A DNA stretch of 64,000 nt, taken from the NCBI GenBank assembly GCA_019454105.1, contig CP075364.1:2669362-2733361 (forward strand). Direction: 5' to 3'. Below are positions 1 to 64,000 of this stretch, one piece after another. The translations under genes and the position numbers were made by a program. The notes under the pieces were generated by a model, which saw nothing but the letters and a program-made list of their open reading frames with translations, made no database searches and was not told the DNA's origin. Origin of the DNA: Fimbriimonadaceae bacterium (GTDB taxonomy: Bacteria; Armatimonadota; Fimbriimonadia; Fimbriimonadales; Fimbriimonadaceae). Positions within the stretch are counted from its first letter, which is position 1. Every line of letters starts with the position of its first letter.

Positions 1-41
1 GCTCTGCGGGCGGCCCGCTGGCTTGTGTCATCCTCAAGGGT

Positions 42-605
42 GTGAATCGAGAAGCCGCCTGGGGTTTGGTCTGTGAGCACACGCCAAGCCTGTCTCTCCG
101 TCGGCACATGTTGGCGGTCGAGGCGTGCCTGAGATGGTACGCAATCAGGCTGGGCGAGGACGAGGAGCTTTGGGGCCTCACCGGACTGCTCCATGACTTC
201 GATTACGAGCAGCACCCAGATGAGCATCCGTTGTGGGGCATGAGGTTGCTCGAGTCCCAGGGGTGGCCGTCAGAGGTGGTCCGGGCCATCGCCTCGCACT
301 ATGAAGCCAAGACGGGGGTGGCTCCAGAAAGCCCGCTTGAGAGGCACCTCTTCGCCTGTGACGAGGTCACTGGTTTCGTGGCCGCCGTGAGTTATGTCCG
401 CCCCGACAAAGACGTGCGCAATGTTGAGGTCAAGAGTGTGGTCAAGAAGCTCAAAACGCCGTCGTTTGCCGCAGCAGTATGCCGCGAGGATCTGGCGGTC
501 GGGGCTGAATTGATCGGCCTGGCTCTTGAAGAGCACATTGCGAACGTTCTTGCGGCCATGTCCGCCCATGCCGAGGCTCTGGGGCTCGGCGGAACCGCTG
601 TCTGA
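42..605 (+). CDS. HD-domain phosphohydrolase family protein
   Basis: A 187-residue cytosolic protein of the HD superfamily of metal-dependent phosphohydrolases. An early histidine (RRHMLAVEA, about residue 22) is followed by the HD doublet in GLLHDFDYE (about residue 51) and a downstream ASHYEAK histidine. This is the usual metal-ligand order of the short 'HD superfamily hydrolase' proteins. The substrate is unknown. The GTG at 42 matches where relatives begin, but the frame is open to the window edge and an AAGGG lies only one base upstream, so the true start could be earlier. It lies on the same strand as the following genes but more than 100 bases away. Confidence 0.75.
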   Translation: MNREAAWGLVCEHTPSLSLRRHMLAVEACLRWYAIRLGEDEELWGLTGLLHDFDYEQHPDEHPLWGMRLLESQGWPSEVVRAIASHYEAKTGVAPESPLERHLFACDEVTGFVAAVSYVRPDKDVRNVEVKSVVKKLKTPSFAAAVCREDLAVGAELIGLALEEHIANVLAAMSAHAEALGLGGTAV

Positions 606-734
606 GTCCAAATCTACGGGCCAGCACCTTCGTCTGTCCCGAGACCAGTCGATGATGGTGGAGATTCCTGGACGCGATTCGGAACTCGCGAACAATCTTG
701 GTTGACAAATCTTGGAGTTGGGCTTTCCATAGAT

Positions 735-1494
735 ATGTTCGATAAGTTCTATGGCGCTGTAGTCGCGCGGCTAAAGCGAATACAAGAAGTACAGCGACTG
801 GTCGCCAGGTACGGGAACGATTTCGATGAACAGATCGGCAATCAAATTCTGAAGCGGGGGCAACGCCTGCGAAACCGAATATCTTGCACACCTGTACGCC
901 TACCGCTATGCTCCAATGCACCATGCCGCGCTGCGGAGCGTACTTCCCGAGCACGCCCCGGATGTTCTCATTGATTTTGGCGGCGGACCCGGCACAGCTC
1001 TGCTAGCTTTATCGAGTCACCGGGGCGCCACGTTCGAGAGGTTGTCCCTTGAACTCGCTCAAGGCAAGCGGGCTCTCGCCTCAGGAGCCAGTCGAATGGA
1101 AGGGAGCATGTGTAAGCGGAATTCGGAGCACGCGTTTCCAGACTCAAAATTCTGGGACGAAGCAGCAAGAATGGCCGAGGGAAGAGCGGTGCTCCTTGTC
1201 TTCTCTTACTTCTTTGCGCAGGAACTCACCCGGCCGTTTGTGCGCGCGATGGCAAATCGAATCGCCGCTCTCTCGCCGTCATCGATGACCCTGATCTACA
1301 CAAATCCGGTTGGCCCGTCGGCGAGTTGGATGCCTCAGTGTGATGTTCACGGGTGGTACAAAGAGTTTACACGCTGTCTGGGCCATAAACCGCGGATCAA
1401 AGAAGGGTCTTATTCTTACAGCGTCTTGCGCAATCTGGAAGAACCCACAACCAGATCTGGAGACTGCGCCTATGAGGTTTGGAAAGTTCGATGA
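735..1494 (+). pseudogene. SAM-dependent methyltransferase, interrupted by a +1 frameshift
   Basis: Two overlapping reading frames together make one plausible protein. The first starts at ATG 735 (MFDKFYGAVV...) and runs to a run of five G at 856-860. The second carries the rest, including a glycine-rich SAM-binding motif (DFGGGPGTAL, nt about 970-1000) and continues to TGA 1492-1494. Removing one G from 856-860 joins them into about 252 residues with no internal stop (...KRGNACETEYLAHLYAY...). The fold looks like a class I methyltransferase; the substrate is unknown. The stop overlaps the ATG of the next gene (ATGA), so the 3' part looks properly coupled. The cause could be a sequencing error, a real inactivating insertion or recoding. 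Confidence 0.6.
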
Positions 1495-2066
1495 GTTCGC
1501 TGTTCGATGATCTGCCTTCGATCCCTGGGCTCATCTGCGCCCCAAATTTCATTAACGAGCCCAGCTCACTGCTTGCCACCCTTGATCGTATGCCATGGCT
1601 GGACGACCTTTCTCGACGTGTCCAGCACTACGGATGGCGTTACGACTACAAGTCGCGTAAGATTCAACATGACGCGTATCTGGGCCCGTTGCCGGGCTTT
1701 CTTCGAGATGTTGCGGAGAAACTTTTCTCCGCAGGCTTGTTGAAGTGCGTGCCGGACCAAGCCATCGTGAACGAGTGCCTTCCCGGCCAAGGCATTGCCG
1801 CCCATATCGACTGCGAGCCTTGCTTCGGGCCCGAAATCGCTATGATCTCGCTTGGTGATGACTATCCCATGCGATTCACCAACGTCTCTACAGCACAAGC
1901 CATTGACGTTTGGCTGCCCGTGGATTCTGCCTGTGTGATCTCAGGGCCAGCTCGCTATGAGTGGCGGCACGAAATCGCCAAGAGAAAGTCTGACCTGCTC
2001 GGCGGCACGCGGAAACATAGGACACGCCGCGTCTCGGTCACTTTCCGAACTGTGATCCCACGCTAG
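1491..2066 (+). CDS. AlkB-like 2-oxoglutarate/Fe(II) dioxygenase
   Basis: A 191-residue single-domain dioxygenase of the AlkB-like family, which oxidatively removes alkyl groups from nucleic acids or proteins using Fe(II), oxygen and 2-oxoglutarate. The iron ligands are visible as H105-x-D107 (AAHIDCEP) and H160 (EWRHEI). They are followed by an arginine-rich C-terminus (HRTRRVSVTFR) that fits the 2-oxoglutarate-binding arginines. The preceding PGQGIAAHID block is typical. I chose ATG 1491 over TTG 1479 because it overlaps the TGA of the upstream methyltransferase. The pair looks like an operon and uses more A/T-rich codons than its neighbours, which suggests transfer. DNA repair is likely but not proven. 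Confidence 0.8.
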   Translation: MSSLFDDLPSIPGLICAPNFINEPSSLLATLDRMPWLDDLSRRVQHYGWRYDYKSRKIQHDAYLGPLPGFLRDVAEKLFSAGLLKCVPDQAIVNECLPGQGIAAHIDCEPCFGPEIAMISLGDDYPMRFTNVSTAQAIDVWLPVDSACVISGPARYEWRHEIAKRKSDLLGGTRKHRTRRVSVTFRTVIPR

Positions 2067-2137
2067 AAGGTTCGAATCCTGTGAACTCGAACATCACTTT
2101 GGGCCAGTTCTCCGGTTCAATCTATGATCCAGAATAG

Positions 2138-2213
2138 TGGTGGAGGCTAGGGGACTCGAACCCCTGACCCTCTGCTTGCAAAGCAGATGCTCTTCCAGCT
2201 GAGCTAAGCCCCC
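2138..2213 (-). tRNA. tRNA-Ala (anticodon TGC)
   Basis: A cloverleaf can be drawn on the minus strand. A 7-bp acceptor stem (GGGGGCT with AGCCTCC, one G-T pair), a D-arm with AGCTCAGCTGG and an anticodon arm CTGCT/AGCAG around TTTGCAA are present. The T-arm contains GGTTCGAGTCC, and the CCA end is encoded. The anticodon is TGC. It closes the low-GC methyltransferase/AlkB pocket. Confidence 0.95.
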
Positions 2214-2254
2214 ACGGCCTCCTGAAGTGTACCGTCGGCCAGCGAACGGGCCTG

Positions 2255-3037
2255 ATGCGCCGAGCCGCGAACGGGCAAACTGCAGCCGTGTCGCCAAGGC
2301 TGGTCACCGCAATCGAGACGGCTCAAGAAGCGGGCGATTCGACCTTGGGTCTGTTCCGCGCCGAGCGAAAGTTCGAACTCAAGGTCGACGCGTCGCCGGT
2401 CACGGCTGCCGATTTGGAGGCCGGGCGCATCGTCAGAAGGCGTCTCGCCGCCGCATTTCCGGGCGAACGGGTGCTCGGAGAGGAGGAGGGCGGGGACGAT
2501 CAGGCCCCTGACCGCTGGGTGGTCGACCCGATCGACGGCACCAAGTCCTTCATCTGTGGCGTGCCACTCTTCGCCACGCTCCTTTCCTACGAGGTCGACC
2601 AACAACCGGTCGTGGCCGTTTGCCACTTTCCGGCCCTCGGCGAGACCCTGTGTGCCGAACGCGGCGGAGGGGCCTTTTGGAACGGCAAGGAGTGCCGGGT
2701 CTCGGGGCCGAGGCCGCTCGCCGAGGCCACGGTCAGTTGTGGCGGGCACAGGTCCATGGTCGCCAAGGGAAGGATGGCGGGACTCTTAAAGCTGGCCGAG
2801 CGCGCCCTCTCGACCCGGACGTGGTCCGACGCCTATGGCCACGCCCTAGTCGCCACAGGGCGGATCGACGGGATGGCCGACCCGACCGTCAACCGATGGG
2901 ACGTCAGTGCCGTGTCTCTCATCGTGCGGGAGGCGGGCGGTCGGTTCATGAACTTCCTGGGAGAGGACGGGATCTTTGACGAGGCCCTGAGCTGTCCGCC
3001 TTGGATGGCCGAGACCCTGGTCGAGGCCTTCCGGTGA
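2255..3037 (+). CDS. Inositol-monophosphatase-family phosphatase, probably histidinol-phosphatase (HisN type)
   Basis: A 260-residue Mg-dependent phosphatase of the IMPase superfamily. The signature DPIDGTKSF (residues about 90-98) supplies metal-binding aspartates, an upstream EEEGG supplies the acidic ligand, and NRWDVSAV is the C-terminal WD-x-SA motif. The stretch TRTWSDAYGHALVATGRID resembles histidinol-phosphatases of the HisN group more than inositol phosphatases. I therefore favour histidinol-phosphate hydrolysis in histidine synthesis, with inositol phosphate or PAP as alternatives. A GTG at 2288 is an equally possible start. The gene overlaps ruvX by GTGA. Confidence 0.75.
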   Translation: MRRAANGQTAAVSPRLVTAIETAQEAGDSTLGLFRAERKFELKVDASPVTAADLEAGRIVRRRLAAAFPGERVLGEEEGGDDQAPDRWVVDPIDGTKSFICGVPLFATLLSYEVDQQPVVAVCHFPALGETLCAERGGGAFWNGKECRVSGPRPLAEATVSCGGHRSMVAKGRMAGLLKLAERALSTRTWSDAYGHALVATGRIDGMADPTVNRWDVSAVSLIVREAGGRFMNFLGEDGIFDEALSCPPWMAETLVEAFR

Positions 3038-3441
3038 GGGCCCTTGGCGTGGACTTCGGCAGCAAGCGCATCGGCCTGGCCGTCGTCGACACCGAGTCCG
3101 GGCTCCCGGCCCCTCGGGCTGCCTTGGCCGCGAGCGGAACCCTCGCCAAGGACGCCGAGAAGCTCGTGGAGCTCGCCTGGAAGGAGGAAGCCACGATTGT
3201 GGTGTTCGGGTTGCCCCTTCTGGACGGGGAAGAGACCCGTTTTTGCCGGGTCGTCCGCCAACTGGCTGCTCTCGTCGAGGCTCAGGGCCTGGCGGTCGCG
3301 TTCGTGGACGAGACGCTCACGTCCCTGAGGGCAGGAACCGTCCTTCGGGATCAGGGTCTGAGCGGCAGCCAGACGAAGCGCCGGCTCGACAGTGAGGCGG
3401 CCTGCGAGATCTTGGAGGCTTGGCTCCGATCCGACTCATGA
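3034..3441 (+). CDS. ruvX: Putative pre-16S rRNA nuclease / Holliday junction resolvase-like RuvX (YqgF)
   Basis: A 135-residue RNase H-fold protein. Family motifs in order: ALGVDFGSKRIGLA at the N-terminus with the catalytic aspartate, VVFGLPL in the middle, VDETLTS, and the C-terminal RRLDSEAACEILEAWL with a second aspartate. The length is normal for YqgF/RuvX, which matures the 16S rRNA 5' end. I place the start at GTG 3034, which overlaps the TGA of the upstream phosphatase (GTGA). The longer frame upstream is read-through of that gene. Confidence 0.92.
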   Translation: MRALGVDFGSKRIGLAVVDTESGLPAPRAALAASGTLAKDAEKLVELAWKEEATIVVFGLPLLDGEETRFCRVVRQLAALVEAQGLAVAFVDETLTSLRAGTVLRDQGLSGSQTKRRLDSEAACEILEAWLRSDS

Positions 3442-3528
3442 TCCTAAAATAGGCCTAAAGCCCCCTCCCGTTCGGGCTGGCTCCCAAGGGCGTATCTTGA
3501 ATTGTTTCTAGCACTGGGAGAGAGGGAA

Positions 3529-4107
3529 GTGGCACGCAGAGATCTCGGCGTCACGTTGGTCGAAGTTTTGGTCTCGGCCGCTATCGTGGCCGTTTTGGCC
3601 GGGCTGACGTTCGGAGCCGCGCTTCTCGTGAAGGAGCGTTCCGCGGTCGCCGTCTGTACCAGCAATCTCCGGCAGCTTCACGGGTCACTCGTGCTCTATC
3701 GTGCCGATTGGGACGGTGAGGGCCGTTATGGGGACATGCATGTCATGGGGCTGCCGGACGCGCGCGCGTCGGCCCCAAACCGCTTCTGGCAGGTCCACAA
3801 GCGGCTTCGTTGCCCCTTGGCCCCGAAGCCTTGGCCCCACGGAGGAGGCCGTTACCTCCACTTGTGGCAACCCGAGAAGCCCTCCGTCAAGGGGAGCGGT
3901 TATCGGGAATCCTGGGCCGCGCACGCGGCGTCCATGGGCGAAAGATCGGTGGTTTTTGTCGACATCAACCATAACCCCTCGGACATGGCTTGGGCGAACC
4001 CGACGGTGCCCAAGAGAAGCTTAGGAATCCGACTGGATGGATCTTTCCAAAACGTGTTGAAGCCAGGGTTTCCCGACACTTTGGCGTTTTGGGAGACTCA
4101 AGACTGA
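3529..4107 (+). CDS. Type IV pilin-like / type II pseudopilin protein with prepilin cleavage motif
   Basis: A 192-residue secreted protein. A short basic leader (VARRDLG) is followed by the prepilin peptidase motif G|VTLVE and a 20-residue hydrophobic helix (VLVSAAIVAVLAGLTFGAAL). The conserved Glu at +5 is present. The rest resembles the prepilin-like proteins of Planctomycetes and Armatimonadota, with a CTSNLRQLHGSLVLYRADWDG segment and a C-terminal LDGSFQNV. The start is GTG 3529, preceded by a strong GGGAGAGAGGGAA Shine-Dalgarno. The PilB/GspE-type ATPase at 50.6 kb could work with it. The role, in a pseudopilus or at the cell surface, is unknown. Confidence 0.8.
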   Translation: MARRDLGVTLVEVLVSAAIVAVLAGLTFGAALLVKERSAVAVCTSNLRQLHGSLVLYRADWDGEGRYGDMHVMGLPDARASAPNRFWQVHKRLRCPLAPKPWPHGGGRYLHLWQPEKPSVKGSGYRESWAAHAASMGERSVVFVDINHNPSDMAWANPTVPKRSLGIRLDGSFQNVLKPGFPDTLAFWETQD

Positions 4108-4144
4108 CGACCTAATAGAGACAACCCAACTCGATTGATCCACA

Positions 4145-4543
4145 ATGAAAAATAACACCCTAGTAGAACATTCCCAACTGCGAACCACAGGAAGAACCCT
4201 GGCCATGGGAGCATCTGGCATCTTGCTCGGCCTCTCAGTCTTTGCCGGGGCCGAGTCGCGTCGACTCGACTTTGCCGAACCGTGCCACGACTCTCAGTGC
4301 GAGTCGCCTCAGTTCAAGTGCGAAGAGTTACGTGGTACGGAACATCCACAGTGCCAGGTCACTCACGTCGACTACAATGGCAACAGCAACATGGTGGATT
4401 GTTGTTGGGAAAAGCAGGTCACCTATTTCTGTCCTCCCAACACGATGATGTGGGAGATATGGCGGTACCGAGGCAATCGGAAGATCTGCCGCCCGCCGCA
4501 CGAGTGGTCTCTGGGTTGCTATCGACTTGACGAGCCGGATTGA
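4145..4543 (+). CDS. Small secreted cysteine-rich protein of unknown function
   Basis: A 132-residue protein that I do not recognise. A hydrophobic segment (LAMGASGILLGLSVFAGAES, about residues 19-38) looks like a signal peptide with an unusually long n-region. The mature part has about nine cysteines, including CHDSQC, DCC and three C-terminal ones, which suggests disulfide bonding in the periplasm or outside. It is also rich in tryptophan and tyrosine near the C-terminus. It sits between the pseudopilin gene and a membrane-anchored unknown on the same strand with short gaps. Confidence 0.6.
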   Translation: MKNNTLVEHSQLRTTGRTLAMGASGILLGLSVFAGAESRRLDFAEPCHDSQCESPQFKCEELRGTEHPQCQVTHVDYNGNSNMVDCCWEKQVTYFCPPNTMMWEIWRYRGNRKICRPPHEWSLGCYRLDEPD

Positions 4544-4558
4544 ACGGAGTCTGGATTG

Positions 4559-5203
4559 GTGAAGAGAGAGCTTTCACGAAAGTCTTGGCTGATCCTCGGC
4601 GCCATCGGGTTGGGTCTGGCTGGCCTTGTGATGTTCCTCATGAATCGCGAGCGGCCCGAGGTGGCCGTAGCCAGGTCGAACCTCGAAGCGTTCCTGAAGG
4701 GCGATCTTTGGGCGTTATACGAGTCTTGCAGCCCGAATCAACGGAACAGAATGAACCTGACAAAGGCCCAAGTTCAGAAGATCGCGGACGAACTGGTATT
4801 GCCTCGCTTGGCAAGGTTCACGGCGAATGGCCCGATCAAGACCAGTTTTTCGCAGGCCCTTGGGGAGGGTGTGGCCTCCGTCGAGCTTCTCGCACCCAAC
4901 GGGGCCACGTACGATCTTTCGATGGACGCCATCCTTGTCGGCGACCGGCCCCACGTTTCCTTCAGCATGGTCATGATCACCGTATGGCATCTTGAGGCCT
5001 TGACCCAAAACCCGAAGGCGACTTCCTCGGTCGATGGTCTCAACGCGTTGATCAACGGACTCGACCGCGACCGGGAACGCCTGGAGGCGCATGGAGTCAA
5101 GGGCCACGCGGGCCGCAGCGGAGACAGGTTCAAACCCTGGTTCGAAGTGCGAGCTGATTGGGTCAAGGTGCGAGACCAACTCGTCGCGGCCAGATCCAAC
5201 TGA
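4559..5203 (+). CDS. Membrane-anchored protein of unknown function
   Basis: A protein of about 214 residues with a basic N-terminus (KRELSRKS), one transmembrane helix (WLILGAIGLGLAGLVMFLM) and a soluble domain of about 180 residues. That domain looks like a small alpha/beta fold: ARSNLEAFLKGDLWALYESC resembles the start of NTF2/DUF4878-like periplasmic domains, but I cannot confirm it. GTG 4559 is chosen; TTG 4556 is directly upstream and equally compatible with the CGGAG at 4545-4549. Confidence 0.6.
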   Translation: MKRELSRKSWLILGAIGLGLAGLVMFLMNRERPEVAVARSNLEAFLKGDLWALYESCSPNQRNRMNLTKAQVQKIADELVLPRLARFTANGPIKTSFSQALGEGVASVELLAPNGATYDLSMDAILVGDRPHVSFSMVMITVWHLEALTQNPKATSSVDGLNALINGLDRDRERLEAHGVKGHAGRSGDRFKPWFEVRADWVKVRDQLVAARSN

Positions 5204-5357
5204 GCGGAACTTTGGCCGCCCCGCAACATCACGGGCTTTATGCTCTGGAAAGGCAGACCGGCGGGCACTTAACCGACCATCTTAGGTAGCTTTTGGCGGT
5301 TAAGGCAATGGCGGCAAAGGGGCCGGCGGAGCCTGCGACCAACCCCTGAGCCCCATC

Positions 5358-6818
5358 ATGCGTGTCTTGTTCTTGAGCGTCGAAGTCGAGCCTCTGGCCA
5401 AAGTCGGGGGGCTTGCCGATGTTATCGGCTCGCTTCCGAAGGCTCTGGCGGGCCTGGGGCACGACCCCCGGATCGTCATGCCCGCCTATGGCATGGTCTT
5501 GAGCGACCCCCAGCGAGAAGTCCGACCAGTCCGCAGGCAGTTTCCCGTCGTCCTCAATCCCAAAACGACCCTGCTGGCCGACCTTTATGAGACCGAGGTC
5601 GACGGGGTCAAGGTGTGGCTGGTCGACGGGGACGAGTTCTTTTCCAAGGTCTCGAAGAGCCAAGAGGTCTACTCACCGGGGCGCGACGCCTATCTCTTTT
5701 TCAGCCTCGCGGCCCTGGTCGCCTGTGAGTTGGAGAGCTGGCTGCCCGATGTGGTGCACAGCCACGATTGGCACACAGGCTTCGCGCCGGTCTATGTCCG
5801 AGAGCGGATGCCGGGATGGGATTCTGTGGCGACCTGCCACACAATCCACAACCTGGCCTACCAAGGAGAGTTTGGAAAGGACACGCTCGCCGCGGCGGGC
5901 CTCGCTGACCGGCTTTGGAATCCCGCCCAACTCGAGTTTTTCGGCGGCGTCAACTTTCTCAAGTCAGCTTGTGCGTTCGCCGACAAGGTGAACACGGTGA
6001 GTCCGACCTACGCCCATGAGATCCAGACGGAGGAGTTCGGATGCGGCCTTTGGGGAACCATGCGCCACCTGAACGGCGAGGGCCGGCTGCGAGGGATCCT
6101 GAACGGCATCGACACGGTCCATCACGACCCAGCGACCGACCCGCGGCTTCCGTTCCATTTCTCAGCCGACGACCTGAGCGGCAAGGCGAACTGTCGACAA
6201 GCCCTCTGCGCCGAAGCGGGCCTCGACGTCTCGCCTTCCACCCTCGTGATGGGAGTCGTGAGCCGCTTGAGCGACCAAAAGGGCTTCGACCTGATCATCG
6301 ACGCCGCAGAGGGGATGTTGACGCTCGACACGGCCCTGATCGTGCTGGGTACGGGAGACCCTTGGGCCGCCAGGGAGCTCCGCAGGCTCGAAGCGAAGCA
6401 CCCGACGAAGGTCAAGCTCTTTGAGCGCTATGACGCCCCGCTCGCCCAGCGGATCTATGGCGGGGCTGACGCGTTCCTCATGCCGAGTTCGTTCGAACCG
6501 TGCGGCCTCGGGCAGATGTTCGCGATGCGATATGGGACGGTGCCCATTGTCCGTAAGACCGGCGGACTCGCCGACACCGTTTTTGAGGGCGAGAACGGGT
6601 TCGTGCTCCTGGGGCGGAACTCGGCCGAATTGACGGCCGCTGTCGCCCGGGCGGTGATGGCCTTCCGCGACCATGCCAAGTGGACGGCCCTGGTCCGCAA
6701 CGGGATGACGGCCGACCACTCGTGGCACGACCGCGCCCCTCTTTATGTGACGATGTACGAGGAAGCCCTCCGCCAGCGGAGAGACCTGGTCAATCCGGCT
6801 TCTGCCGCTTTAAGTTGA
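5358..6818 (+). CDS. glgA: Glycogen synthase (ADP-glucose type)
   Basis: A 486-residue GT5 glycosyltransferase that extends alpha-1,4-glucan from ADP-glucose. The N-terminal KVGGLADV nucleotide-sugar loop is at residues 15-22. The catalytic-site HSHDWHT lies near residue 135, and the C-terminal Rossmann domain begins at GVVSRLSDQKGFD. The EX7E-type region is FEPCGLGQMFAMRYGTVPIV followed by RKTGGLADTV. The length is normal. It starts with ATG and has no obvious Shine-Dalgarno. No other glycogen gene is nearby, so it is a single transcription unit. Its 3' end overlaps the 3' end of queG by 29 bases in convergent orientation. Confidence 0.96.
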   Translation: MRVLFLSVEVEPLAKVGGLADVIGSLPKALAGLGHDPRIVMPAYGMVLSDPQREVRPVRRQFPVVLNPKTTLLADLYETEVDGVKVWLVDGDEFFSKVSKSQEVYSPGRDAYLFFSLAALVACELESWLPDVVHSHDWHTGFAPVYVRERMPGWDSVATCHTIHNLAYQGEFGKDTLAAAGLADRLWNPAQLEFFGGVNFLKSACAFADKVNTVSPTYAHEIQTEEFGCGLWGTMRHLNGEGRLRGILNGIDTVHHDPATDPRLPFHFSADDLSGKANCRQALCAEAGLDVSPSTLVMGVVSRLSDQKGFDLIIDAAEGMLTLDTALIVLGTGDPWAARELRRLEAKHPTKVKLFERYDAPLAQRIYGGADAFLMPSSFEPCGLGQMFAMRYGTVPIVRKTGGLADTVFEGENGFVLLGRNSAELTAAVARAVMAFRDHAKWTALVRNGMTADHSWHDRAPLYVTMYEEALRQRRDLVNPASAALS

Positions 6819-7758
6819 CCGAAGCGTTTCGACGGATTCCATCGATCCCGGCCCTCCGGACGGGGGATCCGCGGGTCACGGAGTCCCAATCGGCGGGCTG
6901 GATGACGGCGAGGGTCTCGAGCGGGGGCCAGTCGCGCCGGTCAAGGAAGTCGGGCTCTGTCGTCATGTTGGCCCGATCCGGTTGGTGGTGCCGCGGCTGG
7001 TTGAACGGGCAGACCTCCTGGCACACGTCGCAACCAAAGGTCCAATCGCCGATCCCTTCCTGCAGTGCGGGGTCGAAGGGGCCACGATGCTCGATCGTTA
7101 GATAGCTCACGCACCGTCGCGCGTCGATTTGCCAGCGCCCGTCCTCAAAGAGGATGCACCCCGTCGGGCAGGCCTCCACGCAGAGCCGGCAGGTTCCGCA
7201 CCCGCCGTGGGCAGGCTCGTCCTGCTCCAATCTCAGAGTCGTCAAGAGGAGTCCGATCACGAACCAGCTCCCTCGGCGCGTGTCGATCAGCATCGTGTTC
7301 TTACCGAACCAACCGAGCCCCGCTCGATGGGCGAACTCCCGTTCCAGCACCGGGGCGGAGTCGACGCACACCCGGCCGACATGGCTTTGGTCCAGCGATC
7401 CGAGCCAGTTGTCCAGCCGCTTGAGCTTGCCGCGCAGAACCTTGTGGTAGTCCCTTCCGAGGGCGTATCGGGCCAACCGGGGCATCCCCTGCTGCAGGGG
7501 GTTCGGCTGGTTGTAGTTCAGTCCGACCGCGATCACCGACTGGCAGCCAGGGAGCAGGCTGTCCAAAGACGCTCTCAAGGCAACCGATCGGGCCAGGTAA
7601 CCCATTGTGCCGTGGTAACCCTTCGCGATCCACGACTCAAAGAAGGCGATCGACTCCGGAGGGTTGGCCGCCGTGATCCCGACAGAATCAAACCCAAGGG
7701 CCGAAGCCCGGGCACGGATCAGACCGGAAGTCAAAGCTGGGTCGCTAGGCCGATCCAT
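6790..7758 (-). CDS. queG: Epoxyqueuosine reductase
   Basis: A 322-residue cobalamin- and 2x[4Fe-4S]-dependent enzyme for the last step of queuosine synthesis in tRNA. Visible features are VDSAPVLERE with the catalytic aspartate, HRAGLGWFGKNTMLI, and two ferredoxin clusters (CGTCRLCVEACPTGC and CDVCQEVCP). The C-terminus is shorter than in forms with HEAT repeats. Its start overlaps the 3' end of rsmA by 28 bases, placing it third in a minus-strand operon. folE2, another queuosine-pathway gene, is at the far end of the window. Confidence 0.95.
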   Translation of the reverse strand: MDRPSDPALTSGLIRARASALGFDSVGITAANPPESIAFFESWIAKGYHGTMGYLARSVALRASLDSLLPGCQSVIAVGLNYNQPNPLQQGMPRLARYALGRDYHKVLRGKLKRLDNWLGSLDQSHVGRVCVDSAPVLEREFAHRAGLGWFGKNTMLIDTRRGSWFVIGLLLTTLRLEQDEPAHGGCGTCRLCVEACPTGCILFEDGRWQIDARRCVSYLTIEHRGPFDPALQEGIGDWTFGCDVCQEVCPFNQPRHHQPDRANMTTEPDFLDRRDWPPLETLAVIQPADWDSVTRGSPVRRAGIDGIRRNASVNLKRQKPD

Positions 7759-8561
7759 TGCTCTTCTGTCAACTGATGGGCGCGGACGGTATCGCCAAGA
7801 CCGAGGCCGCGCAGCGCCTCGACGGCCTGGTCGCGAGGGGCCGGGAGGTTGTTGGCCAGGGTCTTTCGTGGTTGCGAGAACCCAGCCCCGACGACCGCAT
7901 CGAACCTCTCTGGCATCGGGTCGCTTCGGGGAGTCAGGCGCAAGACGGCGCTCTCGACCTTGGGCGGCGGTTTGAAGGCTCCGGGCGGGACGAGGCAGAC
8001 CCGCCGAACTTCGAAGCAGGCCTGAATGCGGACCGAAAGAGCCCCCCGGGAGGAGTCACCCGGCTGAGCCATGACTTTTTCGGCCACTTCGCGCTGCATC
8101 ATCAGGACGAGGCGCGACACCAAGGCTCGAACGGCCGTGAACCGCTCCAGCAAGGGGCCAGTGATGTTGTAGGGCATGTTCGAGACGATCCCCCGCGGTT
8201 CGGGCAGATCGGAAAGGAGACCAGCCAGGTCGGTGTCGAGCGCGTCCCCGAAGACGACCCTGGCTTTCGGAGAGCTCTCGCTCAAGACCGGGGCCATCCG
8301 AGGATCGAGTTCCAGGGCGACGACTTGCGCTTGTTCGCTGAGGGGTCTCGTGAGAGCCCCAGGGCCCGGACCGACCTCAAGCAGACCCTTCAATCCGTCG
8401 CAAGCAGAGACGATCTGCGAGACCACCCGTCCCGAGACAAGGAAGTGTTGACCGAAGCTCTTCTTGGCAGAGACGCCGTGATTGCTCAGCGTCGGCTCGG
8501 TCTGACTCTCGCTTCCACCTTCTCTCGGAAGATGTGGATCGTCACCATGCGGCGGCCCCAT
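7731..8561 (-). CDS. rsmA: 16S rRNA dimethyladenosine transferase (KsgA)
   Basis: Dimethylates two adjacent adenosines in the 3' terminal helix of 16S rRNA. Motifs: KKSFGQHFL at the start of the domain, the SAM loop LEVGPGPGALT, the acidic ALELD, and NMPYNITGPLL, the catalytic NLPY-type motif. The C-terminal helical domain has PPPKVESAVLRL and FSQPRKTLANN. I chose ATG 8561 (276 residues); GTG 8591 is also possible. Either start overlaps the upstream 3D-domain gene. The order cell-wall G5/3D protein then rsmA recalls the yabE-ksgA neighbourhood of Bacillus. Confidence 0.93.
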   Translation of the reverse strand: MGPPHGDDPHLPREGGSESQTEPTLSNHGVSAKKSFGQHFLVSGRVVSQIVSACDGLKGLLEVGPGPGALTRPLSEQAQVVALELDPRMAPVLSESSPKARVVFGDALDTDLAGLLSDLPEPRGIVSNMPYNITGPLLERFTAVRALVSRLVLMMQREVAEKVMAQPGDSSRGALSVRIQACFEVRRVCLVPPGAFKPPPKVESAVLRLTPRSDPMPERFDAVVGAGFSQPRKTLANNLPAPRDQAVEALRGLGLGDTVRAHQLTEEQWIGLATQL

Positions 8562-9151
8562 TGTCGGACCGCTCTTGGGTCGTGAAGGCACACGTCGATT
8601 TTATTGCCTTTGATGGCGCCGCCGGTGTCGGCGGCAATGGCGAAACCGTAGCCCTCGACGAGAACCAGCGATCCGAGCGGGATGACTCTCGGGTCAACGG
8701 CGATCACACCATATTGGGCTCGCCTCCCGCTCGCAGTCAGGCCAGCGCTGCTTCCGTCTGTCGGAAGATAGGCAGTCGCCTCGACTCGCATGACGCGGCC
8801 ACGAGTGAAGGAACCGCGGCTCGTCGGGACACCTGACGGGCCCATGTGGAACACGGCCGGCACAGGCTTTGTGGTCACTGAGCCCAACTCGACCTCTTTG
8901 AGGAGTTTCTCTCCAACGAACAATTGTACGGACTTTTCGACGACATGCCCGTCGGATCCGTTTTGAACTTTCTTATGTTGTCCTGGTCGAAGAGTCCGGT
9001 CGAACTTGTAAACCGCCTCGTAACTGATCTTTTGGCTCTTCTCCTTTTTGACCAGAACCAGGTTTCCTAGGCTCGTCACTGGCTGAGCGAGCGCGGCCGA
9101 AAAGGCCCCGACAAGCACCAGCGACGTCACCGCTAATCTGAGTTTCCGCAT
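8486..9151 (-). CDS. Secreted G5 / 3D-domain cell-wall protein
   Basis: A 221-residue secreted protein with a signal peptide (LAVTSLVLVGAFSAALA), a G5-like region (residues about 30-100) and a C-terminal 3D domain. The 3D domain is recognised by VEATAYLP, YGVIAVDP, IPLGSLVLVEGYG, and DTGGAIKGNKIDVC with its catalytic-type aspartates. Proteins of this design (YabE, YocH and RpfB relatives) act on peptidoglycan, probably as lytic transglycosylases. It is the first gene of a minus-strand operon with rsmA and queG, which it overlaps. About 200 bases with no gene lie upstream and probably contain its promoter. Confidence 0.85.
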   Translation of the reverse strand: MRKLRLAVTSLVLVGAFSAALAQPVTSLGNLVLVKKEKSQKISYEAVYKFDRTLRPGQHKKVQNGSDGHVVEKSVQLFVGEKLLKEVELGSVTTKPVPAVFHMGPSGVPTSRGSFTRGRVMRVEATAYLPTDGSSAGLTASGRRAQYGVIAVDPRVIPLGSLVLVEGYGFAIAADTGGAIKGNKIDVCLHDPRAVRQWGRRMVTIHIFREKVEARVRPSRR

Positions 9152-9350
9152 GGGTTGTCCCGTGGCGTACGTTCAGCGACGCGTGTCGCGACGGCTCTTT
9201 TACCCCTCTTGCAAAAAGTGATCTATGGGGTCAAAGCGGAGTTTCGTGCCCTGCGTCCCAGGCCTTCAGGCCCGATTTTTGAAGATTCCGCCCCGTGATT
9301 TTGCCAGATCAATCCTTGGTTCTAGGTTCAAACTCGAATCTTCACCAGAG

Positions 9351-10175
9351 TCAATACTCGGACTGGCGATAGACGATCGAAACTGGGCACGGTGTTCCTT
9401 CGCTTGTGGTCAGGATCGCTTGTGCATTGAGCGAATAGCAGATGGCTTCGCCCTGGCCTTCTTTGGCCAGCTTGACGCTGTGGCGCGGACCGTTCGCAAA
9501 GTCCTTGAATGCTCCAGTGACTTGGAACTCGACCGCTCCCGTGTAGGTCCGAAGAATGACCCGGTCGTGGGTCGCGTCGGCCCCTGTCACGAGGTTGCCC
9601 CCAATGCCCCCGGTGTTGATGTCGATCGTTCCCAGGCTCTCCAGGGTGTAAGTGCCCGAACTCGGCGGGGAAGGCACCCGGAACAGCCGCGTGAACCCGT
9701 CCCTGGCCTTTGAGACCAGATAGATGTCCAAAGTCGCGGGATCGACCATGACCGCTTCGCAATCCTGCTTGGCCCCCGGGTAGTTCAACGTGTAAGTGTC
9801 GAACTGGGTCAGAGTGCGGCCCGAGCCGGTCGGCTCGACCACACGATAGATCTTGATGTTGACGCGGGCCCGGGCATTGTCCCCGACATCGGCCAGGTAA
9901 AGATACTTTTGAAAAGTCGTCGAGACTGAAGCGATGTCCTCCCAGTCGACCGCGGCGGCCGAGCCGCCTAGAGTGAAGACGCCGGTGACTTGTCCAGTCC
10001 GATCGAACCGAAAGAACCGAGGTGAGTCGCCGCTGTCGTTGTGGGTATAGAAGACTCCGGGGGTAGTTCTGCTGACGGCGATGCCAGAGCTCTCTTTCAC
10101 AGCGGGATCTGAGATCGTGCAGAACGGATGTGGTGGACCCCAAGCGGCGGTCGCCAGCAAGGCGGCAATGAACAT
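9351..10175 (-). CDS. Secreted propeller-like protein of unknown function
   Basis: A 274-residue protein with a short signal peptide (MFIAALLATAAWG). The body is rich in beta-strand patterns such as SGIAVSRTTPGVFYTHNDSGD, WEDIAS, YLYLADVGDNARAR, IYRVVEP, DCEAVMVDP and LYLVSK-type repeats. This order is seen in esterase-like or SdiA-regulated-type beta-propellers that ligate calcium. No catalytic signature is evident. It stands alone on the minus strand, divergent from the AI-2E exporter gene, with their 5' ends about 30 bases apart. Confidence 0.65.
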   Translation of the reverse strand: MFIAALLATAAWGPPHPFCTISDPAVKESSGIAVSRTTPGVFYTHNDSGDSPRFFRFDRTGQVTGVFTLGGSAAAVDWEDIASVSTTFQKYLYLADVGDNARARVNIKIYRVVEPTGSGRTLTQFDTYTLNYPGAKQDCEAVMVDPATLDIYLVSKARDGFTRLFRVPSPPSSGTYTLESLGTIDINTGGIGGNLVTGADATHDRVILRTYTGAVEFQVTGAFKDFANGPRHSVKLAKEGQGEAICYSLNAQAILTTSEGTPCPVSIVYRQSEY

Positions 10176-10205
10176 CTTACGCCCAGGTTACCGAGTCGGC
10201 GCAGT

Positions 10206-11402
10206 ATGATGGGAACCATGCAAGGTTGGCGGATCGCGCTTTGGATCGGGTTGGTGATCCTGGTGTTCGGGTTCCTCTGGCTTGTCCGAGGCGTCCTCCT
10301 TCCTTTCGTGCTCGCATACCTCGTCGCCTTGCTGCTCGAGCCAGTTGTGAAAGGTTTCCGCAGAATTGGGATCGGGCGGCCAGCGGCGGTTAGTACGATC
10401 ACGGTCGTGTTCTTTGGGGCCATCGTCGGCATTGCCATCATAACGGCCCCCTATGTTTCGGCACAAGCCGGTTATCTGCGAGATCAGGTCACCGAGTTCA
10501 CAAACAGGCTTCAATCGACCAGTCCGGACGAGGCCATGCTCATGGTGGACAAGTTCCTTTCGGCGAACAAGACCACTTTGGAGCAATTGGGCATACCTGC
10601 CAACCGACAGGGACTGGTCGATGCCTACATCGAGCCTAATCGCCAGCAGTTTGAGGAAAGGGCGCAGCAGTTCATCACTGGAGGGGTGACGTCAATCTTG
10701 TCGTTCGTCGGGCAAGCATTCATTCTGTTGCTGACTCCGCTTTTCGCAATCTGGATCCTGATGGATATGGAGTCCTTGAGGCAGAAATCGAAAGGCTGGA
10801 TCCCTCCGACAATCCGGTCAGGGACCGTCTCCATGGTCAAGGACATTGCCAGTGTCTTTCAGGGATACATCCGTGGCCTGACGATCAGCGTGCTACTTTA
10901 TACGACCATGATGACGGTCGTCTTGTGGGCGTTGGGTGTCCCTGCGTTCGCTGTACTTGGTGCGATGGCCGGCATCCTCTACCTCATACCCGTCATTGGA
11001 GGTCTTGTGAGCTCGGGGATCGTGTTCATCGTCGTGGCCCTGAGCGGTCAAAGTGAAGCCAATCTCTTCCTGAATCCGGCGTTGCCCCACATAGCGTTCA
11101 CCAACTCTTGGGTCTTTGCCCTTGTCGTCGTCGCCGGGATGTTCGTCGCCGGGTTCACCTACGACTCCGCGATCAACCCGCGAATAGTCGGGTCGGCGGT
11201 CAAGCTCCATCCGCTGGTGGCCGTCTTCGTCGTCTTTTCTTTCGGGGCCCTGTTCGGCCTACCCGGGATGCTGCTCGCGTATCCAGTGGCCGGAGCGATC
11301 AACGTGGTGCTGGCCAGGCTTCTCAAGGTGGCCACGGACCGACCAGAGCTGCCCAACCTTCCAGCGGTGCCCTTAAGGCACAGGACTATCGCTGAGACCT
11401 GA
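10206..11402 (+). CDS. AI-2E family transporter (PerM/TqsA type)
   Basis: A polytopic inner-membrane protein of about 398 residues in the AI-2 exporter family (UPF0118). Two N-terminal helices (ALWIGLVILVFGFLWLV and LLPFVLAYLVALLLEPVV) include the conserved PFVLAYLVALLLEP motif. A cytoplasmic or periplasmic helical region follows, then several helices with GLTISVLLYTTMMTVVLWALGVP and PVIGGLVSS. A PGMLLAYPVAGAINV segment lies near the end. The substrate is unknown; members export autoinducer-2, sodium or other solutes. Three in-frame ATGs (10206, 10209, 10218) compete; the last has a GGGAA just upstream. Confidence 0.85.
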   Translation: MMGTMQGWRIALWIGLVILVFGFLWLVRGVLLPFVLAYLVALLLEPVVKGFRRIGIGRPAAVSTITVVFFGAIVGIAIITAPYVSAQAGYLRDQVTEFTNRLQSTSPDEAMLMVDKFLSANKTTLEQLGIPANRQGLVDAYIEPNRQQFEERAQQFITGGVTSILSFVGQAFILLLTPLFAIWILMDMESLRQKSKGWIPPTIRSGTVSMVKDIASVFQGYIRGLTISVLLYTTMMTVVLWALGVPAFAVLGAMAGILYLIPVIGGLVSSGIVFIVVALSGQSEANLFLNPALPHIAFTNSWVFALVVVAGMFVAGFTYDSAINPRIVGSAVKLHPLVAVFVVFSFGALFGLPGMLLAYPVAGAINVVLARLLKVATDRPELPNLPAVPLRHRTIAET

Positions 11403-11434
11403 AACGAAGGAGGGCTTCGCGACACAATCAGATT

Positions 11435-12415
11435 GTGAGCCTGCTCTCTTTTTCGGTTTTGATTGCCCAGGTCGCCTATGGTTTTGGGGCCGGAATGAGC
11501 TTGACCTACGACGTCAACGTCAAGTTCGACGGGTTCTTGCCGCTCTTTGGTGGTAACGAAGGCATCGTCGATGTCGCGATGACCGTTGGCGTCAACGGGC
11601 AAGAGCCTACGGACGGGGCCCTCAAAGCGACCAGCGAGATCCGGACGTTCGACCTGAAGTTCAACGAAGCTTCGTTGCCGGTGACTCTTGACAACGTCAC
11701 CCAGTTCTTTCCGAAGACCACCGTCACGCTCAGCCCGGCCGGCAAGATCCTCTCGAACGACGCCCCCGATCGAAAGCTCCCCGTGCGGTTGCCCGGGCTC
11801 GACGTCAAGCGTTTCCCGGACATCACCTACGTCCCGATCGAGTTTCCGGGCGAGGAGACCGCTGAGGGAGCGACGTGGAGCTTTGAGCGGGACTTCGGAG
11901 GGGCCCCGCTTGTTTACGACTGCACCCTTGTCTCGTTGACCAACGGCACGGCCCAGATCGCGGTCAAAGTTCGGCAAGAGTTCACCGTGCTCGAGAACCC
12001 AGCCTTGGAAGTCGTGACTGATCGCGCCGAGGCCGTTTCGGAGGTCAAGACGACTCTCAAGGGGGAAGGCAAGGTCACGTTCGACACTGTTCGGGGCCTC
12101 GCGACCGCCTCACACATGACCAACGAGGCTGTCTCGGACGTGAAGAACCTGGCAAGCGGCGCGACCAGCCAGAGGAAGTTGAAAACCGTTTACCAGGTGG
12201 AGTTGAAGGGAGCGAGCGGCGCGACGAAGGTCACTGCTGCTCGCTCAAAAGGTTGGCAGTTCAACTGGGACACGGGACGGGCCTTCGTGGCTTGGATCCA
12301 GATGGCCGTCCACTTCGGGCTGGCGGCGCTCCCGCGAGAGATCGAACGGTGGGCCCCGGGTCTGAAGCAGGTCTTCCCTTGGTTGTCCCAAGAGAAGAGA
12401 CCAGCCCGGCGGTAG
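11435..12415 (+). CDS. Secreted protein of unknown function
   Basis: A 326-residue protein starting at GTG with a short hydrophobic signal (LLSFSVLIAQVAYG). The mature part is largely beta-strand, beginning MSLTYDVNVKFDG, with alternating charged and hydrophobic residues and no cysteines. The C-terminus (WIQMAVHFGLAALPREIERWAPG) is amphipathic. The pattern resembles the DUF6263-like secreted proteins of Planctomycetes, but I cannot assign it. It precedes atpC by 14 bases and is probably co-transcribed with it, an unexpected partner for an ATP synthase subunit. Confidence 0.6.
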   Translation: MSLLSFSVLIAQVAYGFGAGMSLTYDVNVKFDGFLPLFGGNEGIVDVAMTVGVNGQEPTDGALKATSEIRTFDLKFNEASLPVTLDNVTQFFPKTTVTLSPAGKILSNDAPDRKLPVRLPGLDVKRFPDITYVPIEFPGEETAEGATWSFERDFGGAPLVYDCTLVSLTNGTAQIAVKVRQEFTVLENPALEVVTDRAEAVSEVKTTLKGEGKVTFDTVRGLATASHMTNEAVSDVKNLASGATSQRKLKTVYQVELKGASGATKVTAARSKGWQFNWDTGRAFVAWIQMAVHFGLAALPREIERWAPGLKQVFPWLSQEKRPARR

Positions 12416-12429
12416 ACTCGCTCCACTTC

Positions 12430-12837
12430 ATGGCAAGGGCACTCACTCTTTCGGTCGTGGCTCCCGACCGCACGGTCTTTGAGGGACAGGTCACCTCGCT
12501 CGTCGCACCTGGCGTCGAAGGCTACTTGGGCGTGATGGCGGGCCATGAGCCGACGATCGCGGCCCTGGCCACTGGGATCGTCGAGGCCACCGACACGGCG
12601 AACCAACGAGAGCACATCGCGATCGGCGGCGGGTTCATGGAAGTGAGCGGCGAATCGGCGATCATCCTTGCCGAGGACGCCCGTCGCGCCCGAGAGATCG
12701 ACTTGGCCGAAGAACAGGCCCTGCTCGAATCAGCACGAAAGGCGCTTCGCGGAGAGGAAAGCTCGATGACCAGCGAGCAGGCTCAAAAAGAGATCGACCG
12801 GGCCATGACTCGGATCAAGGCCGCCCGGCTGAGCTGA
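12430..12837 (+). CDS. atpC: F-type ATP synthase epsilon subunit
   Basis: A 135-residue subunit of the F1 central stalk that couples rotation to catalysis and can inhibit ATP hydrolysis. The N-terminal beta-sandwich shows LSVVAPDRTVFEGQV, VAPGVEGYLGVMAGHEP and HIAIGGGFMEVS. The C-terminal helix pair shows EIDLAEEQALLESARKAL. The length is normal. ATG 12430 gives the expected N-terminus. No other atp gene is next to it; atpD normally precedes atpC, but here a secreted unknown does. A small hairpin follows the stop. Confidence 0.93.
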   Translation: MARALTLSVVAPDRTVFEGQVTSLVAPGVEGYLGVMAGHEPTIAALATGIVEATDTANQREHIAIGGGFMEVSGESAIILAEDARRAREIDLAEEQALLESARKALRGEESSMTSEQAQKEIDRAMTRIKAARLS

Positions 12838-12850
12838 ACAAGAGGAGGCG

Positions 12851-12871
12851 GACCGTCCGGCAAGGACGGCC
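12851..12871. terminator. Hairpin between convergent atpC and speD
   Basis: The 17 bases at 12853-12869 form a perfect 6-bp stem, CCGTCC/GGACGG, with a GGCAA loop. They lie between the 3' ends of two convergent genes. No T-run follows on either strand, so it may be a weak or Rho-assisted terminator. Confidence 0.4.
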
Positions 12872-12886
12872 CCCCAAGTTCGAGGC

Positions 12887-13492
12887 TCAAGCCTCGACTT
12901 CGCTCTGGATCCCTCGTCGCACCACCAGATATTTGATGCGTTGAGGGCGGAAGCGCTCTCGCAGGACATCAACGGCGCGGTCGACATAGATCGTTCCGCC
13001 ACAGTAGAAAAGATCGACCGCCGCATATCCGTGCTCCGGCCAAGTGTGGATCGTGTAGTGCGACTCCTGGATGATCACGGCTCCCGAGACGCCCCAAGGC
13101 TTGAACTCATGGAACGAGTCGGAGACCACGGTCGCCTGGCTCTCCGTCGCGGCCGAGCGCATGGCTCCAGCGACGCTTTCTTCAAGCTTCAGACTACAGG
13201 GATCGCATCCGAAGAGTTCGATGAGCAGGTGGCTGCCGAGCGAAGGGATCTCGTTCTCGCCGAAAGGGAGACCTTCGGAGTCGTGGCCGAGCCACTCCTT
13301 GAAGGACTCGGTGTCCTGACTGTGAACAAGCTGCCAGCCAGACTCCTCGGCGATTCTGGGAGGGGCGGCCACGGCATGGCGTTGGCCTCCCCGGCCAAAA
13401 AGCCGGTCGAGCCAGGTCGGCCGCTGGGCCGACGCGTTGACGAGCGCCGCTCCAATGAGGGCGCTAAACAGGATGATCAGGGTAGCTGCCAA
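12887..13492 (-). CDS. speD: S-adenosylmethionine decarboxylase proenzyme with an N-terminal membrane segment
   Basis: Decarboxylates SAM to supply aminopropyl groups for spermidine. The C-terminal 120 residues are the normal enzyme: LGSHLLIELFGCDP, then the self-cleavage site E143-S144-H145 that makes the pyruvoyl group, TIHTWPEHGYAAVDLFYCGG with His149 and Cys164. Unusually, about 84 residues precede the domain. They form a hydrophobic stretch (LIILFSALIGAALVNASA) and a polar linker, so the enzyme is probably membrane-tethered or exported. The TTG start at 13492 has AGAGGAA upstream, and no ATG lies between it and the core. Alternatives are an internal GTG or a different processing route. 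Confidence 0.85.
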   Translation of the reverse strand: MAATLIILFSALIGAALVNASAQRPTWLDRLFGRGGQRHAVAAPPRIAEESGWQLVHSQDTESFKEWLGHDSEGLPFGENEIPSLGSHLLIELFGCDPCSLKLEESVAGAMRSAATESQATVVSDSFHEFKPWGVSGAVIIQESHYTIHTWPEHGYAAVDLFYCGGTIYVDRAVDVLRERFRPQRIKYLVVRRGIQSEVEA

Positions 13493-13728
13493 TCAAGTGT
13501 TCCTCTTTCAGTTCCTTTTCAGGGGTCGTGCCGCCTTGCTCGCGCACGACGGAAGTGACAACCCGAACGACTCAACGAGGAACCAGCAGGCCGTTCGTGT
13601 GCCCGCCATGCGAGGAGACCGCCGTACGTTACGCACCTGTCCCCAAGCCTGGTCCGCCTCCGAATAAAGGCGGTTGGAACCTCGGTTGTGGCGCCGGCTA
13701 TCGGAATCACCGATGGCTGATGGCGCAG
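13493..13728 (-). promoter_or_regulatory. Long structured 5' leader of speD, candidate cis-regulatory RNA
   Basis: About 235 bases of leader lie between the promoter and the TTG start. Visible elements are a 7-bp hairpin at 13525-13550 (GTCGTGC/GCACGAC), a CCGCCT/AGGCGG hairpin, and a 7-base sequence GTTCCTC (13583-13577, minus strand). The last is a perfect complement of GAGGAAC at 13505-13499, which contains the Shine-Dalgarno. It could therefore hide the ribosome site. I could not match the leader to a known SAM or polyamine riboswitch. No protein frame in it looks real. Confidence 0.45.
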
Positions 13729-13734
13729 GCCCGC

Positions 13735-13763
13735 ATAATACCGAACCCTAACCTGCGAGTCAA
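13735..13763 (-). promoter_or_regulatory. Sigma-70-type promoter upstream of speD
   Basis: On the minus strand TTGACT (13763-13758) is separated by exactly 17 bases from TATTAT (13740-13735). This is a near-consensus housekeeping promoter in a GC-rich background. It points to speD and predicts transcription from about 13728. The rest of the gap, up to 13891, holds no gene that I can support. Confidence 0.6.
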
Positions 13764-13891
13764 CCCGCAATGGTTTTGCTCTTCAAAATTGAGGCCAAAG
13801 AAACCAGACGACGAACAAAAGGGCAAAGATTCCCGCTTTGGGCCTTATGATTTCTGCCTGATCCGGCCTTCTCGCGAAACGAGCCGGTACG

Positions 13892-15364
13892 ATGGGCCGG
13901 ATGGCGGTTCTTGAGCTCGTCGGAGTCTCCAAGGATTTCCCCGGCGTTCGAGCCCTGAAGGGGGTGACTGTCGGCTTTAGACCGGGTTCCGTGCACGCGC
14001 TCTGTGGAGAGAACGGGGCCGGGAAGAGCACTTTGCTCAAGATCTTGGCCGGGATGTACCGGCCGGACAGCGGGGAAGTGACGCTCGACGGGAAGCGATT
14101 TGCGCCTGCGTCTGCCGCGGACGCGCTCTCGGCCGGGGTCTCGGTGATCTACCAAGAGTTGCTTCTCGTGCCTCGATTGAGTGTGGCTGAGAACGTTCTC
14201 TTGGGCCATTGGCCGTCGCGGTTCGGGGCGATCGACCGAGGTCATCAAGCGGAGGAGGCGGGTCGGCTCCTCAAGCAAGTCGGGCTCGAAGTCGATGTTG
14301 ACACTCCCGTGGAAGAGCTCTCGATCTCGGCCAGGCAGATGGTGGAGATCGCCAAAGCCCTCGGCCAGGAGTCGAAGGTCATCGCGTTCGACGAGCCGAC
14401 GAGCAGCCTGAGCCAGCGCGAGGTCACCCAGTTGTTCAGCGTGATCCGCAGTCTGAAGGATGCGGGGAAGACGATCTTGTATGTGACCCACCGAATGGAG
14501 GAAGTCGCTGAGGTCTGTGACGCAGCCACGGTCTTGCGGGACGGGGAACTTGTCCGGACGCACTCCCAGATCGGGCCAGGGAGCCTGGATTCGATCGTCG
14601 CCGACATGGTGGGTCGCGACTTCGGCGAAGTGTTCCCTTCAGTCGAGCGCGAGGTCGGCCCTCCGGTCTTGGAAGTAAGCGGCCTTGTGGTCCCTGGGTT
14701 GGTCGAGCCTGTTGAGCTGGAACTGCGGAAGGGCGAGGTCGTGGGGGTCTTTGGCCTGGTCGGAGCGGGCCGGACTTCCCTCCTCAAGGGCCTCTTCGGC
14801 TCCGGCCGTGGAGAAGTCAAGGTCGATGGCCGACCCGTCACCTTGACTGGCCCGAGGTCCGCCCTCGCGGCAGGGATCGCCTACCTGACCGAGGACCGCA
14901 AGGGCGAGGGGATTTTCGCCCAACTGAGCGTCGAGGAGAACATGAACTTGCCCGTTCGGCGTGGCCTTCTCGTCCGCCAGGGCGCCGAAGCCCGGCGGGC
15001 AGAGTCCCTCAAGCAGCGGTTGGGGGTGCGAGCGACCCCCGGGCAGACGATGTCGTTGCTGTCAGGCGGCAACCAGCAAAAGGCGCTCCTTGCCCGGTGG
15101 ATCGATCAAGGGATCAAGGTGCTGCTCCTCGACGAACCGACAAGGGGGATCGACATTGGGGCCAAGAAGGAGGTCTACGAGATCGTCTTCGAACTGGCTC
15201 GCGCTGGAGTCGCCGTTCTCGTCGTGTCGAGCGAGCTTCAAGAGATCCTCGGGGTGAGCGACCGCATCCTCATCATGAGAGAGGGACGGCTCGTCGCTTC
15301 AAGAACCAGGGGCGAGGCGTCGAGCGAGGAACTCCTCCGGTTCGCCCTCCCAGCAGTCCGCTGA
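13892..15364 (+). CDS. Sugar ABC transporter ATP-binding protein, duplicated (RbsA/MglA/XylG type)
   Basis: A 490-residue ATPase with two fused ABC domains, as in CUT2 transporters for ribose, galactose or xylose. The first has Walker A GENGAGKST (near residue 44) and Walker B VIAFDEPTSS, with a weak signature LSISARQM. The second has a degenerate Walker A (GLVGAGRTS), a proper LSGGNQQKAL signature and LLLDEPTRGID. That asymmetry is normal for the family. Neither the permease nor the binding protein is adjacent, so its partners must be elsewhere. Simple nucleoside uptake (as in YufO-type ATPases) is an alternative. The next start could be ATG 13901. Confidence 0.88.
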   Translation: MGRMAVLELVGVSKDFPGVRALKGVTVGFRPGSVHALCGENGAGKSTLLKILAGMYRPDSGEVTLDGKRFAPASAADALSAGVSVIYQELLLVPRLSVAENVLLGHWPSRFGAIDRGHQAEEAGRLLKQVGLEVDVDTPVEELSISARQMVEIAKALGQESKVIAFDEPTSSLSQREVTQLFSVIRSLKDAGKTILYVTHRMEEVAEVCDAATVLRDGELVRTHSQIGPGSLDSIVADMVGRDFGEVFPSVEREVGPPVLEVSGLVVPGLVEPVELELRKGEVVGVFGLVGAGRTSLLKGLFGSGRGEVKVDGRPVTLTGPRSALAAGIAYLTEDRKGEGIFAQLSVEENMNLPVRRGLLVRQGAEARRAESLKQRLGVRATPGQTMSLLSGGNQQKALLARWIDQGIKVLLLDEPTRGIDIGAKKEVYEIVFELARAGVAVLVVSSELQEILGVSDRILIMREGRLVASRTRGEASSEELLRFALPAVR

Positions 15365-15495
15365 CCCAGAAACTTCGGGGAGCCCGAACTTTTGAGTCGG
15401 GTTGGCCCTCTTCACAACGCGTGGATGGAACGATCGGCCGGAAGCTTCCCGAAAGGCCCGTCAGGTATCCTCTGCAGAATTCCGGAGAGTTGAGA

Positions 15496-17073
15496 ATGAA
15501 CCGAAAATCCGTTATGGCGGCGACTTTGCTGCTTTCTTCGCTGGGGACGGCCCAGTATCAATCTGACAAAGTCACGCTTCTTGCCCAGATCACACTCAGC
15601 CAGTTCAGCTCCTCGTCTGGCAACACCTGCTGGGGCTACATCTCACCGAGCGGGCGCGAGTACGCGATCATGGGCCTGAACAACAAGGTGACCTTCGTCG
15701 AGATCACCAATCCCAGCCAGCCCCGGATCGTCGCCAGCATCAGCCATACATCAAACCTCTGGGCAGACATCAAGACTTACCGCTACGCTTGCTATGTGTC
15801 CACTGAAGAAAACACCGGCATTCAGGTCATCGATCTTCGGAACATCGACAACAACCAGGTGACGCTGACAAGGACGATCTCGGCCCCGAGTCGGTCCCAC
15901 ACGATCCATGTCGACGAAGTCAGTGGCTTCCTTTACACCTGTGGTTCTTTGGGTCGGACTGGGCAGACCGCCTGCTTCGACCTCAAGAACGACCCTCTGA
16001 ACCCGGTTCGCGTGGGACTCACCACGCTCACGCAAGGGCTTTACCAGCACGAGACCCAGGTCGTCACGTACACCGAGGGCCCATATGCTGGACGGCAGAT
16101 CTTCTTCGGCGGTGGCGAGGGCCGAGGCTTGGAGATCTGGGACGTGACCAACAAGAACGCGACATTCTTGATCCGCAGGGTCGTTTATCCGTTCGTTGGA
16201 TATTGCCACCAAGGCTGGCTCAGTTCTGACCGCCGCTATTTCTACGTGAACGACGAGTTCGACGAGTCTGAAAACGGGATCCCGACCCGCACGCTGGTGT
16301 TCGACGTGAGCGTCCTGGAGTCGGCCGACCTCGTTTCGACATACACGACGGGCCTGACTTCGATCGACCACAATCTCTACACCAAGAACGACTTCGTCTT
16401 CCACTCAAACTATTCAAGCGGCCTGCAAATCTTCAACGCGAACGACAACAAGCTCGCCCCGACCCGGGTTGGATGGTTCGACACCTACCCGGCCGACAAC
16501 CGCGTCGAATATGTCGGAGCCTGGGGGAACTGGCCGTTCTTCCCGAGCGGCACCGTGATCATCAGCGACATGCAACGAGGGCTCTTCATCGTCGACGTGA
16601 GCGAGGCGACGAAGACACCGATCGCTCTGACCAACTTTGGAACCGAGCGAGGGAGGTTGCTGGGTGGGAATCTGGACAGCCTCTCGGCCAACGATCAGAA
16701 CTATCTGGAGATCGGAGTCGGCCTTGTGGCCAACCCCAGCGAAGCTCCACTGCGAGTGATTTTCGAGTCGACCAGCAAGTGGCAGGACATCAGCCGGATC
16801 CGGTTCTCTTATCGGAACCGGGTTGACGCAAGCGGCCTCAACCAAACTTTGGAACTGTACGATTGGATAGCCGACCAGTGGGTCAACGTCCAATCGGTGG
16901 CCTCGCCGCTGGCCGACACGAGCTACGAGGTGGTCGGGCCGAACCCGGATCGGTTTGTCCAAGCCGGCACCAAGGCGATGAAGGCGAGATTGAGCGTCAA
17001 ACCGGGCGGCCCGGTCAGCCTGCAGAACTGGAAGACCGCGATCGACCAAGCCTCGTTCATCCTCAACCCCTGA
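15496..17073 (+). CDS. Choice-of-anchor B family secreted protein (copy 1)
   Basis: A 525-residue secreted protein of the choice-of-anchor-B family with LVIVD-type propeller repeats. A signal peptide (VMAATLLLSSLGTAQ) precedes SGNTCWGYISPSGREYAIMGLNNKVTFVEITNP, which is typical of the family. Repeats follow with HTIHVDEVSGFLYTCGS, YEGPYAGRQIFFGGGEGRGLEIWDV and YFYVNDEFDES. The C-terminal 150 residues form a separate beta domain. ATG 15496 is chosen from the signal peptide; the open frame upstream is not coding. It is closely related to the next gene, so the pair is a tandem duplication. The function is unknown, probably extracellular. Confidence 0.85.
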   Translation: MNRKSVMAATLLLSSLGTAQYQSDKVTLLAQITLSQFSSSSGNTCWGYISPSGREYAIMGLNNKVTFVEITNPSQPRIVASISHTSNLWADIKTYRYACYVSTEENTGIQVIDLRNIDNNQVTLTRTISAPSRSHTIHVDEVSGFLYTCGSLGRTGQTACFDLKNDPLNPVRVGLTTLTQGLYQHETQVVTYTEGPYAGRQIFFGGGEGRGLEIWDVTNKNATFLIRRVVYPFVGYCHQGWLSSDRRYFYVNDEFDESENGIPTRTLVFDVSVLESADLVSTYTTGLTSIDHNLYTKNDFVFHSNYSSGLQIFNANDNKLAPTRVGWFDTYPADNRVEYVGAWGNWPFFPSGTVIISDMQRGLFIVDVSEATKTPIALTNFGTERGRLLGGNLDSLSANDQNYLEIGVGLVANPSEAPLRVIFESTSKWQDISRIRFSYRNRVDASGLNQTLELYDWIADQWVNVQSVASPLADTSYEVVGPNPDRFVQAGTKAMKARLSVKPGGPVSLQNWKTAIDQASFILNP

Positions 17074-17127
17074 ATTTGACGGTTTTGGAAACCGCAGAGG
17101 CGAACCGGAGCGTATCCTAGGGTAACT

Positions 17128-17160
17128 TTAAGCCCGGGTTGACCAACAACCTGGGCTTAA
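17128..17160. terminator. Long inverted repeat between the two anchor-B genes
   Basis: A 14-base stem TTAAGCCCGGGTTG (17128-17141) pairs with CAACCTGGGCTTAA (17147-17160) around the loop ACCAA, with one G-T pair. No clear T-run follows, so it may act as a terminator or as an mRNA-stabilising hairpin. It sits in the 113-base gap between the paralogues. Confidence 0.5.
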
Positions 17161-17186
17161 GATCCTCGATCTGAGGGACCTGTCTC

Positions 17187-18695
17187 ATGCGTCTCACCCT
17201 GAACCTCTTCCGCGCTGCATCCGTGGCGGCACTCGTCCTCGTCGTCGCGCCGACTTTCGCCGACGACGCCCGATGGCCCGCTCTCAACGTCCGCCTCTAT
17301 AAGCACTTCTCGCTCGCCGACTTTGGCGCCCAGTCGGGGAACACCTGCTGGGGATATGTGTCGGAAAGTGGCCGCGAGTACGCGATCATGGGGCTCAACA
17401 ACAAGGCCGCTTTCGTCGAGGTGACCGACCCCGAGAACCCGAAGATTGTGGCGACCGTGCCCCACACTCCCAGCATGTGGGCCGACATCAAGGTCTACAA
17501 GAATGCTTGCTACCTGGTCACCGAAGCGGCTGGGAGCGGGATCCAAGTCATGGATCTCAGCAAAATCGACGAGGGCAAGGTCGAATTGGTCAGGACGATC
17601 ATGTCTCCAGGCCGCTCGCACACGATCGCTGTCGACGCAGACAGTGGGTTCCTTTACACCTGCGGCTCACGCGACGGGACAGGAACGACGATGGCCTTTG
17701 ACCTGAAGGATCCGCTGAACCCGGTTCAGGTAGGGGCGAAGACCATGACTCCGGTTTACCAGCACGAAGCCCAGGTGTTCACCTACCACGAAGGAAAGTA
17801 CGCCGGAAAACAGATCTTGTTTGGCGGCGGAGAGGGCCGAGGGCTTGAACTTTGGGACGTCACCGACAAGGACAAGCCGACCTTGGTCCGGCGCGTCTCC
17901 TATCCGTTCGTTGGCTACTGCCACCAGGGCTGGCTCAGTGCCGACAGGCGCTATTTCTACGTGAACGACGAGTTTGACGAGAGCACCAACAAGATCGCCA
18001 CGCGCACTCTGATCTTCGATGTGAGCAATTTGGAGACGGCCGAGCTTGTCGGCACCTACACGACCGGCAAACCGTCCGTCGACCACAACCTCTACATTCG
18101 GAACGACTTCATCTTCCATGCCAATTACACGACGGGTCTTTGGGTTTTCGACGCCAACGACAACCCGCTTGAGCCAGTGATGAAGGGCTACTTTGACACC
18201 TACCCGAAGAACGACACCGCCGAGTTCAACGGAGCCTGGAGCAACTATCCGCTGCTTCCGAGCGGCGTTGTGATCATTAGCGACATCAACGATGGGATGT
18301 TCATTGTGGACACAAGCGAGGCGACCAAGACAGTGGTGCCAGTCTCGTCTCACAAGGTCGTGACAGGAAAGGCGGGATCTACCGACGTCACTGCGGACAA
18401 GGGCAAGATTGTGATCGAATACGAGGGAACCTCCAAATGGAAGGATCTGTCGAAGATGAACTTCATTGCCGCCGATGCCGGCTCAGGCGTTAAGACCTCA
18501 GTCGAGTTCTATGACTGGAGCGCGAAGAAGTTTGTGGTCGTCCAAGCAGAGGGCGTCGCAGCCATGGCCGACTACAAACTTGCCGACACGTTCGTCAACC
18601 CAGAGAACAAGTCAGTCAAGGCTCGGGTCACATATTCGGGTAAGGGTGGGTTCAAAGCCACACTGGCCGAACCTACCTGGACTATCAATCCCTAG
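17187..18695 (+). CDS. Choice-of-anchor B family secreted protein (copy 2)
   Basis: A 502-residue paralogue of the preceding gene with the same repeat order: SGNTCWGYVSESGREYAIMGLNNKAAFVEV, SHTIAVDADSGFLYTCGS, LFGGGEGRGLELWDV and YFYVNDEFDEST. A signal peptide (AASVAALVLVVAPTFA) is clear. The C-terminal domain diverges most between the copies, which suggests different partners or ligands. The stop overlaps the stop of the convergent redoxin gene by four bases. The function is not known. Confidence 0.85.
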   Translation: MRLTLNLFRAASVAALVLVVAPTFADDARWPALNVRLYKHFSLADFGAQSGNTCWGYVSESGREYAIMGLNNKAAFVEVTDPENPKIVATVPHTPSMWADIKVYKNACYLVTEAAGSGIQVMDLSKIDEGKVELVRTIMSPGRSHTIAVDADSGFLYTCGSRDGTGTTMAFDLKDPLNPVQVGAKTMTPVYQHEAQVFTYHEGKYAGKQILFGGGEGRGLELWDVTDKDKPTLVRRVSYPFVGYCHQGWLSADRRYFYVNDEFDESTNKIATRTLIFDVSNLETAELVGTYTTGKPSVDHNLYIRNDFIFHANYTTGLWVFDANDNPLEPVMKGYFDTYPKNDTAEFNGAWSNYPLLPSGVVIISDINDGMFIVDTSEATKTVVPVSSHKVVTGKAGSTDVTADKGKIVIEYEGTSKWKDLSKMNFIAADAGSGVKTSVEFYDWSAKKFVVVQAEGVAAMADYKLADTFVNPENKSVKARVTYSGKGGFKATLAEPTWTINP

Positions 18696-19285
18696 CGCGG
18701 GTCGCCTGCGTCAGGGATGCCACAGCCGGTCGCGTTCGTAAATGGGACGCTGACCGGCTTTCCTTCGACGATCTCGTTCAGGGCTTCCCGAAGATCCTTG
18801 CGGTACTCGCCCTCGCGAAGCCGACCGTGGCTGGCGTAAAGGTCATCGATCCTGCCGCGATAAAGGAGCGTCCCATCCGACCCGACCACAGCTGCTTCGG
18901 GGGTGACCGTGACCCCCAGAGCCTTGACAAGCTTGTGCTTCGGGTCGAAGACCGCTCGAGTCATTGCCAGGTCGAACTCCTTGCCATGTTGGACAATGTC
19001 CTTGATCGCGACCGTGTCGTCAATGTAGACCCGGACGACCTCGATCCCTTTTTCCTTGAATTCGGTTTGAATCCGTCCGTATTCCGGGGCATAGCGGTTA
19101 GAAATCGGGCAGTCCACAGCGACGAACAGAATCACCGTGGCCTTGGCCTCGGCGATCGGCAGCGTCACTTCTTCGCCGCCGATGACTGCCCACCTCGAAG
19201 GGGCGAGTTTGATCTGGCCCGGTGGCGGGGCAGGGGCGTACTGGGCCACGGCCAACACTGCCGATAATGCGGAGACCATCACCAT
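18692..19285 (-). CDS. Exported redoxin (AhpC/TSA-like thioredoxin-fold) protein
   Basis: A 197-residue protein with a signal peptide (VMVSALSAVLAVAQ) and a thioredoxin-fold redoxin domain. The active-site segment is VILFVAVDCPISNRYAPE with a single N-terminal cysteine, as in peroxiredoxin-like proteins of Planctomycetes. VTVTPEAAVVGSDGTLLYRGRIDD is the typical cis-proline region. A second cysteine lies near the C-terminus. It is divergent from a cytochrome c-like gene (65-base gap). In related genomes redoxin and cytochrome/copper-oxygenase-like domains often sit together or are fused, so the two may act together in the periplasm. Confidence 0.8.
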   Translation of the reverse strand: MVMVSALSAVLAVAQYAPAPPPGQIKLAPSRWAVIGGEEVTLPIAEAKATVILFVAVDCPISNRYAPEYGRIQTEFKEKGIEVVRVYIDDTVAIKDIVQHGKEFDLAMTRAVFDPKHKLVKALGVTVTPEAAVVGSDGTLLYRGRIDDLYASHGRLREGEYRKDLREALNEIVEGKPVSVPFTNATGCGIPDAGDPR

Positions 19286-19350
19286 GGTTACTGGGAATGA
19301 CGTTTTCCGGGTGCCGAAATGTCGTAGAAACAGGTACCTTTCTTCAGGTC

Positions 19351-20580
19351 GTGAGAAGTTCGCGCAGGATCAAGAGAACGACTTTGTGGCTCATCGCGGC
19401 TGCGCCGCTCGTCCTCGGAGCCTCGTTCCCGAACCCAACAAAGACGAGGTCGGTCACGTTCGCCAGAGACATCTACCCTCTGATCGAGCGGAAGTGCGTG
19501 AGCTGTCATCGACCAGGCGGGAGCGCGCCCTTCTCGCTCCAAACTTACCAGCAGGTGAGGCGGCGTGGCGACCTGGTCGGTACCATGGTCTTGACCCGTT
19601 CGATGCCGCCGTGCTATGGCAAGTCTGACTTTGGCGAGTTCTGCGAGGGCGGTGGCCACTTTACTGACGAAGAAGCCGTCCTGCTGCAAGACTGGTTGCG
19701 CCAAGGCAAGCCTGAAGGGCCAGAAAGGGTCTACGACGAGTCTGCGGCCCCTGAATGGCGGCTTGGCAAGCCCGACGCCGTGGTGCGACCCCTCAAGCCG
19801 GGCCAGGTCGATACCGAGGGCCGGCCCTATTGGACAGTCTATGTCATCCCACTCGAAAAACTAAAAGGTCGTCGGCTCAAGGCGTTCGACGTTCGGCCCT
19901 TAACGCCCCTGGCCGTCAGGGGGGCGACCCTCGGTCTGGCCCGCGACGGACTCGCCGAAGTTCCCAGGGGGATCACGGGCTACCGGTCCGGTGGGTTCCT
20001 GGAACGGGACGCGGCCAAACTGCTCGGTACCTGGGCCCCTGGTTATCGGGCTTGGCAGTTGCCGCGTGGAGCCTCGATGGCTCTTGACCGCGACGCGCTG
20101 GTGCTCCAAGTCCTCTACCAGCCCAGAGGCAAACCCGAGGACGCCCAAGTGGAGGTCGGACTCTACTTCTCCACAAACCGTGGAGACCGCGAGCCGTCAT
20201 GGTTGACTCTGCAGCGAGAGGACTTCACCGTTCCAGCGCCAGGCAACTTGATCGTCCATGAAAGCGGGAGCCTCAGGCCAGGAACCCGCGTGCTCGGGGT
20301 CATCCCAGAGGCCCGTTTCTACTGCAGCTCGATCTCTTTGACCGCGAACGGCCGTGAGGTCTATCACAGCGTGAGATGGATGCCCTACTGGCCTGGATCG
20401 TTCTCGTTCGCGGAGCCGGTCGAGTTCCCAGAGGGGGCCCAGCTCGATGCCCAGTGGATGTTTGACAACGACATCCATATGGGCCAGAACGAGGGGACGC
20501 GGCCGCGCCCCATTCAAAGCGGCCCGCGCGAGCGCGACGAGGCGGCTCGGATCCATGTCTTGACCCTGGGCCCACGTTAA
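19351..20580 (+). CDS. Exported cytochrome c / copper-monooxygenase-like protein
   Basis: A 409-residue protein with a signal anchor (TTLWLIAAAPLVLGAS) and one haem-binding CVSCH motif in the context FARDIYPLIERKCVSCHRPGGSAPFSL. The C-terminal 270 residues resemble the copper type II ascorbate-dependent monooxygenase-like fold of Planctomycetes cytochromes. The usual HH copper-binding pair is not visible, so catalysis is doubtful. GTG 19351 is chosen because it begins a basic, signal-like N-terminus. It is probably linked in function to the divergent redoxin. Its end overlaps hutI by four bases in convergent orientation. Confidence 0.7.
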   Translation: MRSSRRIKRTTLWLIAAAPLVLGASFPNPTKTRSVTFARDIYPLIERKCVSCHRPGGSAPFSLQTYQQVRRRGDLVGTMVLTRSMPPCYGKSDFGEFCEGGGHFTDEEAVLLQDWLRQGKPEGPERVYDESAAPEWRLGKPDAVVRPLKPGQVDTEGRPYWTVYVIPLEKLKGRRLKAFDVRPLTPLAVRGATLGLARDGLAEVPRGITGYRSGGFLERDAAKLLGTWAPGYRAWQLPRGASMALDRDALVLQVLYQPRGKPEDAQVEVGLYFSTNRGDREPSWLTLQREDFTVPAPGNLIVHESGSLRPGTRVLGVIPEARFYCSSISLTANGREVYHSVRWMPYWPGSFSFAEPVEFPEGAQLDAQWMFDNDIHMGQNEGTRPRPIQSGPRERDEAARIHVLTLGPR

Positions 20581-21812
20581 CCGAGCGTGCCTGAAACCTG
20601 AACGCCGGACATCCATACCGAGTTCGGTGTCGGACCGTCGAACCAAGTCATGACTTCCCGCCAGTCGCTGATCGGCCAGACGCTGAAGTCGGCTAGCTGA
20701 CCCTTGACCAAGCGGCCCCGGTCTTCGAGACCCAGTGAGCGGGCTGCGTTCGTCGTGACGGCGGCGAGGCACTCTTCAGGCGTCATCCTCATTTGCCGCA
20801 CGGCGAGGGCCATCACGAAAGGCAGGCTCGGAGTCGGAGACGAGCCAGGATTGAAGTCGGTGGCCAGGACGACAGGAAGCCCGTGCTCGATCATCGACCG
20901 GGCGTCCGGATACTTGTTCAAGCCCAGTCCGAGGACGCTGCCCGGGAGCAGGACGGGTATGGTGCCGCTCTTGGCGAGGGCCTGAATCCCATTTGGGCCT
21001 GTTTGCTCCAAGTGGTCGGCGGTGACCGCGCCCAACTCGGCCGCCAGGGCCGCGCCGCCAGCGTCGGTGAGTTGGTCGACATGCAGCCTGAGGGCCAATC
21101 CGTGTTCCCGGGCTTTACTGGCAAGCCGCCGGGCGTCGTCGTGGCCAAAGTAGCCGTTCTCGATGAAGGCGTCCACTGATGTCGCCAGTTCCGCCCTCGC
21201 TACCATAGGTAGGACCTCCTCTAGCATGAACTCGATATAGCCTGACCGGTCGCCGGTGTGCTCCGGCCCAATGGCATGAAGCCCGAGGAAGGTGGGGAAC
21301 ACGCGGCGGGTCGCCCGGTCCCCGGTCGCTTCCATGAGCGTCCGTTCGAGCCTGTGAATCGTGAAGAGCAACTTGAGCTCGTTCTCTAAGTCGAGACCGT
21401 AGCCTGATTTCGACTCCCAGGTCGTGGTGCCACGCCTAAGGCCCCAGGTCAAGTGCTGGATCCCCGCCAAAAGGAGCGTCTCTTCGCTCGCGGCGCGGGT
21501 GTCGCGGACGGTGCACTGAATGCCTCCGCCGAGACGCGCGATCTCTTGATAGCTCTTGCCCTCGCACCTCCAAGCCAACTCGTGGCAACGGTTGCCGCCA
21601 AAGACAAGATGGGTGTGCGCGTCGATGAAGCCCGGCAAGACGACCCCTCCCTCGGCGTCGATGGTCTTCTGGGCCCCTGACGTGCCGGCGCCCACTGCTG
21701 AAACACGACCGTTCTGCACCGTCAACGACGTGTCCTGTCGAACATCGACCTCCCAAACTGAACCTGGCCGGACCGTGACCAACTGTCCGATGTTCACGAG
21801 AGCGGTCGTCAT
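20577..21812 (-). CDS. hutI: Imidazolonepropionase
   Basis: A 411-residue metal-dependent amidohydrolase that converts 4-imidazolone-5-propanoate to N-formimino-L-glutamate in histidine degradation. The signature metal site DAHTHLVFGG (about residues 65-74) and the substrate region RLGGGIQ are present. So are SKSGYGLDLENELKLL, LHVDQLTDAGGAALAAELGAVTADHLE and ATDFNPGSSPTPSL. The length is normal. It is divergent from ftcD with a short shared region (21813-21853), so the two are probably co-regulated. Confidence 0.95.
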   Translation of the reverse strand: MTTALVNIGQLVTVRPGSVWEVDVRQDTSLTVQNGRVSAVGAGTSGAQKTIDAEGGVVLPGFIDAHTHLVFGGNRCHELAWRCEGKSYQEIARLGGGIQCTVRDTRAASEETLLLAGIQHLTWGLRRGTTTWESKSGYGLDLENELKLLFTIHRLERTLMEATGDRATRRVFPTFLGLHAIGPEHTGDRSGYIEFMLEEVLPMVARAELATSVDAFIENGYFGHDDARRLASKAREHGLALRLHVDQLTDAGGAALAAELGAVTADHLEQTGPNGIQALAKSGTIPVLLPGSVLGLGLNKYPDARSMIEHGLPVVLATDFNPGSSPTPSLPFVMALAVRQMRMTPEECLAAVTTNAARSLGLEDRGRLVKGQLADFSVWPISDWREVMTWFDGPTPNSVWMSGVQVSGTLG

Positions 21813-21853
21813 GCGGGCGGTTCTACCCTCGGCGGGCCGGGTAGAACCGATCT

Positions 21854-23542
21854 ATGGGCCAGCCCATCATCGAGTGCGTCCCCAACTTCTCAGAGGGACG
21901 CGACCCCAGGATTCTCGACGCGATCGCCGACGCCGTCCGTTCTGTCGACGATGCGGTCCTTCTCGATGTCGATCCGGGCGCGGCTACCAATCGGACGGTC
22001 TTCACCTTTGCTGGATCGCCGGAGGCCGTCTGTGAGGCGGCGGTCCGCGCGGCCCGCGTTGGGACTGATTTGATCGACATGCGGCGCCACAAAGGGGAAC
22101 ACCCACGGTTCGGCGCCCTGGACGTTTGCCCTTTGGTGCCCATCTCCGGGATCTCGATGGAGGAGACCATCGCGTGGGCCCGCAAGCTGGGCGCCCGGCT
22201 CGGCACCGAGGTTGGCCTCACGGTCTATCTCTATGAGCAGGCGGCCCTGAGAGAAGAGCGAAGGAACTTGGCCACGGTGCGCGCGGGCGAATACGAGGGC
22301 CTTGCCGCCAAGTTGCAAGACCCGGACTGGGCTCCCGACTTTGGCCCCGCCTCATTCAATCCCCAAAGCGGTGCGACCGCCTGCGGGGCCCGAGACCTCC
22401 TCGTCGCTTACAACATCAACCTGAACACGACCAGTTCGCGCCGGGCGAACGCGGTGGCGTTCGACGTTCGGGAGCGGGGCCGGGTGAGGCGCACCGGCGA
22501 CCCGCTCACTGGCGAGATTGTGCGCGACGAGAAGGGCGATCCAGTTTATGAGCCTGGCGTCCTGAAATCGGTCAAAGCGATCGGCTGGTTCATCGAAGAG
22601 TACGGCGTCGCCCAGGTGTCCATGAACCTGACCAACCTTCAGGAGACGCCCCTTCACATGGCTTTTGACGTCAGCGACGAGAAAGCGCGTGCCCGTGGGT
22701 TGCGAGTGACCGGTTCCGAGGTCGTCGGACTTGTCCCGCTTCACTGCATACTCGAAGCCGGAAGACACTTCCTCCATAAGCAGCAGCGAAGCTCCGGTGT
22801 TTCGGACGATGAGCTCATCAAGATCGCCGTGAAGTCGATGGGCCTCGATGAATTGAAGCCGTTTGTGGCCGAGGAAAAGGTGATTGAGCTGGCATTGGCG
22901 AAGGCACGTAATATTCACCGCCTGGTGGATATGTCCCTGAGCCGCTTCGTCCATGCCACCGCGAGCGAGTCGCCAGCCCCGGGTGGCGGGTCCGTGTCCG
23001 CCGCGATGGGGGCCATGGGGGCGGCTCTGGCGACGATGGTGGCCAACCTCTCCTCTCACAAGCGCGGATGGGACTCCCGATGGAAAGAGTTCAGCGACTG
23101 GGCCGAGAAGGGCAAAGCCCTCCATGACCGCCTTCTATCTCTTATTGACGAGGACACCGACGCTTTCAACCGTTTGATGGACGCCTTTGCTCTCCCGAAG
23201 ACGACTCCGGAAGAGTCGAGGGCCCGTCACCGGGCGATCCAGGACGCGACCCGAGGAGCGATCGAGGTTCCGTTGGAGACGATGAGGGTCGCTCTGGAGG
23301 CGATGGACGTGGCCGCCGCGATGGCGGAGCATGGAAACCCGAATTCGGTTTCCGATGCTGGGGTCGGAGCTCTCGCCGTCCGCTCGGCTGTGCTGGGGGC
23401 GAGGCTCAATGTGCTCATCAACTGCGGGTCGCTCGAGGATCCTGACTATGTCGCCAGCATCAGGCATGAAGTGGACGACCTGGCTGAACGGGCTATGGAT
23501 CGTGAACGGCACATCCTTGAGGCAGTGACCGTCAAGCTCTGA
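21854..23542 (+). CDS. ftcD: Bifunctional glutamate formimidoyltransferase / formimidoyl-tetrahydrofolate cyclodeaminase
   Basis: A 562-residue fusion. The first 300 residues form the formimidoyltransferase (ECVPNFSEGRD, ATNRTVFTFAG, RRHKGEHPRFGALDVCPL). The rest is the cyclodeaminase (SPAPGGGSVSAAMGAMGAAL, RWKEFSDWAEKGKALHDRLL). Bacterial versions are often separate proteins; this fused form resembles the animal enzyme and also occurs in some bacteria. It finishes histidine breakdown by moving the formimino group to tetrahydrofolate and releasing ammonia. It forms a set with hutI and hutU. Confidence 0.95.
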   Translation: MGQPIIECVPNFSEGRDPRILDAIADAVRSVDDAVLLDVDPGAATNRTVFTFAGSPEAVCEAAVRAARVGTDLIDMRRHKGEHPRFGALDVCPLVPISGISMEETIAWARKLGARLGTEVGLTVYLYEQAALREERRNLATVRAGEYEGLAAKLQDPDWAPDFGPASFNPQSGATACGARDLLVAYNINLNTTSSRRANAVAFDVRERGRVRRTGDPLTGEIVRDEKGDPVYEPGVLKSVKAIGWFIEEYGVAQVSMNLTNLQETPLHMAFDVSDEKARARGLRVTGSEVVGLVPLHCILEAGRHFLHKQQRSSGVSDDELIKIAVKSMGLDELKPFVAEEKVIELALAKARNIHRLVDMSLSRFVHATASESPAPGGGSVSAAMGAMGAALATMVANLSSHKRGWDSRWKEFSDWAEKGKALHDRLLSLIDEDTDAFNRLMDAFALPKTTPEESRARHRAIQDATRGAIEVPLETMRVALEAMDVAAAMAEHGNPNSVSDAGVGALAVRSAVLGARLNVLINCGSLEDPDYVASIRHEVDDLAERAMDRERHILEAVTVKL

Positions 23543-23546
23543 AGGG

Positions 23547-23849
23547 TCACATCAGACTGCCTTGAGACGTCCCACAGCGCGGGCAAACCGGGATCTGGGA
23601 GGGATATGCCTCGCCGCAACGGGCACAGACCGCTTCGGTGGCCCCCCGCATCCGGGCTTGCTCGGCCTCGTCGAGCGCGGCCAGGGCCTTGAGGTCGTAG
23701 CGGGCCCGTCGCCATTCGGCCATAGCCAGGACGCTCAGAAGGGCGGCCAGCACGCCAAAGCCCACTTTTGCGAAAGGGGCACGAGCCAGCAGGAACATCG
23801 AGGCGCCCGCCAGCAAGGCGCCGGCCGCCAACCAACGCCATCGTGACAT
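23547..23849 (-). CDS. Small membrane protein with a C-terminal zinc ribbon
   Basis: A 100-residue protein with two likely membrane helices (WLAAGALLAGASMFLLA and VGFGVLAALLSVLAMAEW) and a soluble tail. The tail has two CxxC pairs (CARCGEAYPSQIPVCPRC), a zinc-ribbon layout. The ATG overlaps the TGA of hutU on the same strand (ATGA), so it is translationally coupled to histidine catabolism. Its role is unknown. Confidence 0.6.
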   Translation of the reverse strand: MSRWRWLAAGALLAGASMFLLARAPFAKVGFGVLAALLSVLAMAEWRRARYDLKALAALDEAEQARMRGATEAVCARCGEAYPSQIPVCPRCGTSQGSLM

Positions 23850-25492
23850 CAGTCACCCATCGGGATCCGCACGTCGTGATTCCGGGCGAACTCCCGAGCT
23901 GCCGGGTATCCAGCGTCGGCGTGCCGAACGACCCCCATGCCTGGATCAGAAGTCAGCACCCTTTCAAGTCGCTTCTTGGCGTTGTCGCTGCCGTCCGCCA
24001 CGACCACCATTCCCGCGTGCTGAGAATATCCTATGCCGACCCCACCCCCATTGTGGACAGAGACCCAGGTCGCTCCACATGCCGTATTCACCAAAGAGTT
24101 AAGAATGGCCCAGTCGGCGACCGCGTCGCTCCCGTCCATCATCGCCTCTGTCTCTCGGTTGGGCGAGGCGACGCTGCCACAATCCAGATGGTCGCGTCCG
24201 ATGACGATCGGAGCACGGAGCCGACCATCGGCCACCATCTGGTTAAATTCTAGACCAGCGCGGTCTCGTTCGCCATAGCCCAACCAGCAGATTCTCGCCG
24301 GCAAACCTTGGAACTGGATCTTGGTTCGAGCTTTTTCCATCCATCGGTGGAGGCTCGCTTTCTCGGGGAAGAGACGAAGAACGGCCTCGTCTGTGGCCGC
24401 GATGTCGGCGGGGTCGCCACTGAGTGCGGCCCAACGGAACGGGCCTTGGCCCTCGCAAAAGAGCGGCCGGATGTACTCGGGAACGAATCCGGGGATGTCG
24501 AACGCGTCCTTGACGCCGGCCTCGACAGCGTAGGCCCGGATGTTGTTGCCATAGTCGAAAGTCACTGCCCCCATCCGCTTGAGGTCGAGCATGGCTCGCA
24601 CATGGACGCCCATCGTCTCGACGGACCTCCGCACGTACTCCCTCGGATCCGCCCGTCGGAGCGAGGCGGCCTCATCGAGAGTCAGCCCGTTGGGCACATA
24701 GCCGTCCAAGGGGTCGTGAGCGCTCGTCTGATCGGTCAGGACGTCGGGCACGACTCCACGCCTGGCCATCTCAGGTAGGACGTCGGCGGCGTTCCCGACC
24801 AGACCGACCGAAAGGTTGGGACGACCCTCCAGCATCGCCAAGGCCTCGTCAAGGCTCCATGCTATCTTGTCGCAATAGCCGCTCTGGAGCCGTTTCTGGA
24901 TCCGCTCCGGATCGACGTCGATCCCGAGGAACGCGCTTCCGGCAAAGGTCGCAGCCAGCGGTTGGGCCCCGCCCATGCCGCCCATCCCAGCGCTGACGGT
25001 CAACCTTCCATTCAAAGAACCCCCGAAATGGCGCTCGGCGCAGGCGGCGAACGTTTCGTAGGTCCCTTGCACAATGCCTTGCGAACCGATGTAGATCCAG
25101 GAGCCCGCCGTCATTTGGCCGTACATCATGAGTCCGGCCCGTTCGAGCTCATGGAAATGCTCCCAATTTGACCAACGGCCCACCAGGTTCGAGTTCGCGA
25201 TCAAGACGCGCGGGGCCATGTCGTGGGTTCTGAACACGGCCACCGGCTTGCCGCTTTGGACCAGCAATGTCTCGTCGTCCCCGAGTTCTCGAAGACTGCG
25301 CACGATAGCAGAGAAGCACTCCCAGTTCCGAGCCGCTTTGCCAGTCCCGCCATAGACCACCAAGTCCTCTGGCCGTTCGGCCACGTCCGGATCGAGATTG
25401 TTCATCAGCATCCGAAGGGCCGCCTCTTGTTGCCATCCTCGACAGGAGAGTTCCCGCCCTCGGGGAGCGCGGACCGGCGAATTGAGCGTCAT
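23849..25492 (-). CDS. hutU: Urocanate hydratase
   Basis: A 547-residue NAD-dependent enzyme converting urocanate to 4-imidazolone-5-propanoate. Family segments include [27 protein letters not shown], the NAD-binding [33 protein letters not shown], and [18 protein letters not shown]-type histidines are present as [11 protein letters not shown]. The length is normal. HutH, the first enzyme of the pathway, is not in the window. Confidence 0.97.
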
Positions 25493-25516
25493 GCCTCGAT
25501 TGTGACAGGATCGCGG

Positions 25517-25972
25517 TCAGTCGGCCAAGGTGGCTCCGACCGCATAGACACCGTCTTCAATGACGTCGCCCCGGACCGTCTTGCGGACCGTGTCGACCTG
25601 CGAGCCTGGGACAAGGATGGCGCGGCCGTCCACGAGGCGCCAGAGTTTCAACGTTCCCTCGTCCTGTCCTTCGAAGCTGGACGGCGAATAAGCCACTTGG
25701 ATCTCCATTGGCTTCTGGGGTGCTGCTCCTTGAACTTTGAACTCGATCGCGTCGGCAAGGATCATCGCAGGGATCGTCGGGACTCCCAAGACCTGGCTCA
25801 GCAAGAAGGTGACTGTCTTGTCGAAAGTGCCTTCGAGGAACCGAAACTTGAGCCGGTCGCCAAGGCCGGACAACGAACGCGTCGAAGGAGAGACCAAGGC
25901 CCGCTCGAAGAACTCCCGGATCGACCCGCCGCAACCAAGCAACGAAAGCCCCAGGAGCGCCCCAAGAACCAA
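25517..25972 (-). CDS. Probable lipoprotein of unknown function
   Basis: The open frame extends to 26200, but its upstream part is a tRNA gene. The most sensible start is TTG 25972, giving 151 residues: a lipoprotein signal (VLGALLGLSLLGC, lipobox LLGC) followed by GGSIREFF and a mixed alpha/beta domain. That start is 13 bases after the CCA end of tRNA-Pro, with no Shine-Dalgarno in between. I do not recognise the domain. An ATG inside the tRNA would give an artificial N-terminus. Confidence 0.5.
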   Translation of the reverse strand: MVLGALLGLSLLGCGGSIREFFERALVSPSTRSLSGLGDRLKFRFLEGTFDKTVTFLLSQVLGVPTIPAMILADAIEFKVQGAAPQKPMEIQVAYSPSSFEGQDEGTLKLWRLVDGRAILVPGSQVDTVRKTVRGDVIEDGVYAVGATLAD

Positions 25973-25985
25973 AGAGAACCGTCGT

Positions 25986-26062
25986 TGGTCGGGGCAGCGG
26001 GATTTGAACCCACGACCTCTTCCCCCCCAGAGAAGCGCGCTACCAAACTGCGCCATGCCCCG
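25986..26062 (-). tRNA. tRNA-Pro (anticodon GGG)
   Basis: Minus-strand cloverleaf: acceptor CGGGGCA with TGCCCCG, a D-arm GCGCAGTTTGGTAGCGC, and an anticodon arm CTTCT/GGAAG around CTGGGGG. The T-arm is GTGGG TTCAAAT CCCGC and the CCA is encoded. The C1-G72 pair typical of tRNA-Pro is present. Confidence 0.93.
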
Positions 26063-26093
26063 ACGGTTCATCGCATCATACCTAGCTGGCCCG

Positions 26094-27758
26094 TCATGAG
26101 CCCGGATTTGAGACCAGAGGCATCCTGCCGCCCGAGTAGAAGTACCGACAGGCCTCGTCCGACTTCGGGATCGCCCGGGTTCCGATAGCCCGTTCGTCAA
26201 GCTGGGAAGCGGTGCTCATCGGTTGTCTGGCTTCGTCACGCTTTCCAGACGCCAAGAGGATTCCTGCCAAGGTGTAATGGGCGGCGGCGTACTCGGGCCC
26301 TGCCGCTGCCGCGGCCCGGGCGCTGCTCAGGGCCCTGCCCAAATCGCCGTTCATCCAATGAGCGATCGCGAGCCCGGTCATCGCCTCGAAGGACTCGGGA
26401 CGAGCTTCCAGCGCCGCCTCGAAACAGACCACAGCGAGCCGTCGTTGGTGCTTGGCGTCCTCGGCCTCGGCTCCGGCCTGCATGGAGAAAAGCAGGTTTT
26501 GGGCCGCGTGCTCCACGAGCATGTCGAATCCAGCTGGATCGGCGAGCATGGCCGCCTCGAACCGGTCGTTGGCTTCTTGATAGTCGCTCGTCATGAAGGA
26601 GAAAACGGCGGTCTGGTAGTTGACGACGTAGTCGGCCCCGTCCGCCCTCAATCGTTCGTTGAGCAACTCGCTGAGGACCTTGGCGTCTTGGCGCCGGATG
26701 GCCAGATACGCCTGCATAGACTTGACTCCGACGTTGGCCGGGTCGTTCAGCAGCGCCTCCTTCTCGCTCTCCAGGGCCTGCGTCATTTGGCCCTTATATG
26801 CCATCAAGGCGCCGTTCAGGGCCCAGCTGTACCCGGAGGGCGAGCCGCGCTTCCTCCAATTGTCGAAGGTTTGGAACGCGTCCCGGAACCGTCCTGCCCG
26901 GACCTGCGCATAAAGCAACCTGTCGCCGAGGTCGGTGTTCGAAAGATCGTTCCGGAAGTACGGAGCGAGGAGAGTCGCGACACGACCGTACCGTCTGGCT
27001 TGGATCAGCTGGTCGGCCACGGTCAGGCGGTTGGCGTCTGTCAGCTCTCCCATCGCCTCGACGGCTGCGTCGAGCGACTCCCTTCGGGCCTTGGCCGCCC
27101 TCTTCAGTGCGCTTCCGAAGGCCTCCAAAGCCGCGTCCCGGTCGCTGCCCCGTTTGTAGGCCGCCATAGCCGTCTTCAGCGAGACTCCGGCGACGAGTTC
27201 CAAGGCGGCTCGGTTCGTCGGTTCGGCTTTCACCGCCTCCTCGCCAAACTTTTGGGCCAAATCAAGGTTTCCTTTGCCCATGTTCGCCCGGCCCATCACC
27301 AGCAAGGCCGCCACGTTCTTCGGCTCAATTTTCAGAGCGACACGGCCGTGCTGGATCGCCTTGTCCCAGTCGCTGTCGGAAAGCGCCTCGTTGCCTCGGT
27401 CCACGTGAAACCCGGCCCCTTTGTCCAGTTGGTTGTTCACCGTCAACGCGAGCACGCTCTTGGCCGACTCGCCTTCTCTCGTGTAGGCCGCGAAAGTGAC
27501 CTTGATCGCTCCCTCTTTCTCGCCCAATGTGTCGAGGACAAACTCATAAGGAACGCTGTCGTCGGTCGCCCGCAAGTCGTCTTCAACGTAGAACTCGACG
27601 TTGGTCACGAGGTTGTCCGAGTCCACCGTGACCGTGAACTTTCTTTCGCCAGAGATGACATCGCCCGACTTGGCGTCGACCTTGATCGTTAGCGTCGCGA
27701 GCACCGTGACGGGCAACGACGCGAGAGCCGCGGTCGTGAGGAGCAGGATTCGTCTCAT
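26094..27758 (-). CDS. Secreted TPR-repeat protein
   Basis: A 554-residue protein with a signal peptide (ILLLTTAALASLPVTVLA). An N-terminal beta domain of about 100 residues (EFYVEDDLRATDDSVPYEFVLDT, a cadherin- or Ig-like pattern) comes first. About ten tetratricopeptide repeats follow, for example VALLVMGRANMGKGNLDLAQKFGEEAVKAEP-type helices and the C-terminal PEYAAAHYTLAGILLASGKRDEA. TPRs usually form protein-binding scaffolds, and the N-terminal domain may contact the envelope. It is followed on the same strand by tRNA-Pro after a short gap. No enzymatic motif is visible. Confidence 0.75.
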   Translation of the reverse strand: MRRILLLTTAALASLPVTVLATLTIKVDAKSGDVISGERKFTVTVDSDNLVTNVEFYVEDDLRATDDSVPYEFVLDTLGEKEGAIKVTFAAYTREGESAKSVLALTVNNQLDKGAGFHVDRGNEALSDSDWDKAIQHGRVALKIEPKNVAALLVMGRANMGKGNLDLAQKFGEEAVKAEPTNRAALELVAGVSLKTAMAAYKRGSDRDAALEAFGSALKRAAKARRESLDAAVEAMGELTDANRLTVADQLIQARRYGRVATLLAPYFRNDLSNTDLGDRLLYAQVRAGRFRDAFQTFDNWRKRGSPSGYSWALNGALMAYKGQMTQALESEKEALLNDPANVGVKSMQAYLAIRRQDAKVLSELLNERLRADGADYVVNYQTAVFSFMTSDYQEANDRFEAAMLADPAGFDMLVEHAAQNLLFSMQAGAEAEDAKHQRRLAVVCFEAALEARPESFEAMTGLAIAHWMNGDLGRALSSARAAAAAGPEYAAAHYTLAGILLASGKRDEARQPMSTASQLDERAIGTRAIPKSDEACRYFYSGGRMPLVSNPGS

Positions 27759-27814
27759 AAAGGGATTCCGGGTACGTGGGAATTATGACGCCTGAAAAGC
27801 CTACCGGTGTTCGG

Positions 27815-28528
27815 TCAGAAGAAGCGGAACTTGCGCCAATGGGCCTCCACCCTCACCGGGTAGGTCGTCCAGTTGACCGTGTCCCGGAACAGGTCGGCAA
27901 CAGCGGTCGCTTCTTCGCCAGGCCTGCGGCGCTTCACGATCATCGAAACGTCGTAGGCAAGGTAGACCAGGCACACCAGAGACCAGCCGAACGCGACCCA
28001 TGCTTGGGTCGCTCCGACGCGGCCCAAGGCGAAGGCCATGATCAAAACGACGGCGCTGGCGGCGACCCCAAGCGACGCCATTCCCGTATAGCTGAAGTCG
28101 TGGCCGCACGCCAAGGCGTAGACACCGGCCAAGACAGACGGAAGAGCCCACAACCAAACGGGAAACCCGTGGGACTGCGCCGACTGGGCCAACCCGGCGA
28201 GGCCGACCCCGGTGGGGATCATCGCGATCCAACTCAAGACCGACTCCAAGGACCCGGTGCGCAGGACGGCCCTGACGAGCGAAAGGCTCAGGAGACCGAT
28301 CACCAAGACCAAGAGATCCACTTTGGGGCCAGGCAAACCGACTGTGATGGGAAGGAGTCCCAAGAAGGCCACGACCATGGCTTGGCCGACGACCACGCGA
28401 CGGACGAACCTGACCCGGTCTCGATAGGGGATCCTCGCCACATTGCCTGGAACCGTGATCGGCTCTGGAAAGATGGGTTGGAGTTGCAACCTGGCACCAT
28501 TATGGATCGGCGACCCCGACGGACTCAT
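27815..28528 (-). CDS. Multi-pass membrane protein of unknown function
   Basis: About 237 residues from ATG 28528, with roughly six hydrophobic helices (VVGQAMVVAFLGLLPITVGL, LLVLVIGLLSLSLV, SVLSWIAMIPTGVGLAGLA, WLWALPSVLAGVYALACG and others). The C-terminus is basic (VEAHWRKFRFF). The helices recall Bax-inhibitor-1/YccA-like integral proteins, but I see no signature. It is divergent from the DUF4870-like gene, with 71 bases between the two start codons. Confidence 0.55.
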   Translation of the reverse strand: MSPSGSPIHNGARLQLQPIFPEPITVPGNVARIPYRDRVRFVRRVVVGQAMVVAFLGLLPITVGLPGPKVDLLVLVIGLLSLSLVRAVLRTGSLESVLSWIAMIPTGVGLAGLAQSAQSHGFPVWLWALPSVLAGVYALACGHDFSYTGMASLGVAASAVVLIMAFALGRVGATQAWVAFGWSLVCLVYLAYDVSMIVKRRRPGEEATAVADLFRDTVNWTTYPVRVEAHWRKFRFF

Positions 28529-28599
28529 TGGTGCCTCTCTCGACCGACCAAGGGCGGATTTGCAACTGAAACCGTCAAGATTCCGTCCTTGGTTTGTCC

Positions 28600-28968
28600 A
28601 TGTCCTCACAAGAAGAAAGAACCTGGGGGGCTTTGGCCCACGTGATCCCGCTGGTCGCCAGCTTTGTCACCGGCTTTGGCTGGCTCGCGGCGTTGGCGAT
28701 CTACTTCGTCTATCGCGAGAAGTCCAGGTTCGTGGCCTTCAACGCGCTCCAGCAGGTCTATGCGAGTGTCGCGATGTTCCTGGTCGGCGTGGTGTGCTTC
28801 ATCCTGGCCATCACCGTGGTCGGAATCCTGTTAGCGGTGCCGCTCGGCTTAGCCGCCGCTGTGGCCTATTTGGTCCTCAGTGTGATCGCCGCCATCAAAG
28901 CGAACGAGGGAACAGTCTACTGCCTTCCTGCGGTTGGAGAATACGCGAGGAAATCCGTCGGGATTTGA
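28600..28968 (+). CDS. DUF4870-like small membrane protein
   Basis: A 122-residue protein with three to four helices. ERTWGALAHVIPLVASFVTGFGWLAALAIYFVYREKSRFVAFNALQQVYASV is the hallmark of DUF4870/Tic20-like proteins, whose function is unknown. ATG 28600 is preferred to TTG 28594. The stop is nine bases before tRNA-Pro (CGG) on the other strand. Confidence 0.75.
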   Translation: MSSQEERTWGALAHVIPLVASFVTGFGWLAALAIYFVYREKSRFVAFNALQQVYASVAMFLVGVVCFILAITVVGILLAVPLGLAAAVAYLVLSVIAAIKANEGTVYCLPAVGEYARKSVGI

Positions 28969-28977
28969 GGGCAGAAG

Positions 28978-29054
28978 TGGTCGGGATGAGAGGATTTGAA
29001 CCTCCGACCTCCTCGTCCCGAACGAGGCGCTCTACCAAGCTGAGCCACATCCCG
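28978..29054 (-). tRNA. tRNA-Pro (anticodon CGG)
   Basis: Minus strand: acceptor CGGGATG with CATCCCG, a D-arm GGCTCAGCTTGGTAGAGC, and an anticodon arm CCTCG/CGAGG around TTCGGGA. The T-arm contains GGTTCAAATCC and CCA is encoded. With the GGG isoacceptor this gives two tRNA-Pro genes within 3 kb. Confidence 0.93.
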
Positions 29055-29102
29055 ACGCGGCCGCTGAGACTTTACCCGAGCTAGCAAGACTGGGGCCAAA
29101 CC

Positions 29103-29453
29103 TTAGGGCTCGGGCTCTGAACCCTTGTCTTTAGGTTCAGTCTCGGGGTCTTTTCGAGGTTCTTCCGGGATCGTGCTCATCGCCGCCCCATAAAGCTTCA
29201 CCCCTTGGCTGGCCAGCAAGGCCCCGACCATCGCCATCACGACAAGAACCGCGATCTGAATTGTGATCTGGCCAAGCGACGACGCGGTGACTGCGGGATC
29301 GATCGGTTGGCCCTCTTTGATCCCAAGCCGGACTTCTGGCGGAGATGAAAAGAACCCCAGGGCCCGCCAAAATGTGGCCGCGACCATACAGACACCGCCT
29401 AAGAAGACTGTGATCCCGAGGAAGGCCCCAATTCCTGTCCGTTTGTCCGCCAT
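29103..29453 (-). CDS. Small membrane protein of unknown function
   Basis: A 116-residue protein from ATG 29453 (MADKRTGIG). Two hydrophobic helices (FLGITVFLGGVCMVAATFW and IQIAVLVVMAMVGALLASQG) flank a short charged segment. The tail is acidic (PEEPRKDPETEPKDKGSEPEP). The topology suggests an envelope protein with a flexible C-terminal extension. I do not recognise a family. Confidence 0.5.
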   Translation of the reverse strand: MADKRTGIGAFLGITVFLGGVCMVAATFWRALGFFSSPPEVRLGIKEGQPIDPAVTASSLGQITIQIAVLVVMAMVGALLASQGVKLYGAAMSTIPEEPRKDPETEPKDKGSEPEP

Positions 29454-29964
29454 GCGATGACCGCCAAGCAGAATACCGGGCCTGAACCAGAAGAGGGGCG
29501 CCCTGCTTCGTTGCAAGGCGCCGCCTCATGGTCACCAGACCCACCGTACGGCCCCGGTCAGGCGGAGGAGTGCCTCAAGCCCCAGTGGTGAACAGGGCCG
29601 ACCCGGTCGTACCGTGGATTGGAGGTTGAAGAGTGCTGAAAGGGCACGGGGCCGGCTGGCGGACCGGCTGGACCTTCGAATTCAGGCTTGAGGAGCCGTC
29701 CAGAAAGCACAGGCCGTTTAAGTTGCGGCACTCCGTTGTGCCATAGCCCGGTTGCGATCGTCTGACGGTCCACCCAACTTCCTCCTCCAAGCTTTCGCCT
29801 GGTTCTTGCATCGGCCTGCGAGGTTAGCTGCCGGGTTAGGGCCAAGAACCACCCTTCTCAGATCGCTCCGAGATTCACCCCAGATTCGGGTCCCCCGCTG
29901 CTGGCCTGGCCAGCATTCGGCCTTGGAACGTGGCGGCGCAAGCGCAGCCACAAGACGAGTATAC
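29454..29964. other. Intergenic region of about 510 bases without a supported gene
   Basis: I looked at both strands. A direct repeat CCGGCTGG is spaced by four bases near 29651-29670, and the open frames have no signal or family pattern. A TATACA at 29960-29965 could be a -10 element for the transporter gene starting at 29965/29980, but no good -35 precedes it. I found no tmRNA or SRP core motif. It may hold promoters or an RNA. Confidence 0.4.
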
Positions 29965-32442
29965 ATGGCGGGGTCGGCAATGTCCACCCTTGATAGCCGG
30001 ATTTTGATCAAGTCTCTCGTCTTCTGCGCGCTCGTGGGGTTCTGGGGCGCCATGGCCGGAGGATGTGGCCGGGATGCGGGCCAGCCGCGCAAGGTCCTCA
30101 CCGTCTGGGGGACGACGCTGGGGCCGAACGACCAGGGCCAGATCGCCGTCGTTCGCGAGTTCGAGCGGAGAAACCCGGGGGTCAAGGTGCGGATGCTCGG
30201 GATGGGCAGCGGGGGAATGAACCCCCAGAAGCTCATGACCGCCATCGTCGGGGGGGCGCCGCCAGACGTGGTGTACCAAGATCGGTTCACCCTTTCTGAT
30301 TGGGCCGCCCGAGGGGCCTTCTTGCCCTTGGATCCGTTGATCGACCGTGACCGGGCCCGCGACCCCTTGACCCCGACCCCGGATCAGTATTACGAGGCCC
30401 CGTGGGCTGAGGCGACCTTCGAGGGTCGGCTGTACGGCATTCCGTGGATGTCCGACACGCGCATCCTCTACTGGAACCGGAACGTGTTCCGGGAAGGCGC
30501 CAAAGAGCTCAAGGCGGCCGGGCTCGACCCGGAGCGGCCTCCCCTGACTTGGAGCGAGACCCTTCGATACAGCCGGGCCCTCACCAAGTTCAACGCTGAC
30601 GGCAGCCTCAAGCAGGCCGGATTCATCCCGTTCTTCGGCAACACCTGGTTCACGCTCTTCGCCCTTCAGGCCGAAGCCGCGATGTTCTCTGCCGAGGGCA
30701 GGCAATGCGTGATGGACAATCCGGAGTCGGCAGAAGCGATGAGGTTCCTCGTCGACGCCTACAAGGTCCTTGGTGGAGTGGTCAACACTGAGCGGTTCCA
30801 GGCTTCGTTCCGAGGGGAGGAACGCAGCGCCTTCTTCGTGGGCCAGGTCGCCATGGTCGTCGATGGCGACTGGAACATGGGCGGCCTCGCCAAGTATGCC
30901 CAAGGTCTGGACTATGGAGTGGCCCCACCGCCTTCGCCCGATGACCGCGTCGCGAGGAAGGGCCGGTACGAGGGCCTCGACCACCGTTGGGTGACTTGGT
31001 GCGGTGGCTTCGCCTATTGCATTCCTCAAGGCGCCAAAGAGACCGACCTCGCCTGGGAGTTCATCAAGTTCACGACCAGTTTCGAGGGCCGCATGCTCGA
31101 GATCAGGGCCAAGGACGAGGCGAACCGGGCGAGGGGGGTGCCCAGCATCCCCAGGGTCACGGCCCATATCCAGACCAATAGGGAGTCTTTGATTGAGTTT
31201 CTGCCCAAGGACCCCTCCTTGGCCGCCGCCGCCACGCTCCATATGGAGGTCATGGAGTCGGCCAAAGTCAGGCCCGTCTCGGTGGCTGGGAAGAAGCTCT
31301 GGGACGAGCAGAACCGGGCGGCCGATCTTGTGATCCGTGGTCAAGCGAGCCCCGAATCAGCCTTGAACCAGGCTCAAAGCCAAGTGCAGACTGTTCTTGA
31401 CGAGCATTTCTACCGCCTGACCAGGCCAGTGGCCGACCTCCGGTCTGTCGTCGGCATCGGGCTAGCCGGGTTCCTGCTGGGAACTGGGCTGTTGCTCGGT
31501 GCCCAACGTGGCCGACCGAGAAGCCGGTTGGCCACCATCGAGTCTCGCTGGGGTTGGCTCTTTGTGGCCCCATGGGCCGTGGGTTTCGTCGCTCTCACGC
31601 TGGGCCCGATGGTCGCCTCGATCGTCCTCAGCTTCGCGATGTCGAACGGGCTCCAAGAAGCCCGCTGGGTCGGTTTCGAGAACTACGCCGAGCTGTTCGT
31701 CAGGGACGGCGGGGCCTTCGCCAAGTCGTTGGTGAACGTGCTTTACCTGACGGGGATTGGCGTCCCGTTCGGCCTGGTCACGAGCCTGTCGGTGGCGCTG
31801 CTGCTCAATGCCGGGGTGCGCGGAATTGGCTTCTTTCGCGCCATGTTCTATCTGCCCGCCATCGTTCCCGGCATCGCGAGCGTCGTTCTCTGGATCTGGA
31901 TTCTGAACCCGGATCCCAAGCTCGGGCTTCTCAATGGACTCTGGGCGCAGACCGTGGGTGACTGGTTCGCGGTTCCGGCGCCCGGATGGTTCGCGGCCGA
32001 GGAGTGGGCGAAACCTGCCCTCATCATGATGGGGCTATGGGGAGCAGGAAGCGGCGCGATCGTCTGGCTTGCCGGGCTCAAAGGCGTGCCGACCCAGCTT
32101 TATGAGGCGACGGCGATCGATGGGGCCAGGCCCTGGCGCCAGTTCGCGGCGGTGACGTTGCCACACTTGAGTCCGCTGGTCTTTTTCAACGTCGTGATCG
32201 GTTTCATCGGCACGCTCCAGACCTTTGAAGGGGTCTATGTCGTGACCAACGGCGTCGGGTCGGGCCCCAACGATTCGTTGCTCGTCCCCGTCTACCACCT
32301 CTTCATCAACGCGTTCTCTTACTTTCGGCTGGGCTACGCGAGCGCGCTGGCCTGGGTGCTTTTCCTGATCGTCATGGCGGTCACGGGGCTCCAGTTCTGG
32401 GCATCTCGAAGGTGGGTGCGCCAGGAGGCCGAGTTTGATTGA
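29965..32442 (+). CDS. Fused sugar-binding lipoprotein and MalF-type permease of an ABC transporter
   Basis: An 825-residue fusion of two proteins that are normally separate. The N-terminal part (about 1-480) is an extracellular solute-binding protein of the CUT1 family with a lipobox (WGAMAGGC, Cys34) and KVLTVWGTTLGPNDQ. EFIKFTTSFEGRML follows, as in maltose/sugar-binding proteins. A helix SVVGIGLAGFLLGTGLLLG (near 494) joins it to a permease from about residue 528 (WGWLFVAPWAVGFVALTLGPMVAS). The permease has six helices and the EAA loop YEATAIDGARPWRQF. The C-terminus matches MalF-type subunits. ATG 29980 is an alternative start. It overlaps the next permease gene. No ATPase is nearby, so a shared MalK-type subunit must be encoded elsewhere. 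Confidence 0.88.
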   Translation: MAGSAMSTLDSRILIKSLVFCALVGFWGAMAGGCGRDAGQPRKVLTVWGTTLGPNDQGQIAVVREFERRNPGVKVRMLGMGSGGMNPQKLMTAIVGGAPPDVVYQDRFTLSDWAARGAFLPLDPLIDRDRARDPLTPTPDQYYEAPWAEATFEGRLYGIPWMSDTRILYWNRNVFREGAKELKAAGLDPERPPLTWSETLRYSRALTKFNADGSLKQAGFIPFFGNTWFTLFALQAEAAMFSAEGRQCVMDNPESAEAMRFLVDAYKVLGGVVNTERFQASFRGEERSAFFVGQVAMVVDGDWNMGGLAKYAQGLDYGVAPPPSPDDRVARKGRYEGLDHRWVTWCGGFAYCIPQGAKETDLAWEFIKFTTSFEGRMLEIRAKDEANRARGVPSIPRVTAHIQTNRESLIEFLPKDPSLAAAATLHMEVMESAKVRPVSVAGKKLWDEQNRAADLVIRGQASPESALNQAQSQVQTVLDEHFYRLTRPVADLRSVVGIGLAGFLLGTGLLLGAQRGRPRSRLATIESRWGWLFVAPWAVGFVALTLGPMVASIVLSFAMSNGLQEARWVGFENYAELFVRDGGAFAKSLVNVLYLTGIGVPFGLVTSLSVALLLNAGVRGIGFFRAMFYLPAIVPGIASVVLWIWILNPDPKLGLLNGLWAQTVGDWFAVPAPGWFAAEEWAKPALIMMGLWGAGSGAIVWLAGLKGVPTQLYEATAIDGARPWRQFAAVTLPHLSPLVFFNVVIGFIGTLQTFEGVYVVTNGVGSGPNDSLLVPVYHLFINAFSYFRLGYASALAWVLFLIVMAVTGLQFWASRRWVRQEAEFD

Positions 32443-34153
32443 AGGCTGGGTCTTCGCTATCGGGGCGCTCTTGCACGTGGGAGCGTGGATCCTCTTCGCG
32501 TGGCTGTTGGTGGGACTGACAAGAAGGATCGCCCTGCGGGTGACGGGCCCAGCGCCGTTGTGGCCTTGGGGCGCGATGATCGCTTTAGGATTCTTGGCGG
32601 CCGCGTGGCCTCTGCCCTTGGGCAGGCAGGCCCCGGAAGGGCTATGGGTGCCTCTTGTCGTGCCGGTCATGCCCTTCCCGGCGTGGTTCTTCGTCGCAGC
32701 CTTCGTGGCCGTCATGGTGGTTGGAACGAGGTTGGCTCTCTCGGCCACGCGCGGCGACCGTGCCGAGCAGATTCGGTCAATGGTTCAGTGGGTGATCGTT
32801 GGCATGCTCTCGGCGGCATGGTTCGCTTGGCTCGGCGAGCCAGTGACGATCCTTCGGGGGGCCTTGCCGGTCTCGCCCGTTGGAGTTGCCGCCGTCTTCG
32901 GGTCGCTTGTTCTTGCGGTGGGCCTGATGGCAAGGGTCGAACGCCGACTGAATCAGCGCGGCCTCTCGGCCAGGGTGGCTGCGACAACCGCTCTCGTTGC
33001 CGGAACCTTGGTCTTTGCCCTTCCGCTTGCTTGGCTCGTCCTGACAAGCTTCAAAGAACACCAAGACAACACCAGCGCGCTCGGATTGGTGTGGGTCCCC
33101 CGAGTGACAAAGTCTCACGCCTTCGTCGACCCGGAGAGGCCTTTGGTCGAGGCCCGGTTCCGCGGGCAGAAGGTTCTGGCCAAGGTCGTCAGCGAGGTTC
33201 CCTACGGTCTTGCGCTCGAAGTCGAGCGGCCCTATGCTCTGCGCGGCTGGCGGTTTCAGGCCCCCAAGTCGGAAACCCGAGATGTGCCGCGTCAAGCTGA
33301 CGTCGTCACCTGGCCGACCAGCCATGGCCAGGCGACGGGCTTTGTACGGGAAAACCTGGTCGGTGGCGTCCAACGGGTCGAGGGGTTGAGCCCTGAGAGC
33401 CGCAAGGGCCAAATCTTCGAGCTGCCATCAGGCAAAGCGCAGCCAGTACGAGAGTTCGGGATCCGGTGGCAAAACTATCCGGAGGCCCTCGAGTGGCTGC
33501 CGCCCGAAGCCCAGGGGGGGCTCGCCTACCTCAGGAACACGCTCTGGCTCGTCACTTTGTCCGTTGTCGGAAACCTTCTGAGCTGCTCGCTTGTGGCCTA
33601 CGGGTTCGCCCGGTTGAAGTTCGTTGGACGGTCCCTCTTGTTCGGAGTCTTGGTCTCGACCCTCATGCTCCCGCCGGCTGTGACGATGTTGCCCCGGTTC
33701 ATGCTATGGCGCGACCTCGGATTTGTCGACACTCTCGTCCCTCTGTGGCTCCCAACCTTCTTCGCCAGCGCGTTCAACGTGTTCCTATTGCGCCAGTTCT
33801 TTGTCACGGTTCCGGTCGAAATGGAGCAGGCGGCGAAGATCGACGGATGCTCGCCGCTCCGAGTTTTCTGGCAGGTCAGTCTTCCCCAGATCAAACCGGC
33901 GCTGATGGTCGTTGGACTTTGGTCGTTCATGGGAGCCTGGAACGACTTCATGGGCCCGCTGATCTATGTGAGCAGCCCGGAGAAAATGCCGCTCACTTAC
34001 GGCCTCCAGCTTTTCTACAGCGACCGCGGAAGCGACTTCGGTCTCATGATGGCGTTCGCGACCCTGTCGATCATCCCCGTGTTCCTCGTCTTCCTCTTCG
34101 GGCAGCGCTACTTGACCGAGGGAGCCCATTTGACGGGCCTTGGCGGCAGATGA
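32435..34153 (+). CDS. MalG-type sugar permease with an enlarged N-terminus and insertion
   Basis: A 572-residue permease of the CUT1 type; relatives have about 280 residues. The first 180 residues add about five extra helices of unknown role. A conserved first helix follows (LVAGTLVFALPLAWLVLTSFKEH), then about 160 residues of non-membrane sequence (KVVSEVPYGLALEVERPY..., WQNYPEALEW) where normal MalG has a short loop. Last come the usual helices with LRNTLWLVTLSVV, AYGFARLKF and the EAA motif EMEQAAKIDGCSPLRVF. TTG 32435 has a strong AGGAGG seven bases upstream and overlaps the previous stop. The large loop could fold back on the fused binding protein. Confidence 0.85.
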   Translation: MIEGWVFAIGALLHVGAWILFAWLLVGLTRRIALRVTGPAPLWPWGAMIALGFLAAAWPLPLGRQAPEGLWVPLVVPVMPFPAWFFVAAFVAVMVVGTRLALSATRGDRAEQIRSMVQWVIVGMLSAAWFAWLGEPVTILRGALPVSPVGVAAVFGSLVLAVGLMARVERRLNQRGLSARVAATTALVAGTLVFALPLAWLVLTSFKEHQDNTSALGLVWVPRVTKSHAFVDPERPLVEARFRGQKVLAKVVSEVPYGLALEVERPYALRGWRFQAPKSETRDVPRQADVVTWPTSHGQATGFVRENLVGGVQRVEGLSPESRKGQIFELPSGKAQPVREFGIRWQNYPEALEWLPPEAQGGLAYLRNTLWLVTLSVVGNLLSCSLVAYGFARLKFVGRSLLFGVLVSTLMLPPAVTMLPRFMLWRDLGFVDTLVPLWLPTFFASAFNVFLLRQFFVTVPVEMEQAAKIDGCSPLRVFWQVSLPQIKPALMVVGLWSFMGAWNDFMGPLIYVSSPEKMPLTYGLQLFYSDRGSDFGLMMAFATLSIIPVFLVFLFGQRYLTEGAHLTGLGGR

Positions 34154-34222
34154 AGCCTTCGTGGCATACTGTAGCGCACATGAAGGATCATTGATCCATC
34201 ATGCGATTAGGGGAGAAAACTC

Positions 34223-34867
34223 GTGAAGAATCGGCACGCGCCGTTTTTGAAGGCCAACTTGTCGGAACGTGAAGCGCTCATCGTCCAGATGGCCGCGTCG
34301 GGGTTGATCGATCGTGACATCTGCGATCAACTGAAAATCGCGCCGGGAACACTGAGCACTTACTGGTCCCGGATCCGGCACAAGTCCGGTCAGGCATCGC
34401 GCCCGGCGATCACTTCAAAGTTCGTCCGACACCAGTTCCACGAGGCGATCGATTCTCTCGTGGCCCACGTCGCCGAGACCCGCGCCCAATTCGAGCGCTC
34501 TGACCAGGCGCTTGAAGACCTGCACCAGGCCCTTGTCGAAGTCTTCGCCGGACTGCCGATCTTGGCGATGGTCGTCGGGCCCGAAGGCGACCTCGTGGCC
34601 GTCACCAGGCTCGTGGCCTCGAAGTGGGGCGAAACGTGGGCCCCAGGGGCCAGTCTTCATCAGCTCATGGAATCTGAGAACTCTCTGGCGATCATGCAGG
34701 CGATGCTGGGCCAAGACCAGCCTTCCGCGCCGATCAGGATCAGCCAAGGTTCCGGATGGTACGAACTGACCCTTCGGCCCTTGTCTGGTATCGAGCTGTG
34801 GATGGTCTTGGCGCGCTCGGCATGGCCTCCTGGCTTCGGGCCGAGCGCGCTGGTCGAGCTTGACTAG
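34223..34867 (+). CDS. Regulator with N-terminal LuxR-type HTH and C-terminal PAS-like domain (1)
   Basis: A 214-residue protein. Residues 12-60 form a LuxR/GerE-like helix-turn-helix (LSEREALIVQMAASGLIDRDICDQLKIAPGTLSTYWSRIRHKSG). LuxR domains are usually C-terminal, so the order is reversed. A helical linker and a PAS-like region follow (ILAMVVGPEGDLVAVTRLVASKWGE), so a small ligand or redox cue may be sensed. GTG 34223 has an AGGGGAG eight bases upstream. It lies just after the two-gene sugar transporter on the same strand and may regulate it. A paralogue is at 39684. Confidence 0.75.
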   Translation: MKNRHAPFLKANLSEREALIVQMAASGLIDRDICDQLKIAPGTLSTYWSRIRHKSGQASRPAITSKFVRHQFHEAIDSLVAHVAETRAQFERSDQALEDLHQALVEVFAGLPILAMVVGPEGDLVAVTRLVASKWGETWAPGASLHQLMESENSLAIMQAMLGQDQPSAPIRISQGSGWYELTLRPLSGIELWMVLARSAWPPGFGPSALVELD

Positions 34868-35280
34868 CCGACGGTCCCTTCAGGGAACCACAACTTGAGC
34901 TCCCTCTCGGCCGCTTCTGGGTCGCTGCTGCTGTGGGTGAGGTTGTCGTCGATCGTCAGGGCCAGGTCGCCTCGCACCGTGCCGGGAGCGGCCTCCACTG
35001 GGTTCGTCGCGCCCATCATCGCCCGGATCGCCTTCACCGCGTTCGTGCCCGAGACGGCCATGCAGACGATCGGCCCGCTCGTCAGATAGTCGCACACGTC
35101 TTTGAAGAACGGCCGTTCCCGGTGCTCGGCGTAGTGCTCCTCCACTGTGCCCCTCTCCGCTCGGATCAGCTTCAATCCGGTCACCCTCAACCCTCGGGCC
35201 TCTACCCGGCGGGTCACTTCACCAATGAGGTTCCTCTCGACCCCGCCTGGTTTGATCAGCACCAATGTCGTCTCTGCCAT
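34864..35280 (-). CDS. ndk: Nucleoside diphosphate kinase
   Basis: A 138-residue enzyme moving phosphate from NTPs to NDPs through a phosphohistidine. Family segments: TLVLIKPGGVERNLIGEV, EEHYAEHRERPFFKDVCDYLTSGP, MGATNPVEAAPGTVRGDLAL, and the active-site NLTHSSSDPEAAERE with His116. Two small deviations are visible: KPGGV instead of KPDGV, and HSSSD instead of HGSD. The length is normal. It overlaps the stop of the upstream regulator by four bases, convergently. Confidence 0.93.
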   Translation of the reverse strand: MAETTLVLIKPGGVERNLIGEVTRRVEARGLRVTGLKLIRAERGTVEEHYAEHRERPFFKDVCDYLTSGPIVCMAVSGTNAVKAIRAMMGATNPVEAAPGTVRGDLALTIDDNLTHSSSDPEAAERELKLWFPEGTVG

Positions 35281-35394
35281 TTCGGCGCGAGGATACCAAC
35301 CGCGACCCCCTCCGTCCCGAGCCGAGCCGCAAGCGTCCTGGGGCTGGGAATTCTCTCAGCCAATGCGGTATGACTGTGCGCCAGTTCTGGATCC

Positions 35395-36309
35395 ATGGTC
35401 GTCACGACTTCCAACCTCTCCGTGCGCTATGGCGCCTTCACGGCTTTACAGGACGTCACTTGCCAGATTCCTGAAGGATGTATCGGGCTTCTTGGGCCGA
35501 ACGGGGCCGGCAAGACCACGCTGTTGAAGGTCCTCTTAGGATTCATCAAGCCCAGTTCCGGAACGGCCGCCGTCCTTGGCGTGACACTCGGGAGCGGCGA
35601 GCGGAAGATCCGACAGATGCTCGGCTACATGCCCGAGCAGGACTGCCACATACCCGGTCTGAGCGCCGTGCAGTTCGTCGCTTTCGCCGGCGAGTTGGCC
35701 GGGCTCCCCTCAGGTCAGGCGCTTCGGCGGTCCCACGAGGTCCTTGAATACTGTGGGCTCGGCGAGGCGCGCTACCGGTTGGTCGAGTCTTATTCGACCG
35801 GAATGAAGCAAAGGATCAAACTGGCCCAGGCGCTCGTCCATGGCCCCCGGCTCCTCCTTCTCGACGAGCCGACGAACGGGCTCGACCCCTTGGGAAGGGA
35901 AGAGATGTTGGAACTCGTTCGTTCAGTCTCTCACGAGAAAGGGGTGAGCGTCATCGTCTCGAGCCACTTGTTGCCCGACATCGAACGAACGTGCGACGAG
36001 GTGGTCGTGGTCTCAGGCGGCCGAATGCGGGCCCAAGGCCTGATCAGCGACCTCAAAAAGATCGCCGGACAGCCGGTCGATGTCGAGCTTCGTGAACCGG
36101 TCGAAGGTTTCTTGGCCGCCTGCTCGAGCCGGGGACTCCAATTGATGGGTCAAGAGCACGCCCGGTTCAGGTTCCAGGGCCTGGATCGACCGGACACCAC
36201 AAGTCGGGCCGTCTTGGAGTCGGCCAGGGCGAGCGGCGCCCAAGTCCGAAGGCTCGTCCCGGCCGAAAGGTCGCTGGAGGAAGCGATCTTGGAGGCGGTC
36301 AATGGCTGA
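35395..36309 (+). CDS. ABC transporter ATP-binding protein (exporter unit, first ATPase)
   Basis: A 304-residue ATPase with Walker A GPNGAGKTT (about residue 36) and Q-loop PEQDCHIP. The signature is YSTGMKQRIKLAQAL, a form common in ABC-2 exporters, and Walker B is LLLLDEPTNGLDPLG. The C-terminal 90 residues are an extra domain of unknown role. It overlaps the permease gene that follows by eight bases, the first of four tightly packed genes in this operon. Export of a lipid, peptide or drug is possible; no substrate is visible. Confidence 0.9.
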   Translation: MVVTTSNLSVRYGAFTALQDVTCQIPEGCIGLLGPNGAGKTTLLKVLLGFIKPSSGTAAVLGVTLGSGERKIRQMLGYMPEQDCHIPGLSAVQFVAFAGELAGLPSGQALRRSHEVLEYCGLGEARYRLVESYSTGMKQRIKLAQALVHGPRLLLLDEPTNGLDPLGREEMLELVRSVSHEKGVSVIVSSHLLPDIERTCDEVVVVSGGRMRAQGLISDLKKIAGQPVDVELREPVEGFLAACSSRGLQLMGQEHARFRFQGLDRPDTTSRAVLESARASGAQVRRLVPAERSLEEAILEAVNG

Positions 36310-37252
36310 TTCGGTTGGCGACCTGAGTTACCGTGGCTATTTCGGGAACACACTTTCCGAAAGGGGTCGATGGCTGGTCGTCGCCAAGCAAAGTTGGAAG
36401 ACGGCCTTCAAGAAGCGGGGATTCTGGGTGGCTTCATCTTTCGGAGCCTGGTACTTCATCGTTCTGGCCGCGATCCTCTACTTCGTCGAGCAGTCGGTCA
36501 CCATGGATCCGACCGGCAACGGGGCCGAGAGGTTCTACAGCCAAATGGTCTGGAAGGACCAGTTCTTGATCGGGTTTACCTTCGCCCAATTGATGTGCCT
36601 CGTCTTGGTCTTGATCGTTGGCGCGGGCTCGATCGCCAACGACAACCGGACGAACGCCCTGCTCGTCTACCTGAGCAAGCCTGTCTCCAAGCTCGACTAC
36701 CTCTTCGGCAAATGGATGGGCGTCCTTGTGCCTCTCGTTGTTGGGTTGGGCCTGCCCCTTGCCTTCTTTTACACCTACTGCCTCATGAACTTCAGGGAGC
36801 GCGGCTTCCTGGAACAAGACCCCTGGCTGGGCCCGAAGTTGATCGCCGTCGTCCTGTTCGCGGCCGCCTACCACTCGACCCTGATCTTGGGAGTTAGTTC
36901 CCTGTTCAACAGCGGCCGGGTCGCGGGAGGAGCCTACGCGGCGGTCACCTTTGTCACCGGGTTTTTCTCGCAACTGATGTTGGCCGTCTTTTTCCAGAGT
37001 CCCCCTGAGTCATCCAGGCCGGGAATCGTCTCTTCTGGGGCGCTGCATTACCTTTCAGTCGACGGCCTTGTGGTCGGGATGTCGAAGATCGTCTTAGGCA
37101 CTGACGGTGGCAACGCTTTCACGGTTGCTCGGGGATCCAGGCAAGTGCCGATCCCGCCCGCTTGGATGATCTTTGGTCTCATGGCCTTGGCGATCGCGCT
37201 GGCTTGGGCCGTGGCTTCTTGGCGGGTGAAGGCAGTCGAGGTCGTCAAGTGA
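36302..37252 (+). CDS. ABC-2 type transporter permease (first permease)
   Basis: A 316-residue protein with about six helices (FGAWYFIVLAAILYFV, LIGFTFAQLMCLVLVLIVGAGSI, WMGVLVPLVVGLGLPLAFFYTY, MIFGLMALAIALAWAVASWRV). The segment AGSIANDNRTNALLVYLSKPVSKLDYLFGKW is typical of ABC-2 permeases of the NatB/CcmB-like group. It overlaps the preceding ATPase and its TGA overlaps the next GTG, so the four genes are translationally coupled. Confidence 0.82.
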   Translation: MADSVGDLSYRGYFGNTLSERGRWLVVAKQSWKTAFKKRGFWVASSFGAWYFIVLAAILYFVEQSVTMDPTGNGAERFYSQMVWKDQFLIGFTFAQLMCLVLVLIVGAGSIANDNRTNALLVYLSKPVSKLDYLFGKWMGVLVPLVVGLGLPLAFFYTYCLMNFRERGFLEQDPWLGPKLIAVVLFAAAYHSTLILGVSSLFNSGRVAGGAYAAVTFVTGFFSQLMLAVFFQSPPESSRPGIVSSGALHYLSVDGLVVGMSKIVLGTDGGNAFTVARGSRQVPIPPAWMIFGLMALAIALAWAVASWRVKAVEVVK

Positions 37253-38163
37253 TCTCTCTGACAGGAGTGTCGCGCTGGTACGGCCAAGTGATCGGCCTCA
37301 ACGACGTCACCTGCGAGATCCAACCTGGCGTGACGGCCCTGCTCGGACAAAACGGGGCCGGGAAGACGACGCTCATGCGGCTTGTGACCGGCCAGTTGCG
37401 ACCGACGACCGGAGAAGTGAACGTGCTCGGGGTCGATCCGTTCGCCAATCCGGAGGTCTACCGGAGGATGGGATACTGCCCGGACAGCGACAGCTTTCCC
37501 GAGCATCTGAGCGGAAGGGAGTTTGTCGTCCGAATGGCGAGGCTTGCCGGGTTCGACGCATCGGGGGCGAGGGCCGAAGCCGAGAAGCGGCTCGTGCAGG
37601 TCGGCATGGCTGAACGGGCCGACCGCAAGCTCAAAGGCTACAGCAAGGGCATGAGACAGCGGATCAAGCTCGCGCAAGCCATGGTCCATGATCCCGACAT
37701 CATCCTTTTGGACGAGCCGCTCAATGGACTCGACCCGGTGGGGCGGCGCCACTTCATGGACGTCTTGCGCGCCCTGGCGGCAGAAGGGAAGACCATCATC
37801 GTCAGTTCTCACGTCCTCTTCGAAGTCGAACAAATGACCCGTTCGATCGTCTTGCTCCACCACGGCAGGCTGCTCGCCTCGGGCGACGTGAGCCAGATCC
37901 GGGCCCTCATCGACCGCCATCCGCACCGCGTGCGGATCGAGGCCACCCGTCCCATGGACCTTGCCGCATGGCTCGTGTCGACCGGTGTCGTCAGCGGGGC
38001 CCAAGTACTCGGTGAGGACCGGCTCGAAGTTCAAACCCGAAACACCGATCAGTTCTACTCGGCGCTTCCGAGCGCGGAGAGCGAGTGCGGTTCTTCGATC
38101 ATCGGCTTCGACAGTCCTGACAACTCGATGGAAGCGGTCTACCAATATCTGGTCGCACGATGA
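37249..38163 (+). CDS. ABC transporter ATP-binding protein (second ATPase)
   Basis: A 304-residue ATPase related to the first one, with Walker A GQNGAGKTT, YSKGMRQRIKLAQAM and Walker B IILLDEPLNGLDPVG. GTG 37249 overlaps the previous TGA (GTGA); the longer frame from 37162 runs inside the permease. The C-terminal extension (RALIDRHPHRVRIEATRP...) resembles that of the first ATPase. Confidence 0.9.
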   Translation: MISLTGVSRWYGQVIGLNDVTCEIQPGVTALLGQNGAGKTTLMRLVTGQLRPTTGEVNVLGVDPFANPEVYRRMGYCPDSDSFPEHLSGREFVVRMARLAGFDASGARAEAEKRLVQVGMAERADRKLKGYSKGMRQRIKLAQAMVHDPDIILLDEPLNGLDPVGRRHFMDVLRALAAEGKTIIVSSHVLFEVEQMTRSIVLLHHGRLLASGDVSQIRALIDRHPHRVRIEATRPMDLAAWLVSTGVVSGAQVLGEDRLEVQTRNTDQFYSALPSAESECGSSIIGFDSPDNSMEAVYQYLVAR

Positions 38164-38930
38164 CGGGCTACATTTTCATTACGAGTCTTCGCGAGTTCCT
38201 GAGGCCGACTCGAGTGGCAGCGTGGCTCGCCATGGTCGTCGGGGTGTTCTTGATCGGGCTCGCTTGGCGGTTTCTTGCGACAGACCTCTCCTCGGATCAG
38301 TCCTTTGCTCATCTCTTCCTCGGGATCGTGCTCCGCGTCACGGCTTTGGCAAGCGCGGTGGTCTCGGCCCTTGTGGTGAGCCAAGAGGTCGAAAGCAAGA
38401 CCATCACTTATTGGATCTTGCGGCCTGTCCCTCGTTGGCAGGTCATGCTTGGACGGCTGTTTGCCGCCGGGGTCGCCTCCCTCGCGATTGTCTTGATGGC
38501 GAACCTGGCCTGCCTTGTCGCCGTGTTCGGGCCGGTCGACGCGATCAAGCAGTTCATGGTCGCCGATCTTTCCTTGCTGGCCCTCGCCGTCGGCTCCTAC
38601 ACAGGCTTGTTCGTGCTTTGCAGCCTGTTCTTCAGCAAGGCACTGATCGTCAGCCTCGTGTTCGCGTTCGGTTGGGAGACTTTCGTCCCGAACATGGCCG
38701 GAGACGCGTTCTATCTTTCGATCCTCTCTTACCTGCGGGGCGCGACCAGTCGAACTCTCGCGTCGAACGACGCTGGCTTTCTGGAGATCCTCACAGGGGC
38801 GCTGACTCCTCGATCAGTCGAGCCAGGGGTCTCTTGGCTGGTCTTGGCTCTGTTGACGGCCGTCACGTGGGCCGCCTGCCTCTACTTCTTCTCGCGCCGA
38901 GAGTTCATGCCCAAAGAAGAAGGCGATTAA
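38160..38930 (+). CDS. ABC-2 type transporter permease (second permease)
   Basis: A 256-residue protein with six helices (VAAWLAMVVGVFLIGLAWRF, LFLGIVLRVTALASAVVSALVV, LAVGSYTGLFVLCSLFF, LVLALLTAVTWAACLYFFSR) and VVSQEVESKTITYWILRPVPRWQVMLGRL, typical of ABC-2 permeases. It overlaps the previous gene by four bases and the convergent DinB gene by four bases. It closes the two-ATPase, two-permease unit. Confidence 0.82.
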   Translation: MTGYIFITSLREFLRPTRVAAWLAMVVGVFLIGLAWRFLATDLSSDQSFAHLFLGIVLRVTALASAVVSALVVSQEVESKTITYWILRPVPRWQVMLGRLFAAGVASLAIVLMANLACLVAVFGPVDAIKQFMVADLSLLALAVGSYTGLFVLCSLFFSKALIVSLVFAFGWETFVPNMAGDAFYLSILSYLRGATSRTLASNDAGFLEILTGALTPRSVEPGVSWLVLALLTAVTWAACLYFFSRREFMPKEEGD

Positions 38931-39385
38931 GCTCGGTCGACGACGTCCCGAATCTGATCCAAGTGGTAAAGGTCATGGCCCATGAACATGTTGGCCATGT
39001 CGTAGACGCTCATGGCACCCTTTTCGGGATGCTCGACTGAGAGCTTCCACTGCTCCGGACCCAGCCTTTCGAGCCAGGCGACAGTCTCGGACCGAGTTTC
39101 GGCCCATGAGACCAGGCTCGCGTCCGCTGGCCAATCCTTGTATCCCTGCTCGATCGCCCGCTCGCCTTCGTCGTAGGCCGTGACCCGGGCCCCTGGGCTC
39201 GCCACTGCCGTCTTCATGCGGTCGAAGAGGATCGGCTCCCAGTCCGCCAGGTGGGCCAGAACCTCGCGCGGCGTGAACCGTCCGGGGTGTGTGGGGGCGT
39301 CCCAAGCCTCTCGGGGCAAACGACGGCACAGCGACCCCATAAGGCGCGGGCCGGCTCCGAGGACCTGAATCAAGTAGGGGTTCAT
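38927..39385 (-). CDS. DinB-fold protein
   Basis: A 152-residue four-helix bundle of the DinB/YfiT superfamily, with metal-ligand-like histidines in VLAHLADWE and MGHDLYHLDQIRDVV. Members are thiol-dependent metalloenzymes of mostly unknown substrate. The ATG lies 14 bases after the CCA of tRNA-Thr on the same strand and has no Shine-Dalgarno, so it is probably co-transcribed with the two tRNA genes. Confidence 0.8.
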   Translation of the reverse strand: MNPYLIQVLGAGPRLMGSLCRRLPREAWDAPTHPGRFTPREVLAHLADWEPILFDRMKTAVASPGARVTAYDEGERAIEQGYKDWPADASLVSWAETRSETVAWLERLGPEQWKLSVEHPEKGAMSVYDMANMFMGHDLYHLDQIRDVVDRA

Positions 39386-39399
39386 GACCGGAAGGGGAC

Positions 39400-39474
39400 T
39401 GGAGCCTTTGACGAGAATCGAACTCGTGACCTTCCCCTTACCAAGGGGATGCTCTACCTCTGAGCTACAAAGGC
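39400..39474 (-). tRNA. tRNA-Thr (anticodon GGT)
   Basis: Minus strand: acceptor GCCTTTG with CAAAGGC and a D-arm AGCTCAGAGGTAGAGC. The anticodon arm TCCCC/GGGGA surrounds TTGGTAA, and the T-arm contains AGTTCGATTCT. CCA is encoded. It lies 38 bases downstream of tRNA-Tyr. Confidence 0.94.
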
Positions 39475-39512
39475 GGCCTCAGCGACTTTACCCATTCTAG
39501 ATCGGTCGAATC

Positions 39513-39598
39513 TGGTGGGGAGTGCAGGATTCGAACCTGCGAAGGCGTTCGCCGACAGATTTACAGTCTGTTCCCATTGGCCACTCGGGCAACTCCCC
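39513..39598 (-). tRNA. tRNA-Tyr (anticodon GTA)
   Basis: Minus strand, a class II tRNA of 86 bases with a long variable arm. The acceptor is GGGGAGT with ACTCCCC, the anticodon loop CTGTAAA sits in the arm ACAGA/TCTGT, and the T-arm contains GGTTCGAATCC. CCA is encoded. It is the first gene of a tRNA-Tyr, tRNA-Thr, dinB-like transcript. Confidence 0.94.
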
Positions 39599-39683
39599 AT
39601 GGGTCGAACGGAAACTGTACCCGGTCTTGTGGCAGTTCCTTAGGAACCTGGCAGGACATGGAGAAGTCCACTGTGGAGCTTAG

Positions 39684-40397
39684 ATGATGTTCACTGCCGA
39701 GCCGCCGCGACGACACCGAGGAGCCCTGTCTCTGCGCGAGCGCCAAGTCGTCAACCTGGCCGCTCTGGGCCTTTCCGACCGCCAGATTTCTGAACAGATG
39801 AGCGTCACACTTGGGACAATGGCCGCCTACTGGGCACGCGTCAGGTCGAAGCTCGACGTCAGGAACCGCCTTCAGGCCACGACACTGCTCAACCATCAGC
39901 GCACGGGCCGGATCGTCACCGACCTGGTGAAATGCCTTCCCCATGCCCAAGAAGCGGCCCGTACGTCCGCCTCCAGAAGCCACCAGGTCTTGGAGCACGA
40001 GCTTCGTCAGGCAATCGGCCCGCTTCGGCTCGAGACGTTTGTTTGGTTCACGGACCCGCTCGGCACCGTGCGGTTTGTCAACGACGCCATGGTTAAAAGC
40101 CAAGACCGAGACCAAGCCGATTTGATCGGTCGGCCAGTGGGCCAACTTTTCTCTCGCGACCGCCAGGGCGTGTGTCAGCGCGCCCAATTTTTGCTCGCCA
40201 GGGGGATCTGCTCTTTCGGCCATCTTCAATCTGCGCGCAGGGATGGAGCGGTCGTTTGCTTCGATGCGGCCCTTTGTCCGGTCGTCTCTTCCACAGGCGA
40301 GTTCTTGGGTGGGCTGGGGGTCGGGGCACCGGTCGCGGACTTGTCGACAAGGGAATCGCTCAGCGACGAATTGAGGCTCCGAGCGGAAAGGGGATAA
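39684..40397 (+). CDS. Regulator with N-terminal LuxR-type HTH and C-terminal PAS domain (2)
   Basis: A 237-residue paralogue of the regulator at 34223 with the same reversed layout. The LuxR-like HTH lies at residues 15-65 (LSLRERQVVNLAALGLSDRQISEQMSVTLGTMAAYWARVRSKLDVRNR). A linker is followed by a PAS domain at about 105-215 (TFVWFTDPLGTVRFVNDAMV, DLIGRPVGQLFSRD, GEFLGGLGVG). The recognition helix ends in TMAAYWARVRSK, matching TLSTYWSRIRHK of the first copy and unlike classic LuxR. A second in-frame ATG is at 39687. It precedes leuC by nine bases and may be co-transcribed with it. Confidence 0.78.
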   Translation: MMFTAEPPRRHRGALSLRERQVVNLAALGLSDRQISEQMSVTLGTMAAYWARVRSKLDVRNRLQATTLLNHQRTGRIVTDLVKCLPHAQEAARTSASRSHQVLEHELRQAIGPLRLETFVWFTDPLGTVRFVNDAMVKSQDRDQADLIGRPVGQLFSRDRQGVCQRAQFLLARGICSFGHLQSARRDGAVVCFDAALCPVVSSTGEFLGGLGVGAPVADLSTRESLSDELRLRAERG

Positions 40398-40406
40398 ACT
40401 TGGCCC

Positions 40407-41789
40407 ATGGCCAAGACGCTGTTCGAGAAGGTCTGGGAGGGACACAAGGTGGCGGACCTCCCGGGCGGGGGAGCCCTCCTCTACATCGACCGGCACCTGG
40501 TGCATGAGGTGACCTCGCCCCAGGCGTTCGACGGTCTCCGGGAGGCGGGCCGTCGGGTTCGAAGGCCCGACTTGACCTTCGCGACCGTCGACCACAACGT
40601 CCCCACCGACGGGCGCCCGATCGACGCCCAGACCTTGAGTGGCAAGCAACTCGCCGCCCTCGACCGGAACTGCCGTGAGTTCGGCGTCCCGCTTTTCGGT
40701 TATGACGACGCCCGCCAAGGCATCGTCCACATCATCGGCCCTCAGTTAGGCCTCACGCTTCCTGGCCTTACGATCGTTTGCGGCGACAGCCACACGAGCA
40801 CCCACGGAGCGTTCGGAGCCCTCGCCTTTGGTATCGGCACGACTGAGGTCGAGCACGTCCTCGCGACCCAGACGCTGCGACAATCGTCCGTGCCGAAGAC
40901 GCTCGCGGTCGAGACTCGGGGAAGACTCGGCGAGGGCGTCACCGCCAAGGACTTGATCCTTGCGATCATCAGAAAACTCGGAGCCGGCGGCGGCACTGGT
41001 TTTGTCGTCGAGTATCGGGGCGAGGCGGTGTCGTCGCTCTCGATGCCGGGTCGGATGACGGTCTGCAACATGAGCATCGAGATGGGCGCGCGTGCGGGCA
41101 TGATCGCGCCCGACGACACGACCCTTGATTACGTCGCGGCCGAGGATCGGCCCTTCGCGCCAAAGGGCGCCGACTTTGACCGACTCGCTGAGCACGCCAA
41201 GAGACTGGCCACCGACCCCGGGGCGTCCTTCGACCGGACTGTCGAGATCGGGGTGGACTGCCTGGTTCCGCAGGTCACTTGGGGCACGACGCCGGCGATG
41301 ACCGTCGATGTCACCGAGGCTGTTCCCGAGCCCAAAGACGCCAACGAAGAACGAGCCCAGCGATACATGGGGCTCGAACCAGGGCTCCCCGTGTCCGAGC
41401 TTGCGGTCGACACGGTCTTCATCGGATCGTGCACCAACGCCCGGCTGGAAGACCTTCGGGAAGCCGCGTCCGCGCTTCGGGGAAGGAAGGTGGCCACCGG
41501 GGTTCGCGCGCTCGTGGTGCCGGGCAGCGCCGCTGTCCGGGCCCAAGCCGAGTTCGAAGGGCTCGACCAAATCTTTAAGGACGCTGGCTTCGAGTGGCAC
41601 CGGGCCGGGTGCTCCATGTGCCTCGGAATGAACGGGGACACCGTCAAACCGGGACACCGGAGCGCGTCGACCTCCAACCGGCCCTATGAAGGCCGGCAAG
41701 GCCCAGGGTCGCGAACCCACCTGGTCTCGCCTTTGACCGCGGTGGCGACCGCCGTCCGGGGCAAGATCACCGATCCTCGGACGAGTTAA
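40407..41789 (+). CDS. leuC: 3-isopropylmalate dehydratase large subunit
   Basis: A 460-residue aconitase-family enzyme of leucine synthesis. The [4Fe-4S] ligands are in FIGSCTN (about residue 340) and CSMCLGMN (about 405). [29 protein letters not shown] is intact, and the C-terminus has [22 protein letters not shown]. The length is normal. leuD is not found downstream; rpmH comes next after a 269-base gap with no gene. The small subunit must therefore lie elsewhere. ATG 40407 is preceded by GGAAAGGGG on a good spacing. Confidence 0.95.
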
Positions 41790-42058
41790 CCGAGGCCCGT
41801 TTGGGCTCGAGTCTGATCACCTTCATGAAACCAGGGGCGGGGCGACCGGCCAAATGGGCTGCCGACAAGGGTGTCTTTCATCTTGCATGAAGATCAGGGA
41901 TGACCCTGGTGCGGGCACAAGAACCACCATCGCCGTTCGATATCCTTGGTCCAAGTCGATTCGGGGCGGCCAAAGGTCATCTCAGGGGTAGTTCAAAACG
42001 TCCCAACCCGACCCAAGGCGCGGGTATCATCCGCCAACTTCCTGAACGGGGCGAGACC

Positions 42059-42193
42059 ATGAAACGCACTTTCCAGCCCAATAACCGAAAACGGAGCAAG
42101 ACCCACGGGTTTCGCATTCGCATGCGGACGACCGACGGTCAGAACGTGCTCAAGCGGCGCCGCCAGCGCGGCCGTCGTCGGTTAGCTGCTTGA
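42059..42193 (+). CDS. rpmH: 50S ribosomal protein L34
   Basis: A 44-residue, strongly basic protein ([22 protein letters not shown]...), unmistakable for L34, which binds the large ribosomal subunit. ATG 42059 is preceded by GGGGCGAG. It opens the rpmH-rnpA-yidD-yidC-khpB cluster. No dnaA is adjacent, although that is common elsewhere. Confidence 0.96.
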
Positions 42194-42522
42194 AGGGGCC
42201 GGGCAAGGCCCGTTTTGAAGAAATCTTCTCAAAGGGCCAGCAAGTCTCGTCTGAGTCTTTTCGACTCTGTTGGTCGTCTGGTACGGGCCAGATCGGCGTG
42301 GCGACGTCCCGGGCCATCGGATGCCACGCCCGTAGGAACAGGCAGAAGCGACGGGCCCTGGCCGCCTTCGCCGAGTTCAAGCAGGAGATCTCAGGGATTG
42401 ATGTCGTCTTACTGGTCAAAGCCCGCGCCGCAGGAGCCTCATGGAACGCGCTCGTGACCGAACTCCAGGGACTTTTGTCCGAGGTCTCTCGAAGGTCCCT
42501 TCACGCCTCGGGACTGCCATGA
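42190..42522 (+). CDS. rnpA: Ribonuclease P protein component
   Basis: A 110-residue basic protein that assists RNase P RNA in cutting tRNA 5' leaders. The signature [15 protein letters not shown] (RNR motif) and a helical layout fit RnpA, but the N-terminus is divergent. The start is TTG 42190, overlapping the rpmH stop (TTGA). It ends on the ATG of yidD. Confidence 0.88.
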
Positions 42523-42704
42523 TCCGCGCCTATCAGGTGTCGACATCCTGGATGCCTGCGACTTGCCGGTACACACCCTCTTGTTCCCAGTACACTTTGG
42601 AGGCGGTCGAGCGCTATGGCCTGGTTCGAGGTTCTTGGATGGGGCTCCGGCGCATCGCCCGTTGCCACCCTTTCCACCCCGGCGGCCATGATCCCGTCCC
42701 TTGA
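42519..42704 (+). CDS. yidD: Membrane protein insertion efficiency factor YidD
   Basis: A 61-residue protein with the classic [19 protein letters not shown] and [13 protein letters not shown] motifs. It associates with the inner membrane and helps YidC-dependent insertion. The ATG overlaps the rnpA stop (ATGA) and the gene ends six bases before yidC. It is a little shorter than the usual 70-80 residues. Confidence 0.93.
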
Positions 42705-42710
42705 TCTCCG

Positions 42711-44126
42711 ATGAGCCAGAACCCTAATCCTCGCGGCAACCTGATCCAGTTCATGCTGATCATGTGCGTGGCCTTCCTCGGCCTCCAGTTGCTCTTTCCT
42801 CCGCGACAGGCCGACCCCCGAAGCTCGAAAGAGATCTGGGAACAGATGGTCAAAATGAACGCCGAGGGCCGCGATGTCGACATCGCGGCCATCCAAGCGC
42901 AATACATCGCCAAGCTGAACCAGGACAAGTCCAACAAGGCGATCACAGAAGATGAGTTCAGGGCCTCCGAACTGCGCGCTCAAGTCCTTGTGGCCGACAC
43001 CCAGCTCAAGAGCGGGATCTTTCGGGAGAAAGACCCGACCAAGAAAGCCCTGGTCCATATGAAGCTCGACCGGGCATACCTCGGGCTCCAGTCCAAGTAT
43101 TCCGCTTACCACACGACGCCCCTATGGGCCGAGCCGGTGGCCGTGGCCCCGCTCGGCGACCGCCTGCCCGCCACAGAACTCTCGGCCGACCAGCTTTACA
43201 ACACGATCGTCGAGGAACTCTCGGTCATCAACCGCGACCAGATGGTCTTTGGCCTCTTTCCCGGCTGGCCGTTCATCGACGGGCTCGTGAAGGCGACCGG
43301 CTCGGTTCCAGGTTTCAGCTACTGGTTCGCCGCGTTCCTCTTGGCCGTGGTGGTCAGGATCGCGGTCTATCCGCTCGCCATGCGACAGTTCCGGTGGGGC
43401 AAGCAGATGCAACAGCTGCAACCCTACGTCAAGGAAGTCCAAGAAAAGTTCAAGGACAAGCGGACCGGCCAAGTGCCGCCGGACAAGCAGGCCGAAGTCT
43501 CGGCCGAGGTGATGAAGCTCTACCGCGAGTACGGGATCAATCCTCTGGCAGGCTGCGGCCCAGCCCTGGTGCAGATCCCGTTCTTCCTGGCGATCTTCCA
43601 GTGCATGCAGTTTTATCGTTTCGAGTTCACCGCCGGAACCTTCCTCTGGATCCAGCCGGGGGCGACCAAGTTTCTGGGCCTGCAGCTCGCGCCAAACCTG
43701 GCCCAGGTCGACCAACTGCTTGTGATCTTTTACGGCGTTTCGATGGTCGTGAGCCAGATGCTCATGCCCGTGAGCGATCCGACCCAGGTCCGTCAACAGC
43801 GCATCATCGGCTTTGTCATGTCGATCGTGATCACGGTGGGCATGTTCTTCTATCCGGTTCCTTCGGCGTTCACGCTCTATTGGGTCTTCGCCAACGTGCT
43901 CGCCACGGTCCACGCGCTTTATGCCTACCGGCAACCGGCCCCTCCGTTGCAGAAAGTCGCGACGGTCAAGGGAGGGCAACTTCCCAAAAAGGGCCGGTTT
44001 ATCGAGATGTTGGAAGCAAACATGAAGCAAGCCCAAGAAAACGGGGCGCCCAAAACGAACGGAACCGTCGATCCGGCCTTTTTCGGCAAGACCGGTTCGC
44101 CAAGAAAGGGTAAGAAGGGCAAATGA
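42711..44126 (+). CDS. yidC: Membrane protein insertase YidC
   Basis: A 471-residue insertase. An N-terminal helix (LIQFMLIMCVAFLGLQLLF) is followed by about 180 residues of soluble domain. The conserved core has YWFAAFLLAVVVRIAVYPLAMRQFRWGKQMQQLQPYVKEVQEKFKD and MKLYREYGINPLAGCGPALVQIPFFLAIFQCM. C-terminal helices (IIGFVMSIVITVGMFFYPVPSAFTLYW) and a basic tail (GSPRKGKKGK) follow. The periplasmic domain is smaller than in E. coli. Its stop overlaps the start of khpB. Confidence 0.95.
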   Translation: MSQNPNPRGNLIQFMLIMCVAFLGLQLLFPPRQADPRSSKEIWEQMVKMNAEGRDVDIAAIQAQYIAKLNQDKSNKAITEDEFRASELRAQVLVADTQLKSGIFREKDPTKKALVHMKLDRAYLGLQSKYSAYHTTPLWAEPVAVAPLGDRLPATELSADQLYNTIVEELSVINRDQMVFGLFPGWPFIDGLVKATGSVPGFSYWFAAFLLAVVVRIAVYPLAMRQFRWGKQMQQLQPYVKEVQEKFKDKRTGQVPPDKQAEVSAEVMKLYREYGINPLAGCGPALVQIPFFLAIFQCMQFYRFEFTAGTFLWIQPGATKFLGLQLAPNLAQVDQLLVIFYGVSMVVSQMLMPVSDPTQVRQQRIIGFVMSIVITVGMFFYPVPSAFTLYWVFANVLATVHALYAYRQPAPPLQKVATVKGGQLPKKGRFIEMLEANMKQAQENGAPKTNGTVDPAFFGKTGSPRKGKKGK

Positions 44127-44923
44127 CAGTGTCGCCGCAAGGCACAATCGAGACAACCATGGACGCAATCGAGACCACCGCCTCCTCGCTGGAACTAGCC
44201 GTGGCCCAAGCCGCCGAATCACTAGGTGTGGCGCCCGACCAGGTCGAGGCGACCATCTTGGAAGAGACGAAAGGACTCTTCGGCAAGGCCCAGGTCCGGA
44301 TCAGGGCGACGATCAAGGAGGCACCGGCCCCCAAGGCTCGCCGCACGACCAAGAAGGCGGCCGAGCCCAAGGCCGCGCCTCAGGAAGAACCTGAAACGAC
44401 TCCTGAAGCTGTGGTGACGGTCGAAGAGTCGGGAGCGACCCTGGACGAGCGGCCCGACGTCGTCGCGTCTGACGCCGACGCCGACGTCCTTCGCTCATGC
44501 CTAGAGGAACTCCTGTCCAACTCTGGGCTTGAGATCGAGATCGAGAGCGTCAACCTTGGCGGCCGCTATGTCAACTTTGAGCTGGGCGGAAAGGACACCG
44601 GCTACGTGATCGGGCGGCGCGGCGAGACCCTCAACGCCCTCCAATACCTTTTGAACGTCATCTCGGCCCGCAAGCTCTCGAACGGCGTTCGCGTGACCGT
44701 CGATGGCGCGCACTATCGGAGCAAGAGGGCCGAGGTCCTCACCAAGCTTGCGACCGACATCGCCGAGGAAGTGCGCAAGCGGGGCGAAGAGGCCGTTCTG
44801 GACGCGTTGCCGGCTTTCGAGAGGCGGGTCATCCATCAAGCTCTTTCTGAAATTGAAGGCGTCGTCACCTACAGCGAGGGCGAAGAGCCCGAGCGCCGGG
44901 TCGTGATCGCGCCGGCCACCTAG
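44123..44923 (+). CDS. khpB: RNA-binding protein KhpB (Jag / SpoIIIJ-associated)
   Basis: A 266-residue protein with a Jag-N domain (LELAVAQAAESLGVAPDQVEATILEETKGLFG), a linker rich in Ala, Pro and Glu, and a KH domain (YVIGRRGETLNALQYLLNVI). The C-terminal R3H domain is RVTVDGAHYRSKRAE followed by PAFERRVIHQALSEI. It forms an RNA-binding complex with KhpA and is coupled to yidC by ATGA. ATG 44159 would give a more typical N-terminus, but 44123 has a better AAGGG site. Confidence 0.92.
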   Translation: MTVSPQGTIETTMDAIETTASSLELAVAQAAESLGVAPDQVEATILEETKGLFGKAQVRIRATIKEAPAPKARRTTKKAAEPKAAPQEEPETTPEAVVTVEESGATLDERPDVVASDADADVLRSCLEELLSNSGLEIEIESVNLGGRYVNFELGGKDTGYVIGRRGETLNALQYLLNVISARKLSNGVRVTVDGAHYRSKRAEVLTKLATDIAEEVRKRGEEAVLDALPAFERRVIHQALSEIEGVVTYSEGEEPERRVVIAPAT

Positions 44924-44927
44924 GGGG

Positions 44928-45851
44928 ATGCGCTTCCCGAATCCGCTGGAGCCCGGGGCCCACATCCGTGTGGTCTCTCCGGCCTCGCCTGCCCGGCCTG
45001 ACCAGACTCAGAAAGGCGTAGAGACCCTCCAACAGGCCGGGTATGGCGTGAGCTTTGGACGGTTCGTCTACGAGTCTGACGGCTATCTGGCTGGCACCGA
45101 CGAGCAGCGGGCCGCCGACCTCGCCGAGGCCTTCGAAGATCCGGAGGTCGACGCCGTTTTCTGCTCTCGCGGCGGATACGGCTGTGCCCGGCTCTTGAAC
45201 CGGCTCGACCTGGACCGAATGGCCGCAGCAGAAAAGGTCTTCTGCGGGTTTAGCGACGTCACGACACTCCATCTGGCCTTGAACCGACGGGGCCTCGTGA
45301 CATTTCACACGCCGATGCTCCTGACCTTGTCGGTCGATCGGCCCGGGTGGGTCGTCGATTCGCTTCTGGCTTGCCTGGCCGGGCGTGACCCATTGACGGC
45401 GGCAGGGGCCACGGGACAGTCGGTCGTTGGGGGCCGTGCCCGTGGCCTGTTGACCGGAGGATGCCTCTGCCTCCTCTGCGACAGCATCGGCACCCCCGAC
45501 GCCTTGGACGCGCGAGACAAGATCGTCCTGATCGAGGACGTCGACGAGCCACCTCACCGAGTCGACGCGATGCTCACGCATCTGATCCATGCGGGGGTCT
45601 TGGATGGAGTCCAGGGGATCGTTGTCGGCGAGATGACAAGGACCGACGAGAGCCCCGATCATGCCATCGGCGCTTGGCCCTGGCGGCGGATCGTCGAAGA
45701 CCGATTGGCCCCGTTGAACGTCCCTATGGTGATGGGCTTTCCGTTCGGTCATGTTCATGCCCCGGTCTCTCTTCCTTTGGGCGCTACCGTCGAGTTGGAC
45801 GCCGATGCGGGTTCTCTCAGGCTGTTGGAGGCGCCGTGCGTCGCTGGCTGA
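44928..45851 (+). CDS. LD-carboxypeptidase (peptidase family S66)
   Basis: A 307-residue serine carboxypeptidase that cleaves the L,D-bond of murein tetrapeptides. GSHIRVVSPASP-type N-terminus, CSRGGYGCARLLNRLD, the nucleophile segment FCGFSDVTTLHLAL, the acidic LIEDVDE, and the late histidine region FPFGHVHAP form the S66 layout. It starts four bases after khpB on the same strand and overlaps the next gene by 16 bases. LdcA is the nearest named relative. Confidence 0.9.
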   Translation: MRFPNPLEPGAHIRVVSPASPARPDQTQKGVETLQQAGYGVSFGRFVYESDGYLAGTDEQRAADLAEAFEDPEVDAVFCSRGGYGCARLLNRLDLDRMAAAEKVFCGFSDVTTLHLALNRRGLVTFHTPMLLTLSVDRPGWVVDSLLACLAGRDPLTAAGATGQSVVGGRARGLLTGGCLCLLCDSIGTPDALDARDKIVLIEDVDEPPHRVDAMLTHLIHAGVLDGVQGIVVGEMTRTDESPDHAIGAWPWRRIVEDRLAPLNVPMVMGFPFGHVHAPVSLPLGATVELDADAGSLRLLEAPCVAG

Positions 45852-47215
45852 TCGCGGCCGTCTGTCTTCCCGCTCTTGGCATTGGCCAAGTTTGGGAAAA
45901 ACCGGTGGCCCCCGGGCTCGTTTACCGGATGGAGGTCGACCTAAAAGCGCCTCGGGTCGTGCACGCGCTGCGGTTTTCTCGGGGGGCACCGGGCCTGGAA
46001 CTCCGTCCTGAACTGGCCCAGGGCACGGTCTATGGCAGGGAAGACGATAAGAAGGGCCGGGAACCGCTCTCGGCGATAGCCGAGTCGAACAAAGCCCTTG
46101 CGGCGGTGAACGGAGACTTTTTCCCGTGGACTGGTGATCCCCTTGGGGCCATGGTCCGGAATGGAGAGCTCGTCAGCAAACCCTTCAAAGGACGGGCCGC
46201 ATTTGGCTGGGGGCCACAGTTCGCTGGAGCGATGAAGCTGGAATGGACGGCCGAGATCGATGGGCCCGGAGTCGGCCCCATGCCGATCCAGGGCCTGAAC
46301 GAGGAGTGTGGCCCGAACCAAGTCGTGCTGAACACGGGTTGGGCCGGTGGGGCCACTGGTTCCCGGGAGTCGTTACAGATCGTTCTTGATTGGCCCGAGC
46401 CCCTTGCGCCGGTCACGGCCCGATCGGCCCAAGTCGTCACCGTCGTCGAGTCGGCCGCACGGATCCCGGTCGGTCGCTCACAAGCTGTCGTCACGGCAAA
46501 CGGGACAGCGGCCCAACGCCTCAAGGCCTTGAAGAAGGGCGACACTGTGAAGATCAAAGTTCAGACGACGGGTGTGGATTGGGAGAAGGTGGACTCAGTG
46601 GTCGCTGGGGGCCCGATGCTCGTCTTGGGCGGAAAAGCCGTCGACGAATCGAAGACCGAAGGGTTCGGGATTGAGTTTTCGAACCGGCGCCACCCTCGGA
46701 CCGCCATCGGCGCCACCCTCGAAGGGGACGTGTGGTTGGTCGTGATCGAGGGCCGTCAGCCCATGAGCAGCGGAGCGACGATCGGCGAGACGGCCAAGAT
46801 CATGGCCGATCTTGGATGCTCCTCTGCGATCAACCTGGACGGCGGGGGCAGCTCCCAACTTTGGATCCGCGGGATGACCGCCAACCGGCCGAGCGACGGG
46901 TCAGAAAGACCGATCGCCAACGCCTTGCTCGTCTTGGCCCCCGAGTTCACTGTCTCAAGCTCGAAGGTGGTCATCAAAGGCCAGGCGCAAGTCGCAGTCG
47001 GCCAGGCCACAGACCTGTCGGTCGTCGACGAGCGGGGGAACCGAGTTCCGAACTCGCAAATCGTCTGGTCTTCCATGGGCGACGCTTGGATCGACCAAAG
47101 CGGCCGGTTGCGAGGGATGGCCCCGGGATCGGCCACGGTGCAGGCTTGGGTGCACGGCCAGTTGGCCAAAATCACAGTCCGGGTGGAACGGCCTGGGCCG
47201 AAAGCATCAGAGTGA
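45836..47215 (+). CDS. Secreted phosphodiester glycosidase family protein with Ig-like tail
   Basis: A 459-residue secreted protein. The signal peptide (LIAAVCLPALGIG) is followed by a NAGPA/phosphodiester glycosidase domain (LAAVNGDFF, RHPRTAIGATLEGDVWLVVIEGRQ, INLDGGGSSQLW), which removes terminal GlcNAc or similar phosphodiester sugars. The C-terminus (about 350-459) is a bacterial Ig-like Big_2 domain (ATDLSVVDERGNRVPNSQIVWSS). GTG 45836 has a GGAGG upstream and overlaps the LD-carboxypeptidase by 16 bases. Work on peptidoglycan, teichoic or capsular material fits this pairing. Confidence 0.85.
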   Translation: MRRWLIAAVCLPALGIGQVWEKPVAPGLVYRMEVDLKAPRVVHALRFSRGAPGLELRPELAQGTVYGREDDKKGREPLSAIAESNKALAAVNGDFFPWTGDPLGAMVRNGELVSKPFKGRAAFGWGPQFAGAMKLEWTAEIDGPGVGPMPIQGLNEECGPNQVVLNTGWAGGATGSRESLQIVLDWPEPLAPVTARSAQVVTVVESAARIPVGRSQAVVTANGTAAQRLKALKKGDTVKIKVQTTGVDWEKVDSVVAGGPMLVLGGKAVDESKTEGFGIEFSNRRHPRTAIGATLEGDVWLVVIEGRQPMSSGATIGETAKIMADLGCSSAINLDGGGSSQLWIRGMTANRPSDGSERPIANALLVLAPEFTVSSSKVVIKGQAQVAVGQATDLSVVDERGNRVPNSQIVWSSMGDAWIDQSGRLRGMAPGSATVQAWVHGQLAKITVRVERPGPKASE

Positions 47216-47278
47216 CCGACTCCGAGACCGCATTGATGGAACCTGCCTACCGTTCGCCCCGGTAATGTTGGCGAATCA

Positions 47279-50200
47279 ATGTTGGTCAGCATACTAGCCA
47301 GCGTCGCGCTTGCCACGGGAGCCGAGGCGCCCAAGCTTCTCCGCTTTCCCGACGTCCACGGCGACACGATCGCCTTTGTCTATGCTTCAGATATCTGGAC
47401 GGCCGACCTGAACGGCGGTTTCGCCCGGCGCCTGACGACCCACCCAGGGTCTGAATCCAGTCCAAGGTTTTCGCCCGATGGCAAGTGGATCGCCTTTACG
47501 GCCCAATACGACTCGGGCCTCCCCCAGGTCTATGTCATCCCTGCCGAGGGCGGTACCCCAAAGCGACTGACATTCGAGCCGAAACCGTTCAGCGTGACGG
47601 GATGGACCCCGGACGGCAAGATCGTCTGTGCCTCCTCCTATGGCTCGGCTTTCACGCCGCGACTGTGGCTGGTCGATCCGAACCGGGGCATGCTCCAAAG
47701 AACCGACCTTGGCGAGTTCACCAACGGTTCTTACTCTCCGGACGGCAAACAGATCGCATTCAATAGGAACAACTCCTACGCCTTCAACTGGCGACTCTAT
47801 CGCGGCGGTACTCAGGGCCGAATCGCGTTCTGGGATTTCGAATCAAAGAAATACTGGGAGGCGCCTGCCGGCCGAGAGCAGAACTACTGGCCGATGTGGA
47901 TCGGGGACAAGGTCTATTACCTCTCCGACAAGGCCGACAAGAACTTGAACCTCTGGAGCTACGACACTGGCACCAAGAGACAGACCCAGTTGACCCAGTT
48001 CAAGGACGGGGACATCAAAAACCCGCAGTTTGACTCCAAGACCATCGTGTTCGAGAGGAACGGCGGGCTCTTTGCGTTCGACGTGGCGTCCGGCAAAGTC
48101 AACGAGCTTTCACCGCTTATTCGGGGCGATCTGATCAACGCCAGGCCGCGGTACCGCCGCTTTGGCGACTCGGTCCAAGGCTTCGCCCTCTCCCCGAGCG
48201 GCAAACGGGTCGTCGTGGAGGCGCGGGGCCAGCTTTATTCGGTTCCCGCCACCCAAGGCGAGACCAGGCCGCTCGCGAGCTCCAAGAGCCGGGACACGTC
48301 TCCCAGTTGGTCCCCAGATGGGCAGACGATCGCGTTTCTGAGCGACCGGACGGGCGATTGGGCTATCTATACCGTGCCGCAAATGGGGGGCGAGCCCAAA
48401 ATGATCAAAACTCCGGCGAGCGACAAGATCCGCCGCTTTGGCTGGTTCCCAAACAGCAAGAAGATCGGCTACACGACGGTCGACAGTGCCGTCTCGATTG
48501 TGGACTTAGAGTCTGGAAACATTGAGAAGGTGTTCCAGAATCCCTCAGGCGGCCTGTCCATGGACTTCTCGCAAGACGGATCGTGGATCGCGTATCTGAA
48601 GACCCAACCCAACTTCATGGAGGCGGTCTACCTCTACAATGTCCGGGACAAGAAGCACCACAAGGTCACCGAAGGCTACTATGGCGATGCTGGCGTGGCC
48701 TTCGACCTCACCGGCAAGTACCTCTACATCGTCTCGAACCGAACCTTTGGGTCGAGTTTTGACGCCTTCCAGGGCCCCAGCCTCTTTCAGCAGAACGTCC
48801 AGCGTGTTTATGCTCTGATGCTGACCAAGGGTCAGACGAACCCGCTCATCCCACCGAGCGACGAAGAGCCCGAGGTCAAACAGGTCGAAGCCAAAGCCCC
48901 GGACACCAAGCCGGAAGACAAGCCGGCCCAGGGCGAGAAGAAGGAGCCGGAAGCGATGAAGATCGATCTGGACGGCTTGGATCAAAGAATGATCGCCCTT
49001 CCGTGGCCTCCGGGCAGCTACCCGATCTTGGTCGGGGTCGAGAACGGTGTTCTGACCATCGCCAACGGGAATCTGGTGAAGTTCGACATGAACTCGCGCC
49101 AGCCCCAGACGATCCTTCCCAATGCCGGGTTCGCCCTGTCCTTCAACGCCAAGAGAACCAAGTTCGCCTATTCGACCGGTGGGGGCGTGGCGATCGCCGA
49201 TGTCCGACCCGGGGTCGAGCCTGGCAGCGGCCGCGTCAATGTGGGCGACATCGGCCGCCAGTGGGATCCGATGGCCGAATGGGAACAGATCTATTGGGAA
49301 GCCTGGCGGCACCAGCGAGACCTGTTCTACGACAAGAACATGCTCGGATTGGACTGGGACGCGGTCGGCAAGAAGTACGCCGCCCTCCTGCCCTACGTGG
49401 CCCATCGTAACGACCTCAACTACTTGCTCGGCCTCATGATCGGCGAACTCGGCACTGGCCACGCCTACATCACCAGTCCAGGCGACACTGGCTTCCAGCC
49501 CCAAAGCGTCCCCGTCGGACAGCTTGGAGCCGACTATCGCGTCGTCGGAGACAAGATTCAGTTCGCCAAGATCTATCGCGGCCTTAACTTCGAGGAGCCC
49601 CGGCGCGGGCCTCTGGGCGCACCTGGGATCGAAGTCAAGGATGGGGAGTACCTACTGGCCATCAACGGCGAGCCAGTCGATGCCAAGACGGGAGTCCATC
49701 AGTTCCTCGTGGACAAAGTCGAGAAAGCCGTCAAGCTGACTGTCAACGATTCGCCGACCATGGCCGGATCCCGCGAGATCGTGGTCAGACCGATCGGCGA
49801 CGAATCGGATCTTCGGTACATCGATTGGGTCGAAGGCAACCGGCGCACAGTCCGCGAAAAGTCTGGCGGAAGGATCGGCTATCTGCATGTCCCGAACACT
49901 TCCGTCCAGGGCATCATCGAGTTCCTCAAAGGTTTCTACAGCAATAGCGACGCCGAAGCCTGGATCATCGACGAGCGTTACAACGGAGGTGGGTTCATCC
50001 CGACATTCTTCATCGAAGCTTTGCAAAGACAAATGCAGACGATGTTTGTCCCAAGATATGGAGAGAACGTCCCGATGCCTTCGCAGAGCCTCCAAGGTCC
50101 GATGGTGATGCTCATCAACGAGTTCGCCGGGTCGGGCGGGGACATGCTTCCCTGGCTGTTCAAGCGCAACAAGCTTGGCCCGCTCATTGGAACCCGGACC

Positions 50201-50476
50201 TGGGGAGGCCTCGTCGGAATTCAAGGCGGGGTGCCGCTTGTCGACGGGGGTTCCGTGACGACTCCTGGTTTTGGGATCTTCGACACCCAGACCGGCGAGT
50301 TGATCGCCGAGAACAAAGGTGTCGATCCGGACATCGAGGTCGACGCCCGGCCCGATCTGGTCGCCCAAGGCCGCGACCCCGTGCTGGAAAGGGCCATGGA
50401 GCATGTGACCAAGCAGCTACCTAAGGAAAAGAGGCGCCTACCGGCCCCGATCTTCCCCAAATTCGGCCAACCATAG
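47279..50476 (+). CDS. Tricorn-like serine protease (peptidase family S41)
   Basis: A 1065-residue exported protein with a signal peptide (MLVSILASVALATGA). Two PD40/WD40-like propellers (residues about 20-600, repeats such as FSPDGKWIAFTAQYDSGLPQVYVIP) are followed by a PDZ domain near 760-850. The C-terminal S41 domain has GELGTGHAYI and the nucleophile region NEFAGSGGDMLPW (near 950). A linker rich in Pro/Glu/Lys sits near 520. Tricorn protease degrades peptides from larger proteases; relatives in bacteria are mostly periplasmic. The gene stands alone, followed by a perfect hairpin. Confidence 0.92.
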   Translation: MLVSILASVALATGAEAPKLLRFPDVHGDTIAFVYASDIWTADLNGGFARRLTTHPGSESSPRFSPDGKWIAFTAQYDSGLPQVYVIPAEGGTPKRLTFEPKPFSVTGWTPDGKIVCASSYGSAFTPRLWLVDPNRGMLQRTDLGEFTNGSYSPDGKQIAFNRNNSYAFNWRLYRGGTQGRIAFWDFESKKYWEAPAGREQNYWPMWIGDKVYYLSDKADKNLNLWSYDTGTKRQTQLTQFKDGDIKNPQFDSKTIVFERNGGLFAFDVASGKVNELSPLIRGDLINARPRYRRFGDSVQGFALSPSGKRVVVEARGQLYSVPATQGETRPLASSKSRDTSPSWSPDGQTIAFLSDRTGDWAIYTVPQMGGEPKMIKTPASDKIRRFGWFPNSKKIGYTTVDSAVSIVDLESGNIEKVFQNPSGGLSMDFSQDGSWIAYLKTQPNFMEAVYLYNVRDKKHHKVTEGYYGDAGVAFDLTGKYLYIVSNRTFGSSFDAFQGPSLFQQNVQRVYALMLTKGQTNPLIPPSDEEPEVKQVEAKAPDTKPEDKPAQGEKKEPEAMKIDLDGLDQRMIALPWPPGSYPILVGVENGVLTIANGNLVKFDMNSRQPQTILPNAGFALSFNAKRTKFAYSTGGGVAIADVRPGVEPGSGRVNVGDIGRQWDPMAEWEQIYWEAWRHQRDLFYDKNMLGLDWDAVGKKYAALLPYVAHRNDLNYLLGLMIGELGTGHAYITSPGDTGFQPQSVPVGQLGADYRVVGDKIQFAKIYRGLNFEEPRRGPLGAPGIEVKDGEYLLAINGEPVDAKTGVHQFLVDKVEKAVKLTVNDSPTMAGSREIVVRPIGDESDLRYIDWVEGNRRTVREKSGGRIGYLHVPNTSVQGIIEFLKGFYSNSDAEAWIIDERYNGGGFIPTFFIEALQRQMQTMFVPRYGENVPMPSQSLQGPMVMLINEFAGSGGDMLPWLFKRNKLGPLIGTRTWGGLVGIQGGVPLVDGGSVTTPGFGIFDTQTGELIAENKGVDPDIEVDARPDLVAQGRDPVLERAMEHVTKQLPKEKRRLPAPIFPKFGQP

Positions 50477-50494
50477 CCTCTGAATGTAGAGACA

Positions 50495-50522
50495 CCGGGC
50501 CTTGCCGTTCGGCAAGGCCCGG
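50495..50522. terminator. Perfect 12-bp hairpin after the tricorn gene
   Basis: CCGGGCCTTGCC (50495-50506) pairs perfectly with GGCAAGGCCCGG (50511-50522) around a GTTC loop. No T-run follows. It lies 18 bases after the tricorn stop and is a likely terminator. Confidence 0.55.
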
Positions 50523-50588
50523 CGGAGTTCCGGCGATTCTCACGGGTGGGCTCGTTCTCGCGCGTCCAAAGATCCCCTTGGTAAGTGA

Positions 50589-52355
50589 GTGGAAATGGGA
50601 ACGACGAGAACTCGCAAGCACCTTGGGGAGATCCTGGTCGTCAATAAGCTGATAACGAAGGAACAGCTTGATTCGGCCCTGGCGGAACAGCAGCGGACTC
50701 TCCGACCCCTTGGCCAGCTCCTCGTTTCCAAAGGATGGATCTCGACAAAGTTGCTGCTTCAAGCCTTGGCCGCGCAGCGTGGAGTCGCCGCTTGGCACCT
50801 CGAAGAATCGCCACCCCAGCGCGAAGCCCTCGCCAAACTGGCCGTTTCAGTGTGCGAGGAACGGACGATCTTGCCCGTGAAGATTCAAGGGGACTTGCTC
50901 TTTTTGGCGATGAGGGATCCTGACGAGATTGAGACCATCGACCTCGTCAGGAACGTCACGGGCTTTCGGATCGAGCCGGTCATGGTTGACGAGACGCTCT
51001 TGCTCAAAGCGATAAAAGACTTGTCGGCCAACTGGTCCGAAGGGCCTCGAAGCCAGGTGGACATCCTCGTCCGAGAGGCGGCCAAGGACTTCTCGCGCAA
51101 GCGTGACCAAGGGAGGTCCAACGAGCGCCAAGTCTTGACCGAGGCCGAAGCGAGGCCCGTCGTCAGCTTGGTGAATCAGATCATCTCCGAGGCGATCGAC
51201 GCCCGCGCGAGCGACGTGCATATCGAGCCGTGCGAGGACCGCATCGAGGTCCGGTACCGGATCGACGGCGTCGTCCACCTCAAGGCGGTAATCCCCGTCG
51301 ACTTGGGCCCGGCCCTGACCACTCGCGTCAAGATCATGGCCGAGATCGATATTGCCGAGCATCGGTTGCCGCAGGACGGACGCGTCGCCGTCGAAAAAAA
51401 CGGGCGCGAGATCGACTTGCGAGTCAACACCATCCCGAGCGTGTTCGGGCAGAGGATCGTCCTTCGGATCCTCGACCAGACGATCGCTTTGCGGGAGCTG
51501 GAAGACTTTGGCTTCACGGACAACAACCTTTGGCTCCTGAAGACCATGATCCAGCGGCCATACGGCCTCTTCTTGGCGACAGGCCCTACTGGAAGCGGCA
51601 AGACCACGACCCTCTACAGCTGCCTGGCCTCGATCAAGGAAACCCGGGGCAATATCATGACCTGCGAAGACCCGGTCGAGTATCTGATCGACGGCATCAG
51701 CCAGTCGCAGATCCATGAGAAGATTGGGCTGACCTTCGCGGCCACGCTCAGGGCCATGTTGCGCCAAGACCCCGATGTGGTCTTGATCGGTGAGATCCGT
51801 GACCAAGAGACTGCGGAAACGGCGATCCGGGCGTCCATGACCGGCCACTTGGTCTTGAGCACGGTCCATACGAACGATGCCCTCTCGACCCTTCCTCGGC
51901 TTCTCGATATGGGTGTCGAGCCATATCTCTTGAGCACGTCCCTGATCGGAACGATGTCCCAAAGGCTCCTTCGCAAGGTGTGTACGAAGTGTCAGACCCA
52001 GGTCGAACCGACCGAAGCCGAGACCGAGTTCCTGGCTTCTCAGTTTGGGCTGACCCAGGTTGGCCCGCTATATCGAGGCACCGGATGCCAAGCGTGTGGC
52101 GGAACTGGGTTCAAGGGGCGAGTGGGGGTCCACGAGGTCATGCCAGTGACCCAGGACATCGCCCACTTGGTCGCGTGCAAAGCGCCGATCGATCAAGTGA
52201 GGGAAGTCGCCGTCCAGTTTGGCTATGTGACGATGCAGGAAGACGCCGTCCGGCGCGTGCTGAACGGTACGACCACTCTGGAAGAAGTCAGAAGAGTGAT
52301 CTCGTTCGACCTGGTCGCCCCTGGCCGAACATGTTCAGTCCTGCAGGCGGCCTAG
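50589..52355 (+). CDS. Type IV pilus / type II secretion ATPase (PilB/GspE type)
   Basis: A 588-residue hexameric ATPase. The N-terminal MshEN/T2SSE domain is at about 10-150 (LGEILVVNKLITKEQLDSALAEQQ). Walker A GPTGSGKTTT lies near 332, an Asp box (DVHIEPCEDRIEVRYRIDG) near 210, and Walker B VVLIGEIRD near 398. A tetracysteine zinc site follows (CTKCQ...CQACG). GTG 50589 or ATG 50595 may be the start. No PilC, PilT or other pilus gene is adjacent, so it may power the pilin system that includes the pseudopilin at 3529. Confidence 0.93.
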   Translation: MEMGTTRTRKHLGEILVVNKLITKEQLDSALAEQQRTLRPLGQLLVSKGWISTKLLLQALAAQRGVAAWHLEESPPQREALAKLAVSVCEERTILPVKIQGDLLFLAMRDPDEIETIDLVRNVTGFRIEPVMVDETLLLKAIKDLSANWSEGPRSQVDILVREAAKDFSRKRDQGRSNERQVLTEAEARPVVSLVNQIISEAIDARASDVHIEPCEDRIEVRYRIDGVVHLKAVIPVDLGPALTTRVKIMAEIDIAEHRLPQDGRVAVEKNGREIDLRVNTIPSVFGQRIVLRILDQTIALRELEDFGFTDNNLWLLKTMIQRPYGLFLATGPTGSGKTTTLYSCLASIKETRGNIMTCEDPVEYLIDGISQSQIHEKIGLTFAATLRAMLRQDPDVVLIGEIRDQETAETAIRASMTGHLVLSTVHTNDALSTLPRLLDMGVEPYLLSTSLIGTMSQRLLRKVCTKCQTQVEPTEAETEFLASQFGLTQVGPLYRGTGCQACGGTGFKGRVGVHEVMPVTQDIAHLVACKAPIDQVREVAVQFGYVTMQEDAVRRVLNGTTTLEEVRRVISFDLVAPGRTCSVLQAA

Positions 52356-52376
52356 GGCAGGTAGTCTCGAGCCGCC

Positions 52377-53072
52377 TTGGGCACGCAGTTCCGAGCTTTT
52401 GCCTCGCTTTTGCATCGGCGAGACCCGTCAGTCCGTGACGGGTACACGGCCATCGGTTGCTTCTTGGCGGGCTTGATCGTCCTTGGCTTGGGCGTGGCCT
52501 TTCAAGTGACGCAGAATGCCGTTTGGCTGTCCGCGGCGGCTGTTGTTGCTGTGGCCGCCGTAGCAATGGTAAAACGGCCCAAACGTGGGCCCGATCGGGG
52601 GGACGTTTTTGAGAACCTTTTGCGCCAGTTGGCGAGTTTTGAGGCTCAAGGAACTTTGGAAAGTCGGGTCCACCCCGAGCTCTCGGCAAAATTGGAACGC
52701 GGGGCGGCGGCTGTCTTGGAGATCGAGACCCTTGCGAAGGCGCTTCCAGACAAGAGCCTGGCCGAACGCTGTTTTGAGGCGAGCACTGAGGCGCTCTGGG
52801 ACTCTGTTTGGGCCGGTCGCCACTTGGTACGTCTCAAGGGCCACCGCGTGAAGACGTTCGAGAAAAAGTGTGCGGACGAAAGCTTTGGGGTCACGGCCCT
52901 GGCAAACGTCGAATCGCTGGTCCAAGAGATCGAGGCGCTGCGTCAAGGCCTGAGGCCAGAGGGTCTTGAAAAGACCGCCACACTCACCGGGATTCAACTC
53001 GCTCTCGAACACTTGGACGATCACCTGCGAGCAGAGAAGGAAGAGCGGCAGTCCGCTGAAACGAGGCTCTAA
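52377..53072 (+). CDS. Membrane protein with a cytoplasmic helical domain
   Basis: A 231-residue protein from TTG 52377. Two helices (AIGCFLAGLIVLGLGVAFQV and AVWLSAAAVVAVAAVAMV) form a hairpin. About 150 residues of charged helical sequence follow (FENLLRQLASFEAQGTLESRVHPELSAKLERGAAAVLEIETLAKALP). The gene ends two bases before the RNase P RNA on the other strand. I recognise no family. The position after the PilB-type ATPase suggests, weakly, a link to pili. Confidence 0.55.
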   Translation: MGTQFRAFASLLHRRDPSVRDGYTAIGCFLAGLIVLGLGVAFQVTQNAVWLSAAAVVAVAAVAMVKRPKRGPDRGDVFENLLRQLASFEAQGTLESRVHPELSAKLERGAAAVLEIETLAKALPDKSLAERCFEASTEALWDSVWAGRHLVRLKGHRVKTFEKKCADESFGVTALANVESLVQEIEALRQGLRPEGLEKTATLTGIQLALEHLDDHLRAEKEERQSAETRL

Positions 53073-53073
53073 G

Positions 53074-53389
<316 letters not shown>

Positions 53390-53437
53390 AACTTTGATTA
53401 TGACTGATCGTAGGCCAAAGACCTGTCACAATCAGCC

Positions 53438-53953
53438 TTGCGGGTGACGCATCACGAACACGAGCCCACGAACCCGGAGGTAGTCGAGGAGGACGAGCTA
53501 CGTGAACTTCTCGACCGATTGCATATGCCCCCGGAACTCTTCTTGGACGATCACCTTCAAACAAAGGTCAAGATCACTGACGTGGTGGAAGCGACCAGCT
53601 TCAGCACCGGTGAAGTCCGCAAAGCCCTCGCCGATCTCCGAGAGGAGCGGCTCACCCGAGTTCTCCGCGAGCTAGAGGAGCCGCTCTATCGAGTCGAACG
53701 GCCGGGGCACCCGCCGCCGGATCCAGCCGCCAGAAGCGGTCCAGGGCAATGGCACGCGATGAGAGATTCGATCCTCAACGATTTGCCTCAGGTCGGGATG
53801 GTCGTCGTGCGGCAGAAGAAGGAACTGAGCCCCGAAGAGCGACAGCAGGAGCAGGATCACCATCGGATCTCGAACATCGTTCTTTGGGGGCTTTTGATCC
53901 TGATGACAACCTTGATCGTCAGTATGGTGATTCCGATCCTTGCAGGCCGCTGA
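53438..53953 (+). CDS. Tail-anchored protein of unknown function
   Basis: About 171 residues. The N-terminal half is acidic (PEVVEEDELRELLDRLHMPPELFLDDHLQTKVKITDVVEATSFSTGEVRKAL) and resembles a winged-helix-like fold. The C-terminus is a single helix (IVLWGLLILMTTLIVSMVIPIL) followed by a few residues, so it is tail-anchored. TTG 53438 or GTG 53444 may be the start. It is divergent from the RNase P RNA and lies 60 bases upstream of cysS. Confidence 0.55.
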   Translation: MRVTHHEHEPTNPEVVEEDELRELLDRLHMPPELFLDDHLQTKVKITDVVEATSFSTGEVRKALADLREERLTRVLRELEEPLYRVERPGHPPPDPAARSGPGQWHAMRDSILNDLPQVGMVVVRQKKELSPEERQQEQDHHRISNIVLWGLLILMTTLIVSMVIPILAGR

Positions 53954-54012
53954 GGTTGTGAACCAGCCTGGCCTATCGGATGTCAAGGCTCGCCGGTACC
54001 CTGGGTTGGCCC

Positions 54013-55530
54013 ATGGCCGAGCGCGAGTTCAAGCTCTACGACACGATGACGCGGCAGGTTCGGCCGCTCCAGCCTCTGGAACCGGGCCACCTGAAGTTCT
54101 ACACCTGCGGACCGACGGTCTACAGCTACGCCCACATCGGGAACTTCCGCTCGTTCTTGGCCGCTGACTTGGTGGCGCGGACGGCCCGAGCCCTCGGTTG
54201 GCGCGTGAGCTGGGTCACCAACATCACCGATGTCGGGCACCTCACGCAAGACGACGTCGCCGACGCCGGCGGCGAGGACCGGATGGAGAAAGCGCTGAAA
54301 AGCAAAGAAGGCGAGAGGTTCGCCAACGTCTGGGACTTGGCCGAGTTCTACACGAGGGCCTATCTTGAGGATTGGGCTCGATTGAACCTCTCCGAGCCGA
54401 CTGTTCGGCCCAAGGCGACCCAGCATGTCCGTGAGCAGATCCTGATGGCTTTGGCCCTGGTAGAGCGGGGCAACGCCTATGAGACGCCGACCGGGGTCTA
54501 CTTTGACGTCGAAAGCCAGCCCGACTATGGCAAGCTCAGCGGGAACACGCGCGACAAGCTGCAAGAGGCCGTCCGTGACGTCGTGCTCGACGAGAACAAG
54601 CGCCGCCAGGCCGATTTCGCGCTTTGGAAAAAGGACGACAAGCATTTGATGCAATGGTTCTCTCCCTGGGGCTGGGGCTTTCCCGGATGGCACATCGAGT
54701 GCTCAGCCATGGCTCGGGCTTACCTGGGGGACACGATCGACCTTCACAGCGGTGGCGAGGACAACGCCTTCCCTCACCACGAGTGCGAGATCGCCCAGAG
54801 CGAGGCGTTCACTGGCAAACCTTTCGCCAACCATTGGATGCACGTCAGGTTCCTTCAGGTCGAGGGCGAGAAGATGGCCAAGTCCGCCGGCAACTTCTTC
54901 ACTGTCCGGGACTTGATCGGCGAAGGGTTCGACCCAATCGCCCTACGCTATGCACTCATCAGCGTGCCCTACGGCAAGCCGATGAACTTCACGATCCAGC
55001 TGCTTCGGGACGCTGAGGGCAATGTTGGGAGGTTCCGTGAGGCCCGCCGCCGGGCGGCGGGCTCCGCTCTACTCCCCTCATCTTCGGGGGCTGCGCCCCC
55101 TGCAGACGCGGGGGGGGATTCCGGAGCCGAGCTTGCGGCCAACCTCGACCGAATCTACGACGAAGCCCTGGAAGCCATGTGCCACGACCTCAACACGTCG
55201 GTCGCCATCGCCAAGGCCCTGGAGGGCGTCAAGGCGGTGCTCAGGGAGCCGTCGCTCGACGGAAGCATGGGCGAGGCTGCTGTGCGGTTCTTAGACCAGG
55301 TCGAGGCTCTCCTTGGGATATGCCCTGTGGAGCGAGACGATGCCGGGGCTTGCGAGACGGCTTTGATCGACGGTCGTGCGATCGAATCGTGGATCGACGA
55401 ACGCACGGCGGCGAAGTCCGCCAAGGACTTTGCTCGGGCCGACGCGATCCGGGAGAAGCTTGCTTCCGAGGGGATCGAGCTGCGGGACAGCCCGGAGGGC
55501 ACGACCTGGAGCCGGAAGCCTAAGCTCTAA
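54013..55530 (+). CDS. cysS: Cysteinyl-tRNA synthetase
   Basis: A 505-residue class I synthetase. HIGH-type motif AHIGNFRSF (about residue 38), zinc ligands in FYTCGPTVY and CSAM...HHECE, and KMSKS-type KMAKSAGN (about 292) are present. The C-terminal DALR-like region is intact (FARADAIREKLASEGIEL). ATG 54013 is chosen; ATG 53980 would add 11 residues. About 25 low-complexity residues near residue 350 (SALLPSSSGAAPP...) sit in a GC-rich repeat-like insertion of unknown origin. Other cysS genes lack it. Confidence 0.94.
   Translation: MAEREFKLYDTMTRQVRPLQPLEPGHLKFYTCGPTVYSYAHIGNFRSFLAADLVARTARALGWRVSWVTNITDVGHLTQDDVADAGGEDRMEKALKSKEGERFANVWDLAEFYTRAYLEDWARLNLSEPTVRPKATQHVREQILMALALVERGNAYETPTGVYFDVESQPDYGKLSGNTRDKLQEAVRDVVLDENKRRQADFALWKKDDKHLMQWFSPWGWGFPGWHIECSAMARAYLGDTIDLHSGGEDNAFPHHECEIAQSEAFTGKPFANHWMHVRFLQVEGEKMAKSAGNFFTVRDLIGEGFDPIALRYALISVPYGKPMNFTIQLLRDAEGNVGRFREARRRAAGSALLPSSSGAAPPADAGGDSGAELAANLDRIYDEALEAMCHDLNTSVAIAKALEGVKAVLREPSLDGSMGEAAVRFLDQVEALLGICPVERDDAGACETALIDGRAIESWIDERTAAKSAKDFARADAIREKLASEGIELRDSPEGTTWSRKPKL
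55045..55117. repeat. GC-rich, hairpin-forming insertion inside cysS
   Basis: The sequence changes to CTCCCCTC, GGGGGCTGCGCCCCC and a run of seven or more G. It contains a short perfect inverted repeat (GGGGGCTGCGCCCCC) and keeps the reading frame. This looks like a small intergenic-repeat-type element that has become part of the coding sequence. Confidence 0.45.
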
Positions 55531-55537
55531 GGCAGCT

Positions 55538-56890
55538 TTACTTCGTCAACACCCATTCGTCCGTGCATCGGCCGTCGGTGCCCAGATGCCGATAGGTGAG
55601 CTTCCGGTCGTCGATGTCCATCACGCCGAACCCATGACCGGCTTTGTAGACGGCGGTCCAGGGCTTCCACGTATCGGGCTTGTCGGCGAACTGAGGGTCA
55701 TAAATTGGCCCTCCCCCAGCTCCTTCGATGACGAAGACGATTCCCCGGGTCTTCGTCACCGTGCGGCCGTCGAACTTTCGATCCAACTTCCAGTCGCCCT
55801 TCGCCAGTCGGTCTGAGGAGGCTCCTTCCATGCCGTCGATCAAGACTGGGTGCGTCCGTTGATAGTTGTGGACGTGTCCGCAAAAGACGACGTCCACGCC
55901 CCCTTTGGCCAAAGTCTCGACCACGCTCCTCATCGCACGATAGTCTTGATCCTTCTTGGAAGAATGAAAAGGAGGCTGGTGCCAACTCGCGAACCGCCAC
56001 GTCTTCTTTCGGCCCTTCTCAAGCTCTCTTTCAAGCCAGCCGCGCATGACCGGGTCGTTCCAATTGACATAGGGATTGGCGTCAAGAACGACCCAAAACG
56101 TGTCGCCGAACTCGAAACTGAAGTTGGCGGCCCGCGGATAGCTCGGGCCTGCGTTCGACAGGAACCGCTTTTGGGCCTCAACCGGGCCAGACAGGACCGG
56201 CGTGTTCTTGGCCCCCGGTACTGTCAGGGGACCGTTCAACGGCTGGTTCCAATAATAGAAGTAGGCCAGCGCGTCCGGGTACTTCCCAAGGTTGCGGTAA
56301 AGCGTATCGTGGTTACCGGGAACGGCGACGGTCACCGATTGCGAAGCCAATGGGGCTCCGCGCGACGGCCCGGGTGTTGTCTCGAAGTACTGTGGCCAAA
56401 AGCGGGTCCGGTATTCGCTCACCCGACCGTGATCGTAAACGATGTCGCCCGTGATCAAGGTGAGTTGTGGCTTTTGGAGCCAGGCTTGGTGGGCGACCTC
56501 CTTCTGTTGTCGGGTGCCGAAACCGCAATCGCCGAACACGACGGCCCTGAGCTTGCCAGTCTTGGGAAGGTCGAAACTGGACCGAAAGACCGTCGAGCCA
56601 CCCGACTGCACAGCATAGTGCACCGTCGAACCAGGTTCCGACGGACCGACTTGGGCGCTCCATACCTCGTGTGAAGGCGTGCTGGGAACGTCGACCGTGC
56701 GAAGTTGGGTCGCTTCGGCGAACTGGTCCCTTCCGAAAGCAACTCGGAACGATTTCCGAGGCTTGGAAGCCCAAACAATGGCCGCTGTCCCGGGGGCTCC
56801 CGAGCCCAGTTGCACGGACGGTCGGGCGACGAAGATGTCGTCGGCGATCTGCCCTTGGGCCAGGACGAGACCGACCAGGAAAGGGGTCAC
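55538..56890 (-). CDS. Secreted purple-acid-phosphatase-like metallophosphoesterase
   Basis: A 450-residue protein from GTG 56890 with a signal peptide (TPFLVGLVLAQG). A fibronectin/purple acid phosphatase N-terminal domain (residues about 20-110) precedes the metallophosphatase core: VFGDCGF, GDIVYD, VPGNHDTL, VFCGHVHNYQR (GHxH). A GNHD is clear. It hydrolyses phosphate esters outside the cytoplasm; the substrate is unknown. It follows the two CxxC proteins on the same strand, 28 bases from the first. Confidence 0.88.
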   Translation of the reverse strand: MTPFLVGLVLAQGQIADDIFVARPSVQLGSGAPGTAAIVWASKPRKSFRVAFGRDQFAEATQLRTVDVPSTPSHEVWSAQVGPSEPGSTVHYAVQSGGSTVFRSSFDLPKTGKLRAVVFGDCGFGTRQQKEVAHQAWLQKPQLTLITGDIVYDHGRVSEYRTRFWPQYFETTPGPSRGAPLASQSVTVAVPGNHDTLYRNLGKYPDALAYFYYWNQPLNGPLTVPGAKNTPVLSGPVEAQKRFLSNAGPSYPRAANFSFEFGDTFWVVLDANPYVNWNDPVMRGWLERELEKGRKKTWRFASWHQPPFHSSKKDQDYRAMRSVVETLAKGGVDVVFCGHVHNYQRTHPVLIDGMEGASSDRLAKGDWKLDRKFDGRTVTKTRGIVFVIEGAGGGPIYDPQFADKPDTWKPWTAVYKAGHGFGVMDIDDRKLTYRHLGTDGRCTDEWVLTK

Positions 56891-56918
56891 AGCCTCATTC
56901 TGGCCCAGGGGCCAACCT

Positions 56919-57488
56919 TCACTTCTTGGTCGTGACGCCAGCGATGGCCCGGTCGAGCTTGGCCAGGGCAGTGGCATCGCCCGTCAGGTTCACGAAGTTG
57001 GCGGTCACTTTACGCTTGTCGTAAACGAGGACGGTGTTCTTTGTCGCTGCGCTCAGGTCGATCTTATAGTCCTTGACAGCTGGCTCCTTTGAGGGGACCC
57101 AGGTCAAACTGACGTTCTTCAACCCGTTGGAAGTGGCGAGGCTCGTCAGGCGCTGGGTGGGGGCCTTTCCAGACTTCTCGACAAAGACGAAATACGCCTT
57201 GAACTGGTCTCGCGGGCCGCGGCTGGCGTTCAGCTTGGCGATGTGCGACTCGAGCCGCTTGGCGATCGGGCCGAGGTTGGCGTTGGTGTCGTTGGTGACC
57301 CAGACGACCACAGCCGGGTTGAACGGGTACTTGCACACCATGCAGGTGTCTGTGCCCTTCTCCGGTCCGGTCACGTGGTGGGGGTCAAAGGCGGAGGCCA
57401 TCTCGCCTGGCTGAAGGCCAGACCGGACGGCTCCGGCAACGGCAAAGGCGGCCACACTGGCCAGGGCGATGACGGTGGTGTTTCTCAT
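56919..57488 (-). CDS. Secreted CxxC thioredoxin-like protein (copy 1)
   Basis: A 189-residue exported protein with a signal peptide (VIALASVAAFAVAGAV). It has FDPHHVTGPEKGTDTCMVCKYPFNPAVVVWV, where the CxxC pair begins a thioredoxin-like domain, and FKAYFVFVEKSG with SLTWVPSK. Its neighbour at 57543 is homologous. A strong hairpin terminator separates the two genes. Related proteins occur in Planctomycetes; the function is not known, possibly disulfide or metal handling. Confidence 0.65.
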   Translation of the reverse strand: MRNTTVIALASVAAFAVAGAVRSGLQPGEMASAFDPHHVTGPEKGTDTCMVCKYPFNPAVVVWVTNDTNANLGPIAKRLESHIAKLNASRGPRDQFKAYFVFVEKSGKAPTQRLTSLATSNGLKNVSLTWVPSKEPAVKDYKIDLSAATKNTVLVYDKRKVTANFVNLTGDATALAKLDRAIAGVTTKK

Positions 57489-57497
57489 GGAGGGTGC

Positions 57498-57531
57498 AAA
57501 AAAGCCGGGCCCAACTCGAAGGGCCCGGCTT
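57498..57531 (-). terminator. Rho-independent terminator between the CxxC paralogues
   Basis: On the minus strand an 11-bp stem AAGCCGGGCCC / GGGCCCGGCTT with loop TTCGAGTT is followed by a run of T (TTTTTT in total). It matches an intrinsic terminator for the gene at 57543-58106, so the downstream copy probably needs its own promoter or read-through. Confidence 0.8.
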
Positions 57532-57542
57532 GGAACCGGGCC

Positions 57543-58106
57543 TTACTTCGCGATCCTGGCGACCATGTCGCAGATCGCTTCGCAACCGGCTTCGTCGCCC
57601 TTCACATTGGTGGCGGCTTTCACGACCTTCCAATCTTTGTAGGCGATAACCGTGTTCTTGACCGAGGAGTCAAGGTTGATCTTGTAGGCAGCGACGGCCT
57701 CGTCCTTCTTGCCCACGACGGCGAAGCTGACGTCCTTGGCGCCGCTCTTCTCGGCGACAGCCTGCATCTTGCCCGCGCAGGCCATGCAGTCCTTGCTCGG
57801 GCCGACATAGACGATCATGGCTTGGAATTCCTTGCCCTTGTGGCTCTCAACGTTTTGCTGGAGGCTCTTGGCGATCTTGACAAGGTTCTCTTCCGACTCG
57901 CCATTGACCCAAACTTGAACCTGTGGGCGGCTCTTGTAGGTGCAAGGGAAGCAAGCGTCCTTGCCAGCGAGCGGGCCAGCAACGAAGGTCGGGTGGAACG
58001 GGCTGACGGACTCGCCGATCTTGAGGCCGGACTCGACCGACTTGAAGGCAAATGCCGAGGCGACGATAGCGGCGGCGGCGACGCCGAGGCTGAGCTTGAG
58101 ATTCAT
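57543..58106 (-). CDS. Secreted CxxC thioredoxin-like protein (copy 2)
   Basis: A 187-residue paralogue of the previous gene with the same plan: signal peptide (LSLGVAAAAIVASAFA), SPFHPTFVAGPLAGKDACFPCTYKSRPQVQVWV, and a second CMAC pair near residue 95. Two more cysteines lie near the C-terminus (CEAICD). ATG 58106 is preceded by AGGAGAAACCGA, an excellent Shine-Dalgarno, so the frame upstream is not coding. Confidence 0.7.
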   Translation of the reverse strand: MNLKLSLGVAAAAIVASAFAFKSVESGLKIGESVSPFHPTFVAGPLAGKDACFPCTYKSRPQVQVWVNGESEENLVKIAKSLQQNVESHKGKEFQAMIVYVGPSKDCMACAGKMQAVAEKSGAKDVSFAVVGKKDEAVAAYKINLDSSVKNTVIAYKDWKVVKAATNVKGDEAGCEAICDMVARIAK

Positions 58107-58430
58107 TCGGTTTCTCCTGGAGTATCGATGAGAAAGCCCGTCAAAGGCTTCCTGCATCTGTACAAATCTTAGGACGTCTATAAAAAGTTCCCGGGTAACA
58201 GAGGGCCTACCGAAGAGGTAGGGCCATTGGCGGCCGGCATCGCGATCGGCCAGCGAACCAACAAGTCATGGACCCGCTGGTTTTCAAAGGGGCATTGGGG
58301 TGCGCCAGTTTCCGATCGGTTCGGCCGAACTATCGGCCTGGCCGCTACAGATGCAATTTAGCTCCGGTCAGAGGATCTCCTGTCGTCCGCTCCGCGGATC
58401 CGGTTGGGGAGATCACGGACTCCTGGCCTT
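58107..58430. other. Intergenic region of about 320 bases
   Basis: No supported gene. On the minus strand a segment GGAACTTTTTATAGACGTCCTAAGAT (58165-58190) is AT-rich and could be a promoter for the CxxC gene at 58106, but spacing does not fit a standard consensus. An imperfect hairpin (GGCCTACC/GGTAGGGCC) lies at about 58203-58224. Confidence 0.3.
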
Positions 58431-59198
58431 TCAGCTACCCTGCTGGCCCTGTTGGAGCCGCTTTTCAAGCGCGTCCAATTCAGCTTCGACGCCTTCGGCC
58501 GAGACGGTCTCGCTGGCGGTCGATGGCGCGGCGGTCGCCAAACCAAGCTTCTCTTCAAGCTTCTTAAGCTCCTCGTCGGCCGCAAAGTCCATCGCCTGAT
58601 CCTCCATCTGCATCATCTTGCCTTGAAGCGATCCGGCCATCATCTCCTGCCTCGCGGCAGCCTCGGCCTGCTTGTCCTTGATCTTGTCCCTGGCGGCGGC
58701 GAAGCTCCCCTCGTACTCGTTCTCGAAGGTCAGGCCCTCGAGGGTCTTGCTGATCGCCGATTGGATCTGGCTTTGCTTCCACTGGGCCTTGAGCGCAAGG
58801 GCCTCGGCTGTCTTGCGCCGGACTTCCTCCTCCTGGCGCTTGATCGCGACCTTCACCTGCTCGACCGTCTCGATGGCGGCGGCAAGGGTCGGGCGAAGCG
58901 ACTCGAGCGTGGCGTCGGTCGTGGCCTTTTCGCGAAGGAAGTTCCTGGCCAACTCCCGATTGCCCTGCTTCAGCGCGGTGGCGGCCTGCTGTTCCAATTG
59001 GGCCGATTTCCGCTGAGCCTCCTCCATCATGCCTTGAAGGCGGTTCTTTTGAGTGATCGCTTGGACCGCCTTCTCACGGTTAGCGACCAAAGCTTGAGTC
59101 ATGTCCCGGCGTGCTTGATCCAGCATGACCTCGGGATCCTCGAGCTTGTCCATGGCGCGGCCGAAGATCGCGCGGAGCCAGGCGAAGAAACGCTTCAT
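58431..59198 (-). CDS. pspA: Phage shock protein A / IM30 family protein
   Basis: A 255-residue, almost entirely helical protein: an amphipathic N-terminus (MKRFFAWLRAIFGRAMDKLEDPE), then long coiled-coil segments (QARRDMTQALVANREKAVQAI, AAAIETVEQVKVAIKRQEEEVR). PspA/Vipp1 proteins bind and stabilise the inner membrane. The extra 30 C-terminal residues are Ser/Ala/Glu-rich, unlike PspA of E. coli. A TGAGG precedes the ATG. Other psp genes are not seen. Confidence 0.93.
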   Translation of the reverse strand: MKRFFAWLRAIFGRAMDKLEDPEVMLDQARRDMTQALVANREKAVQAITQKNRLQGMMEEAQRKSAQLEQQAATALKQGNRELARNFLREKATTDATLESLRPTLAAAIETVEQVKVAIKRQEEEVRRKTAEALALKAQWKQSQIQSAISKTLEGLTFENEYEGSFAAARDKIKDKQAEAAARQEMMAGSLQGKMMQMEDQAMDFAADEELKKLEEKLGLATAAPSTASETVSAEGVEAELDALEKRLQQGQQGS

Positions 59199-59374
59199 GA
59201 ATGCCTCAGTTTAAGCCCCGGCATTATACATCCCGAACCAAGAGGGGCCCATGCTGGGCGAGTCCCATGGTTCTTGGGCCTGGGGCTGGTGACATCTGCG
59301 TTCTTGCCGACGTATCAAAGAGCAGTGGTTGGTCTCTTGGGCCGACCCTACCTTCACTTATCCCGGAAGTTGCC

Positions 59375-59992
59375 ATGAAACGATATGTTTACGCGGCCGT
59401 GATTTCGGCCGCCCTCACGCCCTCGATCTTCGCCCAGGTTGCTCTCAATATTGACGAGGAGGTCGCTGTTCCCAGCATTGGGGTTCCGACTCTCAATATT
59501 CTCGCGGTACGAGACGAGAACTTTGTCTCGGCGACCATCTCCGGTCGGCTCATCTCCGTCGTTGCGACGACGGCCGCCTTCGGGGACAACCTCATCTTCG
59601 CCTGGGCTGTTCAAAGCAACCAGGATTCGACCGGCAACATCGGCCGCGTGACGGTCAACGGTTGGACAGGCTTCACCTCGACTGTCGCCCAGCACAGTGC
59701 GGCATCCTTGTTCGGTAACGACGGGCAGGCCGTCAGGACCGCTGACAGGACGACCGCGGACACGCTTGGCTTCAACTTCAGCAAGGTCGGCCTTGACAAG
59801 TTGTCGCCTGGCACCAACAGCACGATCTTCTGGGCTCTGTCCGACGCCACGAGCTATCGCGACAGCTTGGCGAGCGTGATCAATGGGTCGGTGGCCCAGG
59901 TCTCCACGTTCGCTCCGGTACCGGAACCGGGCACGATGCTCGCTCTTGGAGCGGGACTTGCCGCCCTCGCCGCGCGACGCAAGCGCAGCTGA
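59375..59992 (+). CDS. PEP-CTERM sorting domain protein
   Basis: A 205-residue exported protein with a signal peptide (YVYAAVISAALTPSIFA), a beta-rich body, and a C-terminal PEP-CTERM signal: VPEPGTMLALGAGLAALAARRKRS (PEP motif, helix, basic cluster). Exosortase normally processes such proteins; none is in the window. ATG 59375 has a GGAAG seven bases upstream. A strong hairpin follows its stop. Confidence 0.85.
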   Translation: MKRYVYAAVISAALTPSIFAQVALNIDEEVAVPSIGVPTLNILAVRDENFVSATISGRLISVVATTAAFGDNLIFAWAVQSNQDSTGNIGRVTVNGWTGFTSTVAQHSAASLFGNDGQAVRTADRTTADTLGFNFSKVGLDKLSPGTNSTIFWALSDATSYRDSLASVINGSVAQVSTFAPVPEPGTMLALGAGLAALAARRKRS

Positions 59993-60011
59993 TTTCCGCT
60001 TGAACGACGAA

Positions 60012-60039
60012 GGGCCTCGTCCCCCTGGGGACGGGGCCC
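60012..60039. terminator. Hairpin between the convergent PEP-CTERM and methyltransferase genes
   Basis: GGGCCTCGTCCCC (60012-60024) pairs with GGGGACGGGGCCC (60027-60039), with one T-G pair and innermost bases forming the loop. It separates two convergent genes and could terminate both. It borders the last codon of the minus-strand gene. Confidence 0.55.
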
Positions 60040-60696
60040 CTATCGTCTTTGAGCCACCAGGAGCCCGTCCCGGATCGGTACGACGGAGCTCACCCAACGG
60101 TCATCGGTCGACATCATGGTCGTGAACCGGCGAATAGCCTCAGTCGAGCTGTCATTTTGGATCGGATCGATCACCTTTCCGCTCCAGACGACATTGTCAG
60201 TGATGAAGAGCCCTCCCGGGCGAAGACGGGAATGAACGGTCTCGACCGTGTCTGGATAAGCCTCCTTGTCGATGTCGTTGAAGATCAGGTCAAACGTCTC
60301 CTCGGTCGAACGAAGGGCGCCGAGGGCTTCGGCGACTGTGTAGGCGATCTCCGTTCGAGCCCCGGAACCGTGGGGCGGGTAACCCAGCCGTCCAAGATGC
60401 CCGCGAGCGCGGTCCGAGAGATCCTCGTCCCAAACGACATGGTGGACCAGTCCGCCCCCGTTCTCGTCAACGGCGCGGGCGAACCACGCGGTCGAATACC
60501 CATATCCCGATCCCAGCTCAAAGACCCGTCTCGCGCCAGCGAGCCGCGCGAGGAGATAGCAGAAGTGGCAAGACGCTGGGCCAAGGATCGGAAAGTTGGT
60601 TTCCGCCGCATAACGCTCCATCTCGACAAGTTCCGGGTGCCGGGGCGGCACGAGCGAGTCAAGATACGGTCGCAAGTCGGAATAGGCGAAGCCCAT
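60040..60696 (-). CDS. O-methyltransferase (class I SAM, CCoAOMT-like)
   Basis: A 218-residue SAM methyltransferase. Motif I is VFELGSGYGYSTAWFA. ALGALRSTEETFDLIFNDIDKEAYPDT resembles motif II and the metal-binding DxxxY region of caffeoyl-CoA-type O-methyltransferases. LRPGGLFITDNVVWSG is motif III. The start ATG 60696 follows an out-of-frame tail of the opposite gene; the longer frame is not coding. The substrate is unknown. It is divergent from the GlcF-like gene (37 bases between the starts). Confidence 0.85.
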   Translation of the reverse strand: MGFAYSDLRPYLDSLVPPRHPELVEMERYAAETNFPILGPASCHFCYLLARLAGARRVFELGSGYGYSTAWFARAVDENGGGLVHHVVWDEDLSDRARGHLGRLGYPPHGSGARTEIAYTVAEALGALRSTEETFDLIFNDIDKEAYPDTVETVHSRLRPGGLFITDNVVWSGKVIDPIQNDSSTEAIRRFTTMMSTDDRWVSSVVPIRDGLLVAQRR

Positions 60697-60733
60697 CCTC
60701 GGATTGTGGCCCTTCGCGACGCCATAATGGGCC

Positions 60734-61927
60734 GTGTCGGAGCCTCTTGGCGAGTTGACGGCCGCCTGTATCCGGTGCGGGTTCTGCCTGGAGTCCTGCC
60801 CGACGTTCACGATCACGGGCGACGAGTCCCAGAGCCCCCGGGGCCGTATCCACATCGTCCGCGCATTGACCGAGGGCCAGATGGAGTGGAGCGACGGTGC
60901 GAGGGCCCCGCTCGACTCTTGCCTCGGATGTCTCGCCTGCGAGACCGCCTGCCCCAGCGGGGTTCGATATGGCGAGATCCTGGAACGGGCGCGGGAGCGC
61001 TCGCTCCTTGTGGCACCGCCCCGCCACTCGTGGTTCCGGGGCAAGTTCCTCGACGCACTCACCCATCCCGCCGCACTCCGCCTGCAGCTGGCCCTTGCCC
61101 GCGTGGTTCCCGGAGGCAAGATGCCGATGCTCCTGGCCAGGCTGTTCTCCGACGATCCACCGGTGGCCCAATTGCCGCGGGCAAGGGCTCGCCGCCTCGA
61201 GAGTCACGGGCCGGGACTCGAAAAAACCGCCCTTCTCGGCGGTTGCGTGATGGACGTGGTCTTTCCCCACGTCCATGAGGCGACCGAAAGGCTCCTGGCC
61301 CGGGTCAGTCTCGCGGCAGAGAGGACGAGAGGTTGTTGTGGGGCCCTGCACGCCCATGCGGGCTACCTGAACGAAGGCCACAGGCGGGCTGAGCGGATCT
61401 TGGCACAGGCCCAAGGCCGCAGGCTCGTCACCAATTCGGCGGGTTGCGGGAGTTGGCTCCGGAAGTTGGCCCCGCCCGGATCGGTCGTTGACGCCACCGA
61501 AATCCTGGCCGAACGGGGGCTCGAAGAGCCTCTCCGGGGTTCCAAGGGATTGCCCGGCCTCACCGCCACCTACCACGACGCTTGTCACCTGGCTCACGGG
61601 CAAGGAGTCCGGACCGCCCCGAGGAGCCTGCTCGCCGCTGTCCCCGGGCTCTTGACGGTCGACTTGCCAGAGTCCGACATGTGTTGTGGGAGCGCCGGAA
61701 TCTATAATCTGCTCCAGCCCAAGTTGGCGGCCCAGCTTGGGCGGCAGAAATGGGACCGGATCGCCAGCACGGGAGCCGGTCTCGTGCTCGCTGGGAACCC
61801 GGGGTGCCTGGCTTGGCTTGAGTCTTCGCGTCCCGCCGAAGTCTCGACGAAGGTCGCCCACACGCTCGAAGCGTTGGACTGGTCTTTCGGAGGAATCTCC
61901 GGAGAGAGCATGGGCCCTCAGCGCTGA
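60734..61927 (+). CDS. Iron-sulfur protein of the GlcF / CCG type
   Basis: A 397-residue protein with two [4Fe-4S] ferredoxin clusters (CIRCGFCLESCPT and CLGCLACETACPSG) and two CCG domains (CCGALHAHAG and MCCGSAGIYN). This is the layout of GlcF, the iron-sulfur subunit of glycolate oxidase, and of related Fe-S subunits. GTG 60734 starts it. No GlcD- or GlcE-like FAD subunit is next to it, so the partner must be elsewhere or the substrate may differ (lactate, glycerol-3-phosphate). Confidence 0.87.
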   Translation: MSEPLGELTAACIRCGFCLESCPTFTITGDESQSPRGRIHIVRALTEGQMEWSDGARAPLDSCLGCLACETACPSGVRYGEILERARERSLLVAPPRHSWFRGKFLDALTHPAALRLQLALARVVPGGKMPMLLARLFSDDPPVAQLPRARARRLESHGPGLEKTALLGGCVMDVVFPHVHEATERLLARVSLAAERTRGCCGALHAHAGYLNEGHRRAERILAQAQGRRLVTNSAGCGSWLRKLAPPGSVVDATEILAERGLEEPLRGSKGLPGLTATYHDACHLAHGQGVRTAPRSLLAAVPGLLTVDLPESDMCCGSAGIYNLLQPKLAAQLGRQKWDRIASTGAGLVLAGNPGCLAWLESSRPAEVSTKVAHTLEALDWSFGGISGESMGPQR

Positions 61928-61990
61928 TCGGCTCCGGCCGCGCGTAAGGCACTGCGGACGGCGACGAAAATCGCCAGGACAGAGATTGAG

Positions 61991-62794
61991 ATGACCGACA
62001 AGGTTGAGACAGGCGGAGCGGCGACCCTCCCTGATATTCAGAAGACACCTGACACCAGGAATATTGCGATTGATAAGGTCGGGGTGCGCGGCGTCAAGTT
62101 TCCCATCTCCGTCCTGGATCGGGCCAACGAGCGCCAGCACACGATCGGCAACTTTACGCTGACCGTGGACCTGCCCGCCGAGTTCAAGGGCACCCACATG
62201 AGCCGGTTTCTGGAGGCCCTCAACGCGGCTGGGCGGGAGATCAGCGTGACCAGCCTTCCCTCGCTGCTCCACGACATGACCGAGCGTCTCCACGCCCGTC
62301 AAGCCCACGTCGATGTCGTCTTCCCGTTCTTCGTCGAAAAAAGAGCCCCCGTCACCGGCCAGTCCGGCATGATGGAGTTCACCTGCGGCTTCAGCGCGGA
62401 AGGCAACGGCAAGTTCGACATTGAACTCATGGTGCAAGCCCCGGTCGCCACCCTTTGCCCTTGCAGCAAGGAGATCAGCGACTACGGCGCCCACAACCAG
62501 AGAGGTGTCGTCACCGTCAAACTTAGGTCGAACGACCACATTTGGCTCGAAGAAATCATCGACGTGATCGAGGCCTCGGCCTCTTGCGCGCTCTTTCCCG
62601 TCTTGAAGCGGCCTGACGAGAAGTGGGTGACCGAACGCGCGTACGAGAACCCGCGCTTTGTCGAGGACGTGATCCGCGAGGTCGCCGTCAGGCTTGACTC
62701 AGACAGCCGCGTGACGGGCTACGAGATCGAGGTGGAGAACCACGAGTCGATCCATGCCCATAACGCCTATGCCTGGCTCAGGCGCGAAAAATGA
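61991..62794 (+). CDS. folE2: GTP cyclohydrolase I, FolE2 type
   Basis: A 267-residue metal-dependent GTP cyclohydrolase of the zinc-independent type, making dihydroneopterin triphosphate for folate and queuosine. Motifs: VGVRGVKFPISVLDR, FKGTHMSRFLEALN, and VATLCPCSKEISDYGAHNQRG with the conserved CPCSK. ENHESIHAHNAYAWL closes the C-terminus. It starts 63 bases after the GlcF-like gene. With queG it covers the two ends of the queuosine pathway seen in this window. Confidence 0.95.
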   Translation: MTDKVETGGAATLPDIQKTPDTRNIAIDKVGVRGVKFPISVLDRANERQHTIGNFTLTVDLPAEFKGTHMSRFLEALNAAGREISVTSLPSLLHDMTERLHARQAHVDVVFPFFVEKRAPVTGQSGMMEFTCGFSAEGNGKFDIELMVQAPVATLCPCSKEISDYGAHNQRGVVTVKLRSNDHIWLEEIIDVIEASASCALFPVLKRPDEKWVTERAYENPRFVEDVIREVAVRLDSDSRVTGYEIEVENHESIHAHNAYAWLRREK

Positions 62795-62795
62795 C

Positions 62796-63734
62796 TCAGT
62801 ACGTGTGGTACTCCCACCCGTACGAGCCGTCGGCATAAAGGTCGACCACCGAGTAGCCGGGCGGAGTCTCTCCATAGCTCCCGTTGCCCCACCAGTTCCC
62901 GCTGACGGCGCCGCTGCAGACATAGTGGGTGCGGTTGTAGTCGGACTGGTCCCGCAAGTGCATGTGCCCACTGAGGCACAGCTTCACTTGACCCGACTGG
63001 TGAAAGAGGTCCTTCATCCGTCGGGCGTCGATGTGCATCCATGCCGCGGGCACGCGCCAATCCCCGCTCGATTCGTTGTTGCCGTCCAGAAAGGCGGAGA
63101 CAGCGAGGATTGGGATGTGGGACATCACCAGGATCGGCATGCCCGGCGGGGTGGTCCGGACGACTTGCGAGAACCAATTGAACTGAGCGTCGTCAAGGCG
63201 GCCATGGTATGAGGTTCCTTGCCGGATCGAGGTGGAGTCCAGGGCGATGACCCTCCAGCCGTTGATGTCCTGCGTGTAGTAAGGGGCAGGCAGGCCGAGT
63301 TCCTGGAGGGCCCACTTCTTGCCCCAAAGCGGCTCGTTGCCGGTCGTGCCGCTCCCCGACTTGTCCCATCCCCAGATGTCGTGGTTGCCGATGGCGCTCC
63401 ACATCGGGGCCGTGACCGTGGTCGAGACCACCTCTCGCCAGGAGTTCCACTGGTCTCGCGTGCGCGCCTCGTTGGCGCTGTAAGAATCCATGATCGAGTC
63501 TCCGGTGTTGAGGATCAGGTCGACTTGATTGACTTCTTGAATCTTCCTGAGGCAGTCGCGGAACCGGGATCGGGCGACGCCCTGCGGCTGGATATGGACG
63601 TCGGTGATGTGGCCGATCCTGAGCACGCGGCGCTTTGGGACGATGATCTGGCTCAGTCCGAACGGGGCCAGGCTCGCCGCCCCCAGTGCGGCCCCGGTCT
63701 TGACCAGCGACCGACGCGAGAGCTTGAGTCTCAT
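62796..63734 (-). CDS. Tat-exported metallophosphoesterase
   Basis: A 312-residue calcineurin-like phosphoesterase. A twin-arginine signal (LSRRSLVKTGAALGAASLAPFG) starts it at ATG 63734. The metal-binding motifs follow: RIGHITDVHIQP (DxH), LNTGDSIMD (GD), AIGNHDIW (GNHD), MSHIPI, and LSGHMHLRDQ (GHxH). The substrate is unknown, perhaps a nucleotide or a phospholipid-linked phosphate. Tat export suggests a folded, metal-loaded enzyme. It converges on folE2 with one base between the stops. Confidence 0.88.
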   Translation of the reverse strand: MRLKLSRRSLVKTGAALGAASLAPFGLSQIIVPKRRVLRIGHITDVHIQPQGVARSRFRDCLRKIQEVNQVDLILNTGDSIMDSYSANEARTRDQWNSWREVVSTTVTAPMWSAIGNHDIWGWDKSGSGTTGNEPLWGKKWALQELGLPAPYYTQDINGWRVIALDSTSIRQGTSYHGRLDDAQFNWFSQVVRTTPPGMPILVMSHIPILAVSAFLDGNNESSGDWRVPAAWMHIDARRMKDLFHQSGQVKLCLSGHMHLRDQSDYNRTHYVCSGAVSGNWWGNGSYGETPPGYSVVDLYADGSYGWEYHTY

Positions 63735-63834
63735 GGGCTCGATTCTGAACTTCCCGCAGGTTAAGAAGCTGTCAAGAAGATCCTTGTGACCGGTGTCACG
63801 CGACGGCCCCGGCTTCAGGGGTAGCCTTGCATCC

Positions 63835-64000
63835 ATGGTCGCTGTGCTCGCGGCGTTCGCCGCCGTCCAAGAAAGCGCGAGGGCCGAGATCGCGGCCCAA
63901 GCTAAGGCGATGGAGCCTTTGGTGCAGACCCAGCTCGCCAAGGACTGGCTCAAAGCGGCCGAGCGGTTGCCAGCTGTGCGGCCCCGCACGCTCTTTCGGA
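63835..64000 (+). CDS. Partial secreted or membrane protein, cut by the window end
   Basis: ATG 63835 opens a frame that runs to the window edge: MVAVLAAFAAVQESARAEI and a helix-rich continuation (AKAMEPLVQTQLAKDWLKAAERLP). The first 12 residues look like a signal peptide. The rest is outside the window, so the family cannot be judged. It is divergent from the phosphoesterase. Confidence 0.5.
   Translation, partial: MVAVLAAFAAVQESARAEIAAQAKAMEPLVQTQLAKDWLKAAERLPAVRPRTLFR

Follow-up and report, generated by a model that had tools for sequence, protein, structure and literature searches.

The window, the whole stretch of 64,000 nucleotides that was analysed, belongs to a genome of 2.74 Mb on a single contig, and it carries on the forward strand a gene for a solute-binding protein (SBP) fused to a MalF-type permease, whose end is overlapped by a gene for a MalG-type permease. 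The features of the fusion gene were as follows.

29965..32442, + strand, SBP-MalF fusion gene (825 aa, ATG start, TGA stop; one frame also in relatives)
29965..30066, + strand, signal peptide and lipobox MAGGC with Cys34 (from the sequence; helix 12-32 in the model)
30091..31410, + strand, CUT1-type solute-binding domain, residues 43-482 (PF01547, E=2e-32; best Foldseek hit 4r9f, E=3e-23)
31438..31509, + strand, TM0, an extra helix, residues 492-515 (helix in the AlphaFold model; basic residues after it)
31525..32439, + strand, MalF permease core, residues 521-825 (PF00528; UgpA/MalF models)
32101..32175, + strand, MalF EAA motif for ATPase coupling, residues 713-737 (alignment of 62 relatives)
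32423..32428, + strand, AGGAGG within the end of the fusion gene, the probable ribosome-binding site of malG (from the sequence)

The original prediction that the binding protein and the MalF-type permease form one polypeptide was confirmed by the open frames, the coordinates, and the domains. In the Pfam analysis, SBP_bac_1 (residues 62-372) and BPD_transp_1 (residues 603-816) lay in a single 825-residue frame, and PF01547 (SBP_bac_1) scored 113.7 bits (cut-off, 26). The two BPD_transp_1 permeases of the unit, one MalF-like and the other MalG-like, both had the EAA loops of CUT1 importers, and E714, A715, A716, D719, and G720 of the MalF EAA motif were invariant or nearly so in the alignment of 62 relatives. 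The AlphaFold model of the fusion protein (pLDDT 90.7, pTM 0.87) gave the order binding domain, linker, helix 492-515, and MalF core. The TM0 region was hydrophobic in the displayed relatives of the fusion, and the BLAST match to an unfused MalF from Chloroflexota (L072) started only at residue 518 of the fusion query. The chain of a plain MalF begins in the cytoplasm, and a receptor fused ahead of it on the outer side therefore needs an additional membrane crossing; TM0 would provide it, returning the chain to the cytoplasmic side ahead of the MalF core. The predicted lipobox, MAGGC with Cys34, was present in the window protein, and a similar motif was found in just 13 of the 62 relatives. 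Because the lipobox is not conserved across the family, tethering of the receptor has to depend on the fusion itself.

The MalG-type permease had the following features.

32435..34153, + strand, MalG-type permease gene (572 aa, TTG start; 8-base overlap with the fusion gene)
32435..32962, + strand, N-terminal extension of five helices and two strands (AlphaFold; no Pfam family in the 31 relatives scanned)
33104..33289, + strand, beta module 1, residues 224-285 (hhalign, 98.2% to module 2; strands in the model)
33290..33457, + strand, beta module 2, residues 286-341 (hhalign and model; aligns with the single module of one-module relatives)
33473..34150, + strand, MalG permease core, residues 347-572 (Pfam, permease models, and Foldseek)
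33815-33889, + strand, MalG EAA motif, residues 461-485 (alignment of relatives)

BPD_transp_1 was located by Pfam at residues 391-560 of the 572 residues of MalG, and the EAA residues were again invariant or nearly so. The AlphaFold model (mean pLDDT 92.8, pTM 0.75) consisted of the core, N-terminal helices and strands, and an all-beta insertion. The prediction of about 180 extra N-terminal residues with several helices agreed with our result, in which approximately 176 residues with five predicted helices preceded the first core helix. The predicted insertion of roughly 160 residues was real as well, but its net size was smaller: the stretch from 'SFK' to 'RNT' measured 161 residues versus 36-46 in insertion-free MalGs, which corresponds to a net insertion of about 120 residues. 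It separated core helix 1 from the 'NY' helix. When the halves of the larger insertion were compared as profiles in a single comparison, they matched with 98.2% probability (E=5.9e-14), and the larger insertion consists of two tandem copies of one beta module of approximately 55 residues. Both additions varied stepwise across the loci: the part from the N-terminus through core helix 1 spanned about 40, 120, or 210 residues, and the interval from there to the next helix 36-46, about 107, or about 162 residues. Among 78 fused pairs, MalG had two modules in 46, one in 25, and none in six (L062, L063, L065, L069, L087, and L114), and the remaining one (L093) was divergent and poorly aligned. The MalG of L063 was nearly plain, with 285 residues. 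The MalG of L107, which is not adjacent to a fusion and hence lies outside the 78 pairs, was read as module-free in one alignment; it was probably misaligned, because its total length equals that of its one-module neighbours. The module sequences were variable (mean column identity, 37%). No Pfam family and no match among PDB sequences was found for the insertion profile, and profile searches with the insertion and the extension gave nothing credible (Sac7d at E=0.21). The helix bundle and the tandem beta modules would appear to be lineage-specific accretions.

To determine how widely the fusion is distributed, 291 genomes of Armatimonadota were searched. Among the matches listed, 150 spanned both halves of the fusion and came from 138 distinct genomes, and in 137 of these genomes the match ran across both halves without a stop codon; a stop inside the match, which would have spoken against one polypeptide, was present in only one (G217). 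Reading of the retrieved loci from stop to stop confirmed single frames. With the two halves in a single match in 138 genomes, and no stop in 137 of these, an assembly artefact or a missed stop was ruled out. The named relatives belonged to Fimbriimonadaceae and other Armatimonadota; one named Fimbriimonadaceae locus (L059) equalled a locus of G153, a genome from the family of the window, in all lengths and scores measured, and on this basis the window genome is assigned to Fimbriimonadaceae. Many residues were invariant in both halves of the fusion among 62 diverse relatives. The two-gene unit was also widespread: a malG gene followed directly downstream on the same strand for 78 of 99 distinct fused proteins, mostly overlapping or less than 100 bases away. 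For the remaining fused proteins, some contigs ended, and in some cases MalG was found approximately 1.3-1.6 kb further on. An in-frame TAG interrupted one fused gene (L078, G217:C1:2180721-2183108), which may reflect a sequencing error, decay, or a real split.

In the tree of MalF domains, the 96 fused rows formed one fully supported group amid unfused rows from Chloroflexota and Armatimonadota. The unfused relatives from Chloroflexota (L072 and others) had the same order of SBP, MalF, and MalG, with MalF 42% and MalG 39% identical; they differed in that the genes were separate, and the MalG of L072 was plain. Candidate fusions in Chloroflexota with open-frame lengths of 780-900 aa proved, once the frames were read, to be separate neighbouring genes with stops between them. 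Among 201 sampled Chloroflexota genomes, no stop-free match was found at E<=1e-90, every match holding a stop. In a Caldilineaceae genome (Chloroflexota) with 71 matches to the query, the SBP gene of three loci (L072, L161, and L162) was followed in frame by a separate MalF gene after a gap of about 8-23 codons; judging from this layout, fusion through loss of the stop would be easy.

The window genome contained a paralogous fusion/MalG pair at 380690-384739, which was 54% and 45% identical to the window pair. It also contained a second SBP-MalF fusion (L011 4161-6683; G000:C1 from 2228160), which had 840 residues and shared 26% identity with the first. An orphan MalG (L012 4627-6261; G000:C1 from 2606626), whose large insertion is of another kind, was encoded 376 kb from L011. 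The L011 fusion fell outside the 96-row fused group, and the MalF tree needed two state changes. This suggested that the L011 fusion likely arose independently, although its long branch tempers this reading and independence is not proven. In 61 genomes, the L011 and L012 genes were present together in 44, both absent in 11, and one alone in 6 (Fisher p=2e-7, with shared ancestry ignored), and on this co-occurrence the two proteins are probably partners.

The window genome had only one ATPase above the UgpC cut-off (438 bits; next best, 175). This sole MalK/UgpC-type ATPase, which had ABC and OB_MalK domains, was encoded by an orphan gene (G000:C1:949516-950637; L152 5505-6671) far from every CUT1 locus; it was found by NF008653 and PF17912, whereas the PF08402 probe for MalK gave no match in the window genome. 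In 85 family genomes, OB_MalK matched exactly once in 80 (one of these matches was below the curated cut-off), twice in two, and not at all in three, the last being genomes of 74-78% completeness. Since the window genome encodes at least four CUT1 systems, namely the window pair, the paralogous pair of L009, L011/L012, and a conventional SBP-MalF-MalG set (L015), the single MalK-type ATPase presumably serves several of them, as judged from the absence of another. ATPases serving several importers are established in Bacillus, for example, MsmX (PMC7658222), and the likeness to such multitask ATPases lies in one CUT1 ATPase for several importers, with the sharing here presumed from gene content. 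The prediction that no ATPase is encoded nearby held for the MalK type, but two ABC ATPases of another type, not CUT1, were located 1.2-3 kb downstream of the window unit beside ABC-2 membrane proteins (35395-38930).

The type I sugar importers of Gram-negative bacteria mostly work with a free receptor. Compared with E. coli MalEFGK2, the window unit shares the MalF and MalG cores, the EAA loops, a MalK-type ATPase, and an extra periplasmic domain at an equivalent site of one permease (P2 of MalF in E. coli). In E. coli, however, MalE is free, the extra domain is on MalF and has another sequence, and MalG is plain. The binding domains of OpuA and GlnPQ of Lactococcus lactis are likewise covalently linked to the membrane domain, but these proteins belong to other importer families and have two or more binding domains per transporter. 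A receptor and a channel in one polypeptide are not new in kind, because MalE-MalF of Bdellovibrio bacteriovorus, a maltose/maltodextrin transporter whose binding domain was solved (PDB 6FFL), has already been characterised (Licht et al. 2019); the fusion is stated to be transport-competent in a review (PMC7756565) that cites that study. Judging from the title of the study and from this review, it too has a CUT1 binding domain fused to MalF and one binding domain per transporter. When the comparison was limited to the binding domain, 6FFL showed weak sequence similarity to that of the window protein (phmmer E=6e-6). The Armatimonadota family differs from the Bdellovibrio fusion in being phylum-wide and in having an extended MalG. 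The novelty lies in the use of the fusion throughout the phylum, in a MalG whose beta module varies in steps and is duplicated and whose N-terminal helix bundle is variable, and in the consistent presence of one MalK ATPase per genome; a literature search of partial coverage found no paper on receptor-channel fusions of Armatimonadota.

These results suggested that the window unit is very probably a CUT1 oligosaccharide importer with a single, covalently linked receptor, driven by a shared MalK-type ATPase encoded elsewhere. Covalent tethering, as originally predicted, was backed by the sequence, by conservation throughout the phylum, and by the added helix between the receptor and the MalF core. 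The binding domain would be secreted and held to the MalF half by the short linker and TM0, and the tethered receptor would deliver the oligosaccharide to the MalF-MalG pore without a diffusional search. Transport would be driven, via the EAA loops kept in both permease halves, by the single MalK-type ATPase that is presumably common to the other CUT1 importers of the genome. The MalG additions on the outer side may make contact with the receptor, like the P2 loop in E. coli MalF.

A stronger form of this explanation, not its opposite, is that the MalG additions evolved for the tethered receptor and that the beta modules position the binding domain above the pore in the manner of P2, which we regard as a tentative and somewhat doubtful possibility. 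From the aligned ranges, the MalG insertion would occupy the site of the P2 loop in E. coli MalF, on the opposite subunit, and the MalF half of the fusion has no such insertion. In addition, the second, probably independent fusion seems to have a partner MalG whose own large insertion, of a different kind, lies near the corresponding position. Foldseek aligned MalG loosely with E. coli MalF chains as well. In the search of PDB sequences, the profile of the insertion matched no MalF chain with an E-value of 1 or lower. Against a dedicated docking platform, six fused pairs had a module-free MalG, and the MalG beside one unfused MalF (L067, L078) had a 109-residue insertion that aligned to the one-module form. 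No SBP gene was seen among the genes neighbouring this MalF, and in a quick tree of MalG cores L067/L078 fell outside the fused family. The fusion can thus occur without the module and the module without the fusion, and the expansion of MalG goes with the fusion only loosely. When the binding domain and the MalG insertion were analysed for co-variation in 78 pairs (effective number, 55), the MalF-core/MalG-core control was not enriched in the top 300 pairs, and the apparent enrichment for module 1 was confounded by lineage.

The MalG modules and helices might instead contact the cell wall, an outer-membrane porin, the surface layer, or a regulatory partner. The modules match no Pfam family or PDB sequence, vary much in sequence, and track lineage and not fusion, all of which are consistent with such a role, but positive evidence for a partner of this kind is absent, and we consider it rather unlikely. 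It is also unlikely that MalG of Armatimonadota built a new receptor cradle, in which the tandem copies of the beta module, one not described before, and the added membrane bundle would keep hold of the tethered receptor during the whole transport cycle. If this were true, a P2-like function would have arisen on the opposite permease subunit via duplication. Judging by the titles of two papers cited in PMC8134467, Grote 2009 and Jacso 2012, the P2 loop would inform the ATPase that substrate is available. Finally, a fusion that does not function as a single chain, either because a protease frees the receptor or because the gene is a decayed remnant, would fit the TAG inside the match of one relative (G217), but is very improbable in view of the invariant residues in both halves and the 137 genomes without a stop.

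With the window unit read as a tethered importer, Armatimonadota would be a phylum in which many sugar importers each use one attached receptor, several of these importers depend on the same single ATPase, and MalG is modular. The natural series of zero, one, or two modules and of no, some, or many extra helices lends itself to studying the costs and benefits of receptor tethering and the function of additional outer domains on permeases.

The best solved structures found by Foldseek for the binding domain had manno-oligosaccharides, maltotriose, sucrose, or beta-1,2-glucan oligosaccharides as ligands, with 17-24% identity. The nearest of these, binding proteins for manno- and gluco-oligosaccharides with up to 24% identity, are too distant in sequence to name the substrate. 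A GerE (LuxR-type) regulator was encoded downstream of the window unit (34223-34867), and LuxR-type regulators were also nearby in L051, L052, L070, L093, and L117. Alpha-amylase or LacI-type neighbours were not found around the loci of the window clade. The paralogous fusion clade (L009 4688-8845 and its relatives L116, L118, L120, L128, L129, and L134) was located near alpha-amylase genes in seven loci, and LacI-type regulators were nearby in several. These neighbours indicated alpha-glucans, and the paralogous clade is probably responsible for alpha-glucan uptake.
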